Source of the DNA: Gilvimarinus algae
Lineage (GTDB): Bacteria > Pseudomonadota > Gammaproteobacteria > Pseudomonadales > Cellvibrionaceae
Length of the DNA stretch: 64,000 nt
Direction of reading: 5' to 3'
Assembly: GCF_030518215.1 (NCBI RefSeq)
Contig: NZ_JAULRT010000062.1
Span: forward strand, 248,001 to 312,000
In this document: positions 1-64,000 of the stretch, in pieces
Numbering within the stretch: the stretch's first letter is position 1
How the letters are laid out: every line of letters begins with the position of its first letter
The notes under the pieces: generated by a model
The model's database searches: none
What the model saw: only the letters and a program-made list of their open reading frames with translations
What the model was told of the DNA's origin: nothing
Position numbers and translations under genes: made by a program

Positions 1-2
1 TT

Positions 3-356
3 TTTATATTATCCCTGCTGGCACTTGGGCTAAAGCGCTGGTTTTGGGGGCAAGTGCTTGTCAGCTTGGTTGGCCTAGGCTTAAGCATTGGGTTGGCGTT
101 GGAAACCTGGGGACTGATACAGGTCGAGTATGGGATCGGCAGTGGAGGCGCCTGTGGTTTTAAGGCCAATTTTCCCGAGTGGGCACCTTTGGATACCTGG
201 ATGCCCTGGATGTTCGAGGTGCAGGACTTATGTCAGGCAACCCCGGAATTTTTCTGGGGCGTATCTATGACCCACGGGTTGATTGTGACAAGTGCGGGAT
301 TGATAGCACTTTTTTTGTGTGCTGTGATGGGAGCAATTTTTCGGCGAGGCGCATAA
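3..356 (+). CDS. dsbB: Disulfide bond formation protein DsbB (5' end missing)
   Basis: Inner-membrane quinone reductase that reoxidises DsbA. The reading frame is open from the left edge (codons from base 3), so the N-terminus and the first periplasmic CxxC pair lie outside the window; the GTG at 54 is internal. What is visible: two hydrophobic helices flanking a periplasmic loop with two cysteines about 26 residues apart (ACGFKANFP ... FEVQDLC), with the PLDTWMPWMFEVQ stretch typical of DsbB loop 2. A last helix and a basic C-terminus (FRRGA) follow. Family assignment is from motif recall and is quite secure; which DsbB paralogue it is cannot be told. Confidence 0.85.
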   Translation, partial: FILSLLALGLKRWFWGQVLVSLVGLGLSIGLALETWGLIQVEYGIGSGGACGFKANFPEWAPLDTWMPWMFEVQDLCQATPEFFWGVSMTHGLIVTSAGLIALFLCAVMGAIFRRGA

Positions 357-397
357 TTTAGTCTGCGGCTTACCTAGTGATTACAAGGGAGTGAGTC

Positions 398-859
398 ATG
401 TACAGACCAATCGGTGTACTCAGTGTAATAAGCCTGCTGGCGGCCTGCGGTGGATCGGATTCTCACCAAAGCGTGGATTTTGAACCCATTGACTGCCCTG
501 GAGTGTCGTCCCATTCGGCGTATGAGGATGAAGTGACAGAAGTGTTTGACACGTCCCACGCCTTTCGCGAATGGTACCTGGCCACCAATTTGAATGAGCA
601 GGTGACCACGCCCGAGGTGGATTTTGATCAGCGGCAGGTGATCGCTATTAACACCGGGTTCAAGCCCTCTCTAAGTTATTCCGTGCAAATCAGTCGTATC
701 GAAGACGAGGGGGATCACTTGATGGTGCACTATGTGGACACCGGGCCGCTCTCCTGTGCTGCGGATGCAGCCATCTCCTATCCCTATTGTGTTGTCGTAA
801 TCGACAAGACCGCAAAAGCCGTGCGTTTTGAAGGCGAGGTAGTGGACGGTTGCGATTGA
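398..859 (+). CDS. Lipoprotein with PrcB_C-like domain
   Basis: 153 aa. N-terminus MYRPIGVLSVISLLAACGG is a lipoprotein signal with lipobox LAAC, so the mature protein should be membrane-anchored on Cys17. The mature part (about residues 70-145) resembles the PrcB C-terminal domain: DFDQRQVIAINTGFKPS, then SYSVQISRIED, then a PYCVVVIDK strand near the end. Cysteines in the mature part may form disulfides, fitting a periplasmic location. SD GGGAG sits 6-7 nt before the ATG. It stands alone downstream of dsbB. Role unknown; the PrcB similarity is by pattern only. Confidence 0.6.
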   Translation: MYRPIGVLSVISLLAACGGSDSHQSVDFEPIDCPGVSSHSAYEDEVTEVFDTSHAFREWYLATNLNEQVTTPEVDFDQRQVIAINTGFKPSLSYSVQISRIEDEGDHLMVHYVDTGPLSCAADAAISYPYCVVVIDKTAKAVRFEGEVVDGCD

Positions 860-914
860 GCACAGAATGAGAGTGCCCTCCATCGATCTCTCACCCTGTT
901 GCCGGGGTAAAGCG

Positions 915-1155
915 GCGCGCTCTCGCCATTGTCTGGCCGCGCTCGCCGTATTTGTAGGGCAGGCAGCACCTCGTTCCCTTGGCGCGTTTTCAATCTGCCG
1001 TCGGGGTTGATCCATAGCCCTTCGCGGGAATGCGCTCGTTGGCTTGGCGCCCGTCCGCAACCGTTCTTTATCGCCTTGCAATAGTCCTCCTGAGCGAATT
1101 TCAGTTCGCGCGCCGCGCCAATGCGCGCAAAGCCTAAGTTGTGTGTCGCCGCCAT
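915..1155 (-). pseudogene. metE: metE remnant: N-terminus joined to C-terminus, centre deleted
   Basis: MetE is the cobalamin-independent methionine synthase, normally about 760 codons. Here about 80 codons remain. From ATG 1155 the frame gives ATHNLGFARIGAARELKFAQ, matching the MetE N-terminus. About 20 codons later comes LWINPDGRLKTR, which matches the MetE C-terminal LWVNPDCGLKTR region with the cysteine lost, then EVLPALQ. The final helix (SAARQWRERA) lies in another frame. ERIPAKG, which should precede LWINPD, lies in the third frame, so small frameshifts have accumulated. A good SD (GGGAGG, 5 nt before ATG) and the divergent position next to metR are preserved. This is an old internal deletion; homology is by recall of E. 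coli MetE ends. Confidence 0.8.
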
Positions 1156-1232
1156 CAATGCCTCCCATGTCAGGTGGCCGCAGTCTAAGCCCTGTTAACC
1201 ATGACTAATAATGGTATTATTTTGTTTTTATA

Positions 1233-1245
1233 TGAGACTGGCTCA
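1233..1245. promoter_or_regulatory. Candidate MetR-type box
   Basis: TGAG-N5-CTCA inverted repeat, close to the MetR consensus TGAA-N5-TTCA, overlapping the first base of the metR start codon and lying in the metR/metE divergent region. An autoregulatory site is inferred from position; each half differs from consensus by one base. Confidence 0.35.
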
Positions 1246-2141
1246 TGAATAAAATCCTCGAGCGACATCATCTGGATATACTCAGGGCGATTGAGAGAGA
1301 GGGCACCCTTACCCGGGCGGCGGATAAGCTTCACCTCACCCAGTCGGCCCTGAGTCATTCGGTCAAAAAGCTTGAGCAGCGTCTGGGCACTTCTTTATGG
1401 GAGAAGGAAGGGCGTCAGCTGCGCCTGAGCGCGGCTGGCCGCTATCTTCTGGGGCTGGCCAACCGTCTTTTACCGCAGTTCGAGCATGCCGAGGCGGTGG
1501 TGGCTCAGATAGCCGCTGGCGAACGGGGTACTTTACGCATAGGTATGGAATGCCACCCCTGCTACCAGTGGATGCTAAAGATAGTGGGCCCTTACCTACA
1601 GGCTTGGCCCAGAGTCGATGTGGACGTCAAACAGCAGTTTCAATTTGGCGGTATGGCCGCGCTTTTTGGCCACGATATCGATCTGCTGGTCACCCCCGAC
1701 CCCCTGCACAAGCCGGGAGTGGTTTTTACCCCGGTGTTTGATTACGAGCAGGTATTGGTTGTGAAGGCCGATCACCCGCTGGCCCAAAAGCCATTTGTTG
1801 AGCCACAGGATCTTATCGATGAGCTGCTCATTTCCTACCCCGTACCCATTGAGCGGCTGGATATTTACAGCTGTTTTCTGATGCCCGCGGGCGTCGCGCC
1901 GCGGCGGCACAAGACCATTGAAACGACGGATATTCTTTTGCACACCGTGGCCGCCGGGCGAGGAGTTGCGGCGCTGCCGCGCTGGCTGGTGGCTGAATAC
2001 GCCGAGCGTTTGCCCCTTGTGGCCTTGCGCCTCGGTGCTCAAGGTGTCGCCAAGCAAATTCACCTGGGGGTGCGCGAAGCCGACAGGCACACCGACTTTG
2101 TTGCGGCCTTTGTCGAGACGGCGGGTCAGGTAAAGTGGTGA
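1245..2141 (+). CDS. metR: LysR-family methionine regulator MetR
   Basis: 298 aa, usual LysR length. The N-terminal winged helix (about residues 5-65) has LTRAADKLHLTQSALSHSVK. The effector domain carries signatures shared with E. coli MetR: IGMECHPCYQWM, FDYEQVLVV..DHPLA and ISYPVPIERLD with a following GVAPRRHKT. MetR uses homocysteine as co-inducer and activates metE/metH. The divergent metE-start remnant supports the identity independently. As metE is destroyed here, MetR presumably acts only on targets elsewhere (metH, metF, metA are the known candidates). The start is the ATG at 1245; only a weak purine stretch precedes it. Confidence 0.88.
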   Translation: MNKILERHHLDILRAIEREGTLTRAADKLHLTQSALSHSVKKLEQRLGTSLWEKEGRQLRLSAAGRYLLGLANRLLPQFEHAEAVVAQIAAGERGTLRIGMECHPCYQWMLKIVGPYLQAWPRVDVDVKQQFQFGGMAALFGHDIDLLVTPDPLHKPGVVFTPVFDYEQVLVVKADHPLAQKPFVEPQDLIDELLISYPVPIERLDIYSCFLMPAGVAPRRHKTIETTDILLHTVAAGRGVAALPRWLVAEYAERLPLVALRLGAQGVAKQIHLGVREADRHTDFVAAFVETAGQVKW

Positions 2142-2208
2142 AAAGGCGCTGGCCCAGAAGGCCGGGCAACTTTAAGGTAAAGAAAAAACAGCAATAAGAG
2201 GTGTTCCC

Positions 2209-3252
2209 GTGTTTCAAACTCTCTACCAAGCAATTCTCCGCCGGATCCCGGCACTTGCCCTGATGCTGGCACTTCCCCTGGCAGCGTTTGCCCACCCCGG
2301 TCACTACACCGTTACCAAGCACGATAATGTGCCCTGGGTGGTGGCCGACGGCAAAAACCTGACCCTGGATATCTATTCGCCGAAAACCGACGATACCAAG
2401 CGCCCGGTGGTGGTGATTTACCACGGCGGCGGTTGGCTGATCAACAACGAAAGCGTTATGGACGCCATGAGCCAGTACCTGGCCGAGGAGGGCGGTTACG
2501 TGGTGGCCAACATGAACTACCGCCTGCTGCCGGACAACGACAACACCACCACCATGAACGAGATCGTCGAGGATGTGTTTGGCGGCTTGCTCTGGGTGAA
2601 GGCACATATCGCTGAGTATGGCGGCGATCCGTCGCGCATTGCCGTGACCGGTGACAGCGCAGGAGGTCACTTGACGTCCATGATTTTGACCCGCGGGAGG
2701 GCGCTCGAGTCCGATGGGTTTGGCGGCGAGAGCCTGGGCTTTACCCCAAGCTGGTTGCCCGAGGGTAAAACCGCCGAGCAGGTCGCCGCAGAGGATGGCC
2801 TGGCGGTGCAGGCGGCCGTCGTCAGCTACGGCGCTTTTGATATGCTCGCCGCGGCGCGTGGCGGGTTTGAATCGCCACAGAATATGTTCTGGCAATTTGC
2901 CCAGACCGACGCGCGCGGTATATTTGGCAGTGATATCAATCCGCAGGATCACCCGCTTTACTACCAGGCGGTTTCGCCCGTTTACCACATTCCGCAAAAC
3001 AGTGAGTACCCACTGCCGCCGCAACTGCACCATGTCGGTAGCGAAGACACCACCACGCCGCCAGAGGCGGTGGCCGCCTATGTGGACAAACTCAAAGCAG
3101 CGGGCCAGCCAGCGACCCTTAAAATCTATGAGGGCAAGAACCACGCTTATATGGATACCGGCTGCCTGGAAGTATTTGGCAGCTGCTTTGACACTCACGC
3201 CGTGCCCGTGCTGGAAAAGGACATACTGCCGTTTCTCGAGGCGAATTTGTGA
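2209..3252 (+). CDS. Secreted alpha/beta hydrolase (esterase, HSL/BD-FAE type)
   Basis: 347 aa, GTG start with AAGAGG 6-7 nt upstream. Signal peptide of about 28 residues ending AAFA|HP. Oxyanion motif HGGGW at 72-76; nucleophile elbow GDSAGG with Ser150; probable acid in SEDTTTPP (about residue 280) and His in GKNHAYMD (about 305), so the triad looks complete. Cysteines near the C-terminus (GCLEVFGSCFD) could form a disulfide. This fold covers carboxyl-esterases acting on small acyl or acetyl esters, including plant-polymer esterases; the substrate cannot be read from sequence. It follows metR by 67 nt but need not be co-regulated. Confidence 0.8.
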   Translation: MFQTLYQAILRRIPALALMLALPLAAFAHPGHYTVTKHDNVPWVVADGKNLTLDIYSPKTDDTKRPVVVIYHGGGWLINNESVMDAMSQYLAEEGGYVVANMNYRLLPDNDNTTTMNEIVEDVFGGLLWVKAHIAEYGGDPSRIAVTGDSAGGHLTSMILTRGRALESDGFGGESLGFTPSWLPEGKTAEQVAAEDGLAVQAAVVSYGAFDMLAAARGGFESPQNMFWQFAQTDARGIFGSDINPQDHPLYYQAVSPVYHIPQNSEYPLPPQLHHVGSEDTTTPPEAVAAYVDKLKAAGQPATLKIYEGKNHAYMDTGCLEVFGSCFDTHAVPVLEKDILPFLEANL

Positions 3253-3257
3253 TCACG

Positions 3258-3280
3258 GGGCCCGGCTTTGGGTCGGGCCC
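3258..3280 (+). terminator. GC-rich stem-loop after the esterase gene
   Basis: GGGCCCG / CGGGCCC with a 9-nt loop, 6 nt past the stop codon. No T-run follows, so termination is only inferred. Confidence 0.4.
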
Positions 3281-3469
3281 AGAAACTGAGCTCCGCCGCG
3301 TTTATGCGGTCCTGCATCTGCGGCGAAGGACGGGGTATAACCGCGCATGAACCTAGCGACGGTAGCTGCCTGTGTTAAAGTTGTCGTCAAAGCGTGTTAG
3401 CAGCCTACTGGGATGGGACCCGATACAAACACCCACGTGGGCACTACATCGGATTAAGGTGGGGTAACC

Positions 3470-4096
3470 ATGGGGCGATGGACACTTGGAGCCAGCTTGG
3501 GGGTGTTACTGGCGCAGAGCGCTTGGGCTTTACAAGTCACGGTAATGGACGCCGAGGGCGAGCCGCTGGAAGACGCTGTGGTGTGGGTCAGCGGCACGCC
3601 AGTGGCGGCTGGGCTCAGTACCACTGAATTCATTATGGATCAAAAAGATCGCGAGTTTGTGCCCCATGTGCTGCCGGTGCCCCTTGGCAGCCGGGTCGCC
3701 TTTCCCAACTCCGACTCGATCATGCACCATGTGTACTCTTTCTCTCCGGTCAAGACGTTCGAAATCAAACTCTATAAAGAGACACCGCGCGAGCCCTTGT
3801 TGTTCGACAAGCCCGGCGTTGTGGAAGTCGGATGCAATATTCACGACTGGATGCTCGGCTATATTATTGTGGTGGACGGCGGTGTTTACGCGCAGACCAA
3901 CGCCGAGGGCGTAGCGCAGTTGCGCGCACCCGCGCAGGCGACATCGGTGAGTGTCTGGCACTCGCGCTTTGCGCGTATCGGCCAGGTGGAAAACCACGAA
4001 CTGGCAGCGGCCCACGCCGATACCGAAGTTGTGATTCGCCAGCCACTCAAACCACCGCTGCAAGACTATGGTGTGGACGAGTTTGATGCCTACTAA
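3470..4096 (+). CDS. Periplasmic cupredoxin (methylamine utilisation/plastocyanin-like)
   Basis: 208 aa. Signal peptide of about 20 residues (ends QSAWA|LQ). Residues 20-135 form a cupredoxin-like domain with all type 1 copper ligands visible: His in SIMHHVYSF (86/87) and Cys122, His125, Met128 in GCNIHDWM. The C-terminal part (about 137-190) looks like a small beta-sandwich with NAEGVAQLRAP, as in carboxypeptidase-regulatory-like domains. Such proteins are often named methylamine utilisation proteins, but no mau genes are here. SD AAGGTGGGG precedes the ATG. It overlaps the next gene by 11 nt, so it is probably translated with that outer-membrane protein. Confidence 0.75.
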   Translation: MGRWTLGASLGVLLAQSAWALQVTVMDAEGEPLEDAVVWVSGTPVAAGLSTTEFIMDQKDREFVPHVLPVPLGSRVAFPNSDSIMHHVYSFSPVKTFEIKLYKETPREPLLFDKPGVVEVGCNIHDWMLGYIIVVDGGVYAQTNAEGVAQLRAPAQATSVSVWHSRFARIGQVENHELAAAHADTEVVIRQPLKPPLQDYGVDEFDAY

Positions 4097-5330
4097 CCCC
4101 CAAAAAACCTTAGCCTTATGGCTCGTGCTGGTTGTCGTTTGCGCGTTGCCGAAACTGAGCTTGGCCGCCCAGTTTAAGGGCTTGGTGCAACTGCGTTACA
4201 CCGACTCGGAAAACCCGGATTCCTGGCTCTACCGTGGCTCAGGACTCTATCGTTACAGCGAGCAACACAACGGCCTCACGCTGGGCTCCTCGGTGCTGAG
4301 TCTACGCCAGGAGCTCGGCTCTGCATTCTCAGCGCACGCGGTTGTCCAGGCCCATCGCGATGAAAATATCGAACTCGGCTTTACCGAAGCTTACGTGCGC
4401 TACAAACCGCTTTTGCCTAGCGGCTATGAATGGCAGTTGCAAGTGGGTGGGTTTTATCCGGCTCTCTCTTTGGAAAACCCGGATATTGGCTGGACATCGC
4501 CCTACCTGTACACCAACTCCGCTATCAATAGCTGGGTGGGCGAAGAGCTGCGCACCTTTGGCGCCGAGTTGACTCTGGGCCGCCCCGGCCGACGCTTCAA
4601 CAGTCCGCATTCGCTTGAGCTGGTGGGTGCGGTGTACAAAGCCAATGATCCGGCCGGCAGTTTGCTCGCCTGGCGCGGCTTTGCCATTCACGATCGGCAG
4701 TCGTTATTTAACGAGCGCATTCCCTTCGCCGATAACCCGGCCTTTGACACGCCCCAGCTGCGCTGGCAGGCCAACGATGTCTTGCCGTTTAGCGAGGTGG
4801 ATGGCCGCTTTGGTTACTATCTGGGCGGCCACTGGGATTACTACAAACGCTCGCAGTTGCGGCTGTACTACTACGATAACAATGGTGATCCGGCCTCTTT
4901 AAATGAACAGAGCGGACAGTACGCCTGGGATACCCGATTTTGGTCGTTGTCCTGGCTGTTTAAGCTGACCGACAATACCCGCTTAATCACCCAAGCGATT
5001 CAAGGCTCGACGGCGATGGGTGATACTCGCGGCGTGAACAACGATTACCGCGCATGGTTTTTGTTGCTAAGCCATAGTCTGGGCGCACACCGCATCAGCG
5101 CGCGCTACGACGATTTTGAAGTCATCGATAACGACCACTGGGCCTTTGATCCGAACAACAGCCACGGCGAGAGCCTGGCCGTTGCCTGGCGCTACCGCCT
5201 GGATAAACACTGGCAGGTGGGGGCAGAGGTCTCGCGAGTGGACAGCTATGTGGAAAACCGTCAGCTGTGGTGGGAGGCGGAAAACGCCAGCCAGACCCAA
5301 TGGCAAGTGAATTTTCAGTACCGCTTTTAA
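4086..5330 (+). CDS. Outer-membrane beta-barrel protein
   Basis: 414 aa from the ATG at 4086. The ATG at 4068 would add VWTSL before the real signal peptide (MPTNPQKTLALWLVLVVVCA, cleaved after SLAA), so 4086 is preferred. The mature protein is rich in alternating aromatic/polar strands (LQLQVGGFYPALS, RLYYYDNNG, LAVAWRYRL) and ends in F after FQYR, the usual C-terminal Phe signal for barrel insertion by BamA. No known porin was recognised. The 11-nt overlap with the cupredoxin gene suggests a redox or metal-linked function, but that is inference. Confidence 0.65.
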   Translation: MPTNPQKTLALWLVLVVVCALPKLSLAAQFKGLVQLRYTDSENPDSWLYRGSGLYRYSEQHNGLTLGSSVLSLRQELGSAFSAHAVVQAHRDENIELGFTEAYVRYKPLLPSGYEWQLQVGGFYPALSLENPDIGWTSPYLYTNSAINSWVGEELRTFGAELTLGRPGRRFNSPHSLELVGAVYKANDPAGSLLAWRGFAIHDRQSLFNERIPFADNPAFDTPQLRWQANDVLPFSEVDGRFGYYLGGHWDYYKRSQLRLYYYDNNGDPASLNEQSGQYAWDTRFWSLSWLFKLTDNTRLITQAIQGSTAMGDTRGVNNDYRAWFLLLSHSLGAHRISARYDDFEVIDNDHWAFDPNNSHGESLAVAWRYRLDKHWQVGAEVSRVDSYVENRQLWWEAENASQTQWQVNFQYRF

Positions 5331-5388
5331 AAATCTATCGACGCGAGAACGGCATCAAACCAATTGCACTATCAGTTATATCGTTCAC

Positions 5389-5721
5389 TATCGCAGCACA
5401 GCGAGGGTGACAATAAAATCGATCAGTACGCTCGCTTTTGTTGCCAGGTTTCAGCGGCACAGGGAAGTGCCGCCGCCGGGCTTGCCCCGGACGCGAGTCC
5501 TCGCTGAGCCAGATATTCCGCGCAATATCGCAGTGCAGCGAGGGTGACAATAAAACCGATCAGTACGCTCGCTTTTGTTGCCAGGTTTCAGCGGCACAGG
5601 GAAGTGCCGCCGCCGGGCTTGCCCCGGACGCGAGTCCTCGCTAAGCCAGATATTCCGTGCAATATCGCAGTGCAGCGAGGGTGACAATAAAATCGATCAG
5701 GACGATCGCTTTTATTGCCAG
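5389..5721. repeat. 137-bp tandem repeat, about 2.4 copies
   Basis: Two full copies (5389-5525, 5526-5662) and a partial third (5663-5721), at an exact period of 137 bp with very few differences. Each unit holds several stem-loops: GGCAC/GTGCC, CCGGG/CCCGG, and a long imperfect palindrome starting at TGACAATAAAA. The array fills the 409-bp gap between the outer-membrane protein gene and the TTG-start gene at 5740. Short reading frames in it are by-products of the repeat. It is not a CRISPR: unit too long, no spacers. Confidence 0.95.
5682..5720 (+). promoter_or_regulatory. Long imperfect hairpin just before an RBS
   Basis: Arms 5682-5698 and 5704-5720 pair with two mismatches in 17 (TGACAATAAAATCGATC against GATCGCTTTTATTGCCA) around a 5-nt loop. 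It lies 7 nt before the AGGAGG of the next gene. The same structure recurs in the two upstream repeat units. A role in controlling the downstream gene is possible but unproven. Confidence 0.5.
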
Positions 5722-5739
5722 ATAAATAGGAGGTTTCTT

Positions 5740-6105
5740 TTGACCGACACCACAACCATTCCCGATTCTGCCGAGCCTTTGGTGCTCGAGAAAAACGACT
5801 GGCGTGTAGAGATTCACCTGCGCCGCGATGAAGATGAAATCGCCACGCTTCTCGCCTACGCCGGGCGTGAGCACACCCCTGAGCGTGCCATGCATCAGGG
5901 CCCCTTTCAGCGTATTGATCAGGCCATAGGCGCGCGGCGCGCCATTGTCGGCGCCATGCTGGCAGATGGCTATCGGTTGCTTGAGGAGGAGTTACCCATT
6001 TGGACCTTGAATGCACAGCGCGACATTAACAGTATCCGCGAGCGCAAAGAGCTAAGCAGTGCCAGCTATAAATTTGATCCGAAAGACGTATTTCTGGATT
6101 GGTAA
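5740..6105 (+). CDS. Small protein of unknown function, TTG start
   Basis: 121 aa. The frame is open far upstream through the 137-bp repeats, but a perfect AGGAGG at 5728-5733 places the start at TTG 5740 (6-nt spacing). No signal peptide or membrane segment. Charged and soluble: WRVEIHLRRDEDEIATLLAY near the N-terminus, then GARRAIVGAMLADGYRLLEE and a C-terminal YKFDPKDVFLDW. Family not recognised. It converges on the flotillin operon and shares hairpins with it at 6116-6180. Its location right after the repeat array is the odd feature. Confidence 0.6.
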   Translation: MTDTTTIPDSAEPLVLEKNDWRVEIHLRRDEDEIATLLAYAGREHTPERAMHQGPFQRIDQAIGARRAIVGAMLADGYRLLEEELPIWTLNAQRDINSIRERKELSSASYKFDPKDVFLDW

Positions 6106-6115
6106 TTGGAAAGCC

Positions 6116-6180
6116 GGTACGCCGAGCATTTCGAGCTCGGCGTACCTCGACTCATGAGCCGAAGAGGTCGTGAGTCGGGG
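6116..6180. terminator. Two stem-loops between convergent genes
   Basis: First: perfect 11-bp stem GGTACGCCGAG/CTCGGCGTACC (6116-6126, 6136-6146). Second: CGACTCA/TGAGTCG arms at about 6148-6176. They lie between the convergent 5740 gene and the flotillin gene and probably end both transcripts; no strong T-run. Confidence 0.55.
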
Positions 6181-6210
6181 GCTTGCTTAGGCGCTTTTTG
6201 CTGCTAGCGC

Positions 6211-7941
6211 TTAAACGGTTTCGAGATCCTCATCGTCGGCCTGCGTTTTTTGCTGTTGGCTTTGGTCTTTCTTGTCTGCATTTGTGAGAGTGGCGCTGTC
6301 ATCGGCAGATTGCTCTGTTTCGCCAGCCGCCTTCTGATCAAACAGTTTGCCGTCGATGATCGCCCGCGGGTCCATATTTTCCAGGCCGATCTCTTTCAAA
6401 ATGGAATCGAGCAGCGGCACATTAGCGCGATGCTTGAGCATGGCATTGACCAGTTGGTCGGAGAGGTTGCCACCGCCTGCGCTGGCGTTTGAACCACCGT
6501 CACTAAAGCCAGGGGCGCCGTTGATGTCGAAAATCTTGATGCTGTCGATTTTTTCGGCGGGTTTCATGGCTTGCTCCATGATCTTCGGCAGCTGGGCGAT
6601 CATCTCCATGCGCTCTGCGAAGGAAATCTGATCCAAGCTCAAAAGGTTTTTCGCCTCGTTGAGCTGGCGGGCTCCATCGGCTTCGGCCTCGGCTTTCACA
6701 CGTATCGCACCGGCCTCGGCGTCAGCGGTGACGCGCACGGCTTCTGCCTCGTCGTTGGCGGCCGATTTACGCGCTTCTGCTTCCACGGTAATGCCAATGG
6801 CTTCGCGCTCGGCAGCCTCTTTCGCCTTGATCACGACAATGTGCTTCTCACGCTCGGCGCGTGCTGTTTCACGCACGGTGGTCACGTTTTCCTCTTTGGC
6901 CACGGCCTGCGCTCTGGCGTCGTCGGCTTCGGCAGCTGCGCGGGACTCTTCCTTGGATTTTTCGGCAATGGCGATTTTCTCGTCCTGGCTGGCCAGTTCG
7001 AGACGCTTGCGCTTCTCAATGTCGCGATTCTGGGTTTCTTCCTGCATGGCGATGCGGGCAAGCTCCACAGAGCGACTGGAGGCAATGTCGGCCTCTTCGG
7101 CTTCGCGGCGGCGCTCGGCGGCGACGCGGGCAATATCAGATTGTTGGCTTGCCCGGCGGTTTTCAATCTCCTGAGCTTGGTCCAGGCGGGCGAACTCCTC
7201 GTCCTGCTGAATGGCCAGTTGGCGCTTTGCCGCCTCGGTGGATTTGGACTGAATCTGCACCATGGTTTCCTGCTCGATATCATTGCGGATCTTGCGGCGT
7301 GATTCCAGTTGCTCTGTCAATTTGGTCAGACCTTCGGCGTCAAAGGCATTCTCTGCGTTAAAGTATTCCTTGGCGGTTTGATCCAGCCCGGTCAAAGAAA
7401 CTGACTCCAGCTCCAAGCCGTTTTTGAATAAATCCTCGGCGCAGCTGGTCTGGACTTCCTGAACAAACGAGACACGAGATTCGTGCAGCTCCTCCATGGT
7501 CATGCCTGCAGCCACTGAGCGCAAAACATCCACGAACTTACCTTCAACCAGGGCCTTTAGCTCTTCAGGACGCTGGGTGCGTCCGCCAAGGGTTTGTGCG
7601 GCTGTGGCGATGGATTCGTTATTGGGCTTCACCCGCACATAAAACTCGGCGGTGACATCCACCCGCAGCCTGTCTTTGGTGATCAGTGCCTGGTCATTCG
7701 AGCGGCGCACCTCAAGGCGCAGCGTGTTCATATTGACGTAAATAATTTCGTGCAGCACCGGTAACACAATGGCGCCGCCGTCTTTAATAATTTTCTCGCC
7801 GCCAAAACCGGTTCGAACAAACGCCCGCTCTTTGTTGGCTCTGGTATAGAGTCTGGCGAAAATCATACCGATAATCATCAGGCCGACAAAAGAGACGCCG
7901 GCAACGATGAGAATAAATGTTAGGTTACTTGCCTGTTCCAT
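6211..7941 (-). CDS. yqiK: Flotillin/SPFH family membrane protein (YqiK-like)
   Basis: 576 aa. One N-terminal transmembrane helix (residues about 8-30, FILIVAGVSFVGLMIIGMIF), an SPFH/band 7 domain (about 35-200, with FVRTGFGGEKII and RVDVTAEFYVRV), then a long Ala/Glu-rich coiled coil (about 210-450: AEAEADGARQLNEAKNL) and a low-complexity acidic tail (DDEDLETV). Flotillins form detergent-resistant scaffolds at the inner membrane. Last gene of a four-gene operon with the OB-fold protein, PspA and an RHH-like protein; the same partnership (yqiJ-yqiK, PspA relatives) is known in other Gammaproteobacteria and is linked to envelope stress. SD AAGGA before ATG. Confidence 0.9.
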   Translation of the reverse strand: MEQASNLTFILIVAGVSFVGLMIIGMIFARLYTRANKERAFVRTGFGGEKIIKDGGAIVLPVLHEIIYVNMNTLRLEVRRSNDQALITKDRLRVDVTAEFYVRVKPNNESIATAAQTLGGRTQRPEELKALVEGKFVDVLRSVAAGMTMEELHESRVSFVQEVQTSCAEDLFKNGLELESVSLTGLDQTAKEYFNAENAFDAEGLTKLTEQLESRRKIRNDIEQETMVQIQSKSTEAAKRQLAIQQDEEFARLDQAQEIENRRASQQSDIARVAAERRREAEEADIASSRSVELARIAMQEETQNRDIEKRKRLELASQDEKIAIAEKSKEESRAAAEADDARAQAVAKEENVTTVRETARAEREKHIVVIKAKEAAEREAIGITVEAEARKSAANDEAEAVRVTADAEAGAIRVKAEAEADGARQLNEAKNLLSLDQISFAERMEMIAQLPKIMEQAMKPAEKIDSIKIFDINGAPGFSDGGSNASAGGGNLSDQLVNAMLKHRANVPLLDSILKEIGLENMDPRAIIDGKLFDQKAAGETEQSADDSATLTNADKKDQSQQQKTQADDEDLETV

Positions 7942-7971
7942 TTGAATGTTCCTTTTTAACGGGGGAGAGCT

Positions 7972-8625
7972 TTAATCTTGCGCTGCGGCTATGGCCACAA
8001 AGGTATTTTCCGAGCGCCTGACCAGAAGTAAGGGTTTGCCTGGGGTAAAAGGGCCGTGGCCTTGTTCGGCTTGCAGCAGAATGTAGTGCGTGGTGCCGTG
8101 CTGATCGGTGACCCGTGCCTCGGCAGAGCGCTCGCTACTGGCCTCGCCCAAGGTGATAAAGGCCTGGCGCCCAATCAGGCTTTCCAGCGAGACCGAGGTA
8201 CTTTCGTCTTTTGGCAGAATCGCTTCAAGTATCCTGGCAACGCCTCGGGTCACAGGTAACGATGCTATCAAAGCTGCGGGCACGGACAACCACAGCGGTA
8301 GCATCCAGCCGAGTAGGCTTGCGCTCAACAAGTTCATAGCAAGCCCGCAGCAGCCAAAGGCGATCAACAGTGCGATCAAAATCATCAGCAGTGGAATCTT
8401 GCCGACGCGTAACCAGCCGAGCAAGCGCGACAGTGCATTGTTGGAGCCGGCTTCTGCGACATCAAACTCGGGGTTGACGTCGTAATCGGGTATCAGCGAA
8501 TCCAACATATTGCCGAAGCCGACGCCCATCAGTGTTCCCAGACCTTCGAACAAGCCGATGATTAACATAAGGGCGATGGCAACGGCAAACGGCAGGTTGG
8601 CGTCAGCCAGAATAAAATCCAGCAT
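7972..8625 (-). CDS. yqiJ: YqiJ-like membrane protein with OB-fold (NfeD-related)
   Basis: 217 aa. N-terminal helix (NLPFAVAIALMLIIGLFEGLG), then about residues 70-125 two further helices (LLMILIALLIAFGCCGLAMN and LPLWLSVPAALIASLPV). The C-terminal 70 residues form an OB-like beta domain (LIGRQAFITLGEASSERSAEARVTD ... TPGKPLLLVRR). This matches the YqiJ/NfeD pattern; NfeD-type proteins pair with SPFH proteins. Its ATG directly abuts the stop of pspA and it lies 30 nt before the flotillin gene, so coexpression is likely. Confidence 0.8.
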   Translation of the reverse strand: MLDFILADANLPFAVAIALMLIIGLFEGLGTLMGVGFGNMLDSLIPDYDVNPEFDVAEAGSNNALSRLLGWLRVGKIPLLMILIALLIAFGCCGLAMNLLSASLLGWMLPLWLSVPAALIASLPVTRGVARILEAILPKDESTSVSLESLIGRQAFITLGEASSERSAEARVTDQHGTTHYILLQAEQGHGPFTPGKPLLLVRRSENTFVAIAAAQD

Positions 8626-9291
8626 TTAACTTTCCTGCTTCAGCGCAGCCAGACGCTCGGCGACACGATTTTTTCGGTGAAGCTCTTCAAGCTCTGCGCG
8701 TGCAGCGTCATCACTGCCTGAGCCGCTTCCGGGCACGCCCGTGACGGAGCTTTTCACCCGCGACACAGCGTCGCTGGCTCTTTCAACCTTTCGATCCACT
8801 GACAAACTGCCGCTTTCCGTATTGCCGCCGGTTTTTCCAGCGTCAGCCGCTTTGCGCTCGCGAATGATCTGAAGGTCTTTCTCCATTTCTTCGCGCTTGG
8901 AGCGCAGCCCGGATAAATAGCGCGCGAGTTCCTGTTCCTCTTCTTGGGTCGAGGCGATCAGCGTTTCGATAATTGGGATGCGATCCTCTACACCCACCAG
9001 CTCCGAGGCGCCGGCCTCGGCCAAATCTTCGCGCTCATTTTTCAGGGCTGTTTGAATCTGGGCTTTGAGTTCTTCGGCACGGTTGTTCAGTGTTGAGAGC
9101 TCGAGATTGGCGTTGTGGCGATTGGCTTGCTTGCGGCCAATTTCCGCACGTACCTCGTCAATCGCGCTGTCTATTTCTTCAATGGCTTGGCGGGCAACGA
9201 TGTCGGGGGCGGCATTTTCAGCGGCATCGACAATGGAGGTAAAGGTGCCTCCAACCAGGCGGGCCACGCGGCCCAAGAGGGATTCGCTCAT
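8626..9291 (-). CDS. pspA: PspA/IM30 family membrane-remodelling protein
   Basis: 221 aa, normal for the family. Almost entirely helical coiled coil with the PspA start (MSESLLGRVARLVGGTFTSI), AAPDIVARQAIEEIDSAIDEVR, and REDLAEAGASELV. PspA/Vipp1 proteins are ESCRT-III-like and form scaffolds on damaged inner membrane. The context (RHH-like protein upstream, OB-fold and flotillin downstream) matches YjfJ-type clusters rather than the classic pspABC operon; no pspF or pspBC is visible here. Strong AAGGAG SD. Confidence 0.85.
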   Translation of the reverse strand: MSESLLGRVARLVGGTFTSIVDAAENAAPDIVARQAIEEIDSAIDEVRAEIGRKQANRHNANLELSTLNNRAEELKAQIQTALKNEREDLAEAGASELVGVEDRIPIIETLIASTQEEEQELARYLSGLRSKREEMEKDLQIIRERKAADAGKTGGNTESGSLSVDRKVERASDAVSRVKSSVTGVPGSGSGSDDAARAELEELHRKNRVAERLAALKQES

Positions 9292-9302
9292 AGTGTGTCT
9301 CC

Positions 9303-9818
9303 TTACTCTTTGTGGTTTATATCGTTATGCACCACCTGGCAGAGCCGGCCAAGGGGTTTTACGGTATCCGTGTCCAGCGAATCGGCCCGATAGAGGGCGC
9401 TATCGCGAGCAATATACGATTGAAGCACTTCATCAAGCAACCGCATTACATGCCGCGCGATGTCTGCTTCAAGTTTGATCAGTGTCGGCGCCGTTTGTTT
9501 GCTATCGGCTGGTAGCGCGTACAGCAGCGTCGCCAGGAGCTCCGGTGCCCAGTCGAGGGTACGCCTGAGCAGTTGCGAGTGCATGCCCGCTTGGTTCTCG
9601 GAGATTTTTAGGTTTTGCTGGGCAGGGCCGAGAATACCCTCGGCGGTATCCAGTGCGGTGACAAAATCCCCCCCGGCTTGCATCTGGCGCTGCTTTTCCT
9701 GAATCAACGCGCGTATTTTATCGCTGGCGGTGGTGGCACCAGGTAACTTCAGCGAGGCCAGAAACGTCTGTTCCTGTTCGCTCAAGCGAATGGTTGTGGG
9801 GTGAGATTTAAACGCCAT
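9303..9818 (-). CDS. Possible ribbon-helix-helix protein heading the PspA/flotillin operon
   Basis: 171 aa. The N-terminus (HPTTIRLSEQEQTFLASLKL ... ASDKIRALIQEKQRQ, residues 6-45) looks like a ribbon-helix-helix DNA-binding motif. The rest (about 50-150) is helical (APELLATLLYALPADSK, EADIARHVMRLLDEVLQSYI) with no recognised family. It is the first gene of the operon and overlaps nothing (11-nt gap to pspA), so it may be an autoregulator or a PspA partner. Both ideas are inference. AAAGGAAT precedes the ATG. Confidence 0.55.
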   Translation of the reverse strand: MAFKSHPTTIRLSEQEQTFLASLKLPGATTASDKIRALIQEKQRQMQAGGDFVTALDTAEGILGPAQQNLKISENQAGMHSQLLRRTLDWAPELLATLLYALPADSKQTAPTLIKLEADIARHVMRLLDEVLQSYIARDSALYRADSLDTDTVKPLGRLCQVVHNDINHKE

Positions 9819-10080
9819 AATGGTTATTCCTTTATCCCTATGGTTTGAGATTAGCTTTGTAGTCGTTTGTAGTCAAGTGTATTTGTGGGAAAATGGCTGC
9901 GATGAAGGAACAAATTACAAATCATTGGTAACCCTTGCCCCACAAAAGCCGCAATTGTGGTGCTTGTCGGCCTGATTTCGGATGTGTATCACAGTTTAAA
10001 GGCGATTGTTCGCGATTGGTCACACTGGCACGTCTCTCGCACTCCACTGGCCAGTTATTAACGTCTAAGGGAGACACACT

Positions 10081-10743
10081 ATGAAAAAGACATCGTCAAT
10101 GGGTATGGCCGTGTACACGTTTGTTTCGGCGCTGACGCTTGCCGCTTGCAGCAGCACCGACACCGCGCAAACGGCGGAGCAAGACAGCAGCGATTATGAG
10201 CTGGTGAACATGCGCACCGAAAAAGATGTGCGCAATGTCAATGCCGCGCAGGGCGGCAATTATTCGGTGAAAAAAGACACCGACCAGCAGGCTAAGGCCG
10301 AGCCAGCCAAGCCGCGAGTGACACCGGTCGACGAGCAGGACAACTCGGCAATGGCAGAGGCGCAAAAGCATTTTCCGGTGAAGGAGTCCGTGCACTTTGC
10401 GTTTGATTCGGCGAAGTTGACGCCCTCGGCCAAAGTAAAACTGCTGGGGTTGATTGACGATGCCGAGGAGCACCAGGGCATCAGCTTGCAAGCTTCGGTG
10501 GACGGCTACGCCGATGCTACCGGCCCCGCCGCTTACAACGACACTCTCTCGCAAAAGCGTGCCCAAAGCGTGGTGCAGTATCTGAAGGAGCAGGGTGTGC
10601 AGGTGATGGAGTGGCAGGTAGAGGGTCACGGGGAAGATAACCCGGTGGCGAGTAACGACACCGAGAACGGCCGCGAAGAGAATCGTCGGGTCGAGGTGAA
10701 CTTTGCCCAGGTTGGCGAGCGCGCCGAGTACAGCGCGCGCTAG
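10081..10743 (+). CDS. OmpA-family lipoprotein
   Basis: 220 aa. Lipoprotein signal with LAAC at Cys23. Residues about 30-95 are a flexible linker. Residues 100-215 are an OmpA C-terminal peptidoglycan-binding domain: VHFAFDSAKLTPSAK, VDGYADATGPAAYNDTLSQKRA, VEGHGEDNPVASN and GREENRRVEV, including the Asp and Arg that bind diaminopimelate. Role: tethers outer membrane to peptidoglycan. SD AAGGGAG. Single gene, divergent from the PspA/flotillin operon across a 262-bp gap in which I saw no other feature. Confidence 0.85.
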   Translation: MKKTSSMGMAVYTFVSALTLAACSSTDTAQTAEQDSSDYELVNMRTEKDVRNVNAAQGGNYSVKKDTDQQAKAEPAKPRVTPVDEQDNSAMAEAQKHFPVKESVHFAFDSAKLTPSAKVKLLGLIDDAEEHQGISLQASVDGYADATGPAAYNDTLSQKRAQSVVQYLKEQGVQVMEWQVEGHGEDNPVASNDTENGREENRRVEVNFAQVGERAEYSAR

Positions 10744-10796
10744 CGAACCGGTTGGCTGGCTGCGGCGCCTTGAGAGGGGTCCGCAGCTTGGCTCGT

Positions 10797-11243
10797 TTAA
10801 GTGTTACCGCTCCACAAGCTAGAGAGTTTTCCGAGCAGTTCTTTTCCGCCGTTGTTGCCAATATAATCCATGATCACCGGGGTGAACTGACTGATCAGCG
10901 CCGGGTCCATCCCCAGCTTGCCAAACGCGGCTTTGACGCTGTCCATACTGCTAATCTGGTTGACCAGTTGTGAGGTGAGCCCGCCACCATTGGTGGGGAC
11001 AATCTCCGACAACTTGGCGGCATTATCTTCGGATAAATTGTTGGCGGCCATGGCCAGCAGTGCGGAGGTGCCTCCCGCGGCTTGTTCGGTGCTGATGCCC
11101 AGTTGCTCGGTGAGCGAGTTCAGCAAACCCGCCGGCGCAGAGACCTGTGAGTCGCCCAGCTGTTTTTCTACATCGCCCAGATCCAGGGCCGCAGCATTCA
11201 GTGCCAGGGCGCATCCGAGCACAAGCAAAATCCACGTTTTCAT
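10797..11243 (-). CDS. Exported DUF2780-like protein
   Basis: 148 aa from ATG 11243, chosen over the in-frame ATG at 11270 because TAAGGAAA sits just upstream and the signal peptide (MKTWILLVLGCALALNAAA) then begins at once. Mature part is helical and Ala/Gly/Leu-rich: LLNSLTEQLGISTEQAAGGTSALLAMA, KAAFGKLGMDPALISQFTPVIMDYIGNNGG. This matches the DUF2780 (VcgC/VcgE) pattern; no function is known for that family. Convergent with the OmpA lipoprotein gene. Confidence 0.65.
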   Translation of the reverse strand: MKTWILLVLGCALALNAAALDLGDVEKQLGDSQVSAPAGLLNSLTEQLGISTEQAAGGTSALLAMAANNLSEDNAAKLSEIVPTNGGGLTSQLVNQISSMDSVKAAFGKLGMDPALISQFTPVIMDYIGNNGGKELLGKLSSLWSGNT

Positions 11244-11434
11244 AAGTGTTTCCTTAAAGGGAGGTTTCAAACTCTCAGTTTATACCAGCTTATCGACACC
11301 TGTGTGACGTGTATGGCAATTACCACATTCTGCGCGGAGCTGTGTGATTCGCCGCACGGCAGTGCTTAAGGTGTTGGAACTTTATGCGCCAAATCGTGTT
11401 ACCCTGTGACCATAAGCAAAGAATTGGGTGATGC

Positions 11435-12403
11435 ATGTTACGAGCTATCTTTATGGCCGCCGGGCTGGTACTGGCTTTGGGTATCCAGGCCTCTGAATCG
11501 GTGGCGCCAGACCCATCTGGCTTGCGCCTGGCCTCCGTTAGCGCCCTGGTCACAAAGCTGGATGCCGAGGCGCCGCTGTTCGATAAACGGGCCGATTGGG
11601 TGATGCCCATCGCCTCCATTACCAAGGTAATGACGGCGATGGTGGTGCTCGATTCGGGGGCCGATCTGGAGGAGAGGCTCACCGTGGAAAAGCGCCACTT
11701 CGCGGCAGCGGCCAATGCCTATTCGCGCATCCGCCCCGAGTCTATGGCCAAGCGCGGCGATTTGCTCCACATCTCGCTGATGTCCTCAGAGAACTACGCG
11801 GCCTATTTGCTTGCCAGGCATCACCCGCAAGGCTACGACGCCTTTATTCAGGCGATGAATGCCAAGGCTCGCGAGCTTGGCATGGAGAACACCCACTTTG
11901 TCGATTCCAGCGGTCTGTCGGATGCCAATGTCTCCACCGCCAGCGATCTTGCCAAGATGCTGAGCGCCGCCTACCGCTACCCGCAGATTCGCCAGGCAAG
12001 CACGGCCAGCAAGCACGACGTCTGGTTTACCCAGCCGGGCTACTCGCTCTATTACGCCAACACCAACCCACTGGTGCGCAGCTCCCGCTGGGACGTGTTA
12101 TTGAGCAAAACCGGCTATCTCACTGACGCCGGCCGCTGCCTGGCGATGGTGGTCAATGTCGAGGGTGAACCCACCGCGATGGTGTTTCTGGATTCATTTG
12201 GCAAGCGCACACCGCTCGGGGATGCCGGCCGCACACGGCGTTGGTTGACCACCGGTGATGGCGGTAGCGTTGCGGGTGCTGCGGCCCGCTACGAGGCAGA
12301 AAAGGCCGGCCAGCTGGCGCAGCGCCAGCGCCCCGCCTCGGAAAACCCCATTGGCGGCCCTGCCGTGGGAACGTCTTTACAGGCCTCGGGCGCTTCGCAG
12401 TAG
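11435..12403 (+). CDS. pbpG: D-alanyl-D-alanine endopeptidase (PBP7 type)
   Basis: 322 aa periplasmic penicillin-binding protein. Signal peptide about 20 residues. All three active-site motifs of the S11 peptidase family are present: SITK (61-64, acylated Ser61), SEN (118-120) and KTG in LLSKTGYLTDAG (about 212). PBP7/8 cleaves D-Ala-mDAP cross-links during wall growth. The length and lack of a C-terminal PBP5-like domain favour PbpG over DacA/C. The C-terminal tail after about 280 is Ala/Gln rich and probably disordered. No partner genes. Confidence 0.88.
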   Translation: MLRAIFMAAGLVLALGIQASESVAPDPSGLRLASVSALVTKLDAEAPLFDKRADWVMPIASITKVMTAMVVLDSGADLEERLTVEKRHFAAAANAYSRIRPESMAKRGDLLHISLMSSENYAAYLLARHHPQGYDAFIQAMNAKARELGMENTHFVDSSGLSDANVSTASDLAKMLSAAYRYPQIRQASTASKHDVWFTQPGYSLYYANTNPLVRSSRWDVLLSKTGYLTDAGRCLAMVVNVEGEPTAMVFLDSFGKRTPLGDAGRTRRWLTTGDGGSVAGAAARYEAEKAGQLAQRQRPASENPIGGPAVGTSLQASGASQ

Positions 12404-12465
12404 AGCCGCGTTGTGCTCGTTTAAGCTCCAGGCAAAACTAAAGCGCAAAAAATTTAACGCAAAAG

Positions 12466-13020
12466 CTAAAACATAAAAGGCACCAGCATTTTGCTCTGGT
12501 GCCGATACTGCTGGTAGGGCTCGCCGAAAAACGCCAGGTTTTCTTTTTCTTCTGTTCGCGCCGTAAGCCAGACAAAGCCCCAGGCCATTAGCCCCAAAAG
12601 CGCGGCGATGGCAGAAGGCTTTTGCAGGAAAAGGCCGGCGCCAAGCAGCAACAAAGACGAGTACATCGGGTGACGTACAAACCGGTAGATACCGCCGGTC
12701 ACCAATACCTGAGTATTTTCAAAGGCGAAGTTTTCCGGCGCGTCGGTGCGCTCGGCCGTCCCCGCAGCGTGCAACTGCTTAAGTCCCGTCAGTACCACCG
12801 CCAGGGAGCAAAGCATACAGGCGCCAGAGGCAATGCCAAGCGGTGTCAGCAGTGCCAGTTCGGTTGGACGCAGGTTGATCAGCGCGAGTGCCAGTAAACA
12901 CTCAAAGGCAAAAAAGCGATAGAAGCCGTGGCAGCTCGGGTTGATCAGTTGCCGGCGGCACAACCATACCAAGGGCGCACTCCCCGCTAAAAACAGTATC
13001 AAAAACAGCGTTGACATCAT
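12466..13020 (-). CDS. Membrane methyltransferase, isoprenylcysteine/PE methyltransferase family
   Basis: 184 aa, about five membrane helices. The C-terminal signature YRFVRHPMYSSLLLLGAG, then TARTEEKENLAFFGEPYQQY, is the SAM-binding motif of the ICMT/PEMT superfamily (RHPxY, ..EE..L...FG..Y..Y). Bacterial members methylate lipids or small molecules; the substrate is not predictable. Ten nt downstream of ygjV on the same strand, so probably co-transcribed. Confidence 0.75.
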   Translation of the reverse strand: MMSTLFLILFLAGSAPLVWLCRRQLINPSCHGFYRFFAFECLLALALINLRPTELALLTPLGIASGACMLCSLAVVLTGLKQLHAAGTAERTDAPENFAFENTQVLVTGGIYRFVRHPMYSSLLLLGAGLFLQKPSAIAALLGLMAWGFVWLTARTEEKENLAFFGEPYQQYRHQSKMLVPFMF

Positions 13021-13030
13021 GGCCTTGTCC

Positions 13031-13567
13031 TTAGGCGGTGGGGCAGGGCGGCTGCATCAACGGCGCGGCTTTTCGCTCGCGGTACAGGCGATAAATGGTG
13101 TTGAGGTTGACGGCAATCAGCGTGGTTTCCAAAAGCGTCAAACCAATAGAGCCGACCACAATATTGTTGCCGAGCCAACAGAGTGCACCGAGTAAAAAAC
13201 CGATGCGCATGGGAATGCCCTTCAGGCAAAATACCGTGTAGGTGCCGATGCAGCTGCCGACAACGGGCAGCAGGTCGTACCAAGTCTCGGCCAGATAGAG
13301 CCCCCAGCCAAGCGTGAGGGCGATAAACCCGTAGGCCACTTGGCGCGAGCTGGTATGCAGTGCCAATGAGGTTCTGAGCAGGGACAACACCGAGCTGGCC
13401 ACCGCGGTAAAGGCCCCCAGCAGGGCGAAGTGAAAGGCGTGGTTGAGGTTCATGGCCACCATGATCAGCTTGAGTTTGCGATCGTCGCGCTGATAAAAGC
13501 AGGCGATGCCAAGCGCAAAGCTGACAAGGCCCACGGCCTGGGCAAAGTTGAATTCTGGTAGGGGCAT
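13031..13567 (-). CDS. ygjV: YgjV-family inner-membrane protein
   Basis: 178 aa from the ATG at 13567; the frame extends further upstream (to 13741), but that part is not membrane-like and overlaps the promoter of the divergent gene. Helices: AQAVGLVSFALGIACFYQRDDRKLK, LNHAFHFALLGAFTAVASSVLSLLR, and several more. The QRDDRKLK motif after helix 1 and NHAFHFALLGAFTA are features I associate with the YgjV/Imp family. Function unknown. No strong SD is visible at the chosen start. Confidence 0.65.
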   Translation of the reverse strand: MPLPEFNFAQAVGLVSFALGIACFYQRDDRKLKLIMVAMNLNHAFHFALLGAFTAVASSVLSLLRTSLALHTSSRQVAYGFIALTLGWGLYLAETWYDLLPVVGSCIGTYTVFCLKGIPMRIGFLLGALCWLGNNIVVGSIGLTLLETTLIAVNLNTIYRLYRERKAAPLMQPPCPTA

Positions 13568-13763
13568 ATAAGGCAAACAGGGGTGGCTGAAAAGCGGCGC
13601 TACTTTACCAGAAGCCGTTTGCCTGGGCCAGATGGCCGTGATGCCGCCGGTAAAGCCAGAGAGTAAATACACAGGGTTCTGCGCCCGCTTGTCATAAGCT
13701 TTCACCAGCGTTCGGACACTAGACTTACACTGGAGGCTCAAAAATCAATAAGGAGATGAGCAG

Positions 13764-15389
13764 ATGAACAACCCCTTCAAGCGCTTAATACTGGGAATAA
13801 TGGGCGCCCTGGCGATCAATGCCTCGGCCACTGATTCAACAGGCAGTGGCAATGGCTACAGCTCTGAACTGGACGGTCGCTGGCGCGGTGCGCTGGTGTT
13901 TCCCCAGGGCACCAGCCTGACACTGGGCATCAACATTGAGCAGGGCGAAATGACGCTGGACAGCCCCAACCAAGGGATGTTTGGCCGCAAGCCTACTCAG
14001 TTCAGCCTGGACGGCAATTCGGTGTCGTTTACCGAAAAAGAGCTCAACGCCAGTTTTGAAGGCGTGCTCGAGGATGGCCGATTAAAGGGCCGTTTTCTTC
14101 AGGGCAAGCACGTGGACATCGAGCTGCAAAAGCTCGACGCGGCCGACCGCGAGCGCTTGGTGTTTGAGGGTAGCTACCGCGGTGATTTAATCATCAACAA
14201 AAGCGGTACTCTGCCTTTGCAATTGAATGTGGCGGTCCTGGCCGATGGCTACCTGGGAACGCTCGACAGTCCCGCCCAGCACTCCTACGCTATTCCGCTG
14301 ACGGAGCTGAGCATCAGTGACCAGACGGTGAGTTTTCAATCGCCGATGATTCAGGCCAGCTACACGGGCCGTTTTCGCGGCGGCGCCTACCGGGGCACAT
14401 TTGTTCAGGGCATGGAGCGTGAGCTGGACTTAAAAAAGGTCTCGGCCGATGAGGAGGGCCAAGCGTCCGTCCCAAAGCCGCAGGCGGGTGATCACGGCGG
14501 TGCGCTCGCCGTGATCACCCCGCAGGGTGTCGACAAGCAATTCTACGCCGGGCACGATGCGGCCACCCTGTATGAAATTGGCTCCAATACCAAGACTATG
14601 GTGGCCTACTTGCTGGCGCGGGCTCTCGCGGCGGGAAAGGTTTCGGCCAGCACCTCGCTGAGCGATATCTGGCCGGCGGCGCCGGCGGACATCACGCTGG
14701 TGGAGCTGGCCAGTCACCGCAGTGGTTTGCCGCGCCTGCCACCGAATATGCGCCTGGACGAGACCACCTACGCCGACCCCTATGCCCACTACGATGGGGC
14801 ACTGCTGCACAAGGCTTTGGCAGAGCTTGTCCCCGGCGAGAAAGGCTACCTTTACTCCAATTTTGGTTTTGGTGTGCTGGGTGAAGCCCTGGCTGAAAAT
14901 TCGGGGCTGAGTTTTAGCGAGCTGCTCAATGAGCAATTGCTAAAACCCTTCGCTATGGCGGATACCTACGTTGCCACAGGCGCAGGCGATGCCGCGAAAC
15001 TGGCACAAGGCTATGACGTGATGGGTGAGCCTGTCTCCGCCTGGCATTTTGATGCCCTGGCTGGCGCCGGGGCGGTGGTCTCCAGTCTGGACGATATGAT
15101 CAAGTACCTGCAGTCGCTCATGGCTCAAGATGTGGATACGAAAAAATTAATCGGGTTTATGCTTGAGCCCGCCAAGCATTTGGGCGAGTGCTGCACTCAC
15201 CCACTCGGTTGGATGCTCGATAGCGACGAACAGGGGCGCCCCTATGCCTGGCATGCCGGGCAGACTGCGGGTTTTACCAGCGTTATCGGCTTTTATCTGG
15301 ACGGCTCGCGCGCTATGGTGTGGCTCAACAATCAATCCATTGAGGTGGGTCCAAGTTTGCTTGCGCCCCTGTTACAGACGTCACGATGA
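13764..15389 (+). CDS. Secreted class C beta-lactamase-like serine hydrolase
   Basis: 541 aa. Signal peptide about 23 residues (ends NASA|TD). Residues 30-220 hold two similar beta-rich segments (RWRGALVFPQGTSLTLGINI and SYRGDLIINKSGTLPLQLNV), an N-terminal repeat domain of unknown role. Residues 240-535 are the hydrolase: SNTK (nucleophile Ser about 273), YSN in YLYSNFGFGVLGE, and HAGQTAGFTS near the end in place of KTG, as in class C/esterase relatives. Substrates of such proteins include peptides, esters and lactams. Its stop overlaps the kinase gene by 4 nt, so it belongs to the operon with the two-component pair. SD AAGGAGATG. Confidence 0.82.
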   Translation: MNNPFKRLILGIMGALAINASATDSTGSGNGYSSELDGRWRGALVFPQGTSLTLGINIEQGEMTLDSPNQGMFGRKPTQFSLDGNSVSFTEKELNASFEGVLEDGRLKGRFLQGKHVDIELQKLDAADRERLVFEGSYRGDLIINKSGTLPLQLNVAVLADGYLGTLDSPAQHSYAIPLTELSISDQTVSFQSPMIQASYTGRFRGGAYRGTFVQGMERELDLKKVSADEEGQASVPKPQAGDHGGALAVITPQGVDKQFYAGHDAATLYEIGSNTKTMVAYLLARALAAGKVSASTSLSDIWPAAPADITLVELASHRSGLPRLPPNMRLDETTYADPYAHYDGALLHKALAELVPGEKGYLYSNFGFGVLGEALAENSGLSFSELLNEQLLKPFAMADTYVATGAGDAAKLAQGYDVMGEPVSAWHFDALAGAGAVVSSLDDMIKYLQSLMAQDVDTKKLIGFMLEPAKHLGECCTHPLGWMLDSDEQGRPYAWHAGQTAGFTSVIGFYLDGSRAMVWLNNQSIEVGPSLLAPLLQTSR

Positions 15390-16450
15390 ACAGCCTTTTC
15401 TACCCCATCTACCAGGCAGCCGGCTGGCTGATGCTCTACGTCGGGGTGACTTTCGCCCTGTACATCCGGCCCTGGTTTACGCCTTTTGAGTTTCTCCACG
15501 GCGCGGTGTTAATCGGCAGCGCCGCGCTCTATTCCCATGTGATGCGTGCGGGCTACAAGCGCTGGATCAGGCAGCGGGCGTTTGTTTGGCAGCTGCTGTA
15601 TTTTTTTCTTAACGCCGGTGCAGGTGGTGCGCTAGCGGGGTTGTTGCTGGTTGCCTGCGTCTGGGCGCTTGCCTCCACGGGAATCACCGACCCGATTGCC
15701 AAAGGGCAGGAGGCCATGGTGTTTAAGATGGTGTTCTGGGGTAATGCGATTAACATGGTAACGGCCCTGCTGCTGTGGAGCGGCGGTTACCTGACGGTGA
15801 TCAAAGCCCGCCAACTGCGCGATGCCAATCAGGCGCTCGCCAGCAGCCAGCTGGATGTGCTGATTCAGCAGTTGAGTCCGCACTTTTTGTTCAATGTGCT
15901 CAATAACATTCGCGCCATGATTCTCGACAACCCGACCCGTGCGCGTGAAGCTCTGGCGCAGCTTGCCGATATGCTGCGTTACAACTTGCAGCGCGATAAA
16001 AACACCAAGGTGACTCTGGAAGAGGAGCTGGGCGTGGTGGAGCAGTATGTCGCCCTGTGCAAACTCCACTACGAAAATCGGCTGGTGTTTAACGCCCAGA
16101 TCGATCCGGCGAGCCGCGAGCTGCTCTTGCCGCGCATGCTCTTGCAACTGTGCGTCGAAAACGCAATAAAGCACGGCATCGGCAAGCTGGCCGACGGTGG
16201 CGAGGTCACGCTCACAGTGCGAGTGGAGGCCGAGTGTCTCAGTATTGAACTGAGTAACCCCTGCCCGGCGCACCCTGGCGAGCAAAGCGGGCTCAGTACG
16301 GGTATTGGCCTGCATAACATCGCCGACAGGCTGGCGCTCATGTACGACAAGTCGCAGGCGAGTGTGAGCTTCAATCGCCGCTGTGCGCAGGGCGATGATC
16401 AGTGCACCGCCCACACCTCAATTCTTCTGCCCTGTGAAACGGAAACCTAA
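15386..16450 (+). CDS. LytS-type membrane sensor histidine kinase
   Basis: 354 aa. About four transmembrane helices in residues 10-140 with no separate sensor domain, then a His_kinase (PF06580) domain: phospho-acceptor His about 165 in QQLSPHFLFNVLNNIRAM, N box ENAIKHG, and a GIGLHNIADRLAL glycine box. Such kinases pair with LytTR regulators. The next gene, 2 nt downstream, is that regulator; the gene before is a secreted hydrolase. Inference: the kinase may sense wall or envelope status and the hydrolase may create or remove its signal. Confidence 0.88.
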   Translation: MNSLFYPIYQAAGWLMLYVGVTFALYIRPWFTPFEFLHGAVLIGSAALYSHVMRAGYKRWIRQRAFVWQLLYFFLNAGAGGALAGLLLVACVWALASTGITDPIAKGQEAMVFKMVFWGNAINMVTALLLWSGGYLTVIKARQLRDANQALASSQLDVLIQQLSPHFLFNVLNNIRAMILDNPTRAREALAQLADMLRYNLQRDKNTKVTLEEELGVVEQYVALCKLHYENRLVFNAQIDPASRELLLPRMLLQLCVENAIKHGIGKLADGGEVTLTVRVEAECLSIELSNPCPAHPGEQSGLSTGIGLHNIADRLALMYDKSQASVSFNRRCAQGDDQCTAHTSILLPCETET

Positions 16451-16452
16451 CT

Positions 16453-17148
16453 GTGAAAGTGGGTATTGTGGATGACAGCCGCCTGGCACGGCTCGAGCTA
16501 AGGGAACAACTGGCACAGATTGACGGCGCCGATCCGGCCTTTGAGGCGGCCAGCGTCGCCGAAGCGCTTGCGGCGCTCAAAGCCCAGTGCGTCGATGTGC
16601 TTCTGCTGGACATTGATTTGCCCGACGGCAACGGCTTTGAAGTGTTGGAGCGGGCCAGCAACCCACCCCAGGTGATTTTTGTCACCGCGTTTGATGACTA
16701 TGCCATCAAATCCTTTGAGGTAAACGCGCTGGATTATTTGCTTAAACCGGTGCGCACCGAGCGCCTTAAAGCCGCGCTCGACAAAGTGCGCAGTGAGTCC
16801 CCGCCCCAGGCTTTAGCGGCGGATAAGCGCATTTTTATCAAAGATGGCGAACGCTGTTTTTTTGTCAGCCTAGGGGAGGTATGCGCTTTTGAAGCCATGG
16901 GTAATTACACGCGTGTGCACCTGGCCGATGCCGCCCCCAGTGTGTACCGTCCCATCAGCGCCATTGCCGAGCGGCTGGACCCGGAGCAGTACTTTCGCGC
17001 CAGCCGTAGCTGGATCGTCAATACCGCTTATATTGCCCGCATTGAGCCCGCCGTCAGTGGCGGGCTGGATGTTACTCTCGCCAACGGGTTGGAGGTGCCC
17101 ATCTCCAAGCGTCAGGCCGCCGAGTTCCGGCGCTTGTGGTCGCTCTAA
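16453..17148 (+). CDS. LytTR-family response regulator
   Basis: 231 aa. GTG start. Receiver domain 1-120: phospho-acceptor in VDVLLLDIDLPDGNGF (Asp about 54-56), FVTAFDDYAI and LKPV (Lys about 103). LytTR DNA-binding domain about 130-230: FIKDGERCFFVSLGEVCAFE, GNYTRVHL, YFRASRSWIVNTAYI and ANGLEVPISKRQ. LytTR proteins bind paired 9-bp imperfect repeats near promoters. Cognate regulator of the kinase 2 nt upstream. Confidence 0.9.
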   Translation: MKVGIVDDSRLARLELREQLAQIDGADPAFEAASVAEALAALKAQCVDVLLLDIDLPDGNGFEVLERASNPPQVIFVTAFDDYAIKSFEVNALDYLLKPVRTERLKAALDKVRSESPPQALAADKRIFIKDGERCFFVSLGEVCAFEAMGNYTRVHLADAAPSVYRPISAIAERLDPEQYFRASRSWIVNTAYIARIEPAVSGGLDVTLANGLEVPISKRQAAEFRRLWSL

Positions 17149-17170
17149 CTATTTGGTCAGGCCAAAATAG
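17149..17170 (+). terminator. Stem-loop after the LytTR gene
   Basis: CTATTTGG / CCAAAATAG arms around TCAGG directly after the stop. No long T-run; weak terminator candidate. Confidence 0.35.
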
Positions 17171-17274
17171 GGCGTGCACAAAGAAACCGGTTTCCCTGCG
17201 CCAGGGCTCTTTTTGCCCCAATAGCACGATGTTGTCTGTTTTTCCCGGCTAGCACCTGCCGAATACGCTTTATT

Positions 17275-17303
17275 TTGGATAGGCCAATATTTTAGTGTAG
17301 AAT
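17275..17303 (+). promoter_or_regulatory. Sigma-70 promoter for tpiA-fbp
   Basis: TTGGAT, 17-nt spacer, TAGAAT. 4/6 and 5/6 matches to consensus at ideal spacing, 75 nt before the tpiA ATG. Confidence 0.55.
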
Positions 17304-17377
17304 AAATTGGTAAGCCCAAATTTAACAAGTGGTTAGGCATTTCTCCCCCTTGTAGAGAGCAGTGTAAGGAACCCGTA

Positions 17378-18154
17378 ATGAAGCAACGCGCTCCGCTCGT
17401 GGTAGCGAACTGGAAATTAAACGGGGGCACCGATCTCATGTGTGCCTCGGTGGCCTCATTTGTCAAAAAGCGCTTTAAGGCCGCTATCGGCATTGCGCCG
17501 CCCTATGTCTACATCAGCGATATGGTCAGCTTTTTGCGCAACTCCAATATCATGGTGGGCAGTCAGAATGTGAGTAAATTTGCCTCCGGTGCCTTTACCG
17601 GCGAGACGTCGGCGCAAATGCTCAAAGAGGTGGGTTGCGGTTTCTGCTTGATCGGCCACTCCGAGCGCCGCCAGGTCTTTCTGGAAAACGACGCCTCCTG
17701 CCACACCAAAATCGAGCGGGCCCTGGCAGCTGGGTTGATGCCCATTCTTTGCGTGGGGGAGAACAGCCAGCAGCACGAGCTGGGGCTGACTCATGATATT
17801 CTCTATCGTCAACTGCATCAGGCACTCGATGGCGTCAGCCTGCAGGGGCAGCGTTTGTGCATCGCCTACGAGCCGGTGTGGGCCATAGGCACGGGCAAGG
17901 CCGCCAGTGCCGCGCAGGTGCAAGAGGTGCACGAGTACATCCGCCAGGAGCTCGGGGCTATTCTCGGCGCTGGCGTCGCCGGTCAGGTGGATATCCTCTA
18001 CGGGGGCAGCGTGAAAAAAGACAACGCCGCCGAGCTTTTGGCAATGCCCAATGTGGACGGCCTGCTGGTCGGGGGCGCCAGCCTGGACCCCGACCACTTT
18101 GCCGAGATCTGCGCCATCGCCAATGAGCTGGCCCCCCATCAAGAGGCGCAATGA
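17378..18154 (+). CDS. tpiA: Triosephosphate isomerase
   Basis: 258 aa. Interconverts dihydroxyacetone phosphate and glyceraldehyde 3-phosphate. Catalytic residues visible: Asn11/Lys13 in VVANWKLNGG, His in IGHSERRQVF (about 95), Glu in AYEPVWAIGTGKAAS (about 165, with loop 6), and the phosphate-binding LYGGSV and GLLVGGASL. ATG start with TAAGGAA upstream. Its TGA overlaps the ATG of fbp. Many gammaproteobacteria keep tpiA near secG; whether another copy exists elsewhere cannot be seen here. Confidence 0.95.
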   Translation: MKQRAPLVVANWKLNGGTDLMCASVASFVKKRFKAAIGIAPPYVYISDMVSFLRNSNIMVGSQNVSKFASGAFTGETSAQMLKEVGCGFCLIGHSERRQVFLENDASCHTKIERALAAGLMPILCVGENSQQHELGLTHDILYRQLHQALDGVSLQGQRLCIAYEPVWAIGTGKAASAAQVQEVHEYIRQELGAILGAGVAGQVDILYGGSVKKDNAAELLAMPNVDGLLVGGASLDPDHFAEICAIANELAPHQEAQ

Positions 18155-19125
18155 TGCACACACTGTCCAGTCAATTGCGCAGCGACGGCGTCGCCCCCGA
18201 ACTTGAATTGCTGATCGGCGAGCTGGCCGCGGCGAGCAAAACCATCTCTGCCAAAGTACGCCAGGGTGCTCTGGCCGGTGTGCTCGGCAGTGCCGGGCAT
18301 GAGAACGTGCAGGGAGAGACCCAGAAAAAATTGGACGTGATCGCCAACGACGTTCTCAAGCAAACCCTCGGCCGTCTGGCGCAGGTGCGCGCGCTCGCCT
18401 CGGAAGAAGAGGATCATCCCGTGCCCTGCCATGTGGAAGGTGCTTACCTGGTCGCCTTTGATCCGCTGGATGGCTCATCCAATATCGATATCAACGGCCA
18501 GATTGGTACCATTTTTACCGTCTATCCCGCGCGCGACGATGTGCCGGCACTCTCTCCAGAGCAATTTGCGCAATCAGGTCGCGCTCAAGTCTGCGCCGGC
18601 TATGTGCTCTACGGTCCTTCCACTCAGTTGGTGCTCACCACCGGCGGCCCTGTGCGCCTGTACACCCTGGCGCAGGACGGCGGCTTCGTACTCACGCAAG
18701 AGGCGCTTCGCATCGAGCCCGAGTGCAGTGAGTTTGCCGTCAATCTCGCCAACTTCCGCCACTGGTCGGCGCCGGTACAGGCTTACATTCAAAAATTGCA
18801 GGCCGGTGTCGATGGCCCGCGCGGCCGGGATTTCAATATGCGCTGGAACGGCGCCATGGTTGGCGATGTTCATCGGGTGCTGATGCGCGGCGGCATTTTC
18901 CTCTACCCGGCCAATACCCAAAGCAAGGTGCACAATGGCAAGCTGCGTTTGTTGTATGAGGCGCACCCCATGGCACTGCTGGTGGAAAATGCCGGCGGGC
19001 GCGCCAGCGACGGGCAGGGGGATATTCTGGACCGGGTGGCCGATCAGTTGCACCAGCGCGTCCCCGTCGTTTTGGGCGCTGCCTGTGAAGTGCAGTTGGT
19101 TGTCGAAACGCTCGCCCAGGGCTAA
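18151..19125 (+). CDS. fbp: Fructose-1,6-bisphosphatase class I
   Basis: 324 aa. Gluconeogenic phosphatase. Metal-binding signature FDPLDGSSNIDINGQIGTIF around residue 105-125, an earlier EEED acidic cluster, NMRWNGAMVGDVHRVL and GGIFLYPANT, all standard class I features, plus LLYEAHPMALLVENAGGRAS near the C-terminus. ATGA overlap with tpiA implies translational coupling of two consecutive gluconeogenesis enzymes (TIM feeds aldolase, aldolase feeds FBPase). Confidence 0.95.
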   Translation: MMHTLSSQLRSDGVAPELELLIGELAAASKTISAKVRQGALAGVLGSAGHENVQGETQKKLDVIANDVLKQTLGRLAQVRALASEEEDHPVPCHVEGAYLVAFDPLDGSSNIDINGQIGTIFTVYPARDDVPALSPEQFAQSGRAQVCAGYVLYGPSTQLVLTTGGPVRLYTLAQDGGFVLTQEALRIEPECSEFAVNLANFRHWSAPVQAYIQKLQAGVDGPRGRDFNMRWNGAMVGDVHRVLMRGGIFLYPANTQSKVHNGKLRLLYEAHPMALLVENAGGRASDGQGDILDRVADQLHQRVPVVLGAACEVQLVVETLAQG

Positions 19126-19248
19126 GGGCCGCTGCTTTTGCCATCATAGTGTGCTTTACTTGGAGTTCGCTGACCCGGGGGTAGGCTCCGCCAAACCATT
19201 GGCCAGGAGCAAGGGGACGCTGTCTTTGTATCCAAGGGAGGAAGCACA

Positions 19249-19914
19249 ATGAAGACCACGCGCACACTGATCAGCCTGAGCCTGCTTGCGGTATTGACCG
19301 CCTGCAACGATGGCAAAGACACTAGCACCGCCGAGGCGCCCGCACCGGCAAAACCCGTTCCTGAGGCTATGGCCCAGGTCGATCCCGCCGCCTCAAGCAT
19401 ACCCACCGAGAGCGCCGGGGCGAGTGACAAACCCTTCGTCGTCCTGACAGAAACCGAAGAAATCACCGCCATAGTCGCCGCCATTAATCACGAAACCCGT
19501 GAGGTTACCCTTCAGCTTGAGTCGGGCGAGATCAGCTTTGTCGCCGGCGACGAGGTGCAAAATCTGGAGCAGGTTCAGGTGGGCGATGAGGTCGTGGCCG
19601 CCTACCTGAGTCAACTTACCATGGAGCTGATCGACGGCGAGGGTTTGGAAGCTGGCGAGGGCCTGATTGAGATCGCCGAGCGCGCCGAAAAGGGCGAGCT
19701 GCCCGGCATGATGAGCGAGCAAACCGAGGTGCGGGTGTTTATGGTCGAAGCCATCGACCTTGAAGACAACACCTTCAAGCTGCGCAACGCCGACGGTGAG
19801 GTGCGTGAGTTTACTGCCAGCCACCGGGAAAACCTTAAGCTCGCCGACGTGGGCGACGCGCTTGTGGTCACCACCACCGAGATGGTGGCCGTGGGTGTCG
19901 TGCGGGCCGAGTAA
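19249..19914 (+). CDS. Lipoprotein of unknown function
   Basis: 221 aa. Lipobox LTAC (Cys19). Linker rich in Ala/Pro to about residue 65. Then two similar small beta units: ITAIVAAINHETREVTLQLESGEISF ... VQVGDEVVAAYL (70-125) and VEAIDLEDNTFKLRNADGEVREF ... ADVGDALVVTTTE (about 165-215), which look like a duplicated fold. Family not recognised. Strong GGGAGG SD. Stands alone after fbp. Confidence 0.6.
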   Translation: MKTTRTLISLSLLAVLTACNDGKDTSTAEAPAPAKPVPEAMAQVDPAASSIPTESAGASDKPFVVLTETEEITAIVAAINHETREVTLQLESGEISFVAGDEVQNLEQVQVGDEVVAAYLSQLTMELIDGEGLEAGEGLIEIAERAEKGELPGMMSEQTEVRVFMVEAIDLEDNTFKLRNADGEVREFTASHRENLKLADVGDALVVTTTEMVAVGVVRAE

Positions 19915-20004
19915 CACGGTTTAAGAGGCGCTGCCCCGGCAAATAACTCGCCGGGCGAGCGCCGCTGCTTGATACCACTCCAGAGATAGGGATACATCAA
20001 CTCA

Positions 20005-21108
20005 ATGAACGCTTCCGCCTCTCCCGTCATCGACGTGGCCATTCGTCTGGGCTTGATTGCCCTTATGGTCTTTTTATCGTTCCTTTACTTGCAGCCGTTT
20101 TTGGGGCTGATGTTGTGGGCCATGATTCTCGCCATAGCTCTCTACCCGGTGCACGCCAAAATTGCTTCCAAATTGGGAGGGCGCGATGGCCGGGCCGCCA
20201 CAGTGCTGGTGCTGGGCATTGTGCTGGTGATTGGCGCGCCTACAGTGATGCTCAGCGTCTCCCTGGTGGATCATGCGCTGAGTCTGTACAACCAAGTGAT
20301 CGCCGGTTCGCTGAGTATTCCCGAGCCTTCTGACAAGGTGGCGGGTTGGCCAGTGGTGGGCGAGCGAATCGACACTGCCTGGCGCGCGGCATCGCAAAAC
20401 CTGCAAGCTTTCACCGCCGCCCACGAGCAGCAAATTCGCGAACTGGCGCATCATATGATGTCGCTGTTTGGCAGTGTGATTACTACCTCTTTGGCGTTTT
20501 TAGCGGCGTTTATTATCGCCGGCATTTTTATGGCCTATGCCAAGCCAGGCGCGCAAACCACAGGCCGCATTTTTCGCAGAATCTGTGGCCCCGAAGTGGG
20601 CGATGAGCTGCACATTTTAAGTGTGGCCACGGTGCGCTCGGTCGCGGTTGGAGTGATCGGCGTCGCCTTTATTCAGGCGCTCTTGTTGGGGGTGGGCTTC
20701 TTGCTCGCCGGCATTCCTGCGGCTGGGCTCTTGGCACTGGCGGTATTGGTGTGTGGCATTGTGCAACTGCCGGCGGCGATTTTTGTTATTCCGGTGGTGG
20801 CCTGGTTGTGGATGGCCGGCGATGCTTCGCTGCTGACCAATATTCTTCTCTCGGTCTATTTAGTGGTGTCGGGTCTGGCAGACAATGTTCTCAAGCCTAT
20901 GCTGCTTGGCCGAGGCTTGGCCGTGCCTATGCCGGTTATCTTGCTGGGCGCACTGGGCGGTATGTTTGTCAGCGGCCTCATAGGTTTGTTTATCGGCGCG
21001 GTGGTCTTGGCGGTGAGTTATCAGTTGTTTATGGCCTGGGTGAACGAGGGTAAACATCTGGAAGAAAAAGTCGCAAAGTTGCAAGAGGGCGCCGCGACCG
21101 GTGATTAA
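20005..21108 (+). CDS. AI-2E family transporter
   Basis: 367 aa, about seven to eight transmembrane helices (LGLIALMVFLSFLYLQPFLG, GAPTVMLSVSLVDHAL, AFIIAGIFMAYA, LAVLVCGIVQLPAAIFVIPVVAWLW, VVSGLADNVLKPMLLGRG). The DNVLKPMLLGRGLAVP segment is typical of the AI-2E/UPF0118 family (YdiK, PerM). Substrates range from autoinducer-2 to cations. First gene of a tightly packed operon: it overlaps the NodT gene by 8 nt. Confidence 0.85.
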   Translation: MNASASPVIDVAIRLGLIALMVFLSFLYLQPFLGLMLWAMILAIALYPVHAKIASKLGGRDGRAATVLVLGIVLVIGAPTVMLSVSLVDHALSLYNQVIAGSLSIPEPSDKVAGWPVVGERIDTAWRAASQNLQAFTAAHEQQIRELAHHMMSLFGSVITTSLAFLAAFIIAGIFMAYAKPGAQTTGRIFRRICGPEVGDELHILSVATVRSVAVGVIGVAFIQALLLGVGFLLAGIPAAGLLALAVLVCGIVQLPAAIFVIPVVAWLWMAGDASLLTNILLSVYLVVSGLADNVLKPMLLGRGLAVPMPVILLGALGGMFVSGLIGLFIGAVVLAVSYQLFMAWVNEGKHLEEKVAKLQEGAATGD

Positions 21109-22645
21109 GCTTGCCCGTACCCGCGTTAATATATGGACTAAGGGCGCAGCGCTGGCGGCCTGTTTGGGCGCGGTGGCTTGTGCACCTTTGGGACCGGATT
21201 TTCAGGAACCGCAGGTCGATTGGCTGGCCAACTGGCAGCCAGAACTGTACGGCCCCATGCAAAACGGATCGCCCGCTACCGATCTAAGCCAGTGGTGGCA
21301 ACGCTTTAATGACCCGGTACTTAATGAGTTAATCGTCGCCGCGCGCGAGCAGAGTCCCAGCCTTAAGATCGCCGGTTTGCGCATTCTAGAAAGCCGTGCG
21401 CTCCTGGGCGTGGCCAGCGGCGCGCGCTATCCGCAAGTGCAGCAAATTTCTGCCCAAGGCGCCTATGCCGGCAAAAAGCGCGGCGGTGGCGAGTACCGCG
21501 ATTTCACGACCAGTCAGGCGGCTTTTACCATTGGATGGGAAATGGATTTTTGGGGCCGTTTTCGGCGCGCAGTGGAGTCGGCTGATGCCGCTTACTTTGC
21601 CTCGTTGAGCAATTATCACGACGCTCAGGTACTCTTGGCCTCGCAGGTGGCCAGCCTCTACTACGGTATTAAAACCACGCTGCAGCGCATTGAAATTGCG
21701 CAGAACAACTTAACCCTGCAAGAGCGCAGCTACGAGATTACCGAACAGTTGTTCAATGAAGGCCAGGATTCCGAGCTGGATTTGCAGCAGGCAAAATCGC
21801 AGTATTTATCCACCAAGGCGACGATTCCGGGTTTACGCCTGGCACTGCAACAACAGCGCAACGCCCTGAGCGCATTGCTAAGCCGCGCACCCAACGATCT
21901 ACCTGAGCTCGAGACCATCGACAGCACATTGCCGCAGGTGGATGCGCAAACGGTGACGGACATCCCCGCACAGCTTATTTTGCGCCGCCCGGATGTGCGC
22001 ACTGCTGCCTGGCAGGCAGCCGCGCAATCGGCGCAAGTGGGCATTGCCGAGGCGGACTTGTATCCGTCACTGTCGCTGTTTGGCACTGTGGGTTGGTCCG
22101 GCAATGATATCGACATCGTCGACGATGTGATCAGCGTGGCTGCCGGACCGTCGCTCAGTTGGAATATTTTTAATTACGGGCGCATCAAAAATAACGTACG
22201 GATGCAGGATGCGCGCTTGCAGCAGGCTTTAGAGGCCTACCAGGCGAGTGTATTAAACGCCGCTCGCGAAATCGACGACGCCGCCAACCGCGTGGCGCAA
22301 ACCCAGATTAGCCAGCAAATATTGGACGAGGCCTTAACCGCCGCTGAGCGCTCCTTGGCGATTGCTACACGCCGCTATCAGGAGGGCTACTCCGATTTTC
22401 AGCGTGTGCTGGATGCCCAGGCCAGTACCTTTCGCCAGTCTGATCGCGCGGTGACCAATCGCGGCGATCACATCGCCGCGATTATCGGTTTGTATCAGGC
22501 GCTCGGTGGTGGCTGGCAGCAGGCAAATATTGACACTATTGTTCCTGCCAATACCCGCGAGACCCTCGAGCAAAGAACCGATTGGGGCGATCTGTTAAAG
22601 GCGCCACTGGACTACCCGCCAGAACAAGGACATACCCATGAATGA
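21101..22645 (+). CDS. NodT/TolC-type outer-membrane efflux lipoprotein
   Basis: 514 aa, GTG start overlapping the upstream stop. Lipobox AVAC, then PLGPDFQEP, the standard start of NodT-family factors. Two outer-membrane efflux protein repeats with long helices (LQERSYEITEQLFNEGQDSELDLQQAKSQ; AERSLAIATRRYQEGYSDFQRVLDAQ). Forms the outer-membrane duct for a tripartite pump with the HlyD-type adaptor encoded directly downstream. Confidence 0.92.
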   Translation: MIKLARTRVNIWTKGAALAACLGAVACAPLGPDFQEPQVDWLANWQPELYGPMQNGSPATDLSQWWQRFNDPVLNELIVAAREQSPSLKIAGLRILESRALLGVASGARYPQVQQISAQGAYAGKKRGGGEYRDFTTSQAAFTIGWEMDFWGRFRRAVESADAAYFASLSNYHDAQVLLASQVASLYYGIKTTLQRIEIAQNNLTLQERSYEITEQLFNEGQDSELDLQQAKSQYLSTKATIPGLRLALQQQRNALSALLSRAPNDLPELETIDSTLPQVDAQTVTDIPAQLILRRPDVRTAAWQAAAQSAQVGIAEADLYPSLSLFGTVGWSGNDIDIVDDVISVAAGPSLSWNIFNYGRIKNNVRMQDARLQQALEAYQASVLNAAREIDDAANRVAQTQISQQILDEALTAAERSLAIATRRYQEGYSDFQRVLDAQASTFRQSDRAVTNRGDHIAAIIGLYQALGGGWQQANIDTIVPANTRETLEQRTDWGDLLKAPLDYPPEQGHTHE

Positions 22646-23765
22646 ACCTGCCCAACAACAAGCCCCGGCGGCCGATGTACCCTCTGCAGGTAAAGCCGTA
22701 TCGCGCGGCGCGGTCATTGCGCTGGTGGTCGTGTTGCTCACTTTACTTTGGCACCTGCTGGCCGATCGCTTTACCCCTTACACCTCACAGGCGCGGGTGC
22801 AGGGTTATGTGGTGGGAGTGGCGCCCAAGGTGGCCGGTGTACTGACCGATGTTTGGGTCAAAAATAACGAGCGGGTAGAGGCGGGCGAAAAGCTGTTTGC
22901 CATTGATCAGTCACAGTACAAGATTGCTTTACAACAGGCTGAGTCCAATTTAAACAACACTCAAAACCAGGTGGCAGCGGGCGATGCCGGTGTGGAAAAA
23001 GCGCGTGCCGGGCTGCGCGCCGCCCAGGCCGGCCAGCAAAAAGCCGAACAGGATTACACCCGCTTAAAGCGCTTGCGTGAAAGCGATCCGGGCACCATCT
23101 CCGAGCGGCGCCTGGAAATGTCAGCGGCCACACTGGAGCAGTCCAAGGCTCAGGTGGCAGCGGCCCAGGCGGACATTCAGCGTGCCATCGAGCAAAAAGG
23201 CGGCGACTCGGCGGACACCAATACTCTGTTGCAAACCGCGCAGGCGGCGGTGGATAAAGCCACTCTGGATTTGAACAACACCACGGTCGTCGCGCAGGCG
23301 GCCGGGGTGGTGACGGATTTACGGGCCGAGGTGGGCCAGTTTGCCGGCACCGGCACTCCGGTGCTGACCCTGGTGGCCATTGAAGATGTCTGGGTTAACG
23401 CGGACTTTACCGAAAACAACCTGGGTCATTTAAAGCCGGGTACCAAGGTGGAAATACTGCTGGACTCTTTGCCCGGGCACATCCTCAAGGGCCGCATCAG
23501 AAGTATCGGCGTTGGCGTCAGTGCCGGTCAGCCTGCTCACGCAGGTGCCTTGCCCAGCGTGCAGAACAACCGCGACTGGCTGCGCCAGGCACAGCGTTTT
23601 CCGGTGCAAGTCGAATTTGCCGAGTCGCTGCCTCCTGAGGCGATACAACAATTGCGCATTGGTGGCCAGGCATCGGTGATTGCCTACACCGAGGGTCACG
23701 GCTTTTTGGCCCTGCTCGGCAAGCTCTATATACGCCTGCACAGTATTCTTACCTACGCTTACTGA
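22638..23765 (+). CDS. HlyD/EmrA-family periplasmic adaptor
   Basis: 375 aa. One N-terminal membrane anchor (GAVIALVVVLLTLLWHLLADRF), biotinyl-lipoyl halves (RVQGYVVGVAPKVAGVLTDV ... TVVAQAAGVVTDLRAEVGQF), a central coiled coil with SDPGTISERRLEMS, and a beta-barrel (VWVNADFTENNLGHLKPGTKVEI). Most like AaeA/EmrA adaptors. Overlaps NodT by 8 nt and the DUF2955 gene by 1 nt. Confidence 0.9.
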   Translation: MNEPAQQQAPAADVPSAGKAVSRGAVIALVVVLLTLLWHLLADRFTPYTSQARVQGYVVGVAPKVAGVLTDVWVKNNERVEAGEKLFAIDQSQYKIALQQAESNLNNTQNQVAAGDAGVEKARAGLRAAQAGQQKAEQDYTRLKRLRESDPGTISERRLEMSAATLEQSKAQVAAAQADIQRAIEQKGGDSADTNTLLQTAQAAVDKATLDLNNTTVVAQAAGVVTDLRAEVGQFAGTGTPVLTLVAIEDVWVNADFTENNLGHLKPGTKVEILLDSLPGHILKGRIRSIGVGVSAGQPAHAGALPSVQNNRDWLRQAQRFPVQVEFAESLPPEAIQQLRIGGQASVIAYTEGHGFLALLGKLYIRLHSILTYAY

Positions 23766-24832
23766 TGATCTTGACCCGAACGGCTCAGCGATTCGCACGA
23801 CCGCGCTTGCCGCTGGCGGCCAGGCGCGCCTATCGTCTCGCCATCAGCACCAGCTTGGTGTTGGCCATGGCCTACGGCTTGGGTTTGGCGATACCGTTTG
23901 TCGCGCCTTTGTTTGTGGTGATTTTATCGGCGAAACCCGCGCCGCCGCCAGGGCCAAAGCAGTTGTTGCTGTTATTGGCGGTGGTGATGGTCAGCCTGGG
24001 GGTGGGCGTTTTTCTTGGGCCGCTCTTGCAAGGGGCACCCTTGCCGGCGCTGGCAATTATTATTGCCGGTTTGTATCTCAGTAGTCGGCTGGCGTTGCAA
24101 CCGGGCAAGGCGGCGGTGGGCACCTTGTTGGCTCTCGGGGTAACGGTTATTGCCGCAGCAAGCAGCATCAGCCCAACCCTGGCATCGATGTTGATCTCCA
24201 CCTTGGTGGTAGGGATAGCGCTCGCCGTCTTGGGACAGTGGTTGGTCTACCCATTTTTTCCGGAAGATCCTGCCCCGAAAATGACGGCGCCAGAATCGGG
24301 TGCGGTAGTGGATGCTCACTGGCTATGTTGGCGCGCGACCGCGATTGTCCTTCCCGCCTTTTTGCTCACACTCACCAATCCAGCGGCGTATTTGCCGCTA
24401 ACGGTAAAAAGCATTCTGCTGGGGCGTGAGGCGTCGCAGTTAAGCTTGCGTGAGGCCAGCCGCGAAATGATCGGCTCGACCTTGCTGGGCGGTTGTTGCG
24501 CTATTGTTGTCTGGAGTTTGCTCAGCCTGGCGGTCAATTTGTGGTTTTACTTTTCCTGGATGCTGCTGATGTGTCTGTTGCTCGCGAGCGCTATGTATGG
24601 CGCCTGGCGTACAGGTTTAAAACCGTCTTTCTGGATGGCCACCATGACCACCATGATTATTTTACTGGGCGCTGCGGTACAGGACAGCGCTAACGGCAAA
24701 GATGTGTACCAGGCCTTTTTGGTGCGTATGGCGCTGTTTCTGGCCGTGGCGGTCTATGCCGGCGCGGCCATGGCAATGCTGGAGTACTGGCGCGCTCGGA
24801 AGATACAACATTTGCGAAACAGCGGAAGGTAA
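23765..24832 (+). CDS. DUF2955/FUSC-like inner-membrane efflux component
   Basis: 355 aa with about ten helices in two groups (residues 25-155 and about 180-345). Resembles DUF2955 family proteins, relatives of the aromatic acid exporter AaeB but about half its length and lacking its long cytoplasmic domain. With the HlyD adaptor and NodT it should form an aromatic or amphiphile efflux system. Substrate unknown. Confidence 0.7.
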   Translation: MILTRTAQRFARPRLPLAARRAYRLAISTSLVLAMAYGLGLAIPFVAPLFVVILSAKPAPPPGPKQLLLLLAVVMVSLGVGVFLGPLLQGAPLPALAIIIAGLYLSSRLALQPGKAAVGTLLALGVTVIAAASSISPTLASMLISTLVVGIALAVLGQWLVYPFFPEDPAPKMTAPESGAVVDAHWLCWRATAIVLPAFLLTLTNPAAYLPLTVKSILLGREASQLSLREASREMIGSTLLGGCCAIVVWSLLSLAVNLWFYFSWMLLMCLLLASAMYGAWRTGLKPSFWMATMTTMIILLGAAVQDSANGKDVYQAFLVRMALFLAVAVYAGAAMAMLEYWRARKIQHLRNSGR

Positions 24833-24836
24833 AACC

Positions 24837-25268
24837 ATGTTGATTAACTTTCTACTCGGACTTTCCATGATGGTGCTTTGCCTTTTTTTGCAGGGCATGC
24901 TGGTCCTGGCGGCGCTGCGCTTTCTGGTGAAAAGAGCGCACAAGCTTCATTCTACCTTTTGGCTGTCCATGCGCGTTACCGCAGGTATGATGTTTATTTT
25001 GATTGTCGGCAATATCGCCCAGGTGATTGCCTGGGGCACGCTCTTTTACGGCTTGGGTGAATTTGCCGACTACTCGCAGGCGGTGTATCACTCCGCCGTC
25101 AACTTTGCGACCTTGGGGTACGGTGATATTGTCATGTCGGAAAAGCATGAGCTGCTCGGGCCGCTGGAGGCGCTCAACGGCGCCTTGATGATTGGCGTGT
25201 CCACGGCCGCTCTGTCGCGAGCGTTTTCAGAGGTACTGAAAGATCACCTGCCGGACAAAGCGCTTTAG
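24837..25268 (+). CDS. Small two-helix potassium-channel-like protein
   Basis: 143 aa from ATG 24837 (GGAAGG upstream). Helix 1 LINFLLGLSMMVLCLFLQGML, helix 2 VTAGMMFILIVGNIAQVIAW, a pore loop with a selectivity-filter-like TLGYGD (about residue 97-102), and a final helix. Matches the Ion_trans_2 family; no RCK/TrkA regulatory domain. It is 4 nt after the DUF2955 gene, so it is expressed with the pump. It overlaps the convergent thioesterase gene by 4 nt. Confidence 0.8.
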   Translation: MLINFLLGLSMMVLCLFLQGMLVLAALRFLVKRAHKLHSTFWLSMRVTAGMMFILIVGNIAQVIAWGTLFYGLGEFADYSQAVYHSAVNFATLGYGDIVMSEKHELLGPLEALNGALMIGVSTAALSRAFSEVLKDHLPDKAL

Positions 25269-25819
25269 GAAAGAGCGATGCGGCAGTTTTCTTCGGCGAG
25301 GCTTTGCGTCTCGCGGGCAATGTCCACCTCTGAAGGCAGGGTTTGAAACGCCTGCCGGTAGTCGGCTTTCATTTTTTTGCGGATCTTGCCCCAGATAAAC
25401 CGTTTGACTTCCACATCTTCTTCCAGAATCAAGCCCGGTACCGCAACGGGCTTTCGGGTTTGTTCGTCAATGGCCACCATGGTGAAGTAAGAAGTGTTGG
25501 TGTGCTTGGTGATGCCGTGCTGAAAATCCTCGGAGTACACCTTTATCCCCACCTCCATGGATGAGCGCCCCACATAATTCACTGAGGCCATCAGCGTTAC
25601 CAGCTCGCCCACCTCTACGGGGTTAACGAAATTCACCGAGTCCACCGAGGCGGTCACGCAATAGGCGCGTGAATGGCTGGCGGCGGTGGTGTAGGCAATT
25701 TTATCCATCAGTGACAAGATAATCCCGCCATGCACTTTACCGCCAAAGTTGGAGTAGGAGGGAATCATCAGCTCTTTGAGAATATTCTGCGAGGACTTTA
25801 CCGTGCGAAACTCGGTCAT
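25265..25819 (-). CDS. Acyl-CoA thioesterase, hotdog fold (YciA/ACOT type)
   Basis: 184 aa, single hotdog domain (about residues 5-125). Features: SNFGGKVHGGIILSLMDKIAYTTA with the substrate-side Asp, then ASVDSVNFVNPVEVGELVTLMASVNYVGRSSMEVGIKVY. That layout is the cytosolic acyl-CoA hydrolase family. C-terminal helical tail (VDIARETQSLAEENCRIALS) of unknown role. Hydrolyses acyl-CoA to free acid and CoA; chain length cannot be predicted. Confidence 0.88.
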   Translation of the reverse strand: MTEFRTVKSSQNILKELMIPSYSNFGGKVHGGIILSLMDKIAYTTAASHSRAYCVTASVDSVNFVNPVEVGELVTLMASVNYVGRSSMEVGIKVYSEDFQHGITKHTNTSYFTMVAIDEQTRKPVAVPGLILEEDVEVKRFIWGKIRKKMKADYRQAFQTLPSEVDIARETQSLAEENCRIALS

Positions 25820-25935
25820 GGTTGGCGATCACTGTATGGGGTTGGTGTTATTGAGGCACTAGCGCCGTCAATGCCGCGGCGCGTTAACGCCATAGTACCG
25901 TTATTTTTACACGCCTTGAAACCCTGGCCGCAGAA

Positions 25936-27561
25936 TCAGTGTACCGGGGTGTCTTGCCGGCCCATGCGCTTGCGCACCATTTTCGCGTGCCACATTGCGG
26001 GCACGATCACCAATACCGACATGACACCCAGCACCCACAAGTGATGCTGCTCCAGCGCGCCTAAATTCACCAGTCCGGCGGCCTGCTCGTTGTTGATCAG
26101 CCGGGCAAAGGCCAGCGGGCCAATGGCCGCCTCCCGCGCCACCGCGAAACCACCGCTAAAGGCGGTGTCCCAGCCGAGGGCGGAGAGTGAGCCATAGGCT
26201 TTGTAGGCGATACTGGAGGCGCCAAAACCAATAAAGCCTACGGCCAGTGTGCCGAGGGCAATCAGGCCAAAACCCAGTGCGCCAATGCTGATGAAACCGA
26301 CCGAGACAATCCCCACGCTCACGGGCGCAACGGCTAAACCGCCCCAGGCAAAGAGCAAACCATAGGCTCTGTCGCCACCGGCAATCCACGCCAGCGCCGG
26401 CTTGTCGCCCGCCTCGGGCATGCCGAGTTTGAAGTGCAGCAACGCAATACCGCCCAGCGTCCAGCGGCTTTTGATTTCGCGCCGTGTTGAGCCGGGCGCA
26501 TCGGACTCGTGCGTAAAGGCCTCAGGCAGACGCGCGCGCTCCTGGGCCCTGAGCTTGGGTTGTCTTTTTAACATCCATACCAGCAACCACAGGTAGGTCG
26601 CACCAAAGGCCAGCACCAGCAGTTGGGAGCTTAAAGCGTAAGCCGCGGCCATCTCAGGCGCGCCCTTTGCCAGGTGCTCCAGCAAAAACATGCCCGCTAC
26701 AAACACACCGGCAACCGCGAAAAACAGCGAAACAATCACGATGGCTGCGCGCTTTTCTTTGGCTGTGCGGGACTGGTCAAGGCTCGCTCTGACACTAAAG
26801 AAGGAGCCAATCACCCCGGAGAAGGACGCCAGCAGCGTCACCAGGCTCGCCCACTTAAACACGCTGCCCGCGTGCGAGGCACCGATCCCCAAGGCTGCAG
26901 CCTGGGCTTTGGGGGCGCCAATACCACTGATGGCCGTCAACACCGAGAGCGTAAAGGCGGCGCCGGGCTTGCTCTTTTCAAGCGCGTTTTCAACAAAGTC
27001 CATCATGGCTTTTTGCAGGATTTTTCGCCCGCGCGAGAGGCGCTGTTTAACCGCGTCTTCGCTTAGGTCCAGCTCGTTGGCCACATGCTCTACCGAGCGT
27101 TGCTCGCGGTAAAACAAAATGAGCGGCTCGCGATAGGTATCCGGTAATTTTTCCAGAGCCTGCCACAGCAGTGTCTGCTCTTGTTGCTGAATCAGCGTGT
27201 CATCAATGCTCGCCTGCTCACTGGCGGGCTCTGTGGTTTCATCGTGCTCGCCCAGTGGTTGCCGGGCGGCAGAGCGCCGGTGGCGGCTGACTTTAAACCG
27301 CAGTATCCCGCACAGCCAGGCTTTGAGTTTTTCCGGGTCGCTCAGGGTATCGAGTTTGCGCCAGGCCTCCACAAACGCCTCTTGGGCAATGTCTTCACTG
27401 TGCTTGAAATCGCCCACTGACGAGTAGGCCAGCGAACACAGCAGGCTTTGGTAGCGACTGACGACCTCGCCAAAGGCATCGCGGTCGCCCCCCAGACAAG
27501 CCATCACGAGAGTGGCATCGCTGGAGTCTTTATAGGGCAGGGTCTTTTTGAAAAAGCTCAT
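25936..27561 (-). CDS. ECF-type sigma factor fused to membrane and Gly-rich repeat domain
   Basis: 541 aa from ATG 27561; an in-frame start at 27639 would extend it over its own promoter. Sigma region 2 about 20-85 (ATLVMACLGGDRDAFGEVV, HSEDIAQEAFVEAWRKL), region 4 about 120-180 (ALEKLPDTYREPLILFYREQ, then ELDLSEDAVKQRLSRGRKIL). The rest is membrane-like: helices at about 210-235 (FKWASLVTLLASFSGVIGSFF), 250-275 and 285-310, then a soluble link, and a Gly-rich segment of regular small repeats (VGIVSVGFISIGALGFGLIAL). A last helix precedes a basic tail. Such fused sigma factors are known, mostly from other phyla. No separate anti-sigma gene is adjacent, so the membrane part may serve that role (inference). 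It shares a promoter motif with the divergent gene. Confidence 0.85.
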   Translation of the reverse strand: MSFFKKTLPYKDSSDATLVMACLGGDRDAFGEVVSRYQSLLCSLAYSSVGDFKHSEDIAQEAFVEAWRKLDTLSDPEKLKAWLCGILRFKVSRHRRSAARQPLGEHDETTEPASEQASIDDTLIQQQEQTLLWQALEKLPDTYREPLILFYREQRSVEHVANELDLSEDAVKQRLSRGRKILQKAMMDFVENALEKSKPGAAFTLSVLTAISGIGAPKAQAAALGIGASHAGSVFKWASLVTLLASFSGVIGSFFSVRASLDQSRTAKEKRAAIVIVSLFFAVAGVFVAGMFLLEHLAKGAPEMAAAYALSSQLLVLAFGATYLWLLVWMLKRQPKLRAQERARLPEAFTHESDAPGSTRREIKSRWTLGGIALLHFKLGMPEAGDKPALAWIAGGDRAYGLLFAWGGLAVAPVSVGIVSVGFISIGALGFGLIALGTLAVGFIGFGASSIAYKAYGSLSALGWDTAFSGGFAVAREAAIGPLAFARLINNEQAAGLVNLGALEQHHLWVLGVMSVLVIVPAMWHAKMVRKRMGRQDTPVH

Positions 27562-27628
27562 AGGGTCCATTTCCGGCTGAAGTCGATGTAAACCACTTAT
27601 CGGTCTGGCAATAACAATTACCACGTGA

Positions 27629-27661
27629 ATAAGTGCCACTTCAGGGCCATGAGGTGACAGG
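27629..27661 (-). promoter_or_regulatory. Sigma-gene promoter motif (self-regulated candidate)
   Basis: Read on the minus strand: CCTGTCACCT, 13 nt, TGGCACTTAT, about 68 nt before the sigma factor ATG. Identical in both boxes and in spacing to the motif on the plus strand at 27776. TGTCAC is a known type of ECF -35 element. An ECF promoter recognised by the encoded sigma factor is inferred. Confidence 0.7.
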
Positions 27662-27775
27662 TTTTCTTATTTTTTATCGCATCCGGCTCTGAGATCCACT
27701 GTAGGGGCCAGCTCGGGGGCGATTGATGCATCTGCAGGGCTAATCATTCCCCGAATCAGAAAAAACTGCAAATTT

Positions 27776-27808
27776 CCTGTCACCTTTTCCTCGCGGCTTG
27801 GCACTTAT
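27776..27808 (+). promoter_or_regulatory. Matching promoter motif for the CIA30-like gene
   Basis: CCTGTCACCT, 13 nt, TGGCACTTAT, 60 nt before the ATG at 27869. Mirror copy of the motif at 27629-27661. The spacers share little sequence, so the boxes look selected rather than copied. The 307-bp divergent gap 27562-27868 holds nothing else I recognise. Confidence 0.7.
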
Positions 27809-27868
27809 GCCCAAACACCCAGGCACAAGCCTGAACCTTAATGGCCTTAAATGACGAGGAGATACACC

Positions 27869-28468
27869 ATGAAAGCACGCACTCTTACACCAGTAGCACC
27901 TATAAAGTCACTGGCTCTGGCGGCATTGCTGACGCTGTCTGCCACCGCTCTTGCCGAGCCTTTAAAACCGCTGGTGGATGATTTTGCCACCGCCGGCAAT
28001 AACAGCCTGGGGCTGCAGCGCCAGTACATCAGCGACAGCGTCGCCGGTGGTGCCAGCACCATGAACCACACATTGGCCGATGGCGTCTTGACCGTATCGG
28101 GCGAGATCGTACCGGCGCGTGGCCAACTGGGTTGGACCTCCTGCGCTCTGCCGCTGAATGCCCAGGGTCTGGCTCAGAACGCCGCGGCCTACCAGGGTGT
28201 GCTGCTGCGCATCAAAGTAAGCGAGGGCAATGTCTCGCTCACGGTCAACAGCACGGAGGTGACCAACTTTGATTACCATGCCGCGCCTCTGGCGGTGCCC
28301 GCCGATGGCCAGTTCCACGAGGTAAAAGTCCCATTTTCCAGTCTGCAGCGCGCCTGGTCAGAGCAGATTCCCCTGAACCCCAGCACCTTAAACGGCTTGA
28401 GCATTGTCGCCTACAGCCCGCAAGCGGCGCCCTTTGAATATCAACTCGATGAAGTGCGCTTTTACTGA
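27869..28468 (+). CDS. Exported CIA30-like (complex I intermediate-associated protein 30) domain protein
   Basis: 199 aa from ATG 27869 (GAGGAG 7 nt upstream); an in-frame ATG at 27851 lacks an SD. Signal peptide ends TALA|EP. The mature part is a jelly-roll fold: LVDDFATAGNNSLGLQRQYI at the start, VLLRIKVSEGNVSLTVNSTEV, and VPADGQFHEVKVPFSSLQRA ... LDEVRFY at the end, all typical of CIA30/NDUFAF1-like domains. Bacterial members are often found near ECF regulators; function unclear. Probably controlled by the divergent sigma factor. Confidence 0.75.
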   Translation: MKARTLTPVAPIKSLALAALLTLSATALAEPLKPLVDDFATAGNNSLGLQRQYISDSVAGGASTMNHTLADGVLTVSGEIVPARGQLGWTSCALPLNAQGLAQNAAAYQGVLLRIKVSEGNVSLTVNSTEVTNFDYHAAPLAVPADGQFHEVKVPFSSLQRAWSEQIPLNPSTLNGLSIVAYSPQAAPFEYQLDEVRFY

Positions 28469-28475
28469 TTAATAA

Positions 28476-28506
28476 GCGCCGCGGTAGCGGCGCCATACTT
28501 TTTTAT
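28476..28506 (+). terminator. Rho-independent terminator after the CIA30-like gene
   Basis: GCGCCG/CGGCGC stem with 6-nt loop, then CATACTTTTTTATTT. Stem plus T-run. Confidence 0.7.
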
Positions 28507-28523
28507 TTGAGTGAGCCAATCCC

Positions 28524-29756
28524 ATGACATCAATGACACACACAAACCAGCGGCTGGACTATCTGGACGCGGTAAGGGCTTTTGCGCTTCTGTTGGGCAT
28601 CGTTTTTCACGCGAGCCTGTCATTTTTGCCCGTGTACATCGGCTGGGCGGTGATGGATGTGTCCACCAGCAATCTCGTCGCCCATTTTATGCTGGTGAGC
28701 CACTCTTTCCGGATGGAGTTGTTTTTTCTGGTGGCCGGCTTTTTCAGCCATATGACTTTTCACCGCGCCGGGGCTGGGCCCTTCGTGCGCTCGCGCCTGC
28801 TGCGTATCGCCGTGCCTTTTGGGGTGGGCTGGTTTTTGCTCCGGCCGCTGTTGATATCCGGCTGGGTGATGGGTATGCAAAGCCTGCGCGGCGAGGTGGA
28901 TTTTTCGGCAGCTATGCTACAAAGCTGGGTGTCGTTTATGGAATCGATGGGTAACCCTTTTACCGGAACCCACTTGTGGTTTCTGTACTATCTGCTGGTG
29001 ATTACGGCCCTGGTATTGGCGATTCGCTCGCTGGTGGGTTTGCTGGGGGCTTGGGGGCGGTCCGTCACTCGCGCGGCGGATGCAGCCGCTGCCTGGCTCT
29101 GTCACTCACCTGCCGGCATGGTGGTACTAGCGTTACCGACGGCCGCCGCTTTATGGTTTATGAACCACTGGGGCATGGATACGCCGGATAGATCCCTGGT
29201 GCCACAGCTTCCGGTGCTTTTGATTTACACCGGGTGCTTTGGCTTTGGCTGGTTGCTGCAGCGCCAGAGCCACTTAATGGAAAGTTTCAGTCGCCTAACG
29301 CCCGCGCGCCTGCTGATGACCTTGCTGGCGGTGATCGCCGCCGTCTATCTCAGTGGTTTTCAGGCCAGAACCGGCCACCCGCAATACGTCACCTTTAAAC
29401 TGGCGTTTGTGCTCAGCTACGCACTGATGATGTGGTCTCTCGTGGCGCTGACCATTGGTGTGTTTCGCCGATGCTTAAATCGGCCGCGCGAGTGGGTGCG
29501 CTATCTGGCGGATGCGTCTTACTGGCTGTATTTGATTCACTTGCCCATCGTGGTCTGGCTGCAAATTGCCTTTGCCGAGGTGCCATGGCATTGGGCCGTT
29601 AAGCTCGCTTTAATTTCGGGTATTACCGTGGCGGTGTCCCTCTTGCTGTACGATCTGCTGATCAGGCAGACGTTTATCGGCACTGTGCTCAATGGGCGGC
29701 GTAAGCAGAGAGCCTTGCGGCTGCGACGCAACCCCGCACTGGCAGCGCCGCTTTAG
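28524..29756 (+). CDS. Acyltransferase family 3 membrane protein (OpgC-like)
   Basis: 410 aa with about ten helices. Begins RLDYLDAVRAFALLLGIVFHASLSF, containing the family Arg and catalytic His; MELFFLVAGFFSHM follows, the usual FFLISGF-type motif. Acyltransferase_3 proteins O-acylate periplasmic glucans, LPS or exopolysaccharides; the RxxxLDxxR and H pattern fits OpgC/OafA-type enzymes. Its stop overlaps the convergent coiled-coil gene by 4 nt. Confidence 0.8.
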   Translation: MTSMTHTNQRLDYLDAVRAFALLLGIVFHASLSFLPVYIGWAVMDVSTSNLVAHFMLVSHSFRMELFFLVAGFFSHMTFHRAGAGPFVRSRLLRIAVPFGVGWFLLRPLLISGWVMGMQSLRGEVDFSAAMLQSWVSFMESMGNPFTGTHLWFLYYLLVITALVLAIRSLVGLLGAWGRSVTRAADAAAAWLCHSPAGMVVLALPTAAALWFMNHWGMDTPDRSLVPQLPVLLIYTGCFGFGWLLQRQSHLMESFSRLTPARLLMTLLAVIAAVYLSGFQARTGHPQYVTFKLAFVLSYALMMWSLVALTIGVFRRCLNRPREWVRYLADASYWLYLIHLPIVVWLQIAFAEVPWHWAVKLALISGITVAVSLLLYDLLIRQTFIGTVLNGRRKQRALRLRRNPALAAPL

Positions 29757-30694
29757 GAGTCGGCGCGCGCCGACCACCGTCCATTTTTATCTCGGCATAC
29801 ATTAAAGTCATTGGATGTCGATTCGCTGCGGTTATCGGGTTCAAAAGCAACCACCCGAATTTGGCGGCATCCTTGTTGACCTTTGATTTGCTCAGCGAGC
29901 AATTCAACTTCTCCGACAAAGTCGCTGCCTGGCATTTGGAACCTTTGCTTGTCGCCGACGTGAGCGGAGCTGACAAAGTCCTGCAGCGTTGATTTCAGGT
30001 AATCGCTCTGCTCTTGTGTCAGGGGCTTGCCCGATGGTGTGATCACCTTGGTGATGTCGGACATGAGGTTGAAAGGCGCTTTGATAATGCCGGTAAAAAA
30101 GCCGGACACAGCGCTTTCGCCGGCTTCGCTGGCGGTTTGGTCAATGTCGGCAATAATGGCTTCCACCCGGCCAAGGGTCGGGTCAATGGTTGCGCGAATG
30201 GCTTGTGATTCTGCCAAAAACTGCGGTGCCAGCGCTCGGTAGGCCTCCAGCTCTACGCGGTAGGCTTCAAGCTCCGCGAGTATGGCGGGCAGGTCCTGGC
30301 GTACTCTTTCTACTTGTTCGCGCACCAGGGCGACCTCCTCGCGCACCGCGGCGGATTCGGCCAGCAGTGTGCGGCTGTCGGTGCGCACATTGTCCACGGT
30401 GGTGACGACACTATCGACCCGTTCAAGCACGCCGGGCAGCTGTTCAATAATCGCCTGGCTTTGTTCCACCACCGCATTGGTTTGCAAGCGAATGGCTTTT
30501 GATTCCTGCAGTATGTCGGGTATTAAGTCCACCACCGGCGTGACCGCCCCGGAAATCTCCGTGACGCTATCGGCGGTTTGCGGCAGTTGCTCGGCAATAC
30601 GCGTCAGCGAAAAACCAAAGTAAAAAATAGCGCCGGCCAGCAGGCTGACCGCCAGGGCTATCGCAAATTGCCCAATCACTCTTGCTTGAGACAT
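29753..30694 (-). CDS. Membrane-anchored coiled-coil protein with 17 kDa-antigen-like C-terminus
   Basis: 313 aa. N-terminal helix (IGQFAIALAVSLLAGAIFYFGF), then an amphipathic coiled coil about residues 35-190 (REEVALVREQVERVRQDLPA). The C-terminal 70 residues have two cysteines (GCRQIRVVAFEPD, NDFNVCRDKNGRW) and resemble the small domain of surface antigens of the 17 kDa type. Exported part would be periplasmic. Function unknown. Confidence 0.55.
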   Translation of the reverse strand: MSQARVIGQFAIALAVSLLAGAIFYFGFSLTRIAEQLPQTADSVTEISGAVTPVVDLIPDILQESKAIRLQTNAVVEQSQAIIEQLPGVLERVDSVVTTVDNVRTDSRTLLAESAAVREEVALVREQVERVRQDLPAILAELEAYRVELEAYRALAPQFLAESQAIRATIDPTLGRVEAIIADIDQTASEAGESAVSGFFTGIIKAPFNLMSDITKVITPSGKPLTQEQSDYLKSTLQDFVSSAHVGDKQRFQMPGSDFVGEVELLAEQIKGQQGCRQIRVVAFEPDNRSESTSNDFNVCRDKNGRWSARADS

Positions 30695-30755
30695 GATCTA
30701 TTCCCTGTTTCATTCACTGCACTAGACGGGGGGCCACAGTATTGGGTAATGCCGC

Positions 30756-31730
30756 TCAATGATTCTCCAGTATAGAGGGCTCGGCGCCAAAGCGCTTGCG
30801 ATACTCCCCGGGGCCCAGCCCGACAATGCGGGTGAAGACTTTGCGAAATGAGGCCGGGTCTTTGTAGCCCACCTCCCAGGCGATGCTTTCTATGGGCTCA
30901 CGCCCCAGTTGTAACCGCTCCTGCGCTTTGCTCACGCGAATGTGCTGGCAATAGTCGGTGCTGGTTAATCCGGTGGCGCGGGCAAAGCGGCGTAAAAACG
31001 TGCGCGGCTCTAGGCCGGCTTTTTTTGCCAGTACACTCACGGAGCCTGTTCGGGCCTGGGTGCTGTGCAGCCAGTGCTGCACTTGCAAAATCGCTTTATC
31101 GCCGTGGTTGAGCCGGGGGGAAAAGGGGCGGTAGTAGCGCTGCTCGCGCCCTGGCGGATCAATCAGCAGGGTGCGGGCGGTGTCCAGCATTACCCTGGGG
31201 CCCAAAAACCGGTCCACCAGTCGCAGCCCCAGGTCCGTCCAGGACATGGCGCCGCCGGCAGTGATTACATCCCCGTCATCCACCATCAGCCGCTCGGTCG
31301 CCCAGTGCACGGCGGGAAAGGCCGCCTCCACCGCCTCGGTGTACATCCAGTGGGTGGTGGCGGTTCGCCCCTGCAAAATACCGGTGCGGGCCAGCACAAA
31401 AGCGCCGCCGCATACCGAGCAGGCAATCGCGCCCTGGCGGTGGGCCTCGGTCAGCCACCTCAGCATAGGCGCCGGGATGGGCAGCTGTTCGGGGTTGTGC
31501 AGCGTGGGCGGAACAATCACGGCGTCCGGCCCGGCGCCGCTCTCGCCCCACACCCGCTCGGGCGCCACCTCCTCATGGGGTTGCCAGTGGCTGACACGCA
31601 GCGGCCGGTCGGGCTCGCGCTCGGCCAGCTGGCGGTTGGCGGTGTGGAACAGATCCGTCATGCCCAAAACCGCAGCCTGTTGGGCGCCAGAGTAGAGCAG
31701 CAGGGCTATATCCACCGTTTTTGGCTGCAT
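30756..31730 (-). CDS. GlxA-family AraC-type transcriptional regulator
   Basis: 324 aa. Residues 1-185 form a DJ-1/PfpI-like domain (VDIALLLYSGAQQAAVLGMTDLF; ACSVCGGAFVLARTGILQGR with the nucleophile-elbow Cys; DVITAGGAMSWTDLGLRLV). Residues about 220-318 form an AraC DNA-binding domain (SVSVLAKKAGLEPRTFLRRF, then IESIAWEVGYKDPASFRKVF). Members sense small metabolites. Divergent from the cysteine hydrolase gene (99-bp gap), a common regulator-target arrangement. Confidence 0.9.
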   Translation of the reverse strand: MQPKTVDIALLLYSGAQQAAVLGMTDLFHTANRQLAEREPDRPLRVSHWQPHEEVAPERVWGESGAGPDAVIVPPTLHNPEQLPIPAPMLRWLTEAHRQGAIACSVCGGAFVLARTGILQGRTATTHWMYTEAVEAAFPAVHWATERLMVDDGDVITAGGAMSWTDLGLRLVDRFLGPRVMLDTARTLLIDPPGREQRYYRPFSPRLNHGDKAILQVQHWLHSTQARTGSVSVLAKKAGLEPRTFLRRFARATGLTSTDYCQHIRVSKAQERLQLGREPIESIAWEVGYKDPASFRKVFTRIVGLGPGEYRKRFGAEPSILENH

Positions 31731-31829
31731 GTGTCACTATCGCCTTTAAGTTTGTCAAAAGTGCCACTTCGCATTATGCCCCGCGCTGCGCACACTGTCG
31801 ATTCACTTTCACCAACAGAGGAAGCACCC

Positions 31830-32378
31830 ATGACCAAGCAAGCCCTAATCGTTGTCGACATTCAAAACGAATACTTCCCCGGCGGTAAAATGCTGCTGGA
31901 GGGCATAGACCAGGCCGCCGCCAACGCGGCCGTAGCCATCGCCCGGGCCCGCGCTAATGGCGATGTGGTGGTGAACATCCACCATCAGGAGCCAGACCCC
32001 CAGGCGCCGGTGTTTACCGCTGGCACCGATGGCATCACTATTCACCCAAGCGTGGCGCCCCAGGCGGGCGAAAAGGTGATACTGAAAAACTACCCCAACG
32101 CCTTTTTAAAAACCGACCTGCACGAGTATCTGCAAGCGCAGGGAGTAGAGCGGGTGGTCATCATTGGCGCCATGAGCCATATGTGCATTCAGGCCACCAC
32201 CCGCGCGGCCTCAGATTTGGGCTACCAGGCCACTGTTCTGCACGACGCCTGCGCCACTTTGGCGTTGGCTTTTAACGGCGTGACCGTACCGGCGGCGCAG
32301 GTGCACGCGTCGTCTATGGCGGCGCTGGGGTTTGCGTATGCTGAGGTTGTGGGGGTGGGTGAGTGGTTGGAATCATGA
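31830..32378 (+). CDS. Cysteine hydrolase, isochorismatase family
   Basis: 182 aa from ATG 31830; SD GAGGAAG. Catalytic triad typical of the family: Asp in LIVVDIQNEYFPGG (residue about 9), Lys in VILKNYPNAFLKTD (about 88) and Cys in IGAMSHMCIQATTRAA (about 119). Hydrolyses amides or small ring compounds (nicotinamidase-like family); substrate unknown. The plus-strand frame is open a further 765 nt upstream, across the regulator gene, but that is antisense frame opening and not part of the protein. Confidence 0.9.
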   Translation: MTKQALIVVDIQNEYFPGGKMLLEGIDQAAANAAVAIARARANGDVVVNIHHQEPDPQAPVFTAGTDGITIHPSVAPQAGEKVILKNYPNAFLKTDLHEYLQAQGVERVVIIGAMSHMCIQATTRAASDLGYQATVLHDACATLALAFNGVTVPAAQVHASSMAALGFAYAEVVGVGEWLES

Positions 32379-32428
32379 TCAGTTCTCAGCCACACAAGCC
32401 AAAGCGGCCTAACAGCTGATTTTTCTCT

Positions 32429-32513
32429 TTATCGGCCGATAACTTTCGCTTGAGCCGATTGTTTGCCATAATCGGCTCATAATTTGATCCGATTAAGGTG
32501 TCTATTCGGCTCA
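32429..32513 (+). promoter_or_regulatory. Cluster of CGGC/GCCG operator-like repeats before fic
   Basis: A perfect 14-bp palindrome TTATCGGCCGATAA (32429-32442); TGAGCCGATT / AATCGGCTCA as a perfect inverted pair (32451-32460, 32470-32479); and a further TTCGGCTCA that runs into the fic start codon (32505-32513). Repeated half-sites over 85 bp suggest an operator. The binding protein is unknown; Fic itself carries a C-terminal winged helix and could be the repressor. Confidence 0.5.
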
Positions 32514-33622
32514 TGTACATTTGGCAGCAGGGCAACTGGCCCCACTTTGAGTGGGACGATGCGGTGTTAAAGCCGAAGCTTGACGCTGTGCGCCTGTTAC
32601 AGGGGCGTTTACTGGGCCGAGCGGAATCAGTATCTGCGGATTCGGTGTTAAACGCTCAAATGGATGCGTTAATCCAAAACGCCATTCGTACCAGTGAAAT
32701 AGAAGGCGAGCATCTGGATGCAGGCTCGGTACGCTCCTCCGTGGCCCGTCAATTGGGCGTGGAGCAAGCGGCCCTGCTGGGTAAGGCAACGCCCAAGTCG
32801 GACTCGTTGGTTGCCTTATTGCTCGAAGCTACAGGTCGGCCCGATGAACCTCTAACCCAGGCGAAACTATGCCACTGGCAAGCCATGCTCTTCCCCGAAG
32901 GCGGTAGCTTGATAAGGGATATAAACGTGGGCGCACTGCGTGGCGAGCAGGCCATGCAGGTGGTATCAGGTCAGTTAGATAATCCCAAAGTACATTTCGA
33001 AGCGCCGCCACGCAAAGGGCTGGAGCAAGAGCTCGAACACTTCCTCAAATGGTTTAACCATCCACCTGGTGAACTAGACGCTTTAGTGCGAGCAGGTTTA
33101 GCCCACCTCTGGCTGGTAACACTACACCCGTTTGACGATGGTAATGGTCGCGTCACCCGCGCAGTAACCGACAGAGCTTTGGCGCAGGCTGAAGGCCAGT
33201 CCGTGCGTTTTTACTCACTTAGTGCTGCCATCATGGCCGACCGCCAAGCCTATTACGACCACTTGGAAAATGCCCAAAAGGGCGAGCTGGACGTTACGCC
33301 TTGGCTTACCTGGTTTTTATCCACATTAGAGGCGGCCCTGCAACAAGCCTTAAGCCGAATAGACCGGGTGCTGGATAAAACACGTTTCTGGCAACGCCAC
33401 GCCAGTACCGTGTTAAGTGAGCGGCAAATAAAAGTGCTCAACCGCTTGCTGGATACCGCCGGTGAAGAGTTTGAGCAGGGCATTAACGCCCGCAAATACC
33501 AAGCCCTGGCAAAGGTGAGTAAACCCACGGCTACGCGGGATTTGGCGGATTTACTGGAGAAGGGCTGTTTGAAGAAGTTGCCGGGTGGTGGGAGGAGTAC
33601 TAGGTATGGGGTTGGTTTTTGA
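32513..33622 (+). CDS. Fic family AMPylase-type protein with C-terminal winged helix
   Basis: 369 aa from ATG 32513, where the family start MYIWQQGNWP is found; the GTG 15 nt earlier adds SIRL only. Inhibitory helix TSEIEGE (about 59-65, pattern S/TxxxEG) marks it as a class II Fic with autoinhibition. Active-site loop HPFDDGNGRVTR about 205-216, complete with the catalytic His. C-terminal 90 residues form a winged helix (VSKPTATRDLADLLEKGCLKK). Fic proteins transfer AMP or other groups to target proteins. The 3' 233 bp of this gene are repeated at 35341. Confidence 0.9.
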   Translation: MYIWQQGNWPHFEWDDAVLKPKLDAVRLLQGRLLGRAESVSADSVLNAQMDALIQNAIRTSEIEGEHLDAGSVRSSVARQLGVEQAALLGKATPKSDSLVALLLEATGRPDEPLTQAKLCHWQAMLFPEGGSLIRDINVGALRGEQAMQVVSGQLDNPKVHFEAPPRKGLEQELEHFLKWFNHPPGELDALVRAGLAHLWLVTLHPFDDGNGRVTRAVTDRALAQAEGQSVRFYSLSAAIMADRQAYYDHLENAQKGELDVTPWLTWFLSTLEAALQQALSRIDRVLDKTRFWQRHASTVLSERQIKVLNRLLDTAGEEFEQGINARKYQALAKVSKPTATRDLADLLEKGCLKKLPGGGRSTRYGVGF

Positions 33623-33634
33623 GTGTTGGGTTGT
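33402..33634 (+). repeat. Direct repeat, copy 1 (3' end of fic)
   Basis: 233 bp matching 35341-35573 with no indels and about 18 differences by my count, offset 1939 bp. Weaker similarity continues to about 33700, including TCATCTGACCCC. Copies bracket the HTH/nucleotidyltransferase cassette. Confidence 0.9.
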
Positions 33635-33843
33635 TCCAAGGCTGGATTAAAGTGGGAGGAGTTTTGTGCCAAAAGTCTCATCTGACCCCTGTTAGTTCCC
33701 GATATATTTGTTTCAGTTTGTTGAACACTATAAATATTGGACATTGAAGAGGGGCTCCCACCTGTTGACCCTTGCGCTTTATACTGTGACAATGTCCCTT
33801 GTCCTAAAACAAAGGACGACCTGTTGGCGCATGAGCAATTCAC

Positions 33844-34380
33844 ATGAAAAGCAAAGACATTTTATTGCTACTTAAGCTAGTGAGCTTGGAGCAGTCGCCC
33901 AGCGCAGCCTCTAAAGAGCATTACAGTGTGCGGGGGTTAGAAGCTTCTACTGGCATCAGCAAAAGCGAGTTGAGCCATGCGTTGAACCGTTGTGTCGAAG
34001 TGGGTTTGGTGGCCCGTCATCACCGCACAGACTTGCTTCAAGTTAATCGTCGTGCCCTGTTGGGGTTACTGCGCGAGGGTGTGAAATACGTGTTTCCAGC
34101 TTCGCTGGGGGCCGTGGTGCGTGGTATGCCAACAGCCTTTGCTGCACCGGGCTTACAGGGCAAGGTCATGTCTGCCGGCGACTTGATACCGGTCTGGCCT
34201 CACGCCCAATCCAGCCAGATGGGGCAAGGGGTAAAGCCATTGCATAAAAGCGTGCCTGAGGCGGCCAGCAAAGACGCCAACCTCTATGACATGTTGGCAC
34301 TGGTCGACGCTATCAGGCTGGGCAACGCTCGTGAAGCCGCAGTGGCGGCGGGATTGCTGGAGGAGATATTTGCGCAATGA
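33844..34380 (+). CDS. Winged-helix protein paired with a nucleotidyltransferase
   Basis: 178 aa. N-terminal winged helix-turn-helix about residues 5-80 (VRGLEASTGISKSELSHALNRC ... LVARHHRTD), then a small domain and a C-terminal helical stretch (LYDMLALVDAIRLGNAREAA). It ends at ATGA overlapping the nucleotidyltransferase ORF. This arrangement, an HTH regulator followed by an AbiEii-like nucleotidyltransferase, is like AbiE and related toxin-antitoxin pairs; the HTH protein would be the antitoxin/repressor. Its partner is broken here, so the pair is probably dead or only partly active. Confidence 0.65.
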   Translation: MKSKDILLLLKLVSLEQSPSAASKEHYSVRGLEASTGISKSELSHALNRCVEVGLVARHHRTDLLQVNRRALLGLLREGVKYVFPASLGAVVRGMPTAFAAPGLQGKVMSAGDLIPVWPHAQSSQMGQGVKPLHKSVPEAASKDANLYDMLALVDAIRLGNAREAAVAAGLLEEIFAQ

Positions 34381-35339
34381 GCCAGTTTAACCGCCACCTC
34401 GATATGATTGAGTTGGTGGCTCGCTCGCTGGGCCCGGATCTTATTGAACAGACCGCCTTTGTGGGCGGCTGTACCACCGGACTTCTCATTACCGACCCCC
34501 TTACCCGAGAGAGAGTGCGTTATACCGATGATGTCGATCTTATCGTCAGCGTGCTAGGGAACCTCTGATCAAGTCCTTGTGGTCTCTGCGCAATCTGGCG
34601 CGGAGCAGTCTCAAGGCGGCAATCGCCGTTAATGGCCGTAGTCCTTAGCAAGATTGCCAACGCCGAGAATGCCCGCGCCAGGCCGTGCCCTTCGGGGCAT
34701 TCAGGAATTCTCGCTGACAGCGTTGCGCTCACTCGCCGGGCAACCAGCCCGACTCGATCGCGCGCCTTGCCAGCAAAAATTCCTGAATGCCAGCGGCCGC
34801 AAGGACTTGATCAGAGGCTCCCTGGGTTACTCCGATTGGCATCGGCTGAGCGAGCAGTTGCAAAGCAGGGGCTTCGCATCTCTATGCAAGAATCCGTTAA
34901 CTGCCGTTTTCGGCTGGACGGCCTCCAGGTGGACTTCATGCCTGACGACGAAGCGGTACTGGGTTTTACCAATCGCTGGTACACCCAGGCGCTCAAATCC
35001 GCCGCCCAGTACGAACTACCTTCCACCACTATCATACGTGTGGTGACACCACTCTACTTTTTGGCCACCAAATTGGAGGCGTATAAGGGCCGCGGGTGTG
35101 CCGACCCGCTCAGCAGCCACGATATTGAAGATTTACTCAATGTGGTTGATGGCCGCCCCGAGTTGTTGACTGAACTACAGCAGGCAGATGGTGTGCTGCG
35201 CCAGTATTTGGGAAAACAGTTTGCACAACTGCTTGAGCACCGAGATATTGCCTACGTGGTGCAATCTACCGCCATGGGAAGCGCCGAGCGAGAGGCCATT
35301 ATTTTTAACCGCTTAGAGCAAATGGCGACGCGGACTTAA
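34377..35339 (+). pseudogene. AbiEii-like nucleotidyltransferase broken by a MITE and a frameshift
   Basis: N-terminal part 34377-34557 has the nucleotidyltransferase core FVGGCTTGLLITD and YTDDVDLIV (metal-binding DxD). At 34558 a 264-bp element interrupts it. After the target duplication the sequence resumes in register (GYSDWHRLSEQLQSRGF), then one base is missing near 34876, and the frame shifts to RISMQESVNCRFRLDGLQ and runs to MATRT at 35339, with FMPDDEAVLGF and HDIEDLLNVVDGR. Joining the pieces would give about 231 residues. The open frame starting at 34632 lies inside the insertion and is not a natural gene. Confidence 0.85.
34558..34821. mobile_element. 264-bp MITE with 22-bp terminal inverted repeats
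   Basis: Left end GGAACCTCTGATCAAGTCCT and right end (reverse) GGAGCCTCTGATCAAGTCCT: near-identical inverted ends (34558-34579, 34800-34821). Flanking 4-bp duplication CTAG (34554-34557) and CTGG (34822-34825), one mismatch, fitting the CTAG/YTAR targets of IS5-type elements. Inner inverted repeats CATTCAGGAATT / AATTCCTGAATG also occur. It has no transposase; mobilised in trans if at all. Confidence 0.85.
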
Positions 35340-35340
35340 T

Positions 35341-35573
35341 CCAGCACCGTATTAAGCGAGCGACAAATAAAAGTGCTCAACCGCTTGCTGGATACCGCTG
35401 GCGAGGAGTTTGCGCAGGGCATCAACGCCCGCAAATACCAAGCTCTGGCAAAAGTGAGTAAACCTACCGCTACGCGGGACTTGGTGGATTTGCTGGAGAA
35501 GGGCTGTTTGAAGAAGTTACCGGGTGGTGGGAGGAGTACGAGGTATGGGGTTGGTTTTTGAGTGTTGGGTTGT
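35341..35573 (+). repeat. Direct repeat, copy 2 (fic 3' end fragment)
   Basis: About 92% identical to 33402-33634, same length. The similarity continues past the stop into ATTTGCGCCAAACGTTTCATC and CTGACCCCGTTAATT, the latter itself doubled (35621-35650). Confidence 0.9.
35373..35561 (+). pseudogene. Orphan C-terminal fragment of fic
   Basis: 62 codons encoding the winged-helix end of Fic (TPTATRDLVDLLEKGCLKK region intact, frame kept), without the Fic domain. Substitutions relative to copy 1 are mostly silent, so it may have been under selection or have diverged recently by recombination. No RBS seen. Confidence 0.75.
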
Positions 35574-35821
35574 GAGTGGGTTGATCAAAGGTGTGTAGAT
35601 ATTTGCGCCAAACGTTTCATCTGACCCCGTTAATTTGACCCCGTTAATTTTTGGGAGGAGCCTCCTCTCGTGATCTTCCCGTTTGCCAGACGGCCCAGAG
35701 CCGGCGAGGGCTCTGGGCCGCTAAGACTTTCAGACGAGCGAGGATTTAGGTGGTATATTATGTGCCAAACACCACCACAGGTAAGACGATAAGGCACCCG
35801 CCCAACCCCAGCAGGCTCGGT

Positions 35822-38266
35822 ATGGATAAAAAGAAGCTCAGCGAAACGGACATCATCACCAAGTACATTCTGCCCGCCGTAGAAGGCGCGGGGTGGGACA
35901 AGATGGCGCAATTCCGCCAAGAGGTGAAGCTTCGCGACGGCAAGGTGATTGTGCGCGGCCAAATGGGTATGCGCAAAACCGTTAAGGCTGCCGATATTGT
36001 CCTCTACCACAAGCCCAACCTGCCCCTGGCGGTGATTGAGGCCAAGGCCAATAAGCACGAGGTAGGCAAGGGCATGCAGCAGGGGCTGGATTACGCCCGC
36101 CTGCTGGACGTTCCCTTTGTATTTGCCAGCAATGGCGATGGCTTCATTTTCCATGATAAAACCAACCCCGCCGCGCTAGAGACTGAAATCAGCCTGCACG
36201 ACTTCCCCAGCCCCGAGGCCCTGTGGCAAAAATTCTGCGCCTACAAGGGCTATACCGACGCCCAGCTGCCGATTATTCAGCAGCCATACTATGACGACGG
36301 CAGTGGCAAAACCCCGCGCTACTACCAACTACAGGCCATTAACAAAACCATCGAGGCCGTCAGCAGCGGGCAAGACCGCGTATTGCTGGTTATGGCCACC
36401 GGCACCGGTAAAACCTATACCGCCTTCCAAATCATCTGGCGGCTGTGGAAGGCGCGGCAGAAAAAACGCATCTTGTTTTTGGCCGACCGCAATGTGCTGG
36501 TAGATCAAACTCGCATTAACGATTTTCAGCCGTTTGGCGAGGCGATGACCAAAATCACCAAGCGCACGGTAGACCCAGCCTACGAGGTTCATCTGGCGTT
36601 GTACCAGGCGCTTACTGGCCCCGAAGAACACCAAAAAGCCTACAAGCAAGTGGACCCGGATTTTTTCGATTTAATCGTCATTGACGAGTGCCACCGAGGC
36701 TCCGCCGCCGAAGACAGCGCCTGGCGCGAAATTTTGGAATACTTTAGCGGTGCCACCCAAATAGGCCTAACCGCCACACCCAAAGAAACCGAAGAGGTTT
36801 CTAATATCGACTACTTTGGCGACCCGGTGTACACCTACTCGCTCAAAGAAGGCATTGAAGATGGCTTTCTCGCACCCTACAAAGTCGTGCGCGTGGATAT
36901 AGACATCGACGTAGAAGGTTGGCGGCCCACCAAAGGCCAAACCGACAAACAGGGCGAGGTGATTAAAGACCGCATCTACAACCAAAAAGACTTTGACCGC
37001 ACCATGGTCATCGACGAGCGCACCGAGTTGGTAGCCGAAACCATTACCAACTACCTCAAGCGTACCGACCCCATGGCCAAAACCATTGTCTTTTGTAACG
37101 ACATTGACCACGCCGAACGTATGCGTCGGGCCCTGGTAAACCTAAACCCCGAACAAGTCGCCAAAGACGATAAATACGTGATGAAAATCACCGGCGACGA
37201 CGCCACAGGCAAGGCCCAGCTGGATAACTTTATTAACCCCAAAAAAGCCTACCCGGTTATCGCCACCACCTCCGAGCTGATGACCACCGGGGTAGACGCC
37301 AAAACTTGCAAGCTGGTGGTGCTGGATCAAAACATCCAATCCATGACCAAGTTCAAGCAAATTATCGGTCGCGGCACTCGTATTGATGATCGCTACAACA
37401 AACTTTGGTTTACCATCCTCGACTTTAAAAAAGCCACCGAGCTATTTGCCGATGAACGCTTTGACGGTGTGCCCGAGAAAATACTGGTCACTAAACCCGG
37501 TGAGATAAACGACCCGGAAAACATCGAGATTGAAGAGGCCTTAAACGACCCCACCAACCTCAATGAGGACGAATACCCAGAGGCTGAGACAGGAAATACC
37601 GGCGAGATCAATGAAGGTGAGTGGCCCGACTACGGTGGCGACCAGCCCTTTGACGGCAGCCCCATCGAGTGCGGGGATGAAAGCGAATACATCAAATACC
37701 ACGTCTCCGGCGTCACCGTTAAAAAGCTGGATGAGCGCGTGCAGTATTACGACGCCGACGGCAAGCTGGTCACCGAATCTTTCAAAGACTACACCCGCAA
37801 GGCCGTACAGCAGCAGTTTGCCTCGTTGGATGAATTTATCAACAAATGGAACGCCGCTGACCGCAAACAAGCGGTAATGGACGAACTGGCCGAACAGGGC
37901 GTTATCTGGGAGGCCCTGCGGGACGACGTAGGCCGCGATCTGGATGCTTTCGACCTAATCTGCCACGTCGCCTTCGACCAGCCGCCGCTTACCCGACAAG
38001 AGCGGGCCAATAACGTCAAAAAGCGCAATTACTTTGGCAAATACTCCGGCACCGCCCGCGCCGTGCTAGAGGCCCTGCTGGAAAAATACGCCGATGCCGG
38101 TATTCCCGAAATTGAAAGCATGAATGTGCTGAAAGTTCAGCCTATCAATCAATACGGCTCGGTAAGTGACATCGTCAAAGGTGAATTTGGCGGGCGGGAC
38201 GAATACCAGAAAGCCGTCGCCGACCTAGAGCGCCAGCTCTACCAAGACGATAACAAAAGCGCCTAA
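35822..38266 (+). CDS. hsdR: Type I restriction enzyme, R subunit
   Basis: 814 aa from ATG 35822, where the conserved [20 protein letters not shown] starts; the 24 extra codons from 35750 look non-coding. Nuclease motif about 57-75: [20 protein letters not shown] (PD-ExK). Superfamily 2 helicase motifs: ATGTGKT (about 192), DECH (about 287), LTATP, and TTGVD...IIGRGTRID (about 480-520). C-terminal region contains the EcoEI-type R domain. Cleaves DNA after ATP-driven translocation. First gene of the operon hsdR-hsdM-hsdS and beyond. Confidence 0.93.
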
Positions 38267-38340
38267 TTAACTATTTGAAGCAATTCTATGAATTACCGTT
38301 GCCGTCAGTGGCGGCAGCGAACCCATACTAAGAGAACCTT

Positions 38341-39804
38341 ATGTCCATCAGTACCGTTATTAAATCCATTCAAGACATTATGCGCAAAGACGCCGGGGTC
38401 GACGGCGACGCTCAACGCCTAGGTCAGCTCAGCTGGCTGCTGTTTTTAAAAATATTCGACGCGCAAGAAGAGCAGTTAGAGCTAGAGCAAGACGACTATC
38501 GCGAACCTATCCCAGCCAAATACCTCTGGCGCGAGTGGGCCGCCGACGAGCAGGGCATTACCGGCGACGAGCTTCTGGAGTTCGTTAACGACGACCTATT
38601 CCCAACCCTGAAAAACTACTCGGCCAATATTCAAACCAATCCGCGTGGGTTTATCGTGCGCGAGGCCTTTAGCGATGCCTACAACTACATGAAAAACGGC
38701 ACGCTCCTGCGTCAGGTGATTAACAAACTCAACGAGGTGGATTTTACCAACTCCAACGAGCGTCACCTCTTTGGCGATATTTACGAACAAATCCTTAAGG
38801 ACTTGCAAAGCGCGGGCAACGCCGGTGAGTTCTATACCCCCCGCGCCGTCACTCGCTTTATTGTCGAGATGGTGGACCCGCAACTGGGCGAGGCGGTGTT
38901 TGACCCGGCCTGCGGCACTGGCGGCTTTTTGGCCTGCGCCACCGACCATATTCGCACCCACTACCAAAAAACCACGCAAGATTACCAAACTCTGCAAGGC
39001 CAAATCGCCGGGGTTGAGAAAAAGCAGCTGCCACACCTGCTGTGTACCACCAATATGCTCTTACACGGCATCGAGGTGCCGTCCAATATTCGCCACGCCA
39101 ATACCCTTAATCAGCCGCTGTCGAACTGGGACGCCGACAAAGACGTGGTCATCACCAATCCGCCCTTTGGCGGCATGGAAGAAGACGGCATCGAGAAAAA
39201 CTTCCCCGCCGAGATGCAAACCCGCGAAACCGCGGATTTGTTCCTGCAGCTGATTATCGAAGTTTTGAAGGATGGCGGCCGCGCCGCCGTGGTACTGCCC
39301 GACGGCACCCTGTTTGGCGAGGGCGTCAAAACCAAAATCAAAGAGCAACTGCTCAAAGAGTGCAACCTGCATACCCTGGTGCGCCTACCCAACTCGGTAT
39401 TCGCCCCCTACACCAGTATTAAAACCAACATACTGTTTTTTGATAAAGGCCAGCCTACCGAGCATGTGTGGTACTACGAGGTTCCTCTGCCCGAGGGTGT
39501 TAAAGCCTTTAACAAAACCAAACCCATGCAGCTGGAACATTTTAACGAGTGCGGGCAGTGGTGGGGCAAACGTGCAGACGGCTTTAAAACCCGTGAGGAA
39601 AACCGCTGGGCCTGGAAAGTCGGCATCGACGAGATCAAACAGCGCAACTACAACCTCGACATTAAAAACCCCCATGTCGAAGAACAAATTGTTCACGATC
39701 CAGATCAACTGCTCGCCCAATACGCCGAGCAGCAGGCCGAGATTAAAGCCCTGCGCGACCAACTAAAAACCATTCTTGGCGATGCGTTGGGAGGTGAGTT
39801 GTGA
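38341..39804 (+). CDS. hsdM: Type I DNA methyltransferase, M subunit
   Basis: 487 aa. N-terminal HsdM helical domain (QRLGQLSWLLFLKIFDAQEE), SAM site DPACGTGGFL (about 188) and N6-adenine catalytic motif NPPF (about 272, VVITNPPFGG). The C-terminus has an Ala/Gln-rich coiled coil. 4-nt overlap with hsdS. Methylates the target adenine with HsdS giving specificity. Confidence 0.95.
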   Translation: MSISTVIKSIQDIMRKDAGVDGDAQRLGQLSWLLFLKIFDAQEEQLELEQDDYREPIPAKYLWREWAADEQGITGDELLEFVNDDLFPTLKNYSANIQTNPRGFIVREAFSDAYNYMKNGTLLRQVINKLNEVDFTNSNERHLFGDIYEQILKDLQSAGNAGEFYTPRAVTRFIVEMVDPQLGEAVFDPACGTGGFLACATDHIRTHYQKTTQDYQTLQGQIAGVEKKQLPHLLCTTNMLLHGIEVPSNIRHANTLNQPLSNWDADKDVVITNPPFGGMEEDGIEKNFPAEMQTRETADLFLQLIIEVLKDGGRAAVVLPDGTLFGEGVKTKIKEQLLKECNLHTLVRLPNSVFAPYTSIKTNILFFDKGQPTEHVWYYEVPLPEGVKAFNKTKPMQLEHFNECGQWWGKRADGFKTREENRWAWKVGIDEIKQRNYNLDIKNPHVEEQIVHDPDQLLAQYAEQQAEIKALRDQLKTILGDALGGEL

Positions 39805-41615
39805 GTCAGCACGCCCAAGAACTCATTGCCCAGCATCTGGACCTATGGAGCAGCGCCATCACCGCCAAAAAAACCACTGGGCGCGGCAGCAGTAAGAAAA
39901 TTGAGCTATATGGTGTGAAAAAGCTGCGCGAGCTGATTTTAGAATTGGCGGTGCGGGGTAAGCTGGTTCCGCAAGACCCAAATGATGAGCCTGCGAGTGA
40001 GTTGCTCAAGCGCATTGCTAAAGAGAAGGCGCAGCTTGTTGCGGATAAAAAAATTAAGAAGCCAAAGAAACTACCAGAAATTACAGTCGACGAAAAACCC
40101 TTTAATCTACCTGAAGGCTGGGCGTGGGCAAGGCTAGAGGATCTTGCCCCAATGTCTCTATTCGACGGAGATTGGATTGAAAGCAAAGATCAAGATCCTA
40201 ACGGCAAAGTCAGGTTGGTTCAGCTAGCGGATGTTGGAGTTGGGGTCTTTAAAAATGTGTCGAGCAAGTTCATAAATAGAGAAACGCTTACCAGGTTAAA
40301 TTGTACTACCCTCCAGCAAGGGGATGTATTGATTGCTCGTTTGCCCAGCCCTATCGGAAGGGCATGCATATTTCCTAACCTTAAGGAAGAAGCGATTACC
40401 GCTGTAGACGTTGCAATTCTGCGGCTAATGGATTTTACGGTTGCGCCGTATGTGATGAATGTGGCGAACTCCCTTACTTTCCGTAGCCAAGTGGAATCTT
40501 ATGGCAAAGGTGCAACTAGATTTAGAATATCAACTGGAAATTTAAAAACAATTTTAGTTCCTGTTTGCTCTAAACTAGAACAACATCGCATAGTCGCCAA
40601 AGTCGATGAGCTAATGGCCCTCTGCGACCAGCTGGAAAAGCAAACCGAACAGAGCCTGGACGCCCACGCCACCCTGGCCGACACCCTGCTGGATGCACTC
40701 ACCCAGGCCCAAAGCCACACCGAGCTGATGGATAACTGGCAGCGTCTAGAGCAAAACTGGGACATCCTCTTCCCCAGCACCATCGCAGGCCTCCGCGCCA
40801 TAGACAAACTCAAACAAACCATCCTCCAACTGGCCGTCATGGGCAAACTCGTCCCGCCCGCCAGCCGCAAGGCGAAAGAGAGTCAACACGACGAACCCGC
40901 CAGCGAACTGCTAAAACGCATCGCCGCCGAAAAAGCGCAGTTGGTCAAAGACAAGAAAATCAAAAAACAAAAGCCCCTACCCCCCGTCACCGAAGATGAA
41001 AAACCGTTCGAACTGCCGGATGGGTGGTGCACTGTGAGATTTGCGGATTTATGCCAAGAGGTCGCAACAGGTCCTTTTGGTTCGATGATCAGTAAAAGTG
41101 AGTACGTAAACGGTGGTGTACCGCTTATCAACCCCTCACATATGATTGAGGGAAAGGTTGTCGAAGACCCTCAGGTTTCGGTGAGCCACATTAAAGCTAA
41201 GGAGTTGGCCTCGTATAAAGTGTATGAGAATGATGTTGTGATGGCGAGACGTGGCGAAATGGGGCGCTGTGCGGTGATTTCGGATCGAGAAAGCGAATGG
41301 CTTTGTGGTACAGGGAGCTTTGTTCTGAGATTCAATGCTGAGGTGTCTAGGCCATATATACTTTTGTTGTTTAAAACTCGATATGCAGTTGAGTATCTTG
41401 GCGGTCAATCCATAGGCACTACGATGACCAATCTAAATCATGGAATTCTTAACCGTATGCCAGTACCGCTTCCGCCCCTCGAAGCACAAAAACGCATAGT
41501 CGCCAAAGTCGAAGAACTCACCAGCCTCTGCGACCAACTCAAACAACGCCTACAAACCGCCCAACAAACCCAACGACACTTTACCGATGCAGTAGTGGCG
41601 CGGGCAATTAGCTAA
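39801..41615 (+). CDS. hsdS: Type I specificity subunit with two target-recognition domains
   Basis: 604 aa. Long for an HsdS. Starts GTG overlapping hsdM. Two TRDs (about 100-250 and 400-540) follow similar conserved blocks: LRELILELAVRGKLVPQ...DEPASELLKRIAKEKAQL and LKQTILQLAVMGKLVPP...DEPASELLKRIAAEKAQL, and each is closed by a helix (RIVAKVDELMALCDQL; RIVAKVEELTSLCDQL). This is the usual internal repeat that recognises a bipartite site. The TRD cores are visibly more AT-rich than the repeated blocks. Confidence 0.93.
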   Translation: MSQHAQELIAQHLDLWSSAITAKKTTGRGSSKKIELYGVKKLRELILELAVRGKLVPQDPNDEPASELLKRIAKEKAQLVADKKIKKPKKLPEITVDEKPFNLPEGWAWARLEDLAPMSLFDGDWIESKDQDPNGKVRLVQLADVGVGVFKNVSSKFINRETLTRLNCTTLQQGDVLIARLPSPIGRACIFPNLKEEAITAVDVAILRLMDFTVAPYVMNVANSLTFRSQVESYGKGATRFRISTGNLKTILVPVCSKLEQHRIVAKVDELMALCDQLEKQTEQSLDAHATLADTLLDALTQAQSHTELMDNWQRLEQNWDILFPSTIAGLRAIDKLKQTILQLAVMGKLVPPASRKAKESQHDEPASELLKRIAAEKAQLVKDKKIKKQKPLPPVTEDEKPFELPDGWCTVRFADLCQEVATGPFGSMISKSEYVNGGVPLINPSHMIEGKVVEDPQVSVSHIKAKELASYKVYENDVVMARRGEMGRCAVISDRESEWLCGTGSFVLRFNAEVSRPYILLLFKTRYAVEYLGGQSIGTTMTNLNHGILNRMPVPLPPLEAQKRIVAKVEELTSLCDQLKQRLQTAQQTQRHFTDAVVARAIS

Positions 41616-41649
41616 GATTCTTATTTTATGATTAAAAAGGGGAGTTCAA

Positions 41650-42378
41650 ATGAATAGGGGAGCAGTGTTGTTTTGGGGCATCTTATTCTTCTCATTGACT
41701 ATTGTAGTATCCATTGAACCTCCTCTGCTTAAAGCTTTTGAAGGCTCTAATTTAGCTCGGCTTCTGGTCGCTGAAAGCTTTAAGGCGTGGGTTATTGCTA
41801 TTACCACCTCGGGATTTGTGGGGTTTCTTGTATATTTCTTGACAGTTACCCTGCCTGAGGAAGAGCTTGTGAAAAGCAGGCGCAAGGTGTTGGACTCATG
41901 TGTGTTGACTCTTGTGAATCAATTAAGAAAGCCTGGAATTTTCGATCACCAAGCTGCTATCAAGTTTGCAGATTTTGACGATTACACAGATGAATGGTTT
42001 GAGAGAGAAATTAGAATGCTGTCAACTCCTTATGAGGCTGTTCAAGAAGGTATCCCAAGAGCTTCTTGTGGTAGTTATAAATCCTTTGTGTCCGTGAAGG
42101 GTATGGCGGAAGTCGCCTTTACAAAATACGACTCTTTTAAAGAAACGTCTGCGTTGGCCGTTGATATTTCACCGGAGCTCTATATGGCTTGGCTTGAAGT
42201 GACTAACCGTGTGTATCAGTTGAAATGGCAGTACGCTGAATTATATGAAAGTACGGCTGAACCCCAAATCGGGTTAAACGAAGCAAATACGCTCAGGCAG
42301 ATGGCCAAGGATTTTATTGAAGCGGCGCAGCTTTGGAAGAATAATCAACTGATCGAGCTAATCAAGGAGAAGGCGTAG
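41650..42378 (+). CDS. Two-TM membrane protein inside the restriction operon
   Basis: 242 aa. GGGGAG SD. Helix 1 about residues 5-23 (AVLFWGILFFSLTIVVSI), helix 2 about 45-68 (AWVIAITTSGFVGFLVYFLTV), then about 170 residues of soluble domain (LDSCVLTLVNQLRKPGIFDH; YKSFVSVKGMAEVAFTKYDS; TLRQMAKDFIEAAQLWKNN). No known domain recognised. AT-richer than neighbours. It lies 34 nt after hsdS, and its stop overlaps the Mrr gene by 1 nt, so it is part of the operon. A membrane effector in a defence operon is a plausible but unproven reading. Confidence 0.6.
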   Translation: MNRGAVLFWGILFFSLTIVVSIEPPLLKAFEGSNLARLLVAESFKAWVIAITTSGFVGFLVYFLTVTLPEEELVKSRRKVLDSCVLTLVNQLRKPGIFDHQAAIKFADFDDYTDEWFEREIRMLSTPYEAVQEGIPRASCGSYKSFVSVKGMAEVAFTKYDSFKETSALAVDISPELYMAWLEVTNRVYQLKWQYAELYESTAEPQIGLNEANTLRQMAKDFIEAAQLWKNNQLIELIKEKA

Positions 42379-43379
42379 TGGGCAACAATTGGATGATCCG
42401 TGCCGGACGTGGCGGTACTTATATCGAAGATTTTGAGACCAAAGGCTACGCCGCCATTGGCTGGTCAAAACTGGGTGATCTAACGCAATACAAAACTAAT
42501 GACGCCCTTAAGGAAGCTTATCTACGAGAGTTCTCCCAAGCCAAGCCCCAAGCCATGGCGAATGCGGTCGCTATGATTGTGAAGTTTCGCGATCAGATTC
42601 AGAAAGGCGACACCATAATTAGTTATGACACGGAAACTCGGCAATATCTTGTCGGCGAAGATCAGGGACAATACCTATACAAACCGGATGAAGTTGGAGA
42701 CTACCCACAGCTTAGGGTAGTGAATTGGCAAGGCCGGGTAGATCGAGATATGCTTAGCCAGTCGGCTAAAAACTCGTTAGGCTCAGTGTTAACGCTGTTT
42801 TCGGTGAATGACGACGTAATCGCCGAAATGCGGGCAGCCCTAGAAGGAAAGCCCCGCAAGGTTGAGGCCACGGAAAAGGCTCTGGAAGAGTCTGGCAGTT
42901 TCGAATTACTCAAAGACGAAGTGGTTGGCAAAAGCCACGAGTTGATCAAAGACAAACTCGCCTCTCTACTGCCGGAAGAGATGGAAGAAATGGTGGCTGC
43001 CATTCTCCGCGCCATGGGCTACAAAGCCAAAGTTTCTCCCAAAGGCCCCGACCGGGGTGTAGACGTCATCGCCTCACCAGACGGTTTGGGACTCACTCAG
43101 CCGCGTATTAAAGCCGAAGTAAAGCACAGAGATGGAGCCATGGGCGCACCGGCCATACGCGGCTTTATAGGCACTCTGCGGGAGGGCGACTCAGGTTTGT
43201 TTATCAGCTCCGGCGGTTTTACCAAAGAAGCTCGCTATGAAGCTGACCGCTGTACATTCCCACTCACTTTGGTAGATATGGATGACCTCTCAGACCTTAT
43301 TGTTGCTCACTACGAGAACTTCGATTTCGAGGGTAGGGCTCTGCTGCCACTGATACGGGTGTTTTGGCCGGCGGAGTGA
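42378..43379 (+). CDS. Mrr-type restriction endonuclease with N-terminal reader-like domain
   Basis: 333 aa, GTG start. N-terminal about 140 residues (WMIRAGRGGTYIEDFETKGYAAIGW; VKFRDQIQKGDTIISYD) resemble EVE/PUA-like modified-base readers seen in restriction proteins. C-terminal Mrr_cat domain: GYKAKVSPKGPDRGVDVIA (catalytic Asp about 231), IKAEVKHRDG (ExK, about 246-248), and PAIRGFIGTLREGDSGLFIS. Mrr-family enzymes cut methylated or otherwise modified DNA. Translation is probably coupled to the membrane gene before it; 26-nt gap to the kinase gene. Confidence 0.8.
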   Translation: MGNNWMIRAGRGGTYIEDFETKGYAAIGWSKLGDLTQYKTNDALKEAYLREFSQAKPQAMANAVAMIVKFRDQIQKGDTIISYDTETRQYLVGEDQGQYLYKPDEVGDYPQLRVVNWQGRVDRDMLSQSAKNSLGSVLTLFSVNDDVIAEMRAALEGKPRKVEATEKALEESGSFELLKDEVVGKSHELIKDKLASLLPEEMEEMVAAILRAMGYKAKVSPKGPDRGVDVIASPDGLGLTQPRIKAEVKHRDGAMGAPAIRGFIGTLREGDSGLFISSGGFTKEARYEADRCTFPLTLVDMDDLSDLIVAHYENFDFEGRALLPLIRVFWPAE

Positions 43380-43405
43380 TCGATTCTAGCAAAAGAGAGT
43401 ATGGC

Positions 43406-44125
43406 ATGGACATTGTCGAAATTATTCAAAAATTCGAGCAGGGCGCTACAAAACCTTACCTCTGCCGCGCTGAAAACGGTGAGAGGTATGTGGTGAAAGG
43501 CCGGTCGGCTCCTGTCAGGGAGAGAATTTCTGAATATGTCTGTGCCATGCTAGGGCGAGATTTTGGTTTGCCAATTCCTGAGTGTGAATTAGTGACCATA
43601 CCAGAGGAGTTGGTTGAATTTAGCTCTGAACTTATGGGTGGGCTCGGGGCTGGAGCGGCGTTTGCGTCAAAATATGTTTCTGAAACACAGGAAGTTAATC
43701 GAGAAGTCTTGAAACATTTGCCAGCGCAAAAACTCCGAGAGTTGTGGGTTTTCGATTACTGGATTAAAAATGAAGATCGCACCCTTACGGTAAAAGGTGG
43801 GAACCCTAATCTGTTTTACCGTCCAAGGGACCAAAGGCTGGTAGTGGTTGATCACAATTTGGCCTTTGACGTTAGTTTTGATATAGAGAGCTTTAGACGT
43901 CTTCACTTAGTCGTAAACGCTGGCCTGCTCCCCGAACTGGAAGGCGTGGGTAATGAGGACTATAAACAAAGGATGAGCCAGGCCATGGAAAATTTTGATG
44001 GCTACTGCGATAATCTCCCGCCCGAATGGCTGGATGCAGACGCTAATGGGAGAGAATGGGTTGCCCTCATTAAGCGGCAACTGCTTGAATTTAAAGAAGA
44101 TTCGTTTTGGGAGGCGCTGAAATGA
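43406..44125 (+). CDS. HipA-like kinase (HipA_2 family)
   Basis: 239 aa from ATG 43406 (AGAGAG 8 nt upstream). Compact: YLCRAENGERYVVKGRSAP with the candidate ATP-binding Lys, REWxFDYWIKNEDR-type segment (LRELWVFDYWIKNEDRTLT), GGNPNLFYR and VVDHNLAFDV for the catalytic and metal loops. Much shorter than HipA and without its N-terminal domain; this is the family usually found next to DUF3037 proteins, as here. Could phosphorylate a protein target; no HipB-like antitoxin is next to it. Confidence 0.75.
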   Translation: MDIVEIIQKFEQGATKPYLCRAENGERYVVKGRSAPVRERISEYVCAMLGRDFGLPIPECELVTIPEELVEFSSELMGGLGAGAAFASKYVSETQEVNREVLKHLPAQKLRELWVFDYWIKNEDRTLTVKGGNPNLFYRPRDQRLVVVDHNLAFDVSFDIESFRRLHLVVNAGLLPELEGVGNEDYKQRMSQAMENFDGYCDNLPPEWLDADANGREWVALIKRQLLEFKEDSFWEALK

Positions 44126-44949
44126 AAGTTGCATGTCAGTACGCCATAGTGCGTTTTTTGCCCTATATGGAAACCGGAGAGTTTGCCAATATTGGGGTGC
44201 TGGCGTTCGCCCCCAAAACGGGTTATCTGGACTTTAAGTTAGCCCAAGGCGCTTTTCCGCGCGTTACTCGCTTTTTTGCCGAGCTTGATAAAAAGGTCTA
44301 TAGCAAAGCTGTCGAGGGATTTGCCGAAGAGCTGGCAGAAGTCCGAACAATCGCCGAGGACCTTTCGGGCAAGGAATTGGCTGCATTTGGTCAGGAAGTG
44401 GCACGGCCGAGAGAATCGTTGATTCGCTTCTCTGACATACGAGTACTGATGACAGAAGACCCCACCCAGGCACTTGAGAACTTATATGAGCGTTATGTGG
44501 GGCGAAATTTCGTCAACAAAGAGCGACGTGAGCAGGTAATGGTTGACGCGATTAAGCGTCAGCTTCGTAAGAATAACCTGCAAAATCTCTACAAAAAGTA
44601 CACTTTTGAAGAAGATTACCGAAAAATTCAGTTTCCTCTGGTTTGGAACGGAACTGAGCGTCACAGCATCATTAAGCCGCTGACGCTGGATCAAAAAGAC
44701 CCTAGCAAACTGGTAGAGCACGCCGATGAGTGGAAACGCAAGATTCAGTGGTTATTGGATCGTGACTGTATTCAACAAGACGAGCTAATCATCCCTATCG
44801 AGCCCCCTGTTATGGGGGATAGCGACCTGCAGGATGCTTATCGGGTAGCCGAGCGCGACCTAGAGGAGTTGAGTGTGGAGCTGGTGCCTTTCACCGATAC
44901 GAGCAGGATCATGGAGTTCGCTCGTCAACCGAGCTTGTTTATCCATTGA
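44122..44949 (+). CDS. DUF3037 protein
   Basis: 275 aa, start ATG 44122 overlapping the kinase stop (ATGA). Features of the family: MKVACQYAIVRFLPYMETGEFANIGVLAFAP at the N-terminus, then ENLYERYVGRNF and QRLRKN-type basic helices, and FPLVWNGTERHSIIKPL. DUF3037 proteins are commonly next to HipA_2 kinases. Function unknown; the pairing suggests substrate or inhibitor. Last gene of the defence operon; nothing recognised in 44950-45102. Confidence 0.75.
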   Translation: MKVACQYAIVRFLPYMETGEFANIGVLAFAPKTGYLDFKLAQGAFPRVTRFFAELDKKVYSKAVEGFAEELAEVRTIAEDLSGKELAAFGQEVARPRESLIRFSDIRVLMTEDPTQALENLYERYVGRNFVNKERREQVMVDAIKRQLRKNNLQNLYKKYTFEEDYRKIQFPLVWNGTERHSIIKPLTLDQKDPSKLVEHADEWKRKIQWLLDRDCIQQDELIIPIEPPVMGDSDLQDAYRVAERDLEELSVELVPFTDTSRIMEFARQPSLFIH

Positions 44950-45102
44950 TGTGGATATAAAAGGCTTCGGGGGCAGCTTGTACCGCAATCTGTGCTGCTC
45001 CGCGGCTCACGCTCTAACCGTCCCAGAAGCAGAGGGTGTTCAAGATTCTGTGTCGCTCTCTCCGACATTCTATGTTCGCGTTCATTGCTCGCTGTCTGAA
45101 TT

Positions 45103-46308
45103 TTATTCTATCCTCAGCGGCATCCGCTTAAAGTAGGTCCCGCACCGCCACGCCCACTCCAGTGGGCCATAGCGGTAGCGCGCTAGCCACCAGGCGCTGA
45201 TTTTAATTTGCAGGTAGATGATGATCAGGGCGATCAGCAGGGTTTGCCACTCGTGCAGGCGGCCCAAAAGGCCCAGACCCCAGCCGTAGAAAATAAAAGT
45301 CCCGACAAGGGTTTGCAGCAAATAATTGGTCAACGCCATGCGGCCATAAGGTGACAGGGCGTTGAGTTTTCCTTCTGGTTTTTTCAGGTAGAGCCACAAA
45401 AAGGCGCAGATTAAGGCGACGGTGAGGGCAACGCCCAGCAGGTCGTAGGCGGTCATCCCCAGCACGAAATGCCAGCTGGTCATATCCATGGGTTGTGGCA
45501 AGGTCATGAAGCTGCCAATGGTCAGCAGCAGGCACACCAGCGCGGCGCCAATGGCGTAGAAGAAGGTTTTCTTAACGCTGGCCAGTCGGTTGGTGATATC
45601 ACCCACGATACCGCTGCGCACCAGCCAGATACCCACCAGAAAATACGCCAGCGTTAAGTACCCGCGCCCCCCCAAAGCGACCTGAAAATCGTATTTGGTG
45701 GCCAGCCCCTGTGTGAGATTGAGCGCAAACACATCCAGTAGAGAGCCGCCTTTGAGCGTCTGGATATACTCGGCGAGCAAGGGCGATTCGGGTGTCCAGG
45801 CAAAGGGCAGAAGGGTGTCCGCGCCGGTGATGACATAGAAAGCGGCGCGCCCGAATCCGGCAAACAGCACCAGCGCTATGACCCAGAGCACCTTGTCCGG
45901 CAAACGGTAAAACAGAGGCAAACTGAGGCCAATGACGGCGTAAACCGTGAGAATATCGCCGCGGTAAAAGAGAGTATGCACCAGCCCAATGGCGAACAGC
46001 AGGGTTAAGCGCCAGAGAAAACGACCGCTGAAGGCCTGGCCGCGCTTTTCGGCATTGACCATCATGATGGCGAAGCTGATACCAAACAGCAGCGAGAAGA
46101 TGGAAAAGAACTTGCCGCTGATCAGCAGAAACCCCACGGCCTGTATCGCCTGATCGAAAACGGTGGGCGCTATCCCCCAGGCATCGCCCTGGGGGCGGGG
46201 GGCGGCGATAAACTGCTCGAGCATATGCGCGATAGTGATGCCCGCCAAGGCAAAACCGCGCAGGGCGTCCACCGCATGTATGCGGGGGGTGTTATTTTGG
46301 TTGTGCAT
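45103..46308 (-). CDS. DUF418 family membrane protein (YeiB-like)
   Basis: 401 aa with about ten helices. Begins HAVDALRGFALAGITIAHML, the usual DUF1624/DUF418 start; SGKFFSIFSLLFGISFAIMM; C-terminal PYGRMALTNYLLQTLVGTFIFYGWGLGLLG is a hallmark of DUF418. Family linked to acyltransferase-like or transport roles but without a defined activity. Alone on its strand. Confidence 0.85.
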   Translation of the reverse strand: MHNQNNTPRIHAVDALRGFALAGITIAHMLEQFIAAPRPQGDAWGIAPTVFDQAIQAVGFLLISGKFFSIFSLLFGISFAIMMVNAEKRGQAFSGRFLWRLTLLFAIGLVHTLFYRGDILTVYAVIGLSLPLFYRLPDKVLWVIALVLFAGFGRAAFYVITGADTLLPFAWTPESPLLAEYIQTLKGGSLLDVFALNLTQGLATKYDFQVALGGRGYLTLAYFLVGIWLVRSGIVGDITNRLASVKKTFFYAIGAALVCLLLTIGSFMTLPQPMDMTSWHFVLGMTAYDLLGVALTVALICAFLWLYLKKPEGKLNALSPYGRMALTNYLLQTLVGTFIFYGWGLGLLGRLHEWQTLLIALIIIYLQIKISAWWLARYRYGPLEWAWRCGTYFKRMPLRIE

Positions 46309-46573
46309 GGTCTCTCTGTCCTTGTTTTTCCCGTGAGACGCACTGCAGACGTAAATGGTTGCATACCCTGGGGGCTGACAACTGGCTTTTCTGCCTTCTG
46401 TGGGTTGGTTTTGACGGTCCAGCTACGGCGAAGTGCTATTTTGAGGTGCCGTTTTACTTGGAAGGCTTGCTCGGTAGACTTGGTAACGCAGAAGGCGCTG
46501 CGCCCCGAGCTAAGGCCGTATGTTGAACAAGAGCGTATTCATGTTTAATCGTGAATTTTATAGCGCTTGTCAG

Positions 46574-46945
46574 CTAAGATGCCCGCGCCTGAGGTGGCTT
46601 GATTAAAGATTCCGCGGGAATGCCCAGGCCTTCGTGTAGTTTCCAAATCATTTTTAGCGTCAGAGAGCGTTTATGGTTAAGAATCTCGTACACGCGATTG
46701 CTTTTGCCGATCATGGGCTCCAGGTCTTTGACGGTTAAACCTTTACGCTCCATTTCAAACTTGATGGCCGCAACGGGGTCGGGCAATTCCATAGGAAACT
46801 GCCTGGCCTCGTAGGCCTCAATAAGAGTCACCAATACGTCCAGCTTTTCACCTTCTGGTGTGTCGGGGGCCGACAACATTAGGCTTTCAATTTCGTTTAA
46901 TGCCGCTCGGTAGTCGGCATCAGTTTTAATCGGTTTGATGTCCAT
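46574..46945 (-). CDS. higA: HigA-type antitoxin
   Basis: 123 aa. Starts MDIKPIKTDADYRAALNEIE, the standard beginning of the long HigA class; the XRE helix-turn-helix is at about residues 70-115 (MERKGLTVKDLEPMIGKSNRVYEILNHKR). Encoded 34 nt after higB. Neutralises HigB and represses the operon through the palindrome at 47295. Confidence 0.9.
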   Translation of the reverse strand: MDIKPIKTDADYRAALNEIESLMLSAPDTPEGEKLDVLVTLIEAYEARQFPMELPDPVAAIKFEMERKGLTVKDLEPMIGKSNRVYEILNHKRSLTLKMIWKLHEGLGIPAESLIKPPQARAS

Positions 46946-46979
46946 TGTGATTACCTTTTGTTTCTACCGTTTAGGGCGA

Positions 46980-47282
46980 TTAAATCGTTTGTAGGTCAAT
47001 TGCGTCGTAGTGTGCATGAGTGCCGATAAAACGAATATATACGACTCGGTAGGCGTAATTGATCCAGACGACTAATCGGTACTTGTTGCCTGCAATATTG
47101 AATACCACCCGTCCATCTTTGAGGAGACTGGCATTACCAAATTCCTGCTTTATATCTGCCGGGCTACTCCAGTCAGCCGCTAGCGCATGCCGGCACCAAG
47201 CAAGCGTTGGCTCTTTGGCATCCATGCAGTCTGGGTTTTTTTCCCAAAAGACCTTGAGTGTGGAGAGGGCGATTATTCTCAT
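46980..47282 (-). CDS. higB: HigB-type mRNA interferase toxin
   Basis: 100 aa, RelE fold. ADIKQEFGNASLLKDGRVVFNIAGNKYRL is the HigB signature (DIK..F..AS.l.dgr.vFni.gNkYRL), followed by YRVVYIRFIGTHAHYDAID with the typical terminal His-Tyr-Asp. Order toxin first, antitoxin second, as in classic higBA. Confidence 0.92.
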   Translation of the reverse strand: MRIIALSTLKVFWEKNPDCMDAKEPTLAWCRHALAADWSSPADIKQEFGNASLLKDGRVVFNIAGNKYRLVVWINYAYRVVYIRFIGTHAHYDAIDLQTI

Positions 47283-47294
47283 AATTGCATCTTA

Positions 47295-47309
47295 GTCCCA
47301 TTTTGGGAC
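47295..47309. promoter_or_regulatory. higBA operator palindrome
   Basis: GTCCCA-TTT-TGGGAC, perfect 6-bp arms, 13 nt before the higB start codon. Position and symmetry fit HigA autoregulation. Confidence 0.6.
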
Positions 47310-47460
47310 CTTGGCAACAAGAGCCATGCTTTACGTTAGATGTCTCTCGTTTTGTTATAGGCAAAAAGGGCAGCTTTGGGAGCTCATAACGGAATCCATG
47401 TGCGTTCAGCCCAGACTGCCTTCTCTGCCGCTTTGCGTTATTCACTTTGTCCCTGGCACC

Positions 47461-47592
47461 AACCCTTCGGGGTTAGTTCGAGCAGCTAGAGCCTGAGCGT
47501 TAATCCAGCGGGGGGAGTGTATGGCGCACGTCCGTGTGCGCCACCCTTCGGGCAGCCTCATCGGCTGTGCAAATCTGATCCGGTCAGATTTG
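47461..47592. repeat. Array of stem-loops downstream of ssrA
   Basis: The 396-bp stretch 47283-47678 has no gene. It holds AACCC-TTCG-GGGTT (47461-47474); TGGCGCAC/GTGCGCCA (47522-47543); CAGCC/GGCTG (47553-47567); CAAATCTGA/TCAGATTTG (47570-47592). Spaced like a processed or palindromic repeat unit; purpose unknown. Confidence 0.6.
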
Positions 47593-47639
47593 TGAACCCC
47601 CGGGACTTTGCCAGTCCAACCCTCTCAACCCACAGCCAA

Positions 47640-47676
47640 TAAAAAACCCCCAGATCTCTCGATCTGAGGGTTGTTT
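47640..47676 (-). terminator. Rho-independent terminator of ssrA
   Basis: Minus strand: ACCCTCAGATC, GAGA loop, GATCTGGGGG, then TTTTTTATT. Immediately past the tmRNA 3' end. Confidence 0.85.
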
Positions 47677-47678
47677 AT

Positions 47679-48069
47679 TGGTGGAGGCGGGGGGAGTTGA
47701 ACCCCCGTCCGCCGGCACTCCGCTCGCGGCTCTACATGCTTAGTTTCCGTTAATTGATTTAACTCATCTGCGACCCAACGGGCAGGGTGCAGCGAGCGAG
47801 TCCGCTTTAGGTTTCACTGTGCTGCCACGGGCGGAACAGTACAGCTATCCAGTTCTATCTGACAGTCTGCAACGCGGTACTGGCACCTTGTTACAGACCG
47901 CTAACGGCGTACCGTTAGAAGTGCTTCATCAACTGCTTACGCAGCTAATTGGGCACCGTAGTTGTCGTCGTTGGCAACTAATAAAATGCAGCTTTGGATT
48001 TACGTGATTCGCTACCCTCACGACATGCACCTTGAGTTTTGTCACCGGCGTCGAATCCAAATCGCCCCC
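47679..48069 (-). ncRNA. ssrA: tmRNA (transfer-messenger RNA)
   Basis: 391 nt on the minus strand. The 3' end reads GGTTCAACTCCCCCCGCCTCCACCA, giving a T-arm-like loop and encoded CCA in tRNA-like form. The 5' end GGGGGCGATT pairs over 7 bp with CGCCTCC to form the acceptor stem, followed by the conserved TTCGACGCCGG. The mRNA-like part has the resume codon GCC at 47975 and encodes ANDDNYGAQLAA, then TAA at 47937. Rescues stalled ribosomes with SmpB. The 12-residue tag is longer than that of E. coli (ANDENYALAA). Confidence 0.96.
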
Positions 48070-48194
48070 AAACCTGGGTGCGGCTGGTGCCGCGAAAACT
48101 CGCTCTGTATGACAAGGCTGTGACAGCCAAGTTCCACAGGGCCGGCCATTGTAGGGGCGTGCCGAGTGGAGCACAAGCCCCCAGGCCGCTGGCC

Positions 48195-48764
48195 TTAGAG
48201 TTTGTCCAGGTTGAGCGCTTCGCCGTAGGCCTTGAGGTCATCGGTGCTGGCGCCACTGGCGCGCAGGGTGAACATGGCGCTGCCGTTGACGATCAGAATG
48301 ATCTCGGGGTCGCCGCTCTGTTCGTTGAGTATGGCCTTTTGCCCCTGTACCTTGATCAGCTTGCCGCCGTTCATGGTAATCAGCGAGGGGTTGTTGAACA
48401 TGCCCATCATGCTCTGCAGCAGTGGCGAGTCGGTGACGAGCTCAATATCCACGCTGGCGTCGCCCTTGGTGTAGTTGCGATTGGCGGTTATGCCGCCGCC
48501 CATCATCATGCCGCCGGCGCTTTGGCTCTCGGCTTCAGAGCCGGACCAGCCGCTGAGCGGTTTGGGGAACACGGCCTTGATGGCCTCGGCCTTTTGCTGG
48601 CGGATCAGGCCGGCGGCGTAGTCGAGCTGGCTGACGGCCTCGGACAGCTTGCCGTCTTTGTAGGCGGCCATGGCTTCATCGACGGCATCGGTGATGTCAT
48701 CGGCCAGGGCGGGGGCGGCCAGTAGGCTGGCGCAGAGGGCTAGGGCGAAACGGGTTTGCTTCAT
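48195..48764 (-). CDS. Periplasmic protein of unknown function
   Basis: 189 aa. Signal peptide MKQTRFALALCASLLAAPALA, cleaved at A|DD. A helical N-terminal part (DAVDEAMAAYKDGKLSEAVSQL, 25-60) looks like a tetratricopeptide-type unit. Then GGMMMGGG-rich loop and a beta-rich C-terminal half (DASVDIELVTDSPLLQSMMG; QKAILNEQSGDPEIILIVNG). Conserved unknown. SD GGAGAC region upstream. Confidence 0.6.
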   Translation of the reverse strand: MKQTRFALALCASLLAAPALADDITDAVDEAMAAYKDGKLSEAVSQLDYAAGLIRQQKAEAIKAVFPKPLSGWSGSEAESQSAGGMMMGGGITANRNYTKGDASVDIELVTDSPLLQSMMGMFNNPSLITMNGGKLIKVQGQKAILNEQSGDPEIILIVNGSAMFTLRASGASTDDLKAYGEALNLDKL

Positions 48765-48880
48765 CGTGAGTCTCCTTCTCCAAAAGCCTCATTATTGCCG
48801 CCCCGTGGGGCATTCTCAAGGTGGATTTTTGCCACCGGCACAATTATCCTGCCAACCAAGCGTGCAGGGATAACACTATA

Positions 48881-49774
48881 ATGACCGTAGATTGCCACCC
48901 GGCCCTCGCCGGGGACCCGACCCCGCCCAACTGGGCCGAGTTAGAACTGGAGGCCACCTGGGCTGATGAGCTCAATCTGGCGCGTCCCACCGGCCTGTGG
49001 CGCTTTTTGCGCTCGGTACTGGGCAAGCCGAAAGCGGTACAAATTGACCGCAGCCACCCCATGATTCAGGGCATCCCCAAGTACGCCTTGCAGGAGTTTC
49101 ACAACCTGCCCAATGGCAACTATTCCAGTCGCATTGCCCACGGATACATCACCGGGTTTGACCGCGCCATGCTCGGCACCATGGGCGCGGTGCGCGAAGC
49201 CATGGCCCGGCAGGTGGCCGGCGCGGGCGCGGTGCTTGATTTGGGTACCGCCGGCGGCAAGCTGGCCGCCGCCGTCTCTGGCGCCGGGGTAGAGGATGTG
49301 TGGGGGGCGGATGTCTCGCCCTATTTGCTCAAGCACGCGGCCAGCCGGCATCCGCAGGTGCGCTTTATTCAGGCGCCGGCCGAGTCGCTGCCGTTTGCCG
49401 CCGGGCGCTTTGGTGCGGTGGTGGTGAGTTTTCTCTTTCACGAGATGCCGCCCAAGTACATTCGCCAGGCGCTGGCGGAAATTCACCGGGTACTGCGCCC
49501 CGGAGGCCAGCTGCTCGTGGCCGAGCCCTCGGCATTGCAGCTGGCGCCCGTGGCGGGCAAACAGCTGCTCTCTGCCGAAGGCTGGCGCCACCTGTATTTT
49601 CGGGCGCTGGCCAAGCGGGCGCACGAGCCCTTTGTCATGGCCTGGCACCGGCTGGACAAGGCCGCGCTCTTTTCGGAGGCCGGCTTTGAGCTAAGCGACC
49701 ACCAAGACCGTATCCCCATTAACCTTTATTCACTGAAAAAGCGTTCGGCCGCACCCGGCGATGTGGTAGCGTAG
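48881..49774 (+). CDS. Class I SAM-dependent methyltransferase
   Basis: 297 aa from ATG 48881; the longer frame from 48821 starts in non-coding sequence. Rossmann methyltransferase: VLDLGTAGGKLAAAV (motif I, about 125), ADVSPYLLKHAASRHP, FGAVVVSFLFHEMPPKYIRQAL and VLRPGGQLLVAEPS (motif after strand 5). The N-terminal 100 residues (IPKYALQEFHNLPNGNYSSRI, IAHGYITGFDR) are a distinctive lead domain. Small-molecule or quinone substrate plausible; not resolved. Confidence 0.75.
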   Translation: MTVDCHPALAGDPTPPNWAELELEATWADELNLARPTGLWRFLRSVLGKPKAVQIDRSHPMIQGIPKYALQEFHNLPNGNYSSRIAHGYITGFDRAMLGTMGAVREAMARQVAGAGAVLDLGTAGGKLAAAVSGAGVEDVWGADVSPYLLKHAASRHPQVRFIQAPAESLPFAAGRFGAVVVSFLFHEMPPKYIRQALAEIHRVLRPGGQLLVAEPSALQLAPVAGKQLLSAEGWRHLYFRALAKRAHEPFVMAWHRLDKAALFSEAGFELSDHQDRIPINLYSLKKRSAAPGDVVA

Positions 49775-49852
49775 CCATTCACCTTCACAGGACGCTTGAT
49801 AATGGAGCCGGTCGGCACCATATCGTCTCAGATCATCACAGAGGGACAGAGC

Positions 49853-50677
49853 ATGAACATGTTATCCGGATTTAAAACCGCCGTAGCCGTGCTGACGGTC
49901 ACCGCCAGCAGCTGGGCTGCGGCGGCCGACGAGCTGCTGCAAAACGCCATTGCCGGTGAGCACCGCACCGAGAACAGCGCCCGCGACGAGTATCGCCATC
50001 CGGGCGAAACCCTGGCCTTTTTTGGGATAGAGCCGGATATGACGGTGGTGGAAGTCTGGCCGGGCGGCGGTTGGTACACCGAGATCCTCGCTCCCTACCT
50101 GCGTAAAGAGGGCACTCTCTACGCGGCGCACTTTAACCCCGACACCGACATTGAATACTTCAAGCGCTCGCGGGAGGCCTACGGCAAAAAGCTCGCGGCC
50201 GCCCCGGCACTGTATGACGATGTCAAAATTTCGGTGTTTAACCCGCCGGATGAGTACGACATTGCCCCGGCCGGCAGCGCCGATATGGTGCTGACCTTCC
50301 GCAATGCGCATAACTGGTACATGCACGGCGGCGGCGAAGAGAAAGTCCTGTCGGCGTTTTCGGCGTTTTACCGCGCCCTCAAACCCGGCGGTGTGCTGGG
50401 TGTTGTGGATCATCGCCTGCCGGAAGATCGCCCCGATGATTATCAGGACCACAGTGGCTACATCAAAAAGAGTGTGTTGGTAGAAGCGGCGGAAAAAGCC
50501 GGCTTTGTCTTGGAGGCGGAGAGCGAGATTAACGCCAACCCGAAAGACACCGCCAACTACGAAAAAGGTGTCTGGACCTTGCCGCCATCACTGCGCCTGG
50601 GCGAGAAAAGCCGCGAGAAGTATCAGGCCATTGGTGAAAGTGACCGCATGACCCTGAAGTTTGTAAAACCCGAGTAA
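49853..50677 (+). CDS. Exported SAM-dependent methyltransferase-fold protein
   Basis: 274 aa from ATG 49853 (GAGGGACAG upstream), with a signal peptide (SSWAAAA|DE); the ORF from 49796 would hide it. Mature part: YRHPGETLAFFGIEPDMTVVEVWPGGGWYTEIL (motif I), AHFNPDTDIEYFKRS, DMVLTFRNAHNWYMHGGGEE and LKPGGVLGVVDHR. Predicted export of a SAM-type fold is unusual because SAM is cytosolic; members of this group are annotated as methyltransferases, but the true activity in the periplasm is unproven. Confidence 0.75.
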   Translation: MNMLSGFKTAVAVLTVTASSWAAAADELLQNAIAGEHRTENSARDEYRHPGETLAFFGIEPDMTVVEVWPGGGWYTEILAPYLRKEGTLYAAHFNPDTDIEYFKRSREAYGKKLAAAPALYDDVKISVFNPPDEYDIAPAGSADMVLTFRNAHNWYMHGGGEEKVLSAFSAFYRALKPGGVLGVVDHRLPEDRPDDYQDHSGYIKKSVLVEAAEKAGFVLEAESEINANPKDTANYEKGVWTLPPSLRLGEKSREKYQAIGESDRMTLKFVKPE

Positions 50678-50683
50678 GCGGGT

Positions 50684-50715
50684 GTTGCTCAACGCCGGTT
50701 ACGGCGTTGAGCAAC
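50684..50715. terminator. Perfect 14-bp stem-loop between convergent genes
   Basis: GTTGCTCAACGCCG-GTTA-CGGCGTTGAGCAAC. Sits between the methyltransferase stop and the amylase stop; bidirectional terminator likely. No T-run. Confidence 0.65.
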
Positions 50716-50745
50716 GTGAGTGTCAACCCACGTCTTTAACGCCGC

Positions 50746-52965
50746 TTAATAGCGGCTGTGCTGCAAGCTGGCATCGTTTACCTCCAGGGTGACGCTGCCG
50801 GTGGCGCTGGTGTAGATATCGCCGCCGCCGTTTTCCAGAGTGCCGTCGGCGTTGGCGTCGCCGTAGTTGTCGCTCCAGTCGCAATGGCGATCAAACTTGT
50901 AGCGCTGATTGCTTTGCCCGTCCAAGCTCACCGTCAGGCTCCATACGTTGTTCCCGCCGAGTGCCATGGCCGTGCATCCCCAGCTGTTAAACGTGCCGCG
51001 CGCATAGAGCGTATTCCAGTTGCTGCTAAAGCCGCCCAGCGGTGTGAGTGAATAGCTCAGCTGCTGGTCATTTACCTGCAAGCGGTAGTGGCCGATGGCG
51101 CCGGTGAAAATGTCGTTGCCGGTTTGCTCCAGCACGCCGTCGCCGTTGTTATCGCCAAAGTTGTAGCTCCAGTCGCCGTACACATCCAGCTTAAAGCGTT
51201 GGTTGGCCTGGCCGTCCAAATACACGTCAGTCTGCCAGGTGTAATCGCTCACCAGGTTCATGGCAGTGGTGCCCCAGCCGTTGGCGGTGCCGCGAAAGTA
51301 CAGTGACTCGAACACGCTGGCAGCGCCTGAATCGGTGGCGGTGATTTCAATGCTGGCCGTGTCGCTAGCGCCCTGGTTGTCGGTGACCGTGACGCTGTAA
51401 CTGACGCTGCCGGCGCTTTGCGGTGTGACAGCAATATGGCTGTCTGTGGCGCCGGTGCTCCACAGGTAGGCGACAATGCTGCCGTCGCTGTCGCTCGAGC
51501 CCGTGGCATCGAGCGTGACGGTGGTACCCGTAGCCACTTGCGCCGCCGGCGCGGCGTTTAGCTGCGCCACAGGCGGCTGGTTGCTTGTGCCGGCCATGGC
51601 GCCGCCGTGTATGGCCGCAGCGGATTTGGCGGCCACTGTGAAGCTGGCGTTGCCGCTGCCGTCCACCTGAATCACCGCGCCGCTGCACTCGGCGCTGCCG
51701 GCCAGTATGTTGCAGTAATCGCCCGCTGGCAGTCCGGTGTAGAGCGTGTGGTTGACGCTGTGGTTTTCGTTGTTAATCAGTACAAAGCCTTTGTCGCCGC
51801 GGCCAAAGGCGATGGCGTTGGGGCTGAGTACGACGGCGTTGTCGAGGCTCCAGGCACCGGCGGTGTAGTTTCTAAACCCCACCATGTTGGCGATGTTGTC
51901 CCAGCGGTGCTGGCACACCCAACCCGTGGCGCTGCAGCCGCCGGGAGCGGGCGGGCCGGCGTCGGTATCGGTGAACTCGTAGCCGGACATTACCTTGGGG
52001 TAGCCGTAGGGGTAGGCGAGCATAAAGACATTGGCCAGGTTGTAGGTGGCGCCGTCTTTGTAGGTGAGGTTGCCGCCACCGCCGTGGCCGCGCTCGCGGT
52101 CGTGGTTGTCGATAAACACCAGCGCATCGGCCGAAGGCAGCAGGCCCCAACTTTCGCCCAGGCTCAGCAGGTGCTGGATTTGGCCATTAAAGTTGCCCGC
52201 TACTGCCGGGCCATAGCCCATTTCGGTTACCGGACCCATGTAAGTGTAGTTGGTTGGCTGAATGGCGGCGGCCTCGCCGGCGGCGCCGATGACTTCAAGA
52301 AACACCCAGGGGTTACCGGCGGCCTGCAGCACACCGGCAATGTCAGAAGGCGGCATGTGTTTGGCTGCATCGATGCGAAAGCCGTCCACGCCCATATCGC
52401 TCAGCCGTTTGATGTAGGCGCCGATGGTGTTGCGCACATAGGGCAGGCTGTGATCCAGATCCGGCATGCCGTAGAGCTCGCAGCTCCACACCGAATTGGC
52501 ATCGCCGTAGTTGGTGTCGCAGCTCGGGTGAAAGTCTTGCGGGCTGAACTCGGGGTATTGGCGCGGCGACCAGGGTGTGCCGCCGATGCCGGTGGCGCCG
52601 CCGTCGAGGTTGTTGGCCATCTGGTTGACGACGATATCGGCGTAAATTTTTACCCCGGCGTTGTGGCAGCGGTTGATCATGCTCTGCAATTCGACCTCGG
52701 TGCCGCTGCGGCTGGTGAGGTTTTGGTAGGTAATGGGTTGATAGCGCGCCCACCACTGGGGGATGTTGACGTGTTCACTCGGCGGCGAGATTTGCACCGC
52801 ATCAAATCCCTTGGGGCCGAGAAAGTTTTCGCACTCGTCGGCGATGTCGTTCCAGCGCCATTCAAACAAATGCACAAAAGCGGTGTTGGCGTTGGCGGCG
52901 TGGCTGGCGAGCAGCAGCGCGGCGCCACCGCTCAGCATTCGGGCGGATTGTGTTAACAGTTTCAT
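50746..52965 (-). CDS. Secreted alpha-amylase, GH13, with PKD-type and two C-terminal modules
   Basis: 739 aa. Signal peptide ends ANA|NT. Catalytic barrel of the animal-like group: DECENFLGPKGFDAVQISPP, GVKIYADIVVNQM, nucleophile FRIDAAKH (about 198), acid FLEVIG (about 222), FIDNHDRERG (about 284). All three catalytic carboxylates are present. Then an all-beta domain, a PKD/Ig-like domain about 465-545 (LDATGSSDSDGSIVAYLWS), and two similar modules of about 90 residues (YFRGTANGWGTTAM ... GDNNGDGVLEQTG; YARGTFNSWGCTAM ... GDANADGTLENGG) that look like starch-binding units with a DxNxDGxLE acidic loop. Promoter region carries two LacI-type operators. Confidence 0.93.
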   Translation of the reverse strand: MKLLTQSARMLSGGAALLLASHAANANTAFVHLFEWRWNDIADECENFLGPKGFDAVQISPPSEHVNIPQWWARYQPITYQNLTSRSGTEVELQSMINRCHNAGVKIYADIVVNQMANNLDGGATGIGGTPWSPRQYPEFSPQDFHPSCDTNYGDANSVWSCELYGMPDLDHSLPYVRNTIGAYIKRLSDMGVDGFRIDAAKHMPPSDIAGVLQAAGNPWVFLEVIGAAGEAAAIQPTNYTYMGPVTEMGYGPAVAGNFNGQIQHLLSLGESWGLLPSADALVFIDNHDRERGHGGGGNLTYKDGATYNLANVFMLAYPYGYPKVMSGYEFTDTDAGPPAPGGCSATGWVCQHRWDNIANMVGFRNYTAGAWSLDNAVVLSPNAIAFGRGDKGFVLINNENHSVNHTLYTGLPAGDYCNILAGSAECSGAVIQVDGSGNASFTVAAKSAAAIHGGAMAGTSNQPPVAQLNAAPAAQVATGTTVTLDATGSSDSDGSIVAYLWSTGATDSHIAVTPQSAGSVSYSVTVTDNQGASDTASIEITATDSGAASVFESLYFRGTANGWGTTAMNLVSDYTWQTDVYLDGQANQRFKLDVYGDWSYNFGDNNGDGVLEQTGNDIFTGAIGHYRLQVNDQQLSYSLTPLGGFSSNWNTLYARGTFNSWGCTAMALGGNNVWSLTVSLDGQSNQRYKFDRHCDWSDNYGDANADGTLENGGGDIYTSATGSVTLEVNDASLQHSRY

Positions 52966-53134
52966 CAGGTGTCTCCAGGTTCATTATGATTATGTCGCGC
53001 GGTTGCGCGGTCAGGCAGGTATGACACAGGTGAGAGGGCTCTCACGAACGGCGTGAAAACAGATGTTCTGCCGGCGCTTTATGGTTTTGTTGCGCCGGGT
53101 AAGACGCTAACGCCAAAGGGGTGAGAGGCAAAAG

Positions 53135-53171
53135 TTGCATACGTATGCAGGGCGGATGAATACGTATGCAA
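53135..53171. promoter_or_regulatory. Paired LacI-family operators upstream of the amylase gene
   Basis: TTGCATACGTATGCA (53135-53149) and AATACGTATGCAA (53159-53171): two copies of a palindrome centred on ATAC|GTAT, centres 21 bp apart (two helical turns). They also form an inverted pair. The CG-centred symmetry is that of LacI/GalR operators. Distance to the amylase ATG is about 170-205 bp. Confidence 0.7.
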
Positions 53172-53203
53172 GTTGAAATGAGCGTCGCGAGGCGTGCGAA
53201 GGG

Positions 53204-53827
53204 CTAGCCGAGTTGCACGCGGGCGTGCTGGCGTTTCCACTGCTGTTGCTCAATCGCAAACAACACGTGTTCGGCGTGGGGACTGTCGGCGGCGATGTCC
53301 GGATGGAGAAAGTTCTCCTCGGTGTTGCGCATGCCCAGGCGCAGCATAACGGCGCGCGAGCGGTGGTTGTCGATGGGGGTAAAGGCCACCACCCGGGGCA
53401 GACCCAATACCGTAAAGGCAAATCGCAGCGCCTCTTCGGCCGCCTCGGTGGCAAAGCCCTGGCGCCAGTAGGGGCGCGCGAGGCGCCAGCCAATCTCGAC
53501 ACAGGGGCTAAAGGGCAGGGCATCGCTTGGCGTGTGCAGGCCGACAAAGCCGATAAATTCGCCGGTGGTTTTGAGCTCCACGGCCCAAAAGCCCCAGCCG
53601 CGGCTGGCGATCAGTTGGTGGCATTTGTCGGCGATCTGGCGGCTTTCGGCGGCGGTTAGGGGGGCTGGAAAATGAGCCATCACGTCGGTGTTGGCATTGA
53701 GTTCGGCAAAGGGCCGGTAATCACTGGCCTGCCACTGGCGCAACCTTAACCTCGGGGTGGTTAACTCGATGGTAGGCAGTTCGCCGTCGTTGCTCATCAT
53801 ATTATGCAGTGTTATTGAACAGTTCAT
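53204..53827 (-). CDS. GNAT acetyltransferase (RimJ/RimL-like)
   Basis: 207 aa. Acetyltransferase fold: LTTPRLRLRQWQASDYRPFAEL at the start, EIGWRLARPYWRQGFATEAAEEAL (acetyl-CoA loop, about 115-140), then FTPIDNHRSRAVMLRLGM. This is the RimJ/L group that acetylates N-terminal amines or small molecules. Start ATG 53827 has GAAGGG upstream; the ATG at 53800 is an alternative. Confidence 0.85.
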   Translation of the reverse strand: MNCSITLHNMMSNDGELPTIELTTPRLRLRQWQASDYRPFAELNANTDVMAHFPAPLTAAESRQIADKCHQLIASRGWGFWAVELKTTGEFIGFVGLHTPSDALPFSPCVEIGWRLARPYWRQGFATEAAEEALRFAFTVLGLPRVVAFTPIDNHRSRAVMLRLGMRNTEENFLHPDIAADSPHAEHVLFAIEQQQWKRQHARVQLG

Positions 53828-53914
53828 CAGTTTTACCCTTCCTTACTGGTGCCATTCCCTGTAGTCCGTTAGCGTTTCAGTTTACACCCAAATGTGAGAG
53901 GAGGCTCGGCAAAA

Positions 53915-54895
53915 ATGTGGAGACCCGCGCAAATCGGACTGCTTTTGCTGCTCAGTGCGGCGATCTGTCATGCCGAAACCGGTTTTGACGCCCGCCTAAC
54001 CGGTTACGACTACCCCTATAGCGTCCACACGCACCGCTTTAGCTCCCAGCGCCAGACGCTGGAAATGGCCTATATGCACCTGCCCGCCAAAGGCGAGCGG
54101 CCGACGGTGCTCTTGCTCCACGGCAAAAACTTTGCGGCTGACTACTGGCAGGCAACCGCCGAATACCTGAGTGAAAAAGGCTATGGCGTACTGATGCCCG
54201 ATCAGATTGGCTTTGGTAAATCCTCCAAGCCTGCGCACTACCAGTTTTCGTTTGAGGCGCTGGCGGCCAACACCCGCGCGCTCACCGACGCACTCGGGCT
54301 CAAACAGGTAGTGGTGATGGGCCACTCCATGGGCGGGATGCTGGCGGCGCGCTACGCGCTGCGCTACCCCGAGCAGGTCACACGCCTGGTAATGGTGAAC
54401 CCCGTGGGGCTTGAGGATTATCTGCAGTATGTCGAGTACAAAGACCCGCAGTTTTTCTACGAGCAGGAACTTGAGAAAACCTTGGAGGGCGTGATCGCCT
54501 ACCAAAAGAAAAACTACTACGACGGCCAGTGGAAACCCGAGTACGAGCAGCTGACGGATATTCACAAAGGCTGGATCGCCGGGCCCGACTGGCCGCAAGT
54601 GGCCTGGAACAATGCCCTGACCTACGACTTGATTTTTACCGGCGCGGTGGTCAATGAGTTTGAGCGCATCGCCGTGCCCACGCATTTGATTATCGGCACG
54701 CGCGACACCACAGGCCCAGGGCGCGGCTGGAAAAAGCCGGGCGTGGATTACACCCTCGGCCAGTACGATCAACTGGGTAAACGCGCCGCCCGGCGTATCC
54801 CCGATGCGCAGCTACACGAGCTGGAGGGGGTGGGCCACATGCCGCAGTTTGAAGCCTTTGAGCGCTATCGGCAGATACTGGACAAGATTTTTTAA
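53915..54895 (+). CDS. Exported alpha/beta hydrolase
   Basis: 326 aa from ATG 53915 (GAGGAGG upstream; the GTG at 53894 lies on the SD). Signal peptide about 20 residues (AICHA|ET). LLLHGKNFAADYW (oxyanion), GHSMGGMLAARYAL (nucleophile Ser, about 147), IIGTRDTTGPG (Asp), and EGVGHMPQFEAF (His). Complete hydrolase of the epoxide hydrolase/haloalkane-like group; several YYE/YYD-rich segments form the lid. Substrate unknown. Confidence 0.85.
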   Translation: MWRPAQIGLLLLLSAAICHAETGFDARLTGYDYPYSVHTHRFSSQRQTLEMAYMHLPAKGERPTVLLLHGKNFAADYWQATAEYLSEKGYGVLMPDQIGFGKSSKPAHYQFSFEALAANTRALTDALGLKQVVVMGHSMGGMLAARYALRYPEQVTRLVMVNPVGLEDYLQYVEYKDPQFFYEQELEKTLEGVIAYQKKNYYDGQWKPEYEQLTDIHKGWIAGPDWPQVAWNNALTYDLIFTGAVVNEFERIAVPTHLIIGTRDTTGPGRGWKKPGVDYTLGQYDQLGKRAARRIPDAQLHELEGVGHMPQFEAFERYRQILDKIF

Positions 54896-54950
54896 CGGGT
54901 TTTTATATCGCCCACTCAATGGGTTATACCGGCGCACTATGCTGGCCTAA

Positions 54951-55541
54951 TTACACCAGCATAAAAACCGTTGCCGCCAGGGCCGCAGCCGTCAGGCGAT
55001 TAAACCAGAGCAGATGCTTGCCCCGGTTGAGCCAGCCTTTCAGGCTCTGGCCGGCGGCGCTCCAGCTCGTCAGTATGGGCGCCGATAAAAACACAAAGGC
55101 CACCAGCAGCGCCAGCGTGCTGACGGGCGAGCTGTGCTCGGGCGTTTGCATCGCCAGCAGCGTCAGACACATCATCCACGCCTTGGGGTTCACCCATTGA
55201 AACGCTAAGCCCCGCCAAAACCCAAGCGGCGACAAGCGCGCTTGTCCGCCGCGTAACGCTTGATTGGCGCGTAGCAGCCGCACCACCAGATAGAGCAAAA
55301 AGCCCGCGCAGAGAAAGCGCAGAATCAGCAGCGCCTGAGGGTGTTGCTCCAGGACCGGTGAAAGGCCGCCGGCGAGCAGTGAGATCATCGACAGGCAACC
55401 GACAATAATGCCCGCTACCAGAGGCAGTGTGCGCTTTACGCCAAAGTGAACCCCAGAGGACATCAACAAAAAGTTATTGGGCCCGGGTGTGCCGACCATG
55501 ACGGCAATAATGCCCATCTGGGCGATCAGTGTTTCCAGCAT
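54951..55541 (-). CDS. LysE-family amino acid exporter
   Basis: 196 aa, six helices. N-terminal IAVMVGTPGPNNFLLMSSGVHFG is the LysE/RhtB signature (PGPN.... GG), plus WRGLAFQWVNPKAWMM. Probably exports amino acids or derivatives. It is convergent with the hydrolase gene. Confidence 0.9.
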   Translation of the reverse strand: MLETLIAQMGIIAVMVGTPGPNNFLLMSSGVHFGVKRTLPLVAGIIVGCLSMISLLAGGLSPVLEQHPQALLILRFLCAGFLLYLVVRLLRANQALRGGQARLSPLGFWRGLAFQWVNPKAWMMCLTLLAMQTPEHSSPVSTLALLVAFVFLSAPILTSWSAAGQSLKGWLNRGKHLLWFNRLTAAALAATVFMLV

Positions 55542-55768
55542 TTTTGTGCGCCTTGTTCTGCAGCTCGTCGAGTGCTCAGACTAAGGCGCAGAGGCGAGGC
55601 AATACAGATTCACAGCTGGCGTTTTGTGGCAGTACAGGTGTACCTGATAAAGCCTCTGTACCGGGATGGCGGGACACTTCTGTATCGCTATGAATTCGAA
55701 AGTGATATCGAAGGGCTGGAAACAAAACTGGTTTCCAGCAGGTGTATTCAATCAGCGTTAACAGCCTG

Positions 55769-56509
55769 CTAGTACCCGGCTTGTCCGCTCTGGTGTTTGC
55801 GGTAGGCGAGGGGCGTGACGCCCAATATCCGTTTGAAATGGCGAATAAAACTGCTGTGATCGTAAAAACCGCACTCGAGTGCGACCTCAGAAACGGGTGC
55901 ATTGCCGCTGCGCAAATGTTCGCAGGCCACCAGGGTGCGCAGCCGGATAATGTACTCGCGCGGGCTGGCGCCAAAGGTATCGGCAAAGCGGCGTTCCAGC
56001 TGCCGCTGAGAAAAGCCGAACTGCCGGGCAATGTCGGGAATGCTCAGGCGTTCGGCGTAGTGGGCGCGAATGTGCTCCACCACTTTAAACACCGGCTGCT
56101 CGGGGTGATCGGACATGCGCTCGTAGCTTTGCACAATGCCGCACAGGCCCACCACCTCACCTGTGAGATCAAACAGTGGCACCTTGTGAGTGACGCACCA
56201 CTCCGGCAGGCCCTCGCGGGTGGGGAATAATTCAATCAGGCCGTGCAGTGGGGCGCCGGTGCGAAAAACGGTGGCGTCGTCACGGCGAAATTTTTCCACC
56301 ATATAGCGGGGGAAGAGGGAGTCGTCCCGGCGGCCGTAGAGTTCTTTTGCGCTGGCGCAGCCGCAGCGCTCGGCAAAGGCCTGATTGCCCGTGAGGATAC
56401 GCCCGGAGCGGTCTTTGACGAAGTAGAGCACGCTCGGCATAAACTCAAAAATCCGCGCGGCAGAGTGGCGCGGGTCGAGCTGTGAGAGCCAGGCGTCCAG
56501 ATCAGTCAT
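55769..56509 (-). CDS. AraC-family regulator with N-terminal PAS domain
   Basis: 246 aa from ATG 56509; the frame from 56644 adds a stretch without coding character. Residues 10-130 make a PAS fold (FMPSVLYFVKDRSGRILTGNQAF; VPLFDLTGEVVGLCGIVQSYE). Residues 140-240 are an AraC DNA-binding domain (LSIPDIARQFGFSQRQLERRF; VALECGFYDHSSFIRHFKRI). Divergent from the epimerase gene at 56611 across 101 bp, so it likely regulates that sugar operon. Confidence 0.85.
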   Translation of the reverse strand: MTDLDAWLSQLDPRHSAARIFEFMPSVLYFVKDRSGRILTGNQAFAERCGCASAKELYGRRDDSLFPRYMVEKFRRDDATVFRTGAPLHGLIELFPTREGLPEWCVTHKVPLFDLTGEVVGLCGIVQSYERMSDHPEQPVFKVVEHIRAHYAERLSIPDIARQFGFSQRQLERRFADTFGASPREYIIRLRTLVACEHLRSGNAPVSEVALECGFYDHSSFIRHFKRILGVTPLAYRKHQSGQAGY

Positions 56510-56610
56510 GTCGAAATAATACAATTTTTTTACGACAAGGTACAAGCCACTACCCGGTAATGGCGCTAGCATGTGGCCAGCCATAAATATAATGAACCGG
56601 GAGTTGTAAC

Positions 56611-57462
56611 ATGCAATTTGGCGCCAGTACCTGGCTGTGGACATCCCCTTTTACCAGCGACCAGACGGCGTTGCTGGAAACCATCGCCCGCATGGGGTTT
56701 GATTTTGTCGAGTTGCCCGTGGAAGACCCGGCGCACATAGACGCTGCCCGGCTGCGCCCGGTGTTAAAGGATCTTGGGCTCGAAGCGGTTATCTGCACCG
56801 CCGTGGTGGGTGAGCGCGATCTGAGCACGCAAGACCCGCAGACGCTGGCAAGGGCGATGGACTATTTCAGCGCTTGCCTCGCCCTGGCCGAGGGCCTGGG
56901 TTCTCAAGTCCTGGCGGGGCCGCTCTACGCGCCCGTGGGCAAACCCAGGTTGGCGAGCGAAGCGCTGCGCCGCGGCGAATGGGAGCGCTCGGCCAGCAAC
57001 CTTAACCGCCTGGCCGGTATAGCCGCCGAGCGCGGCGTAAAGCTCGGGCTCGAGCCGCTCAACCGCTTTGAAACCGACATGATCTGCACCGTTAGCGATG
57101 CCAGACGAATGCTCGCCGATGTCAATCACCCGCACCTGGGCATCGCCCTGGACAGCTTTCATATGAACATCGAGGAGGTGGACTTCTGCGCGGCCGTTAA
57201 GCAGGCCGGTGAGCAGTTGGTGCATGTGCAGGTGTCCGACAGCCACAGAGGCGTACCCGGCGAGGGGAACAGCGATTGGGCCGGCTTGCGCGAGGGCCTC
57301 GCGGCGGTGGGTTACGACGGCAAGGTATCCATTGAGAGTTTTTCCCCCGACGCCTCCAGTCTGGCCGAAGCCGTGTGTATCTGGCGCCGCTTTGCCAGCT
57401 CGCAAGACGAATTTGCCCGCAAGGGGTTGGAGTTTCTGCGCCGCTGGGCGGCGCCCGTTTAA
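56611..57462 (+). CDS. Sugar phosphate isomerase/epimerase (TIM barrel, psicose/tagatose epimerase group)
   Basis: 283 aa. Metal-binding Glu residues in LGLEPLNRFETDM (about 150) and SIESFSPD (about 245), Asp and His in ALDSFHMNIEE (about 184-187) and HVQVSDSHRGVPGEGN (about 212), as in D-psicose 3-epimerase-like TIM barrels. Mn2+ dependent C3-epimerisation or keto-sugar chemistry is likely. First gene of an operon with Gfo/Idh/MocA and the ThuA-dicytochrome protein. Confidence 0.85.
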   Translation: MQFGASTWLWTSPFTSDQTALLETIARMGFDFVELPVEDPAHIDAARLRPVLKDLGLEAVICTAVVGERDLSTQDPQTLARAMDYFSACLALAEGLGSQVLAGPLYAPVGKPRLASEALRRGEWERSASNLNRLAGIAAERGVKLGLEPLNRFETDMICTVSDARRMLADVNHPHLGIALDSFHMNIEEVDFCAAVKQAGEQLVHVQVSDSHRGVPGEGNSDWAGLREGLAAVGYDGKVSIESFSPDASSLAEAVCIWRRFASSQDEFARKGLEFLRRWAAPV

Positions 57463-57494
57463 TAATCACGCAAAGCGTTTCCCCAGGAGGAGCC

Positions 57495-58625
57495 ATGACA
57501 AACAAGACATTGCGCGTAGGATTAGTAGGGCTGGGTTTTGGTGCGGAATTTATTCCGATTTATCAGGCGCACCCCAACGCCGAAGTCGTTGCCCTGTGCC
57601 AGCGCAACGAGCAAAGCCTGAACGAGCTGGCGGACAAATTTGGCGTGAGCGCCGGCCGCTATACCTCTTACGAGCAGATGCTGGCCGATCCGAATGTGGA
57701 CGCCATACACATCAACACGCCCATTGGCGATCACGCCAAGCACAGCATTATGGCGCTTGAAGCCGGCAAGCACGTCGCCTGTACCGTGCCCATGGCCACC
57801 AGTGTTGAAGATTGCGAACGCATCGTTAACGCCACCAAAAAAAGTGGCAAGGTCTATATGATGATGGAAACCGTGGTCTACAGCCGCGAGTACCTGTTTG
57901 TTAAAGAAATGTATGATCGCGGCGAGCTGGGTCGCATTCAGTTTTTGCAGGCGAGTCACCAGCAGGATATGGACGGCTGGCCCAGCTACTGGGAGGGTAT
58001 GCCGCCCATGCACTACGCCACTCACTGTGTTGGCCCCGTGCTGGGTTTGCAGCGCAAGCTGGCAAGCCAAGTGCAATGTATTGGCTCGGGCAAAATACGC
58101 GATGAATTTGCCGGCATTTACGGCTCGCCCTTTGCCATTGAGTCCTGTCATATTCAAATGCAGGATTCGGACGTGGGCGCGCGTATTTACCGCTCGCTGT
58201 ACGATACCGCCCGCCAGTACCGCGAGAGCTTTGACGTCTACGGCTCGGAAAAATCCTACGAGTGGCCGCTGGTGGAGGGCGAAGACCCGGTGATTCACAC
58301 CCGCGGCAAGCCCGAGCCGGAAGCCCCCGAAAAAGTCAGCGTGCCGGACTACGCGCATCTGCTGCCCGAAGAAATCCGCGCGTTTACCGGCCACGGTGTC
58401 TATGACGAGGCCAACGAGCACCTGAGCTTTACCCAGGGCGGTGGCCACGGTGGCTCACACCCGCATTTGGTGCACAACTTTATTCGCGCCGTGCTGGAAA
58501 ACTACAACGCCTACCCGAATGTCGTGGAGTCGGCCAATATCACTTGTGTCGGGATTTTAGCGCACGAGTCGGCACTGGCCGGTGGCGAGCTGAAGGCGAT
58601 GCCCGCCTTTACTCTGGACCAATAG
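57495..58625 (+). CDS. Gfo/Idh/MocA family NAD(P)-dependent oxidoreductase
   Basis: 376 aa from ATG 57495 (AGGAGGAG upstream). N-terminal Rossmann domain VGLVGLGFGAEFIPIYQAHP (GxGxxG), VDAIHINTPIGDHAKHSIMAL and EAGKHVACTVPMATSVEDC, with EKP replaced by TVPMA in the catalytic loop position. C-terminal domain has MHYATHCVGPVLGL with the conserved His pair. Likely oxidises or reduces a sugar at C3; partner of the epimerase gene, 32 nt before. Confidence 0.88.
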   Translation: MTNKTLRVGLVGLGFGAEFIPIYQAHPNAEVVALCQRNEQSLNELADKFGVSAGRYTSYEQMLADPNVDAIHINTPIGDHAKHSIMALEAGKHVACTVPMATSVEDCERIVNATKKSGKVYMMMETVVYSREYLFVKEMYDRGELGRIQFLQASHQQDMDGWPSYWEGMPPMHYATHCVGPVLGLQRKLASQVQCIGSGKIRDEFAGIYGSPFAIESCHIQMQDSDVGARIYRSLYDTARQYRESFDVYGSEKSYEWPLVEGEDPVIHTRGKPEPEAPEKVSVPDYAHLLPEEIRAFTGHGVYDEANEHLSFTQGGGHGGSHPHLVHNFIRAVLENYNAYPNVVESANITCVGILAHESALAGGELKAMPAFTLDQ

Positions 58626-58662
58626 CATTGGTCAAACAATAATTAAAAAAGTGATAAAGATT

Positions 58663-61600
58663 ATGAGACCAGACAACACAAAAAGGGCCCCCTGGGGCCC
58701 ACGGTTTTTCGCAGTGGCCTTGGCCCTTGTGTGGCCGCTGCTAAACGCCTGCTCCAACTCCGAGCCAGAAGCGCCGAAGCCTGAGGCGCTGTTGAGTGAG
58801 CAAGAGGGCGTTATCCACCTGTTATTTATCGGCCACGATCAGCGCCGGGACAGTGGCGGGTATCATCTCTCGCACATCAATGCGCCACTGTTTAATCAGT
58901 CGCTCGGGCGCGAAAAAATCTTTATGGAGTATGTGGAAGACCTTGAGCGCTTAAGCGATCAGGGGCTGGCCGATGTCGATGCGGTCATGCTCTACGCCAA
59001 TTATTCTGAGCTCTCTCCCGAGCGGGAGGCGGCCCTGCTGCGCTACGTGGAAAGCGGCGGCGCCTTTTTGCCGGTGCACAGTGCCAGTGCCTGCTTTGGT
59101 GAATCGGATGCTTTTGTCGATTTGGTGGGCGCCCGCTTTGCAAGCCATGGCGCTGGCGAGTTCACCGCGACCATTGTGCCCGGGCAGGAAGACCACCCGG
59201 TGATGCAGGGCTTTACGCCCTTTGAAACCTGGGATGAAACCTATGTGCACAGCGACCACAATGAAGACGAGCGCACGGTGCTTATGCAGCGCGAGCAAGA
59301 GCCCTGGAGCTGGACCCGCGAGCAGGGCGAGGGCCGCGTGTTCTACACCGCCTACGGTCACGATGAACGCACCTGGCGTCAGCCGGCGTTTCATCAATTG
59401 CTGATTAACGGCATTCTCTGGGCGGTGGGCGATGAAAAGCGCGAGGCCAATCGGGCGCTGGTGGCCACTTTGCCCGAGGGCGAGTATCGCGACGCACTGA
59501 CCATTCCCAACTACCGTCGGGTGGAACCTGCGCCGCGGTTTCAGGAGGCATTCAGTGTCGCAGACTCTATGGCATTGACCATGGTGCCCGAGGGCTTTGA
59601 GTTACAACTGTTTGTCAGTGAGCCGGATATTGTCAATCCCGTGGCATTCACCTGGGATGAAAAAGGCCGGTTATTTGTGGTGGAGTCGGTGGATTACCCC
59701 AATGACCGGGTCGACAGCGGCGCGGGCAATGACCGCATCACCATGTGCGAAGACACCGACCTCGATGGCCGGGCGGATCGCTGCGAGGTCTTCGCCGATA
59801 ACTTGAGTGTGCCAACCGGCATCATGGCCTACAACGGCGGCTTTATTGTTTCGCAAGCGCCGGATTTTCTGTTTTTAAAAGACACCACCGGCGATGGCAA
59901 AGCCGATCTGCGCGAAGTGCTTAATACCGGTTGGGGCACAAGGGACACTCACGCCGGGCCCTCAAATTTACAGTACGGGCACGACAACCACCTGTGGGGT
60001 TCGGTCGGTTACTCTGAGGCACCGGAAGATGAAAATGGCGAGTCGTTTCAAAACGGGCTCTACCGCATGAATCTCGATGGCAGCGAGATTGAGCCCGTGG
60101 CGCAGCTGAGCAACAACGCCTGGGGCCTGGCGTTTAACGAAGAATTTGAAGTGTTTGGCTCCACCGCCAACGGCGCTCCTGTGTGGCATGTGCCCCTGTG
60201 GCGCAGCTACGTTTACGGTCGCCACGAGGAAGTGTCCCCACAACTGGCGGCGCAGATTGAGGAGTTTGGTCAGATTTTTCCCGTGACCTACAACTATTTG
60301 CAGGTGGATAACATTGGCCGCTACACCGCAGGTTCCGGTTTGAATGTTTACACCGCGCGCGCTTTCCCCGAGCGCTTTTGGAATCGCGGCGCGTTTATCG
60401 GTGAGCCCACCGCGCATTTGCTCGGGCAGTTTGCGATTGAGCCGCTGGCCAATAGCGTTGGTTACCGGGCGAAGAACTTGGGGTCCATCATCGCCAGTAG
60501 CGATGAGTGGTTATCACCCGTGCACATGGAAGTAGGGCCGGATGGGCAACTTTGGGTGGCCGACTGGTACAACTTTATCATTCAGCACAATCCGCAGCCC
60601 TCTGAGGAGTCGGCCGGTTTTGACGCCGAGATGGGCAAGGGCAATGCGCACATTAATCCACTGCGCGATCGCAAGCGCGGGCGCATCTACCGCGTTGTGG
60701 CCAAGGATGCGCCAGCCTACCAGCCACTGGACTTGAGCAGTGCCGATACCGCGACTTTGGTTGAGACTTTGTCGAACGACAATATGTTCTGGCGCCTGAC
60801 CGCTCAACGCAAGCTGGTGGCGCAGCAGCGGGCGGACGCCGTGCCGGCGCTGCAGGCACTGCTGACCGGTGCTCCCCGGCGCGATGCTCTGGGTCTGGAC
60901 GTGGCCTCGATCCACGCGGTCTGGACGCTGCACGGCCTGGGGGCGTTTACCGCCACCTCCGGCGATGCACTGGAAGCGATTCAGGCCGCGCTCAAGCACC
61001 CATCAGGGGCCACGCGCAAAAACGCTGTTCAGGCGCTGGTGGACAATGCCACGCCGACCGATCTGGCGCTGGCGGCCGAGGCGATTAACGACACCGACCC
61101 GCGCGCTCGTCTATGGGCGCTACTGGCGCTGTCAGAGCTGCCGCCCTCAAAAAACGCCGGCGAGCAATTGCTGCGGTTGCGTACGCGCTTGTCGGTGGAC
61201 GAGTGGTCGGCGCAGGCCTTTACCCTGGCGGCCTTGAATCACGGGGATTTTTATTGGCAGGCGATGAACAATGCCGATATTCTCGTTGACGGTGATTTGT
61301 TGCAGGGCTTTAAACGTCTGGAGCAAACGCCTGAGTACCTGGTCGCCAAGCGCGTGCTTGTGACAAACTCGGCGGACCTGAGCAACACCCTCACGCGTTG
61401 GCAAGGCCTGCCCTCCGGGCGATTGGGCCTGATGAGCCTGGCGGCATTGGATGTCTGGCGCGAAAGGGGAGCAGAGCCCAGCGCCGCGGAGCTTGACGCC
61501 CTTCAGACCCTCATCAACGACACTGATACTCAGACACAGATGGCGCTCAAGCTGCGCTCCTCGGGGTTGGCGCTGAGCTTTGAGCGAGTGAATGCGGATG

Positions 61601-62232
61601 CCTACGCCGAGTACCAGGCCAAGTACGTGTTTGAGCCGCAGATCTGGGGGTGGGGCAGTGCTTCCTGGGGTGAGTCGCTCTACGGCCAGCACTGCGCCGG
61701 GTGCCACGGTGGCAATGCCGTGGGTGATCGCGCCCAGGCGGCACCGCCTCTGGCGGGCATCGAGAATTGGTACGCGCAAACCCAGCTGCAGAAGTTTCAT
61801 GCAGGGGTTCGCGGCACGCACTTTCGCGACCCCAATGGCATCTCCATGCGCGCGGCACTGGATTTTCTCAAAGCCGAGGCCCAGCCGAACAGCAACATTT
61901 CCAGTCTGGCCCGCTATCTTGAAGGTTTGGAGCGGGCCGAACAGCCGGCGACGATTGAGGGCAACGCCGAGTTGGGCAAACAGCACTACGCCGCCTGCGC
62001 TGCCTGCCACGGCCCTCAGGGCCAGGGCAATCGCGAGCTGGGGGCTCCGGCGCTCGCCGGTCAGGCCGACTGGTATTTGCTGACGCAACTGCAAAACTAC
62101 CGCTCCGGCGCCCGCGGCGGCGACCCGCGCGACCCTGCCGGCCAGCAAATGGCCACCTTTGCCACTATGCTGCCTGATGAGCAAGCACTCAAAGATGTGG
62201 TGGCTTATATCCGCACGTTTGCTAGTGAGTGA
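58663..62232 (+). CDS. ThuA - PVC-type dehydrogenase - HEAT - double cytochrome c lipoprotein
   Basis: 1189 aa, a four-part fusion. Lipobox LLNAC near residue 30. Residues 50-260 are a ThuA domain (FLPVHSASACFGESDAF; VFYTAYGHDERTWRQPAFHQL). About 310-690 is a beta-propeller sugar dehydrogenase of the PVC type (VESVDYPNDRVDSGAG; GNAHINPLRDRKRGRIYRV). Helical HEAT-like repeats follow to about 980. Two c-type haem motifs: HCAGCHGG (about 1010) and ACAACHGPQ (about 1110). Predicted to oxidise a sugar in the periplasm and pass electrons to the respiratory chain. ATG 58663 is chosen over GTG 58651. Confidence 0.85.
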   Translation: MRPDNTKRAPWGPRFFAVALALVWPLLNACSNSEPEAPKPEALLSEQEGVIHLLFIGHDQRRDSGGYHLSHINAPLFNQSLGREKIFMEYVEDLERLSDQGLADVDAVMLYANYSELSPEREAALLRYVESGGAFLPVHSASACFGESDAFVDLVGARFASHGAGEFTATIVPGQEDHPVMQGFTPFETWDETYVHSDHNEDERTVLMQREQEPWSWTREQGEGRVFYTAYGHDERTWRQPAFHQLLINGILWAVGDEKREANRALVATLPEGEYRDALTIPNYRRVEPAPRFQEAFSVADSMALTMVPEGFELQLFVSEPDIVNPVAFTWDEKGRLFVVESVDYPNDRVDSGAGNDRITMCEDTDLDGRADRCEVFADNLSVPTGIMAYNGGFIVSQAPDFLFLKDTTGDGKADLREVLNTGWGTRDTHAGPSNLQYGHDNHLWGSVGYSEAPEDENGESFQNGLYRMNLDGSEIEPVAQLSNNAWGLAFNEEFEVFGSTANGAPVWHVPLWRSYVYGRHEEVSPQLAAQIEEFGQIFPVTYNYLQVDNIGRYTAGSGLNVYTARAFPERFWNRGAFIGEPTAHLLGQFAIEPLANSVGYRAKNLGSIIASSDEWLSPVHMEVGPDGQLWVADWYNFIIQHNPQPSEESAGFDAEMGKGNAHINPLRDRKRGRIYRVVAKDAPAYQPLDLSSADTATLVETLSNDNMFWRLTAQRKLVAQQRADAVPALQALLTGAPRRDALGLDVASIHAVWTLHGLGAFTATSGDALEAIQAALKHPSGATRKNAVQALVDNATPTDLALAAEAINDTDPRARLWALLALSELPPSKNAGEQLLRLRTRLSVDEWSAQAFTLAALNHGDFYWQAMNNADILVDGDLLQGFKRLEQTPEYLVAKRVLVTNSADLSNTLTRWQGLPSGRLGLMSLAALDVWRERGAEPSAAELDALQTLINDTDTQTQMALKLRSSGLALSFERVNADAYAEYQAKYVFEPQIWGWGSASWGESLYGQHCAGCHGGNAVGDRAQAAPPLAGIENWYAQTQLQKFHAGVRGTHFRDPNGISMRAALDFLKAEAQPNSNISSLARYLEGLERAEQPATIEGNAELGKQHYAACAACHGPQGQGNRELGAPALAGQADWYLLTQLQNYRSGARGGDPRDPAGQQMATFATMLPDEQALKDVVAYIRTFASE

Positions 62233-62253
62233 TCCGTACGCGCTTTAACGAAC

Positions 62254-62284
62254 ACCGCCGGGGCAGCAATGTCCCGGCGGTTTT
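62254..62284 (+). terminator. Terminator after the ThuA-dehydrogenase gene
   Basis: ACCGCCGGG/CCCGGCGGT stem with 10-nt loop, then TTT. Between convergent genes. Confidence 0.6.
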
Positions 62285-62308
62285 GCTGAAGGCTGAACTG
62301 TCCCGGGG

Positions 62309-63319
62309 TTAGGGCGCCTTGACGGCCACAACCGATTCGCGTTTGACCAGGGTGGGTGTGTATTTAAAGGTCACACCGGGCTCGGGCACTTTACCACCGG
62401 CGTAGGCGAGAGCCAGGTCGGCTGCCTTGGAGGCCATCATTTCAATAGGGTAGTGCAAGGTGGTGAGCTTGGGCCGGCAGTACTTGGCCAAAAGCACATC
62501 GTCGTAACCCATAATCGACACGTCGGCCGGAATAGTTACCCCGTGATCCTGCAGCATGGTCATGGCGCCCGAGGCCATGGCGTCGTTGTAGGCGAGCACA
62601 GCGGTAAACTCGACGCCGCGGGCGAGCAGGTTGCGAATGGCGATCTCGCCACCTTCCTGATCCGGCGTACTGTATTCAATGTGGCTGTCGGGCAGCTCGA
62701 TGCCCGCGTCGGCCAGCTCTTTTTGAATACCGGTTAAGCGCTGAAAGGGGTCGTCAATCTGGTATTTACTGCTCACCAAGGCAAATTTCTGATGACCTTG
62801 GCTCAGCATGTAGCGGGCCATGATCTGACCGCCAGCGACGTTATCCAGCCAGACGCAGCGGTGCCCAATTTCTTCGATATAGCGGTTGATCAGCACAAAG
62901 CCCGGCACCTGCGAGGCAAACTCCACCAGCGTCTTGTCGTCCAGGGCCTTGCTGTGCACCACCATGGCTTCGCAGCGGTGTTGCAGGAGAGTGTCAATGG
63001 CCTTGAGTTCAGTTTGTTTTTCAATGGAGCCGGCACTCATTAGAATTTGCACATTCTGTCGGCGCGCTACGGCATCAATACCGTGGGCAAGGGTGGCAAA
63101 GAAGGGATCCAGCAGCTCGGCGATCACCACGCCCAGCGAAGCGCTCTTGCGCGTCACCAGAGCGCGGGCGTTGGCGTTGGGGCGATAGCCCAGCTCTTCC
63201 ATGACTTTTTTGACTCGTTCGCGGGTAGCATCGCCCACTTTGGGGCCGTTGTTGATCACTCTGGATACCGTTGCGAGCGAGACGCCGGCGACGTCCGCAA
63301 TGTCTTTAATAGTGGCCAT
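62309..63319 (-). CDS. LacI/GalR-family transcriptional repressor
   Basis: 336 aa. HTH and hinge intact (ATIKDIADVAGVSLATVSRVIN; NANARALVTRKSASLGVVIAEL), then a periplasmic-binding-protein-like sugar domain (DNVAGGQIMARYML; AVLAYNDAMASGAMTMLQ; IMGYDDVLLAKYCRPKLTTL). Related to GalR/GalS and PurR-type repressors. Divergent from galE, with a 15-bp palindrome between them. May also control the upstream sugar genes (inference). Confidence 0.88.
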   Translation of the reverse strand: MATIKDIADVAGVSLATVSRVINNGPKVGDATRERVKKVMEELGYRPNANARALVTRKSASLGVVIAELLDPFFATLAHGIDAVARRQNVQILMSAGSIEKQTELKAIDTLLQHRCEAMVVHSKALDDKTLVEFASQVPGFVLINRYIEEIGHRCVWLDNVAGGQIMARYMLSQGHQKFALVSSKYQIDDPFQRLTGIQKELADAGIELPDSHIEYSTPDQEGGEIAIRNLLARGVEFTAVLAYNDAMASGAMTMLQDHGVTIPADVSIMGYDDVLLAKYCRPKLTTLHYPIEMMASKAADLALAYAGGKVPEPGVTFKYTPTLVKRESVVAVKAP

Positions 63320-63376
63320 TTAACCTCGATTTTCCTATTGGGTGTAAACCTTTCCCCTCTATTTTATGAATTTTAG

Positions 63377-63391
63377 CGGACAATTTGTCCG
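63377..63391. promoter_or_regulatory. 15-bp perfect palindrome between lacI-type gene and galE
   Basis: CGGACAA-T-TTGTCCG. Intergenic, 58 nt from the repressor start codon. Candidate operator; the repressor that binds it is not determined. Confidence 0.45.
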
Positions 63392-63508
63392 GATGTAACC
63401 CTATTTTCCCGATAAAACTGGCCGTATTTGCATTTTCGATTCAGATCTTCCCTTTTTTAGGTAAAACGTATACCCTGTTCGAAAATCGAGTACCCATGAG
63501 GTGATACT

Positions 63509-64000
63509 GTGAAGGTTTTGGTTACTGGTGGGGCTGGCTACATTGGTTCCCACACTTGTCTAGAGTTGCTGGCCAGTGGGCATGACCTGGTCGTACTGGA
63601 TAATTTCGTCAACAGCAAGCCCGAGGTGATCGGGCGGCTCGAGCAGCTCAGTGGGAGTGAAGTGCCTTGTGTGCGCGGCGATGTACGTGATCCTGAGGCG
63701 CTAGACCAAGTGTTTACCGCTCATCAATTTGGAGCGGTGATTCACTTTGCCGGACTCAAAGCGGTAGGTGAATCCAATGAAAAGCCACTGGAATACTACG
63801 ATGTAAACCTTTGCGGCAGCCGCGAATTGGTCTCAGCCATGGGCCGCCACGGCGTGAGTTGTTTGGTGTTCAGCTCCTCGGCAACCGTTTATGGCAACCC
63901 TGAGACGGTACCAATTCGAGAGGATTTTCCTTTGAATGCGACCAACCCCTATGGTCGCACCAAACTGATGGTCGAAACCCTGCTCACTGATGTGGCCGCC
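63509..64000 (+). CDS. galE: UDP-glucose 4-epimerase (3' end beyond window)
   Basis: 164 codons visible, open to the right edge. GTG start with TGAGGTGAT just upstream. NAD-binding VLVTGGAGYIGSHTCLELL, LDNFVNSKPEVI, DVRDPEALDQVF, HFAGLKAVGES, and the active-site Ser in SSSATVYGNP; the Tyr of YxxxK is in NPYGRTKLM. Interconverts UDP-glucose and UDP-galactose. Confidence 0.95.
   Translation, partial: MKVLVTGGAGYIGSHTCLELLASGHDLVVLDNFVNSKPEVIGRLEQLSGSEVPCVRGDVRDPEALDQVFTAHQFGAVIHFAGLKAVGESNEKPLEYYDVNLCGSRELVSAMGRHGVSCLVFSSSATVYGNPETVPIREDFPLNATNPYGRTKLMVETLLTDVAA

What the first reader, a model, noticed from the sequence alone, without database searches (positions are those of the whole stretch)
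27562..27868. Identical mirror-image promoter motifs between a membrane-fused sigma factor gene and a CIA30-like gene
Seen directly: CCTGTCACCT-N13-TGGCACTTAT occurs once on each strand in this 307-bp gap, both boxes identical over 10 bases each with the same spacer length and unrelated spacer sequence, 60 and 68 nt before the two start codons. TGTCAC-type -35 elements are known for some ECF sigma factors. Inference: the sigma factor drives its own gene and the exported CIA30-like protein through this promoter. A linked regulator and target pair with no separate anti-sigma gene.
Basis: partly seen in the sequence, partly recalled or inferred. Interest (0 to 1): 0.78.

Follow-up and report, generated by a model that had tools for sequence, protein, structure and literature searches.

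The report
Membrane sigma factor's paired outward promoters
In a marine bacterium, a gene switch (a sigma factor) built together with its own membrane domain very probably turns on only itself and one neighbouring operon, for an exported protein with a sugar-binding-type fold and a sugar-acylating enzyme, through two matching promoters placed back to back.

Summary
CCTGTCACCT-N13-TGGCACTTAT occurs once per strand; its 18-base core occurs only at these two places in the genome. The genus is Gilvimarinus (Cellvibrionaceae). The same sigma factor with the same membrane C-terminus is in 18 of 144 genomes of the family; 17 of those 18, and none of the other 126, carry the divergent CIA30-like gene. 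Adding one ortholog from another family, 37 of 37 upstream regions (19 sigma, 18 divergent) hold the motif at 15 or more of 18 positions; 740 shuffles and 125 other upstreams reach at most 14. Exact matches occur in 15 of 144 genomes, all sigma-positive. In the out-of-family locus both sites remain although the divergent gene is unrelated to CIA30. Best reading: an autoregulated ECF sigma factor whose detectable regulon is itself plus one operon (CIA30-like protein, MdoC-like acyltransferase), with the fused membrane domain in place of an anti-sigma factor. Recognition of the motif by this sigma is strongly supported, not shown; the anti-sigma role is inferred. It works like ECF41 but is not ECF41: a new variant of a known kind.

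The parts
27630..27659 (-). promoter-like site of the sigma gene: TGTCACCT-N14-GGCACTTA
27778..27807 (+). promoter-like site of the CIA30-like gene: TGTCACCT-N14-GGCACTTA
27660..27777 (.). 118 nt between the two back-to-back sites; A-rich just upstream of the -35-like boxes as in the relatives
25936..27561 (-). ECF-type sigma factor fused to a membrane domain, 541 aa (start by alignment; in-frame ATG also at 27570)
   Evidence: Pfam Sigma70_r2 1.2e-13 and Sigma70_r4_2 1.2e-11; orthologs
25936..26976 (-). C-terminal part, residues 196-541: hydrophobic segments near 236-257, 272-293, 309-332 and 506-524, and a Gly-rich hydrophobic repeat near 400-452; no Pfam family
   Evidence: hydropathy averaged over 18 orthologs; Pfam at E up to 10 gave one hit, DUF6338 at E 0.59, far below its cut-off
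27869..28468 (+). CIA30-like protein, 199 aa, with a signal-peptide-like N-terminus (by eye)
   Evidence: PF08547 7.8e-10; model resembles NDUFAF1/CIA30 and CBM11
28476..28493 (+). terminator-like hairpin just behind the CIA30-like gene
   Evidence: 8 such sites found in the stretch, 5.5 expected, so weak; folds at -18.1 kcal/mol (no shuffle control)
28524..29756 (+). acyltransferase-3 membrane protein, closest curated family MdoC (OpgC), 410 aa; probable second gene of the operon
   Evidence: PF01757 9.3e-32; NCBIfam MdoC 156 bits, below its 338-bit cut-off; next to the CIA30-like gene in 17 of 17 loci

Best explanation
A self-amplifying, one-protein ECF switch with a tiny regulon. The N-terminal sigma2-sigma4 part, with RNA polymerase, recognises TGTCACCTTT (-35-like) and GGCACTTA (-10-like) 14 nt apart as counted from TGTCACCT. 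One copy drives the sigma gene and a back-to-back copy drives the divergent operon for an exported CIA30-like protein and an MdoC/OpgC-like acyltransferase. The polytopic C-terminus holds the sigma part inactive at the inner membrane until an envelope signal changes its fold or has it cut. Shown here: the two sites, their conservation and orientation before both genes, their co-occurrence with this sigma factor, and the near absence of other sites. Inferred: recognition by this very sigma factor (about 0.85), the anti-sigma role of the membrane part (about 0.55), proteolysis rather than a change of fold as trigger (open), and a role in binding and acylating a periplasmic or surface glucan (about 0.45).
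For: Exact pair and only pair in the genome. Footprint: the pattern was fixed on 7 loci, then met in the upstreams of 11 further family loci and one out-of-family locus: 37 of 37 upstreams at 15-18 of 18 positions, 14-nt spacing in 35 and 13-nt in 2; shuffles (740) and 125 other upstreams of the same loci reach at most 14. Boxes carry about 1.4-2.0 bits per position (the two outer T of the first box 1.4 and 0.9), spacer positions 0.0-0.4 (all 35 family sites). Exact TGTCACCT-N14-GGCACTTA in 15 of 144 family genomes, all among the 18 sigma-positive; reversed control 0 of 144. CIA30-like gene in 17 of 144, all sigma-positive. G013 lacks the CIA30-like gene yet keeps the site before sigma. In G847, another family, both sites persist while the divergent genes are a 39-aa exported-looking peptide ORF and a PF00144 serine hydrolase; a 53% identical hydrolase gene overlaps the 3' end of the sigma gene in G065. 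Site ends 25-32 nt before the sigma ATG in 15 of 19 genes, as a promoter would. Regulon: up to 2 mismatches in 18 genomes gave 39 sites, 33 at the locus and 6 elsewhere; the reversed control gave 4. Scan for sigma-70-type promoters in 25500-30000: 0.
Against: No transcript or binding data. The co-occurrence of motif and sigma is partly built in, since the motif lies in the locus itself, and no family genome has the CIA30-like gene without the sigma to serve as a control. At 2 mismatches the motif is not specific: 33 of 38 genomes match and the reversed control is similar; in the own genome up to 3 mismatches gives 32 sites against 20 for the control. One off-locus site has 1 mismatch of 16 in the own genome (C16:793515), with a weaker counterpart in sigma-less G007; not followed. 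Two exact off-locus sites, in G013 and G075, lie antisense inside long ORFs; I take them as chance, though the one in G075 matches all 18 positions. The two boxes share G.CAC.T at a 21-nt step, which would also fit a tandem operator. The -10-like box is not the usual CGTC. The structure model of the sigma protein failed (mean pLDDT 37), so the anti-sigma contact is untested.
Confidence: 0.78

Rival explanations
1. The motif is the operator of another transcription factor (an activator or repressor binding a direct repeat two helical turns apart) that controls both genes; the sigma factor reads some other promoter.
For: TGTCACCT and .GGCACTT share G.CAC.T at a 21-nt step (by eye). Shared operators between divergent genes are common (recalled).
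Against: Each site is asymmetric and points at its own gene in 37 of 37 cases. The boxes differ in length and in conserved letters. Two sites tolerate a 13-nt spacer. In 15 of 19 sigma genes the motif ends 25-32 nt before the ATG, leaving little room for a promoter downstream; no other conserved block is seen upstream except A-rich sequence, and no sigma-70-like promoter is found. A repressor operator lying on an unseen promoter is not excluded.
Confidence: 0.1
2. The site is a promoter, but of another ECF sigma factor of the cell; the fused sigma factor is only one of its targets.
For: The protein search gave 7 matches in the own genome and several in most relatives, so other ECF-type sigma factors are present.
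Against: Exact sites are absent from all 126 sigma-less family genomes, many of which hold other ECF factors (38 genomes seen). Autoregulation is usual for ECFs (PMC8103513, passages). The site follows the sigma gene when the target is missing (G013) or different (G847).
Confidence: 0.07
3. The membrane C-terminus is not an anti-sigma device but a passenger or anchor; the sigma part is always active at the membrane, or its level is set only by transcription.
For: No zinc anti-sigma motif (HxxxCxxC, recalled) in 18 of 18 proteins, no Pfam family. The Gly-repeat part also occurs outside this protein, alone or behind a zinc-ribbon-like stretch, so it need not be about sigma factors.
Against: The C-terminus stays fused in all 19 orthologs found, though the profile search used the C-terminus itself and so could not see orthologs without it. 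An autoregulated sigma factor without any brake would be expected to lock on (inference). Fused membrane brakes are described for ECF243, ECF48, ECF52 and ECF53 (PMC8999054, section 3.5).
Confidence: 0.3

Closest known systems
ECF41 sigma factors (Ecf41Bli of Bacillus licheniformis, R. sphaeroides; PMC3426412, passages and section 25 seen)
   Same: ECF factor with a fused C-terminal domain and no anti-sigma gene; -35 box beginning TGTCAC; geometry alike (TGTCACA-n16-CGTC against TGTCACC-N15-GGCA); the motif before both the sigma and the linked gene; linked gene or operon as the only detectable target.
   Different: ECF41 has a soluble SnoaL-like domain and a COE-type target; here a polytopic membrane domain, a CIA30-like/acyltransferase operon, a longer -35 box (TGTCACCTTT) and GGCACTTA instead of CGTC. 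Divergent pairs are the minority in ECF41 and hold in 18 of 18 loci with a divergent site here.
ECFs with fused membrane anti-sigma parts: ECF48, ECF52 (SCO4117), ECF53, and IutY of ECF243 (PMC8999054, section 3.5 seen)
   Same: Sigma domain and membrane part in one polypeptide; the membrane part expected to hold sigma back until released.
   Different: [quoted passage not shown] here there are at least four hydrophobic segments and a Gly-rich repeat, no HxxxCxxC motif and no matching Pfam family.
MdoC/OpgC succinyltransferase of osmoregulated periplasmic glucans (PMC4726272, listing and start of abstract only)
   Same: The second operon gene is an acyltransferase-3 protein whose best curated family is MdoC.
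   Different: Score 156 bits, below the 338-bit cut-off of the MdoC family; substrate unknown.

Membership tests
ECF sigma factor | sigma2 and sigma4 domains joined by a short linker | tested here: met
   Pfam Sigma70_r2 at 37-103 and Sigma70_r4_2 at 134-184 of the 544-aa reading; closest solved chain SigW, E 2.1e-22
ECF sigma factor | bipartite promoter before its own gene (autoregulation) | tested here: met
   motif before 19 of 19 sigma genes; recognition itself not tested
ECF41 | C-terminal SnoaL-like domain | tested here: not met
   no SnoaL family among Pfam hits of the whole protein at E 0.001 or of its C-terminus at E up to 10
ECF41 | TGTCACA -35 and CGTC -10, 16 +/- 1 nt apart | tested here: not met
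   TGTCACC and GGCA, 15 nt apart: same geometry and six of seven -35 letters, other -10 (ECF41 values from PMC3426412)
ECF41 | linked COE (carboxymuconolactone decarboxylase, oxidoreductase, epimerase) gene | tested here: not met
   neighbours are CIA30 and acyltransferase-3
ECF48/52/53-type fused anti-sigma | zinc-finger anti-sigma domain (HxxxCxxC; motif recalled) | tested here: not met
   0 of 18 full-length proteins
ECF48/52/53-type fused anti-sigma | transmembrane part C-terminal of the sigma domain | tested here: met
   hydropathy averaged over 18 orthologs; no topology predictor was run
A named ECF group of the 2021 classification | group profile match and synteny | not testable with these tools
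   the classification paper is not held and its group profiles are in none of the libraries
CIA30 (PF08547) | profile match above the curated cut-off, and fold | tested here: met
   39.5 bits against 24; Foldseek 7zkq_A E 3.5e-08, CBM11 1v0a E 9.4e-07
MdoC/OpgC | equivalog-level profile match | tested here: not met
   156.1 bits against 338; PF01757 met

The most novel reading that the evidence does not exclude
An undescribed ECF group: a one-protein transmembrane transcription switch in which a polytopic domain with a Gly-rich repeat, a module that also occurs alone and behind a zinc-ribbon-like stretch in other bacteria, senses the envelope within the membrane and directly gates the sigma domain. 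It moves as a cassette with its sole target operon, which binds and acylates a periplasmic glucan, and the target can be swapped (serine hydrolase in G847) while the promoter pair stays.
Probability: 0.35. Interest if true: 0.7.

Novelty: new variant of a known kind. Interest (0 to 1): 0.52.

Why it matters
It gives a clean, almost self-contained sigma/promoter pair (19 orthologs, 37 sites) with a distinct -35/-10 signature, and a membrane-fused sigma factor whose brake, if it is one, is not the known zinc anti-sigma domain. That makes two things directly testable: how a polytopic membrane domain can control a sigma factor in cis, and what bacterial CIA30-like proteins do, since here one is tied by regulation to a glucan-type acyltransferase. 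The pair could also serve as an orthogonal promoter system in the laboratory.

Tried and rejected
Wider regulon: 6 off-locus sites in 18 genomes against 4 in the reversed control, not above background; the exact ones in G013 and G075 lie antisense in a giant adhesin-like ORF and in an ORF that looks like a cytochrome bd subunit (naming by eye). Structure of the sigma protein: AlphaFold2 with 3 sequences failed, so no fold search was made with it. Sequence search of solved structures with the 18-row profile matched only the sigma part, up to residue 198; the CIA30-like profile matched none at E 0.1. Distant relatives: class sample 3 of 369 including the own genome, two partial; order sample 5 of 390, of which two known, one new full-length (G847), two partial; family of G847 1 of 22. 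Acyltransferase as a separate transcript because of the hairpin at 28476: not decided. In one search, 9 of 16 usable gaps behind the CIA30-like gene fold below -13 kcal/mol and 7 do not; the seventeenth (L035) was dropped because the stretch I gave overlaps the acyltransferase ORF, and no shuffles were made. Mantel correlation of sigma and CIA30 distances, r 0.78, 0 of 9999 permutations: fits shared inheritance, does not tell vertical from horizontal. In one search the start used for the L137 sigma gene was a few bases off the ATG (seen); its distance of 30 is only approximate, the match is not affected. Literature: in the held library found no description of this group; most subscription papers are not held.

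Full report
WHAT IS THERE. In the whole 4.2-Mb genome TGTCACCT-N(12-14)-TGGCACTTAT has these 2 matches only, and 0 for the pattern read backwards. With up to 3 mismatches of a 16-base form the genome has 32 sites against 20 in the reversed control, and apart from the pair only one has fewer than 3 mismatches.

THE GENES. The minus-strand gene (25936-27561) has sigma-70 region 2 and region 4 domains followed by a 346-residue C-terminus. Averaged over 18 orthologs, this has hydrophobic segments near residues 236-257, 272-293, 309-332 and 506-524, and a Gly-rich hydrophobic repeat near 400-452; Pfam gives no family for it. The plus-strand gene (27869-28468) is a CIA30-domain protein with a signal-peptide-like start, seen by eye. 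Its model (mean pLDDT 79) resembles complex I assembly factor CIA30/NDUFAF1 and carbohydrate-binding module 11. The next gene (28524-29756) is an acyltransferase-3 protein, nearest to MdoC/OpgC but under that family's cut-off.

RELATIVES. Two named relatives are Gilvimarinus; their contig lengths equal those of G005 C1 and G006 C6, which the genome tool lists as the window's genus. Gilvimarinus is in Cellvibrionaceae. Of 38 relatives, 7 including the own genome have a full-length ortholog. With a C-terminal profile 18 of 144 family genomes have it, scattered: 6 of 8 in genus g1, 5 of 21 in g2, 1 of 48 in g4, 2 of 8 in g43 (genus sizes counted). Outside the family one full-length ortholog appeared, G847, in an order sample of 390, and none more among 22 genomes of its own family. 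The CIA30-like gene is in 17 of 144 family genomes, all of them sigma-positive. In these 17 loci it lies divergent to the sigma gene with the acyltransferase next to it (the acyltransferase recognised by eye outside the window).

FOOTPRINT. I fixed the pattern on the first 7 loci and then looked at 11 further family loci and at G847. All 37 upstreams (19 sigma, 17 CIA30-like, 1 other) hold TGTCACCTTT-N-GGCACTTA at 15-18 of 18 positions, 35 with the 14-nt and 2 with a 13-nt spacing; 740 shuffles of these upstreams and 125 upstreams of other ORFs in the same loci reach 14 at most, with one control at 14 and one at 13. The boxes carry about 1.4-2.0 bits per position, except the last T of the first box (0.9), and the spacer 0.0-0.4, so the boxes are kept by selection, not by recent common descent. 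The exact 16-base form is found in 15 of 144 family genomes, all sigma-positive, at 22 places of which 20 are the locus; the reversed control is 0. Three sigma-positive genomes (G006, G062, G072) have only inexact copies.

WHO READS IT. Three facts tie the motif to this sigma factor rather than to the neighbouring gene. G013 has the sigma gene without the CIA30-like gene and keeps the site before sigma. G847 keeps both back-to-back sites, but its divergent genes are a 39-aa exported-looking ORF and a PF00144 serine hydrolase. A 53% identical hydrolase gene overlaps the end of the sigma gene in G065, so this hydrolase is linked to the sigma factor in two families and in two arrangements. The site ends 25-32 nt before the sigma ATG in 15 of 19 genes, which suits a promoter better than an activator site. 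This is still indirect: the motif sits in the locus, so its co-occurrence with the sigma gene is partly built in, and no transcript was seen.

REGULON. With up to 2 mismatches of the 18-base form, 18 sigma-positive genomes show 39 sites: 33 at the locus, 6 elsewhere; the reversed control shows 4. So the detectable regulon is the locus itself. The same was found for ECF41, by promoter motif and expression analysis (PMC3426412, section 25 and passages).

MECHANISM. Most likely the sigma part, held at the membrane by its own C-terminus, is set free or re-shaped by an envelope signal and then transcribes its own gene and the CIA30-acyltransferase operon, a positive loop. Fused membrane brakes are known for IutY (ECF243), where proteolysis releases the sigma part, and are predicted for ECF48, ECF52 and ECF53 (PMC8999054, section 3.5). 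The present C-terminus lacks the HxxxCxxC motif of zinc anti-sigma domains in 18 of 18 proteins (motif recalled) and has more hydrophobic segments. Its Gly-repeat part also occurs as a separate 170-aa protein (G266) and behind a zinc-ribbon-like stretch (G534), so it looks like a mobile module. A CBM11-like exported protein next to an OpgC-like acyltransferase suggests handling of a periplasmic or surface glucan; this is inference.

NOVELTY. ECF autoregulation, TGTCAC -35 boxes, fused regulatory domains and linked single targets are all known separately. The combination with this membrane domain, promoter signature and target operon was not found in the held literature, but the main ECF classification paper is not held, so the group may already bear a number there. 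I file it as a new variant of a known kind.

Noticed in passing
L183:4103-5232 (-); L130:1823-2866 (-): A PF00144 serine-hydrolase lipoprotein-like gene is linked to the fused sigma gene in two families: behind the divergent promoter site in G847, and overlapping the 3' end of the sigma gene in G065; the two proteins are 53% identical.
   Followed up: partly
window 28476-28493: Terminator-like hairpin between the CIA30-like and acyltransferase genes; stable folds also occur behind the CIA30-like gene in several relatives, which hints at uneven expression in the operon (no shuffle control).
   Followed up: partly
L144:2690-3202 (-); L184:3341-3877 (+): The Gly-repeat part of the C-terminus occurs elsewhere as a stand-alone 170-aa protein and behind a zinc-ribbon-like stretch; the stand-alone one has no Pfam family above cut-off.
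   Followed up: partly
L143:4836-4865 (+), genome G075: A full 18-of-18 match of the motif lies antisense inside a cytochrome bd subunit-like ORF, far from the sigma locus; by letter count this would be rare by chance, but no fitting gene start was seen.
   Followed up: partly
G000:C16:793515-793544 (-): A site with one mismatch of 16 in the own genome, with a weaker counterpart in a sigma-less congener (G007); context not read.
   Followed up: no
window 5376-5690 (-): Three near-identical stretches beginning TGTCACCCTCGCTG, 137 nt apart, seen while listing TGTCACC words: a tandem repeat unrelated to the promoter.
   Followed up: no
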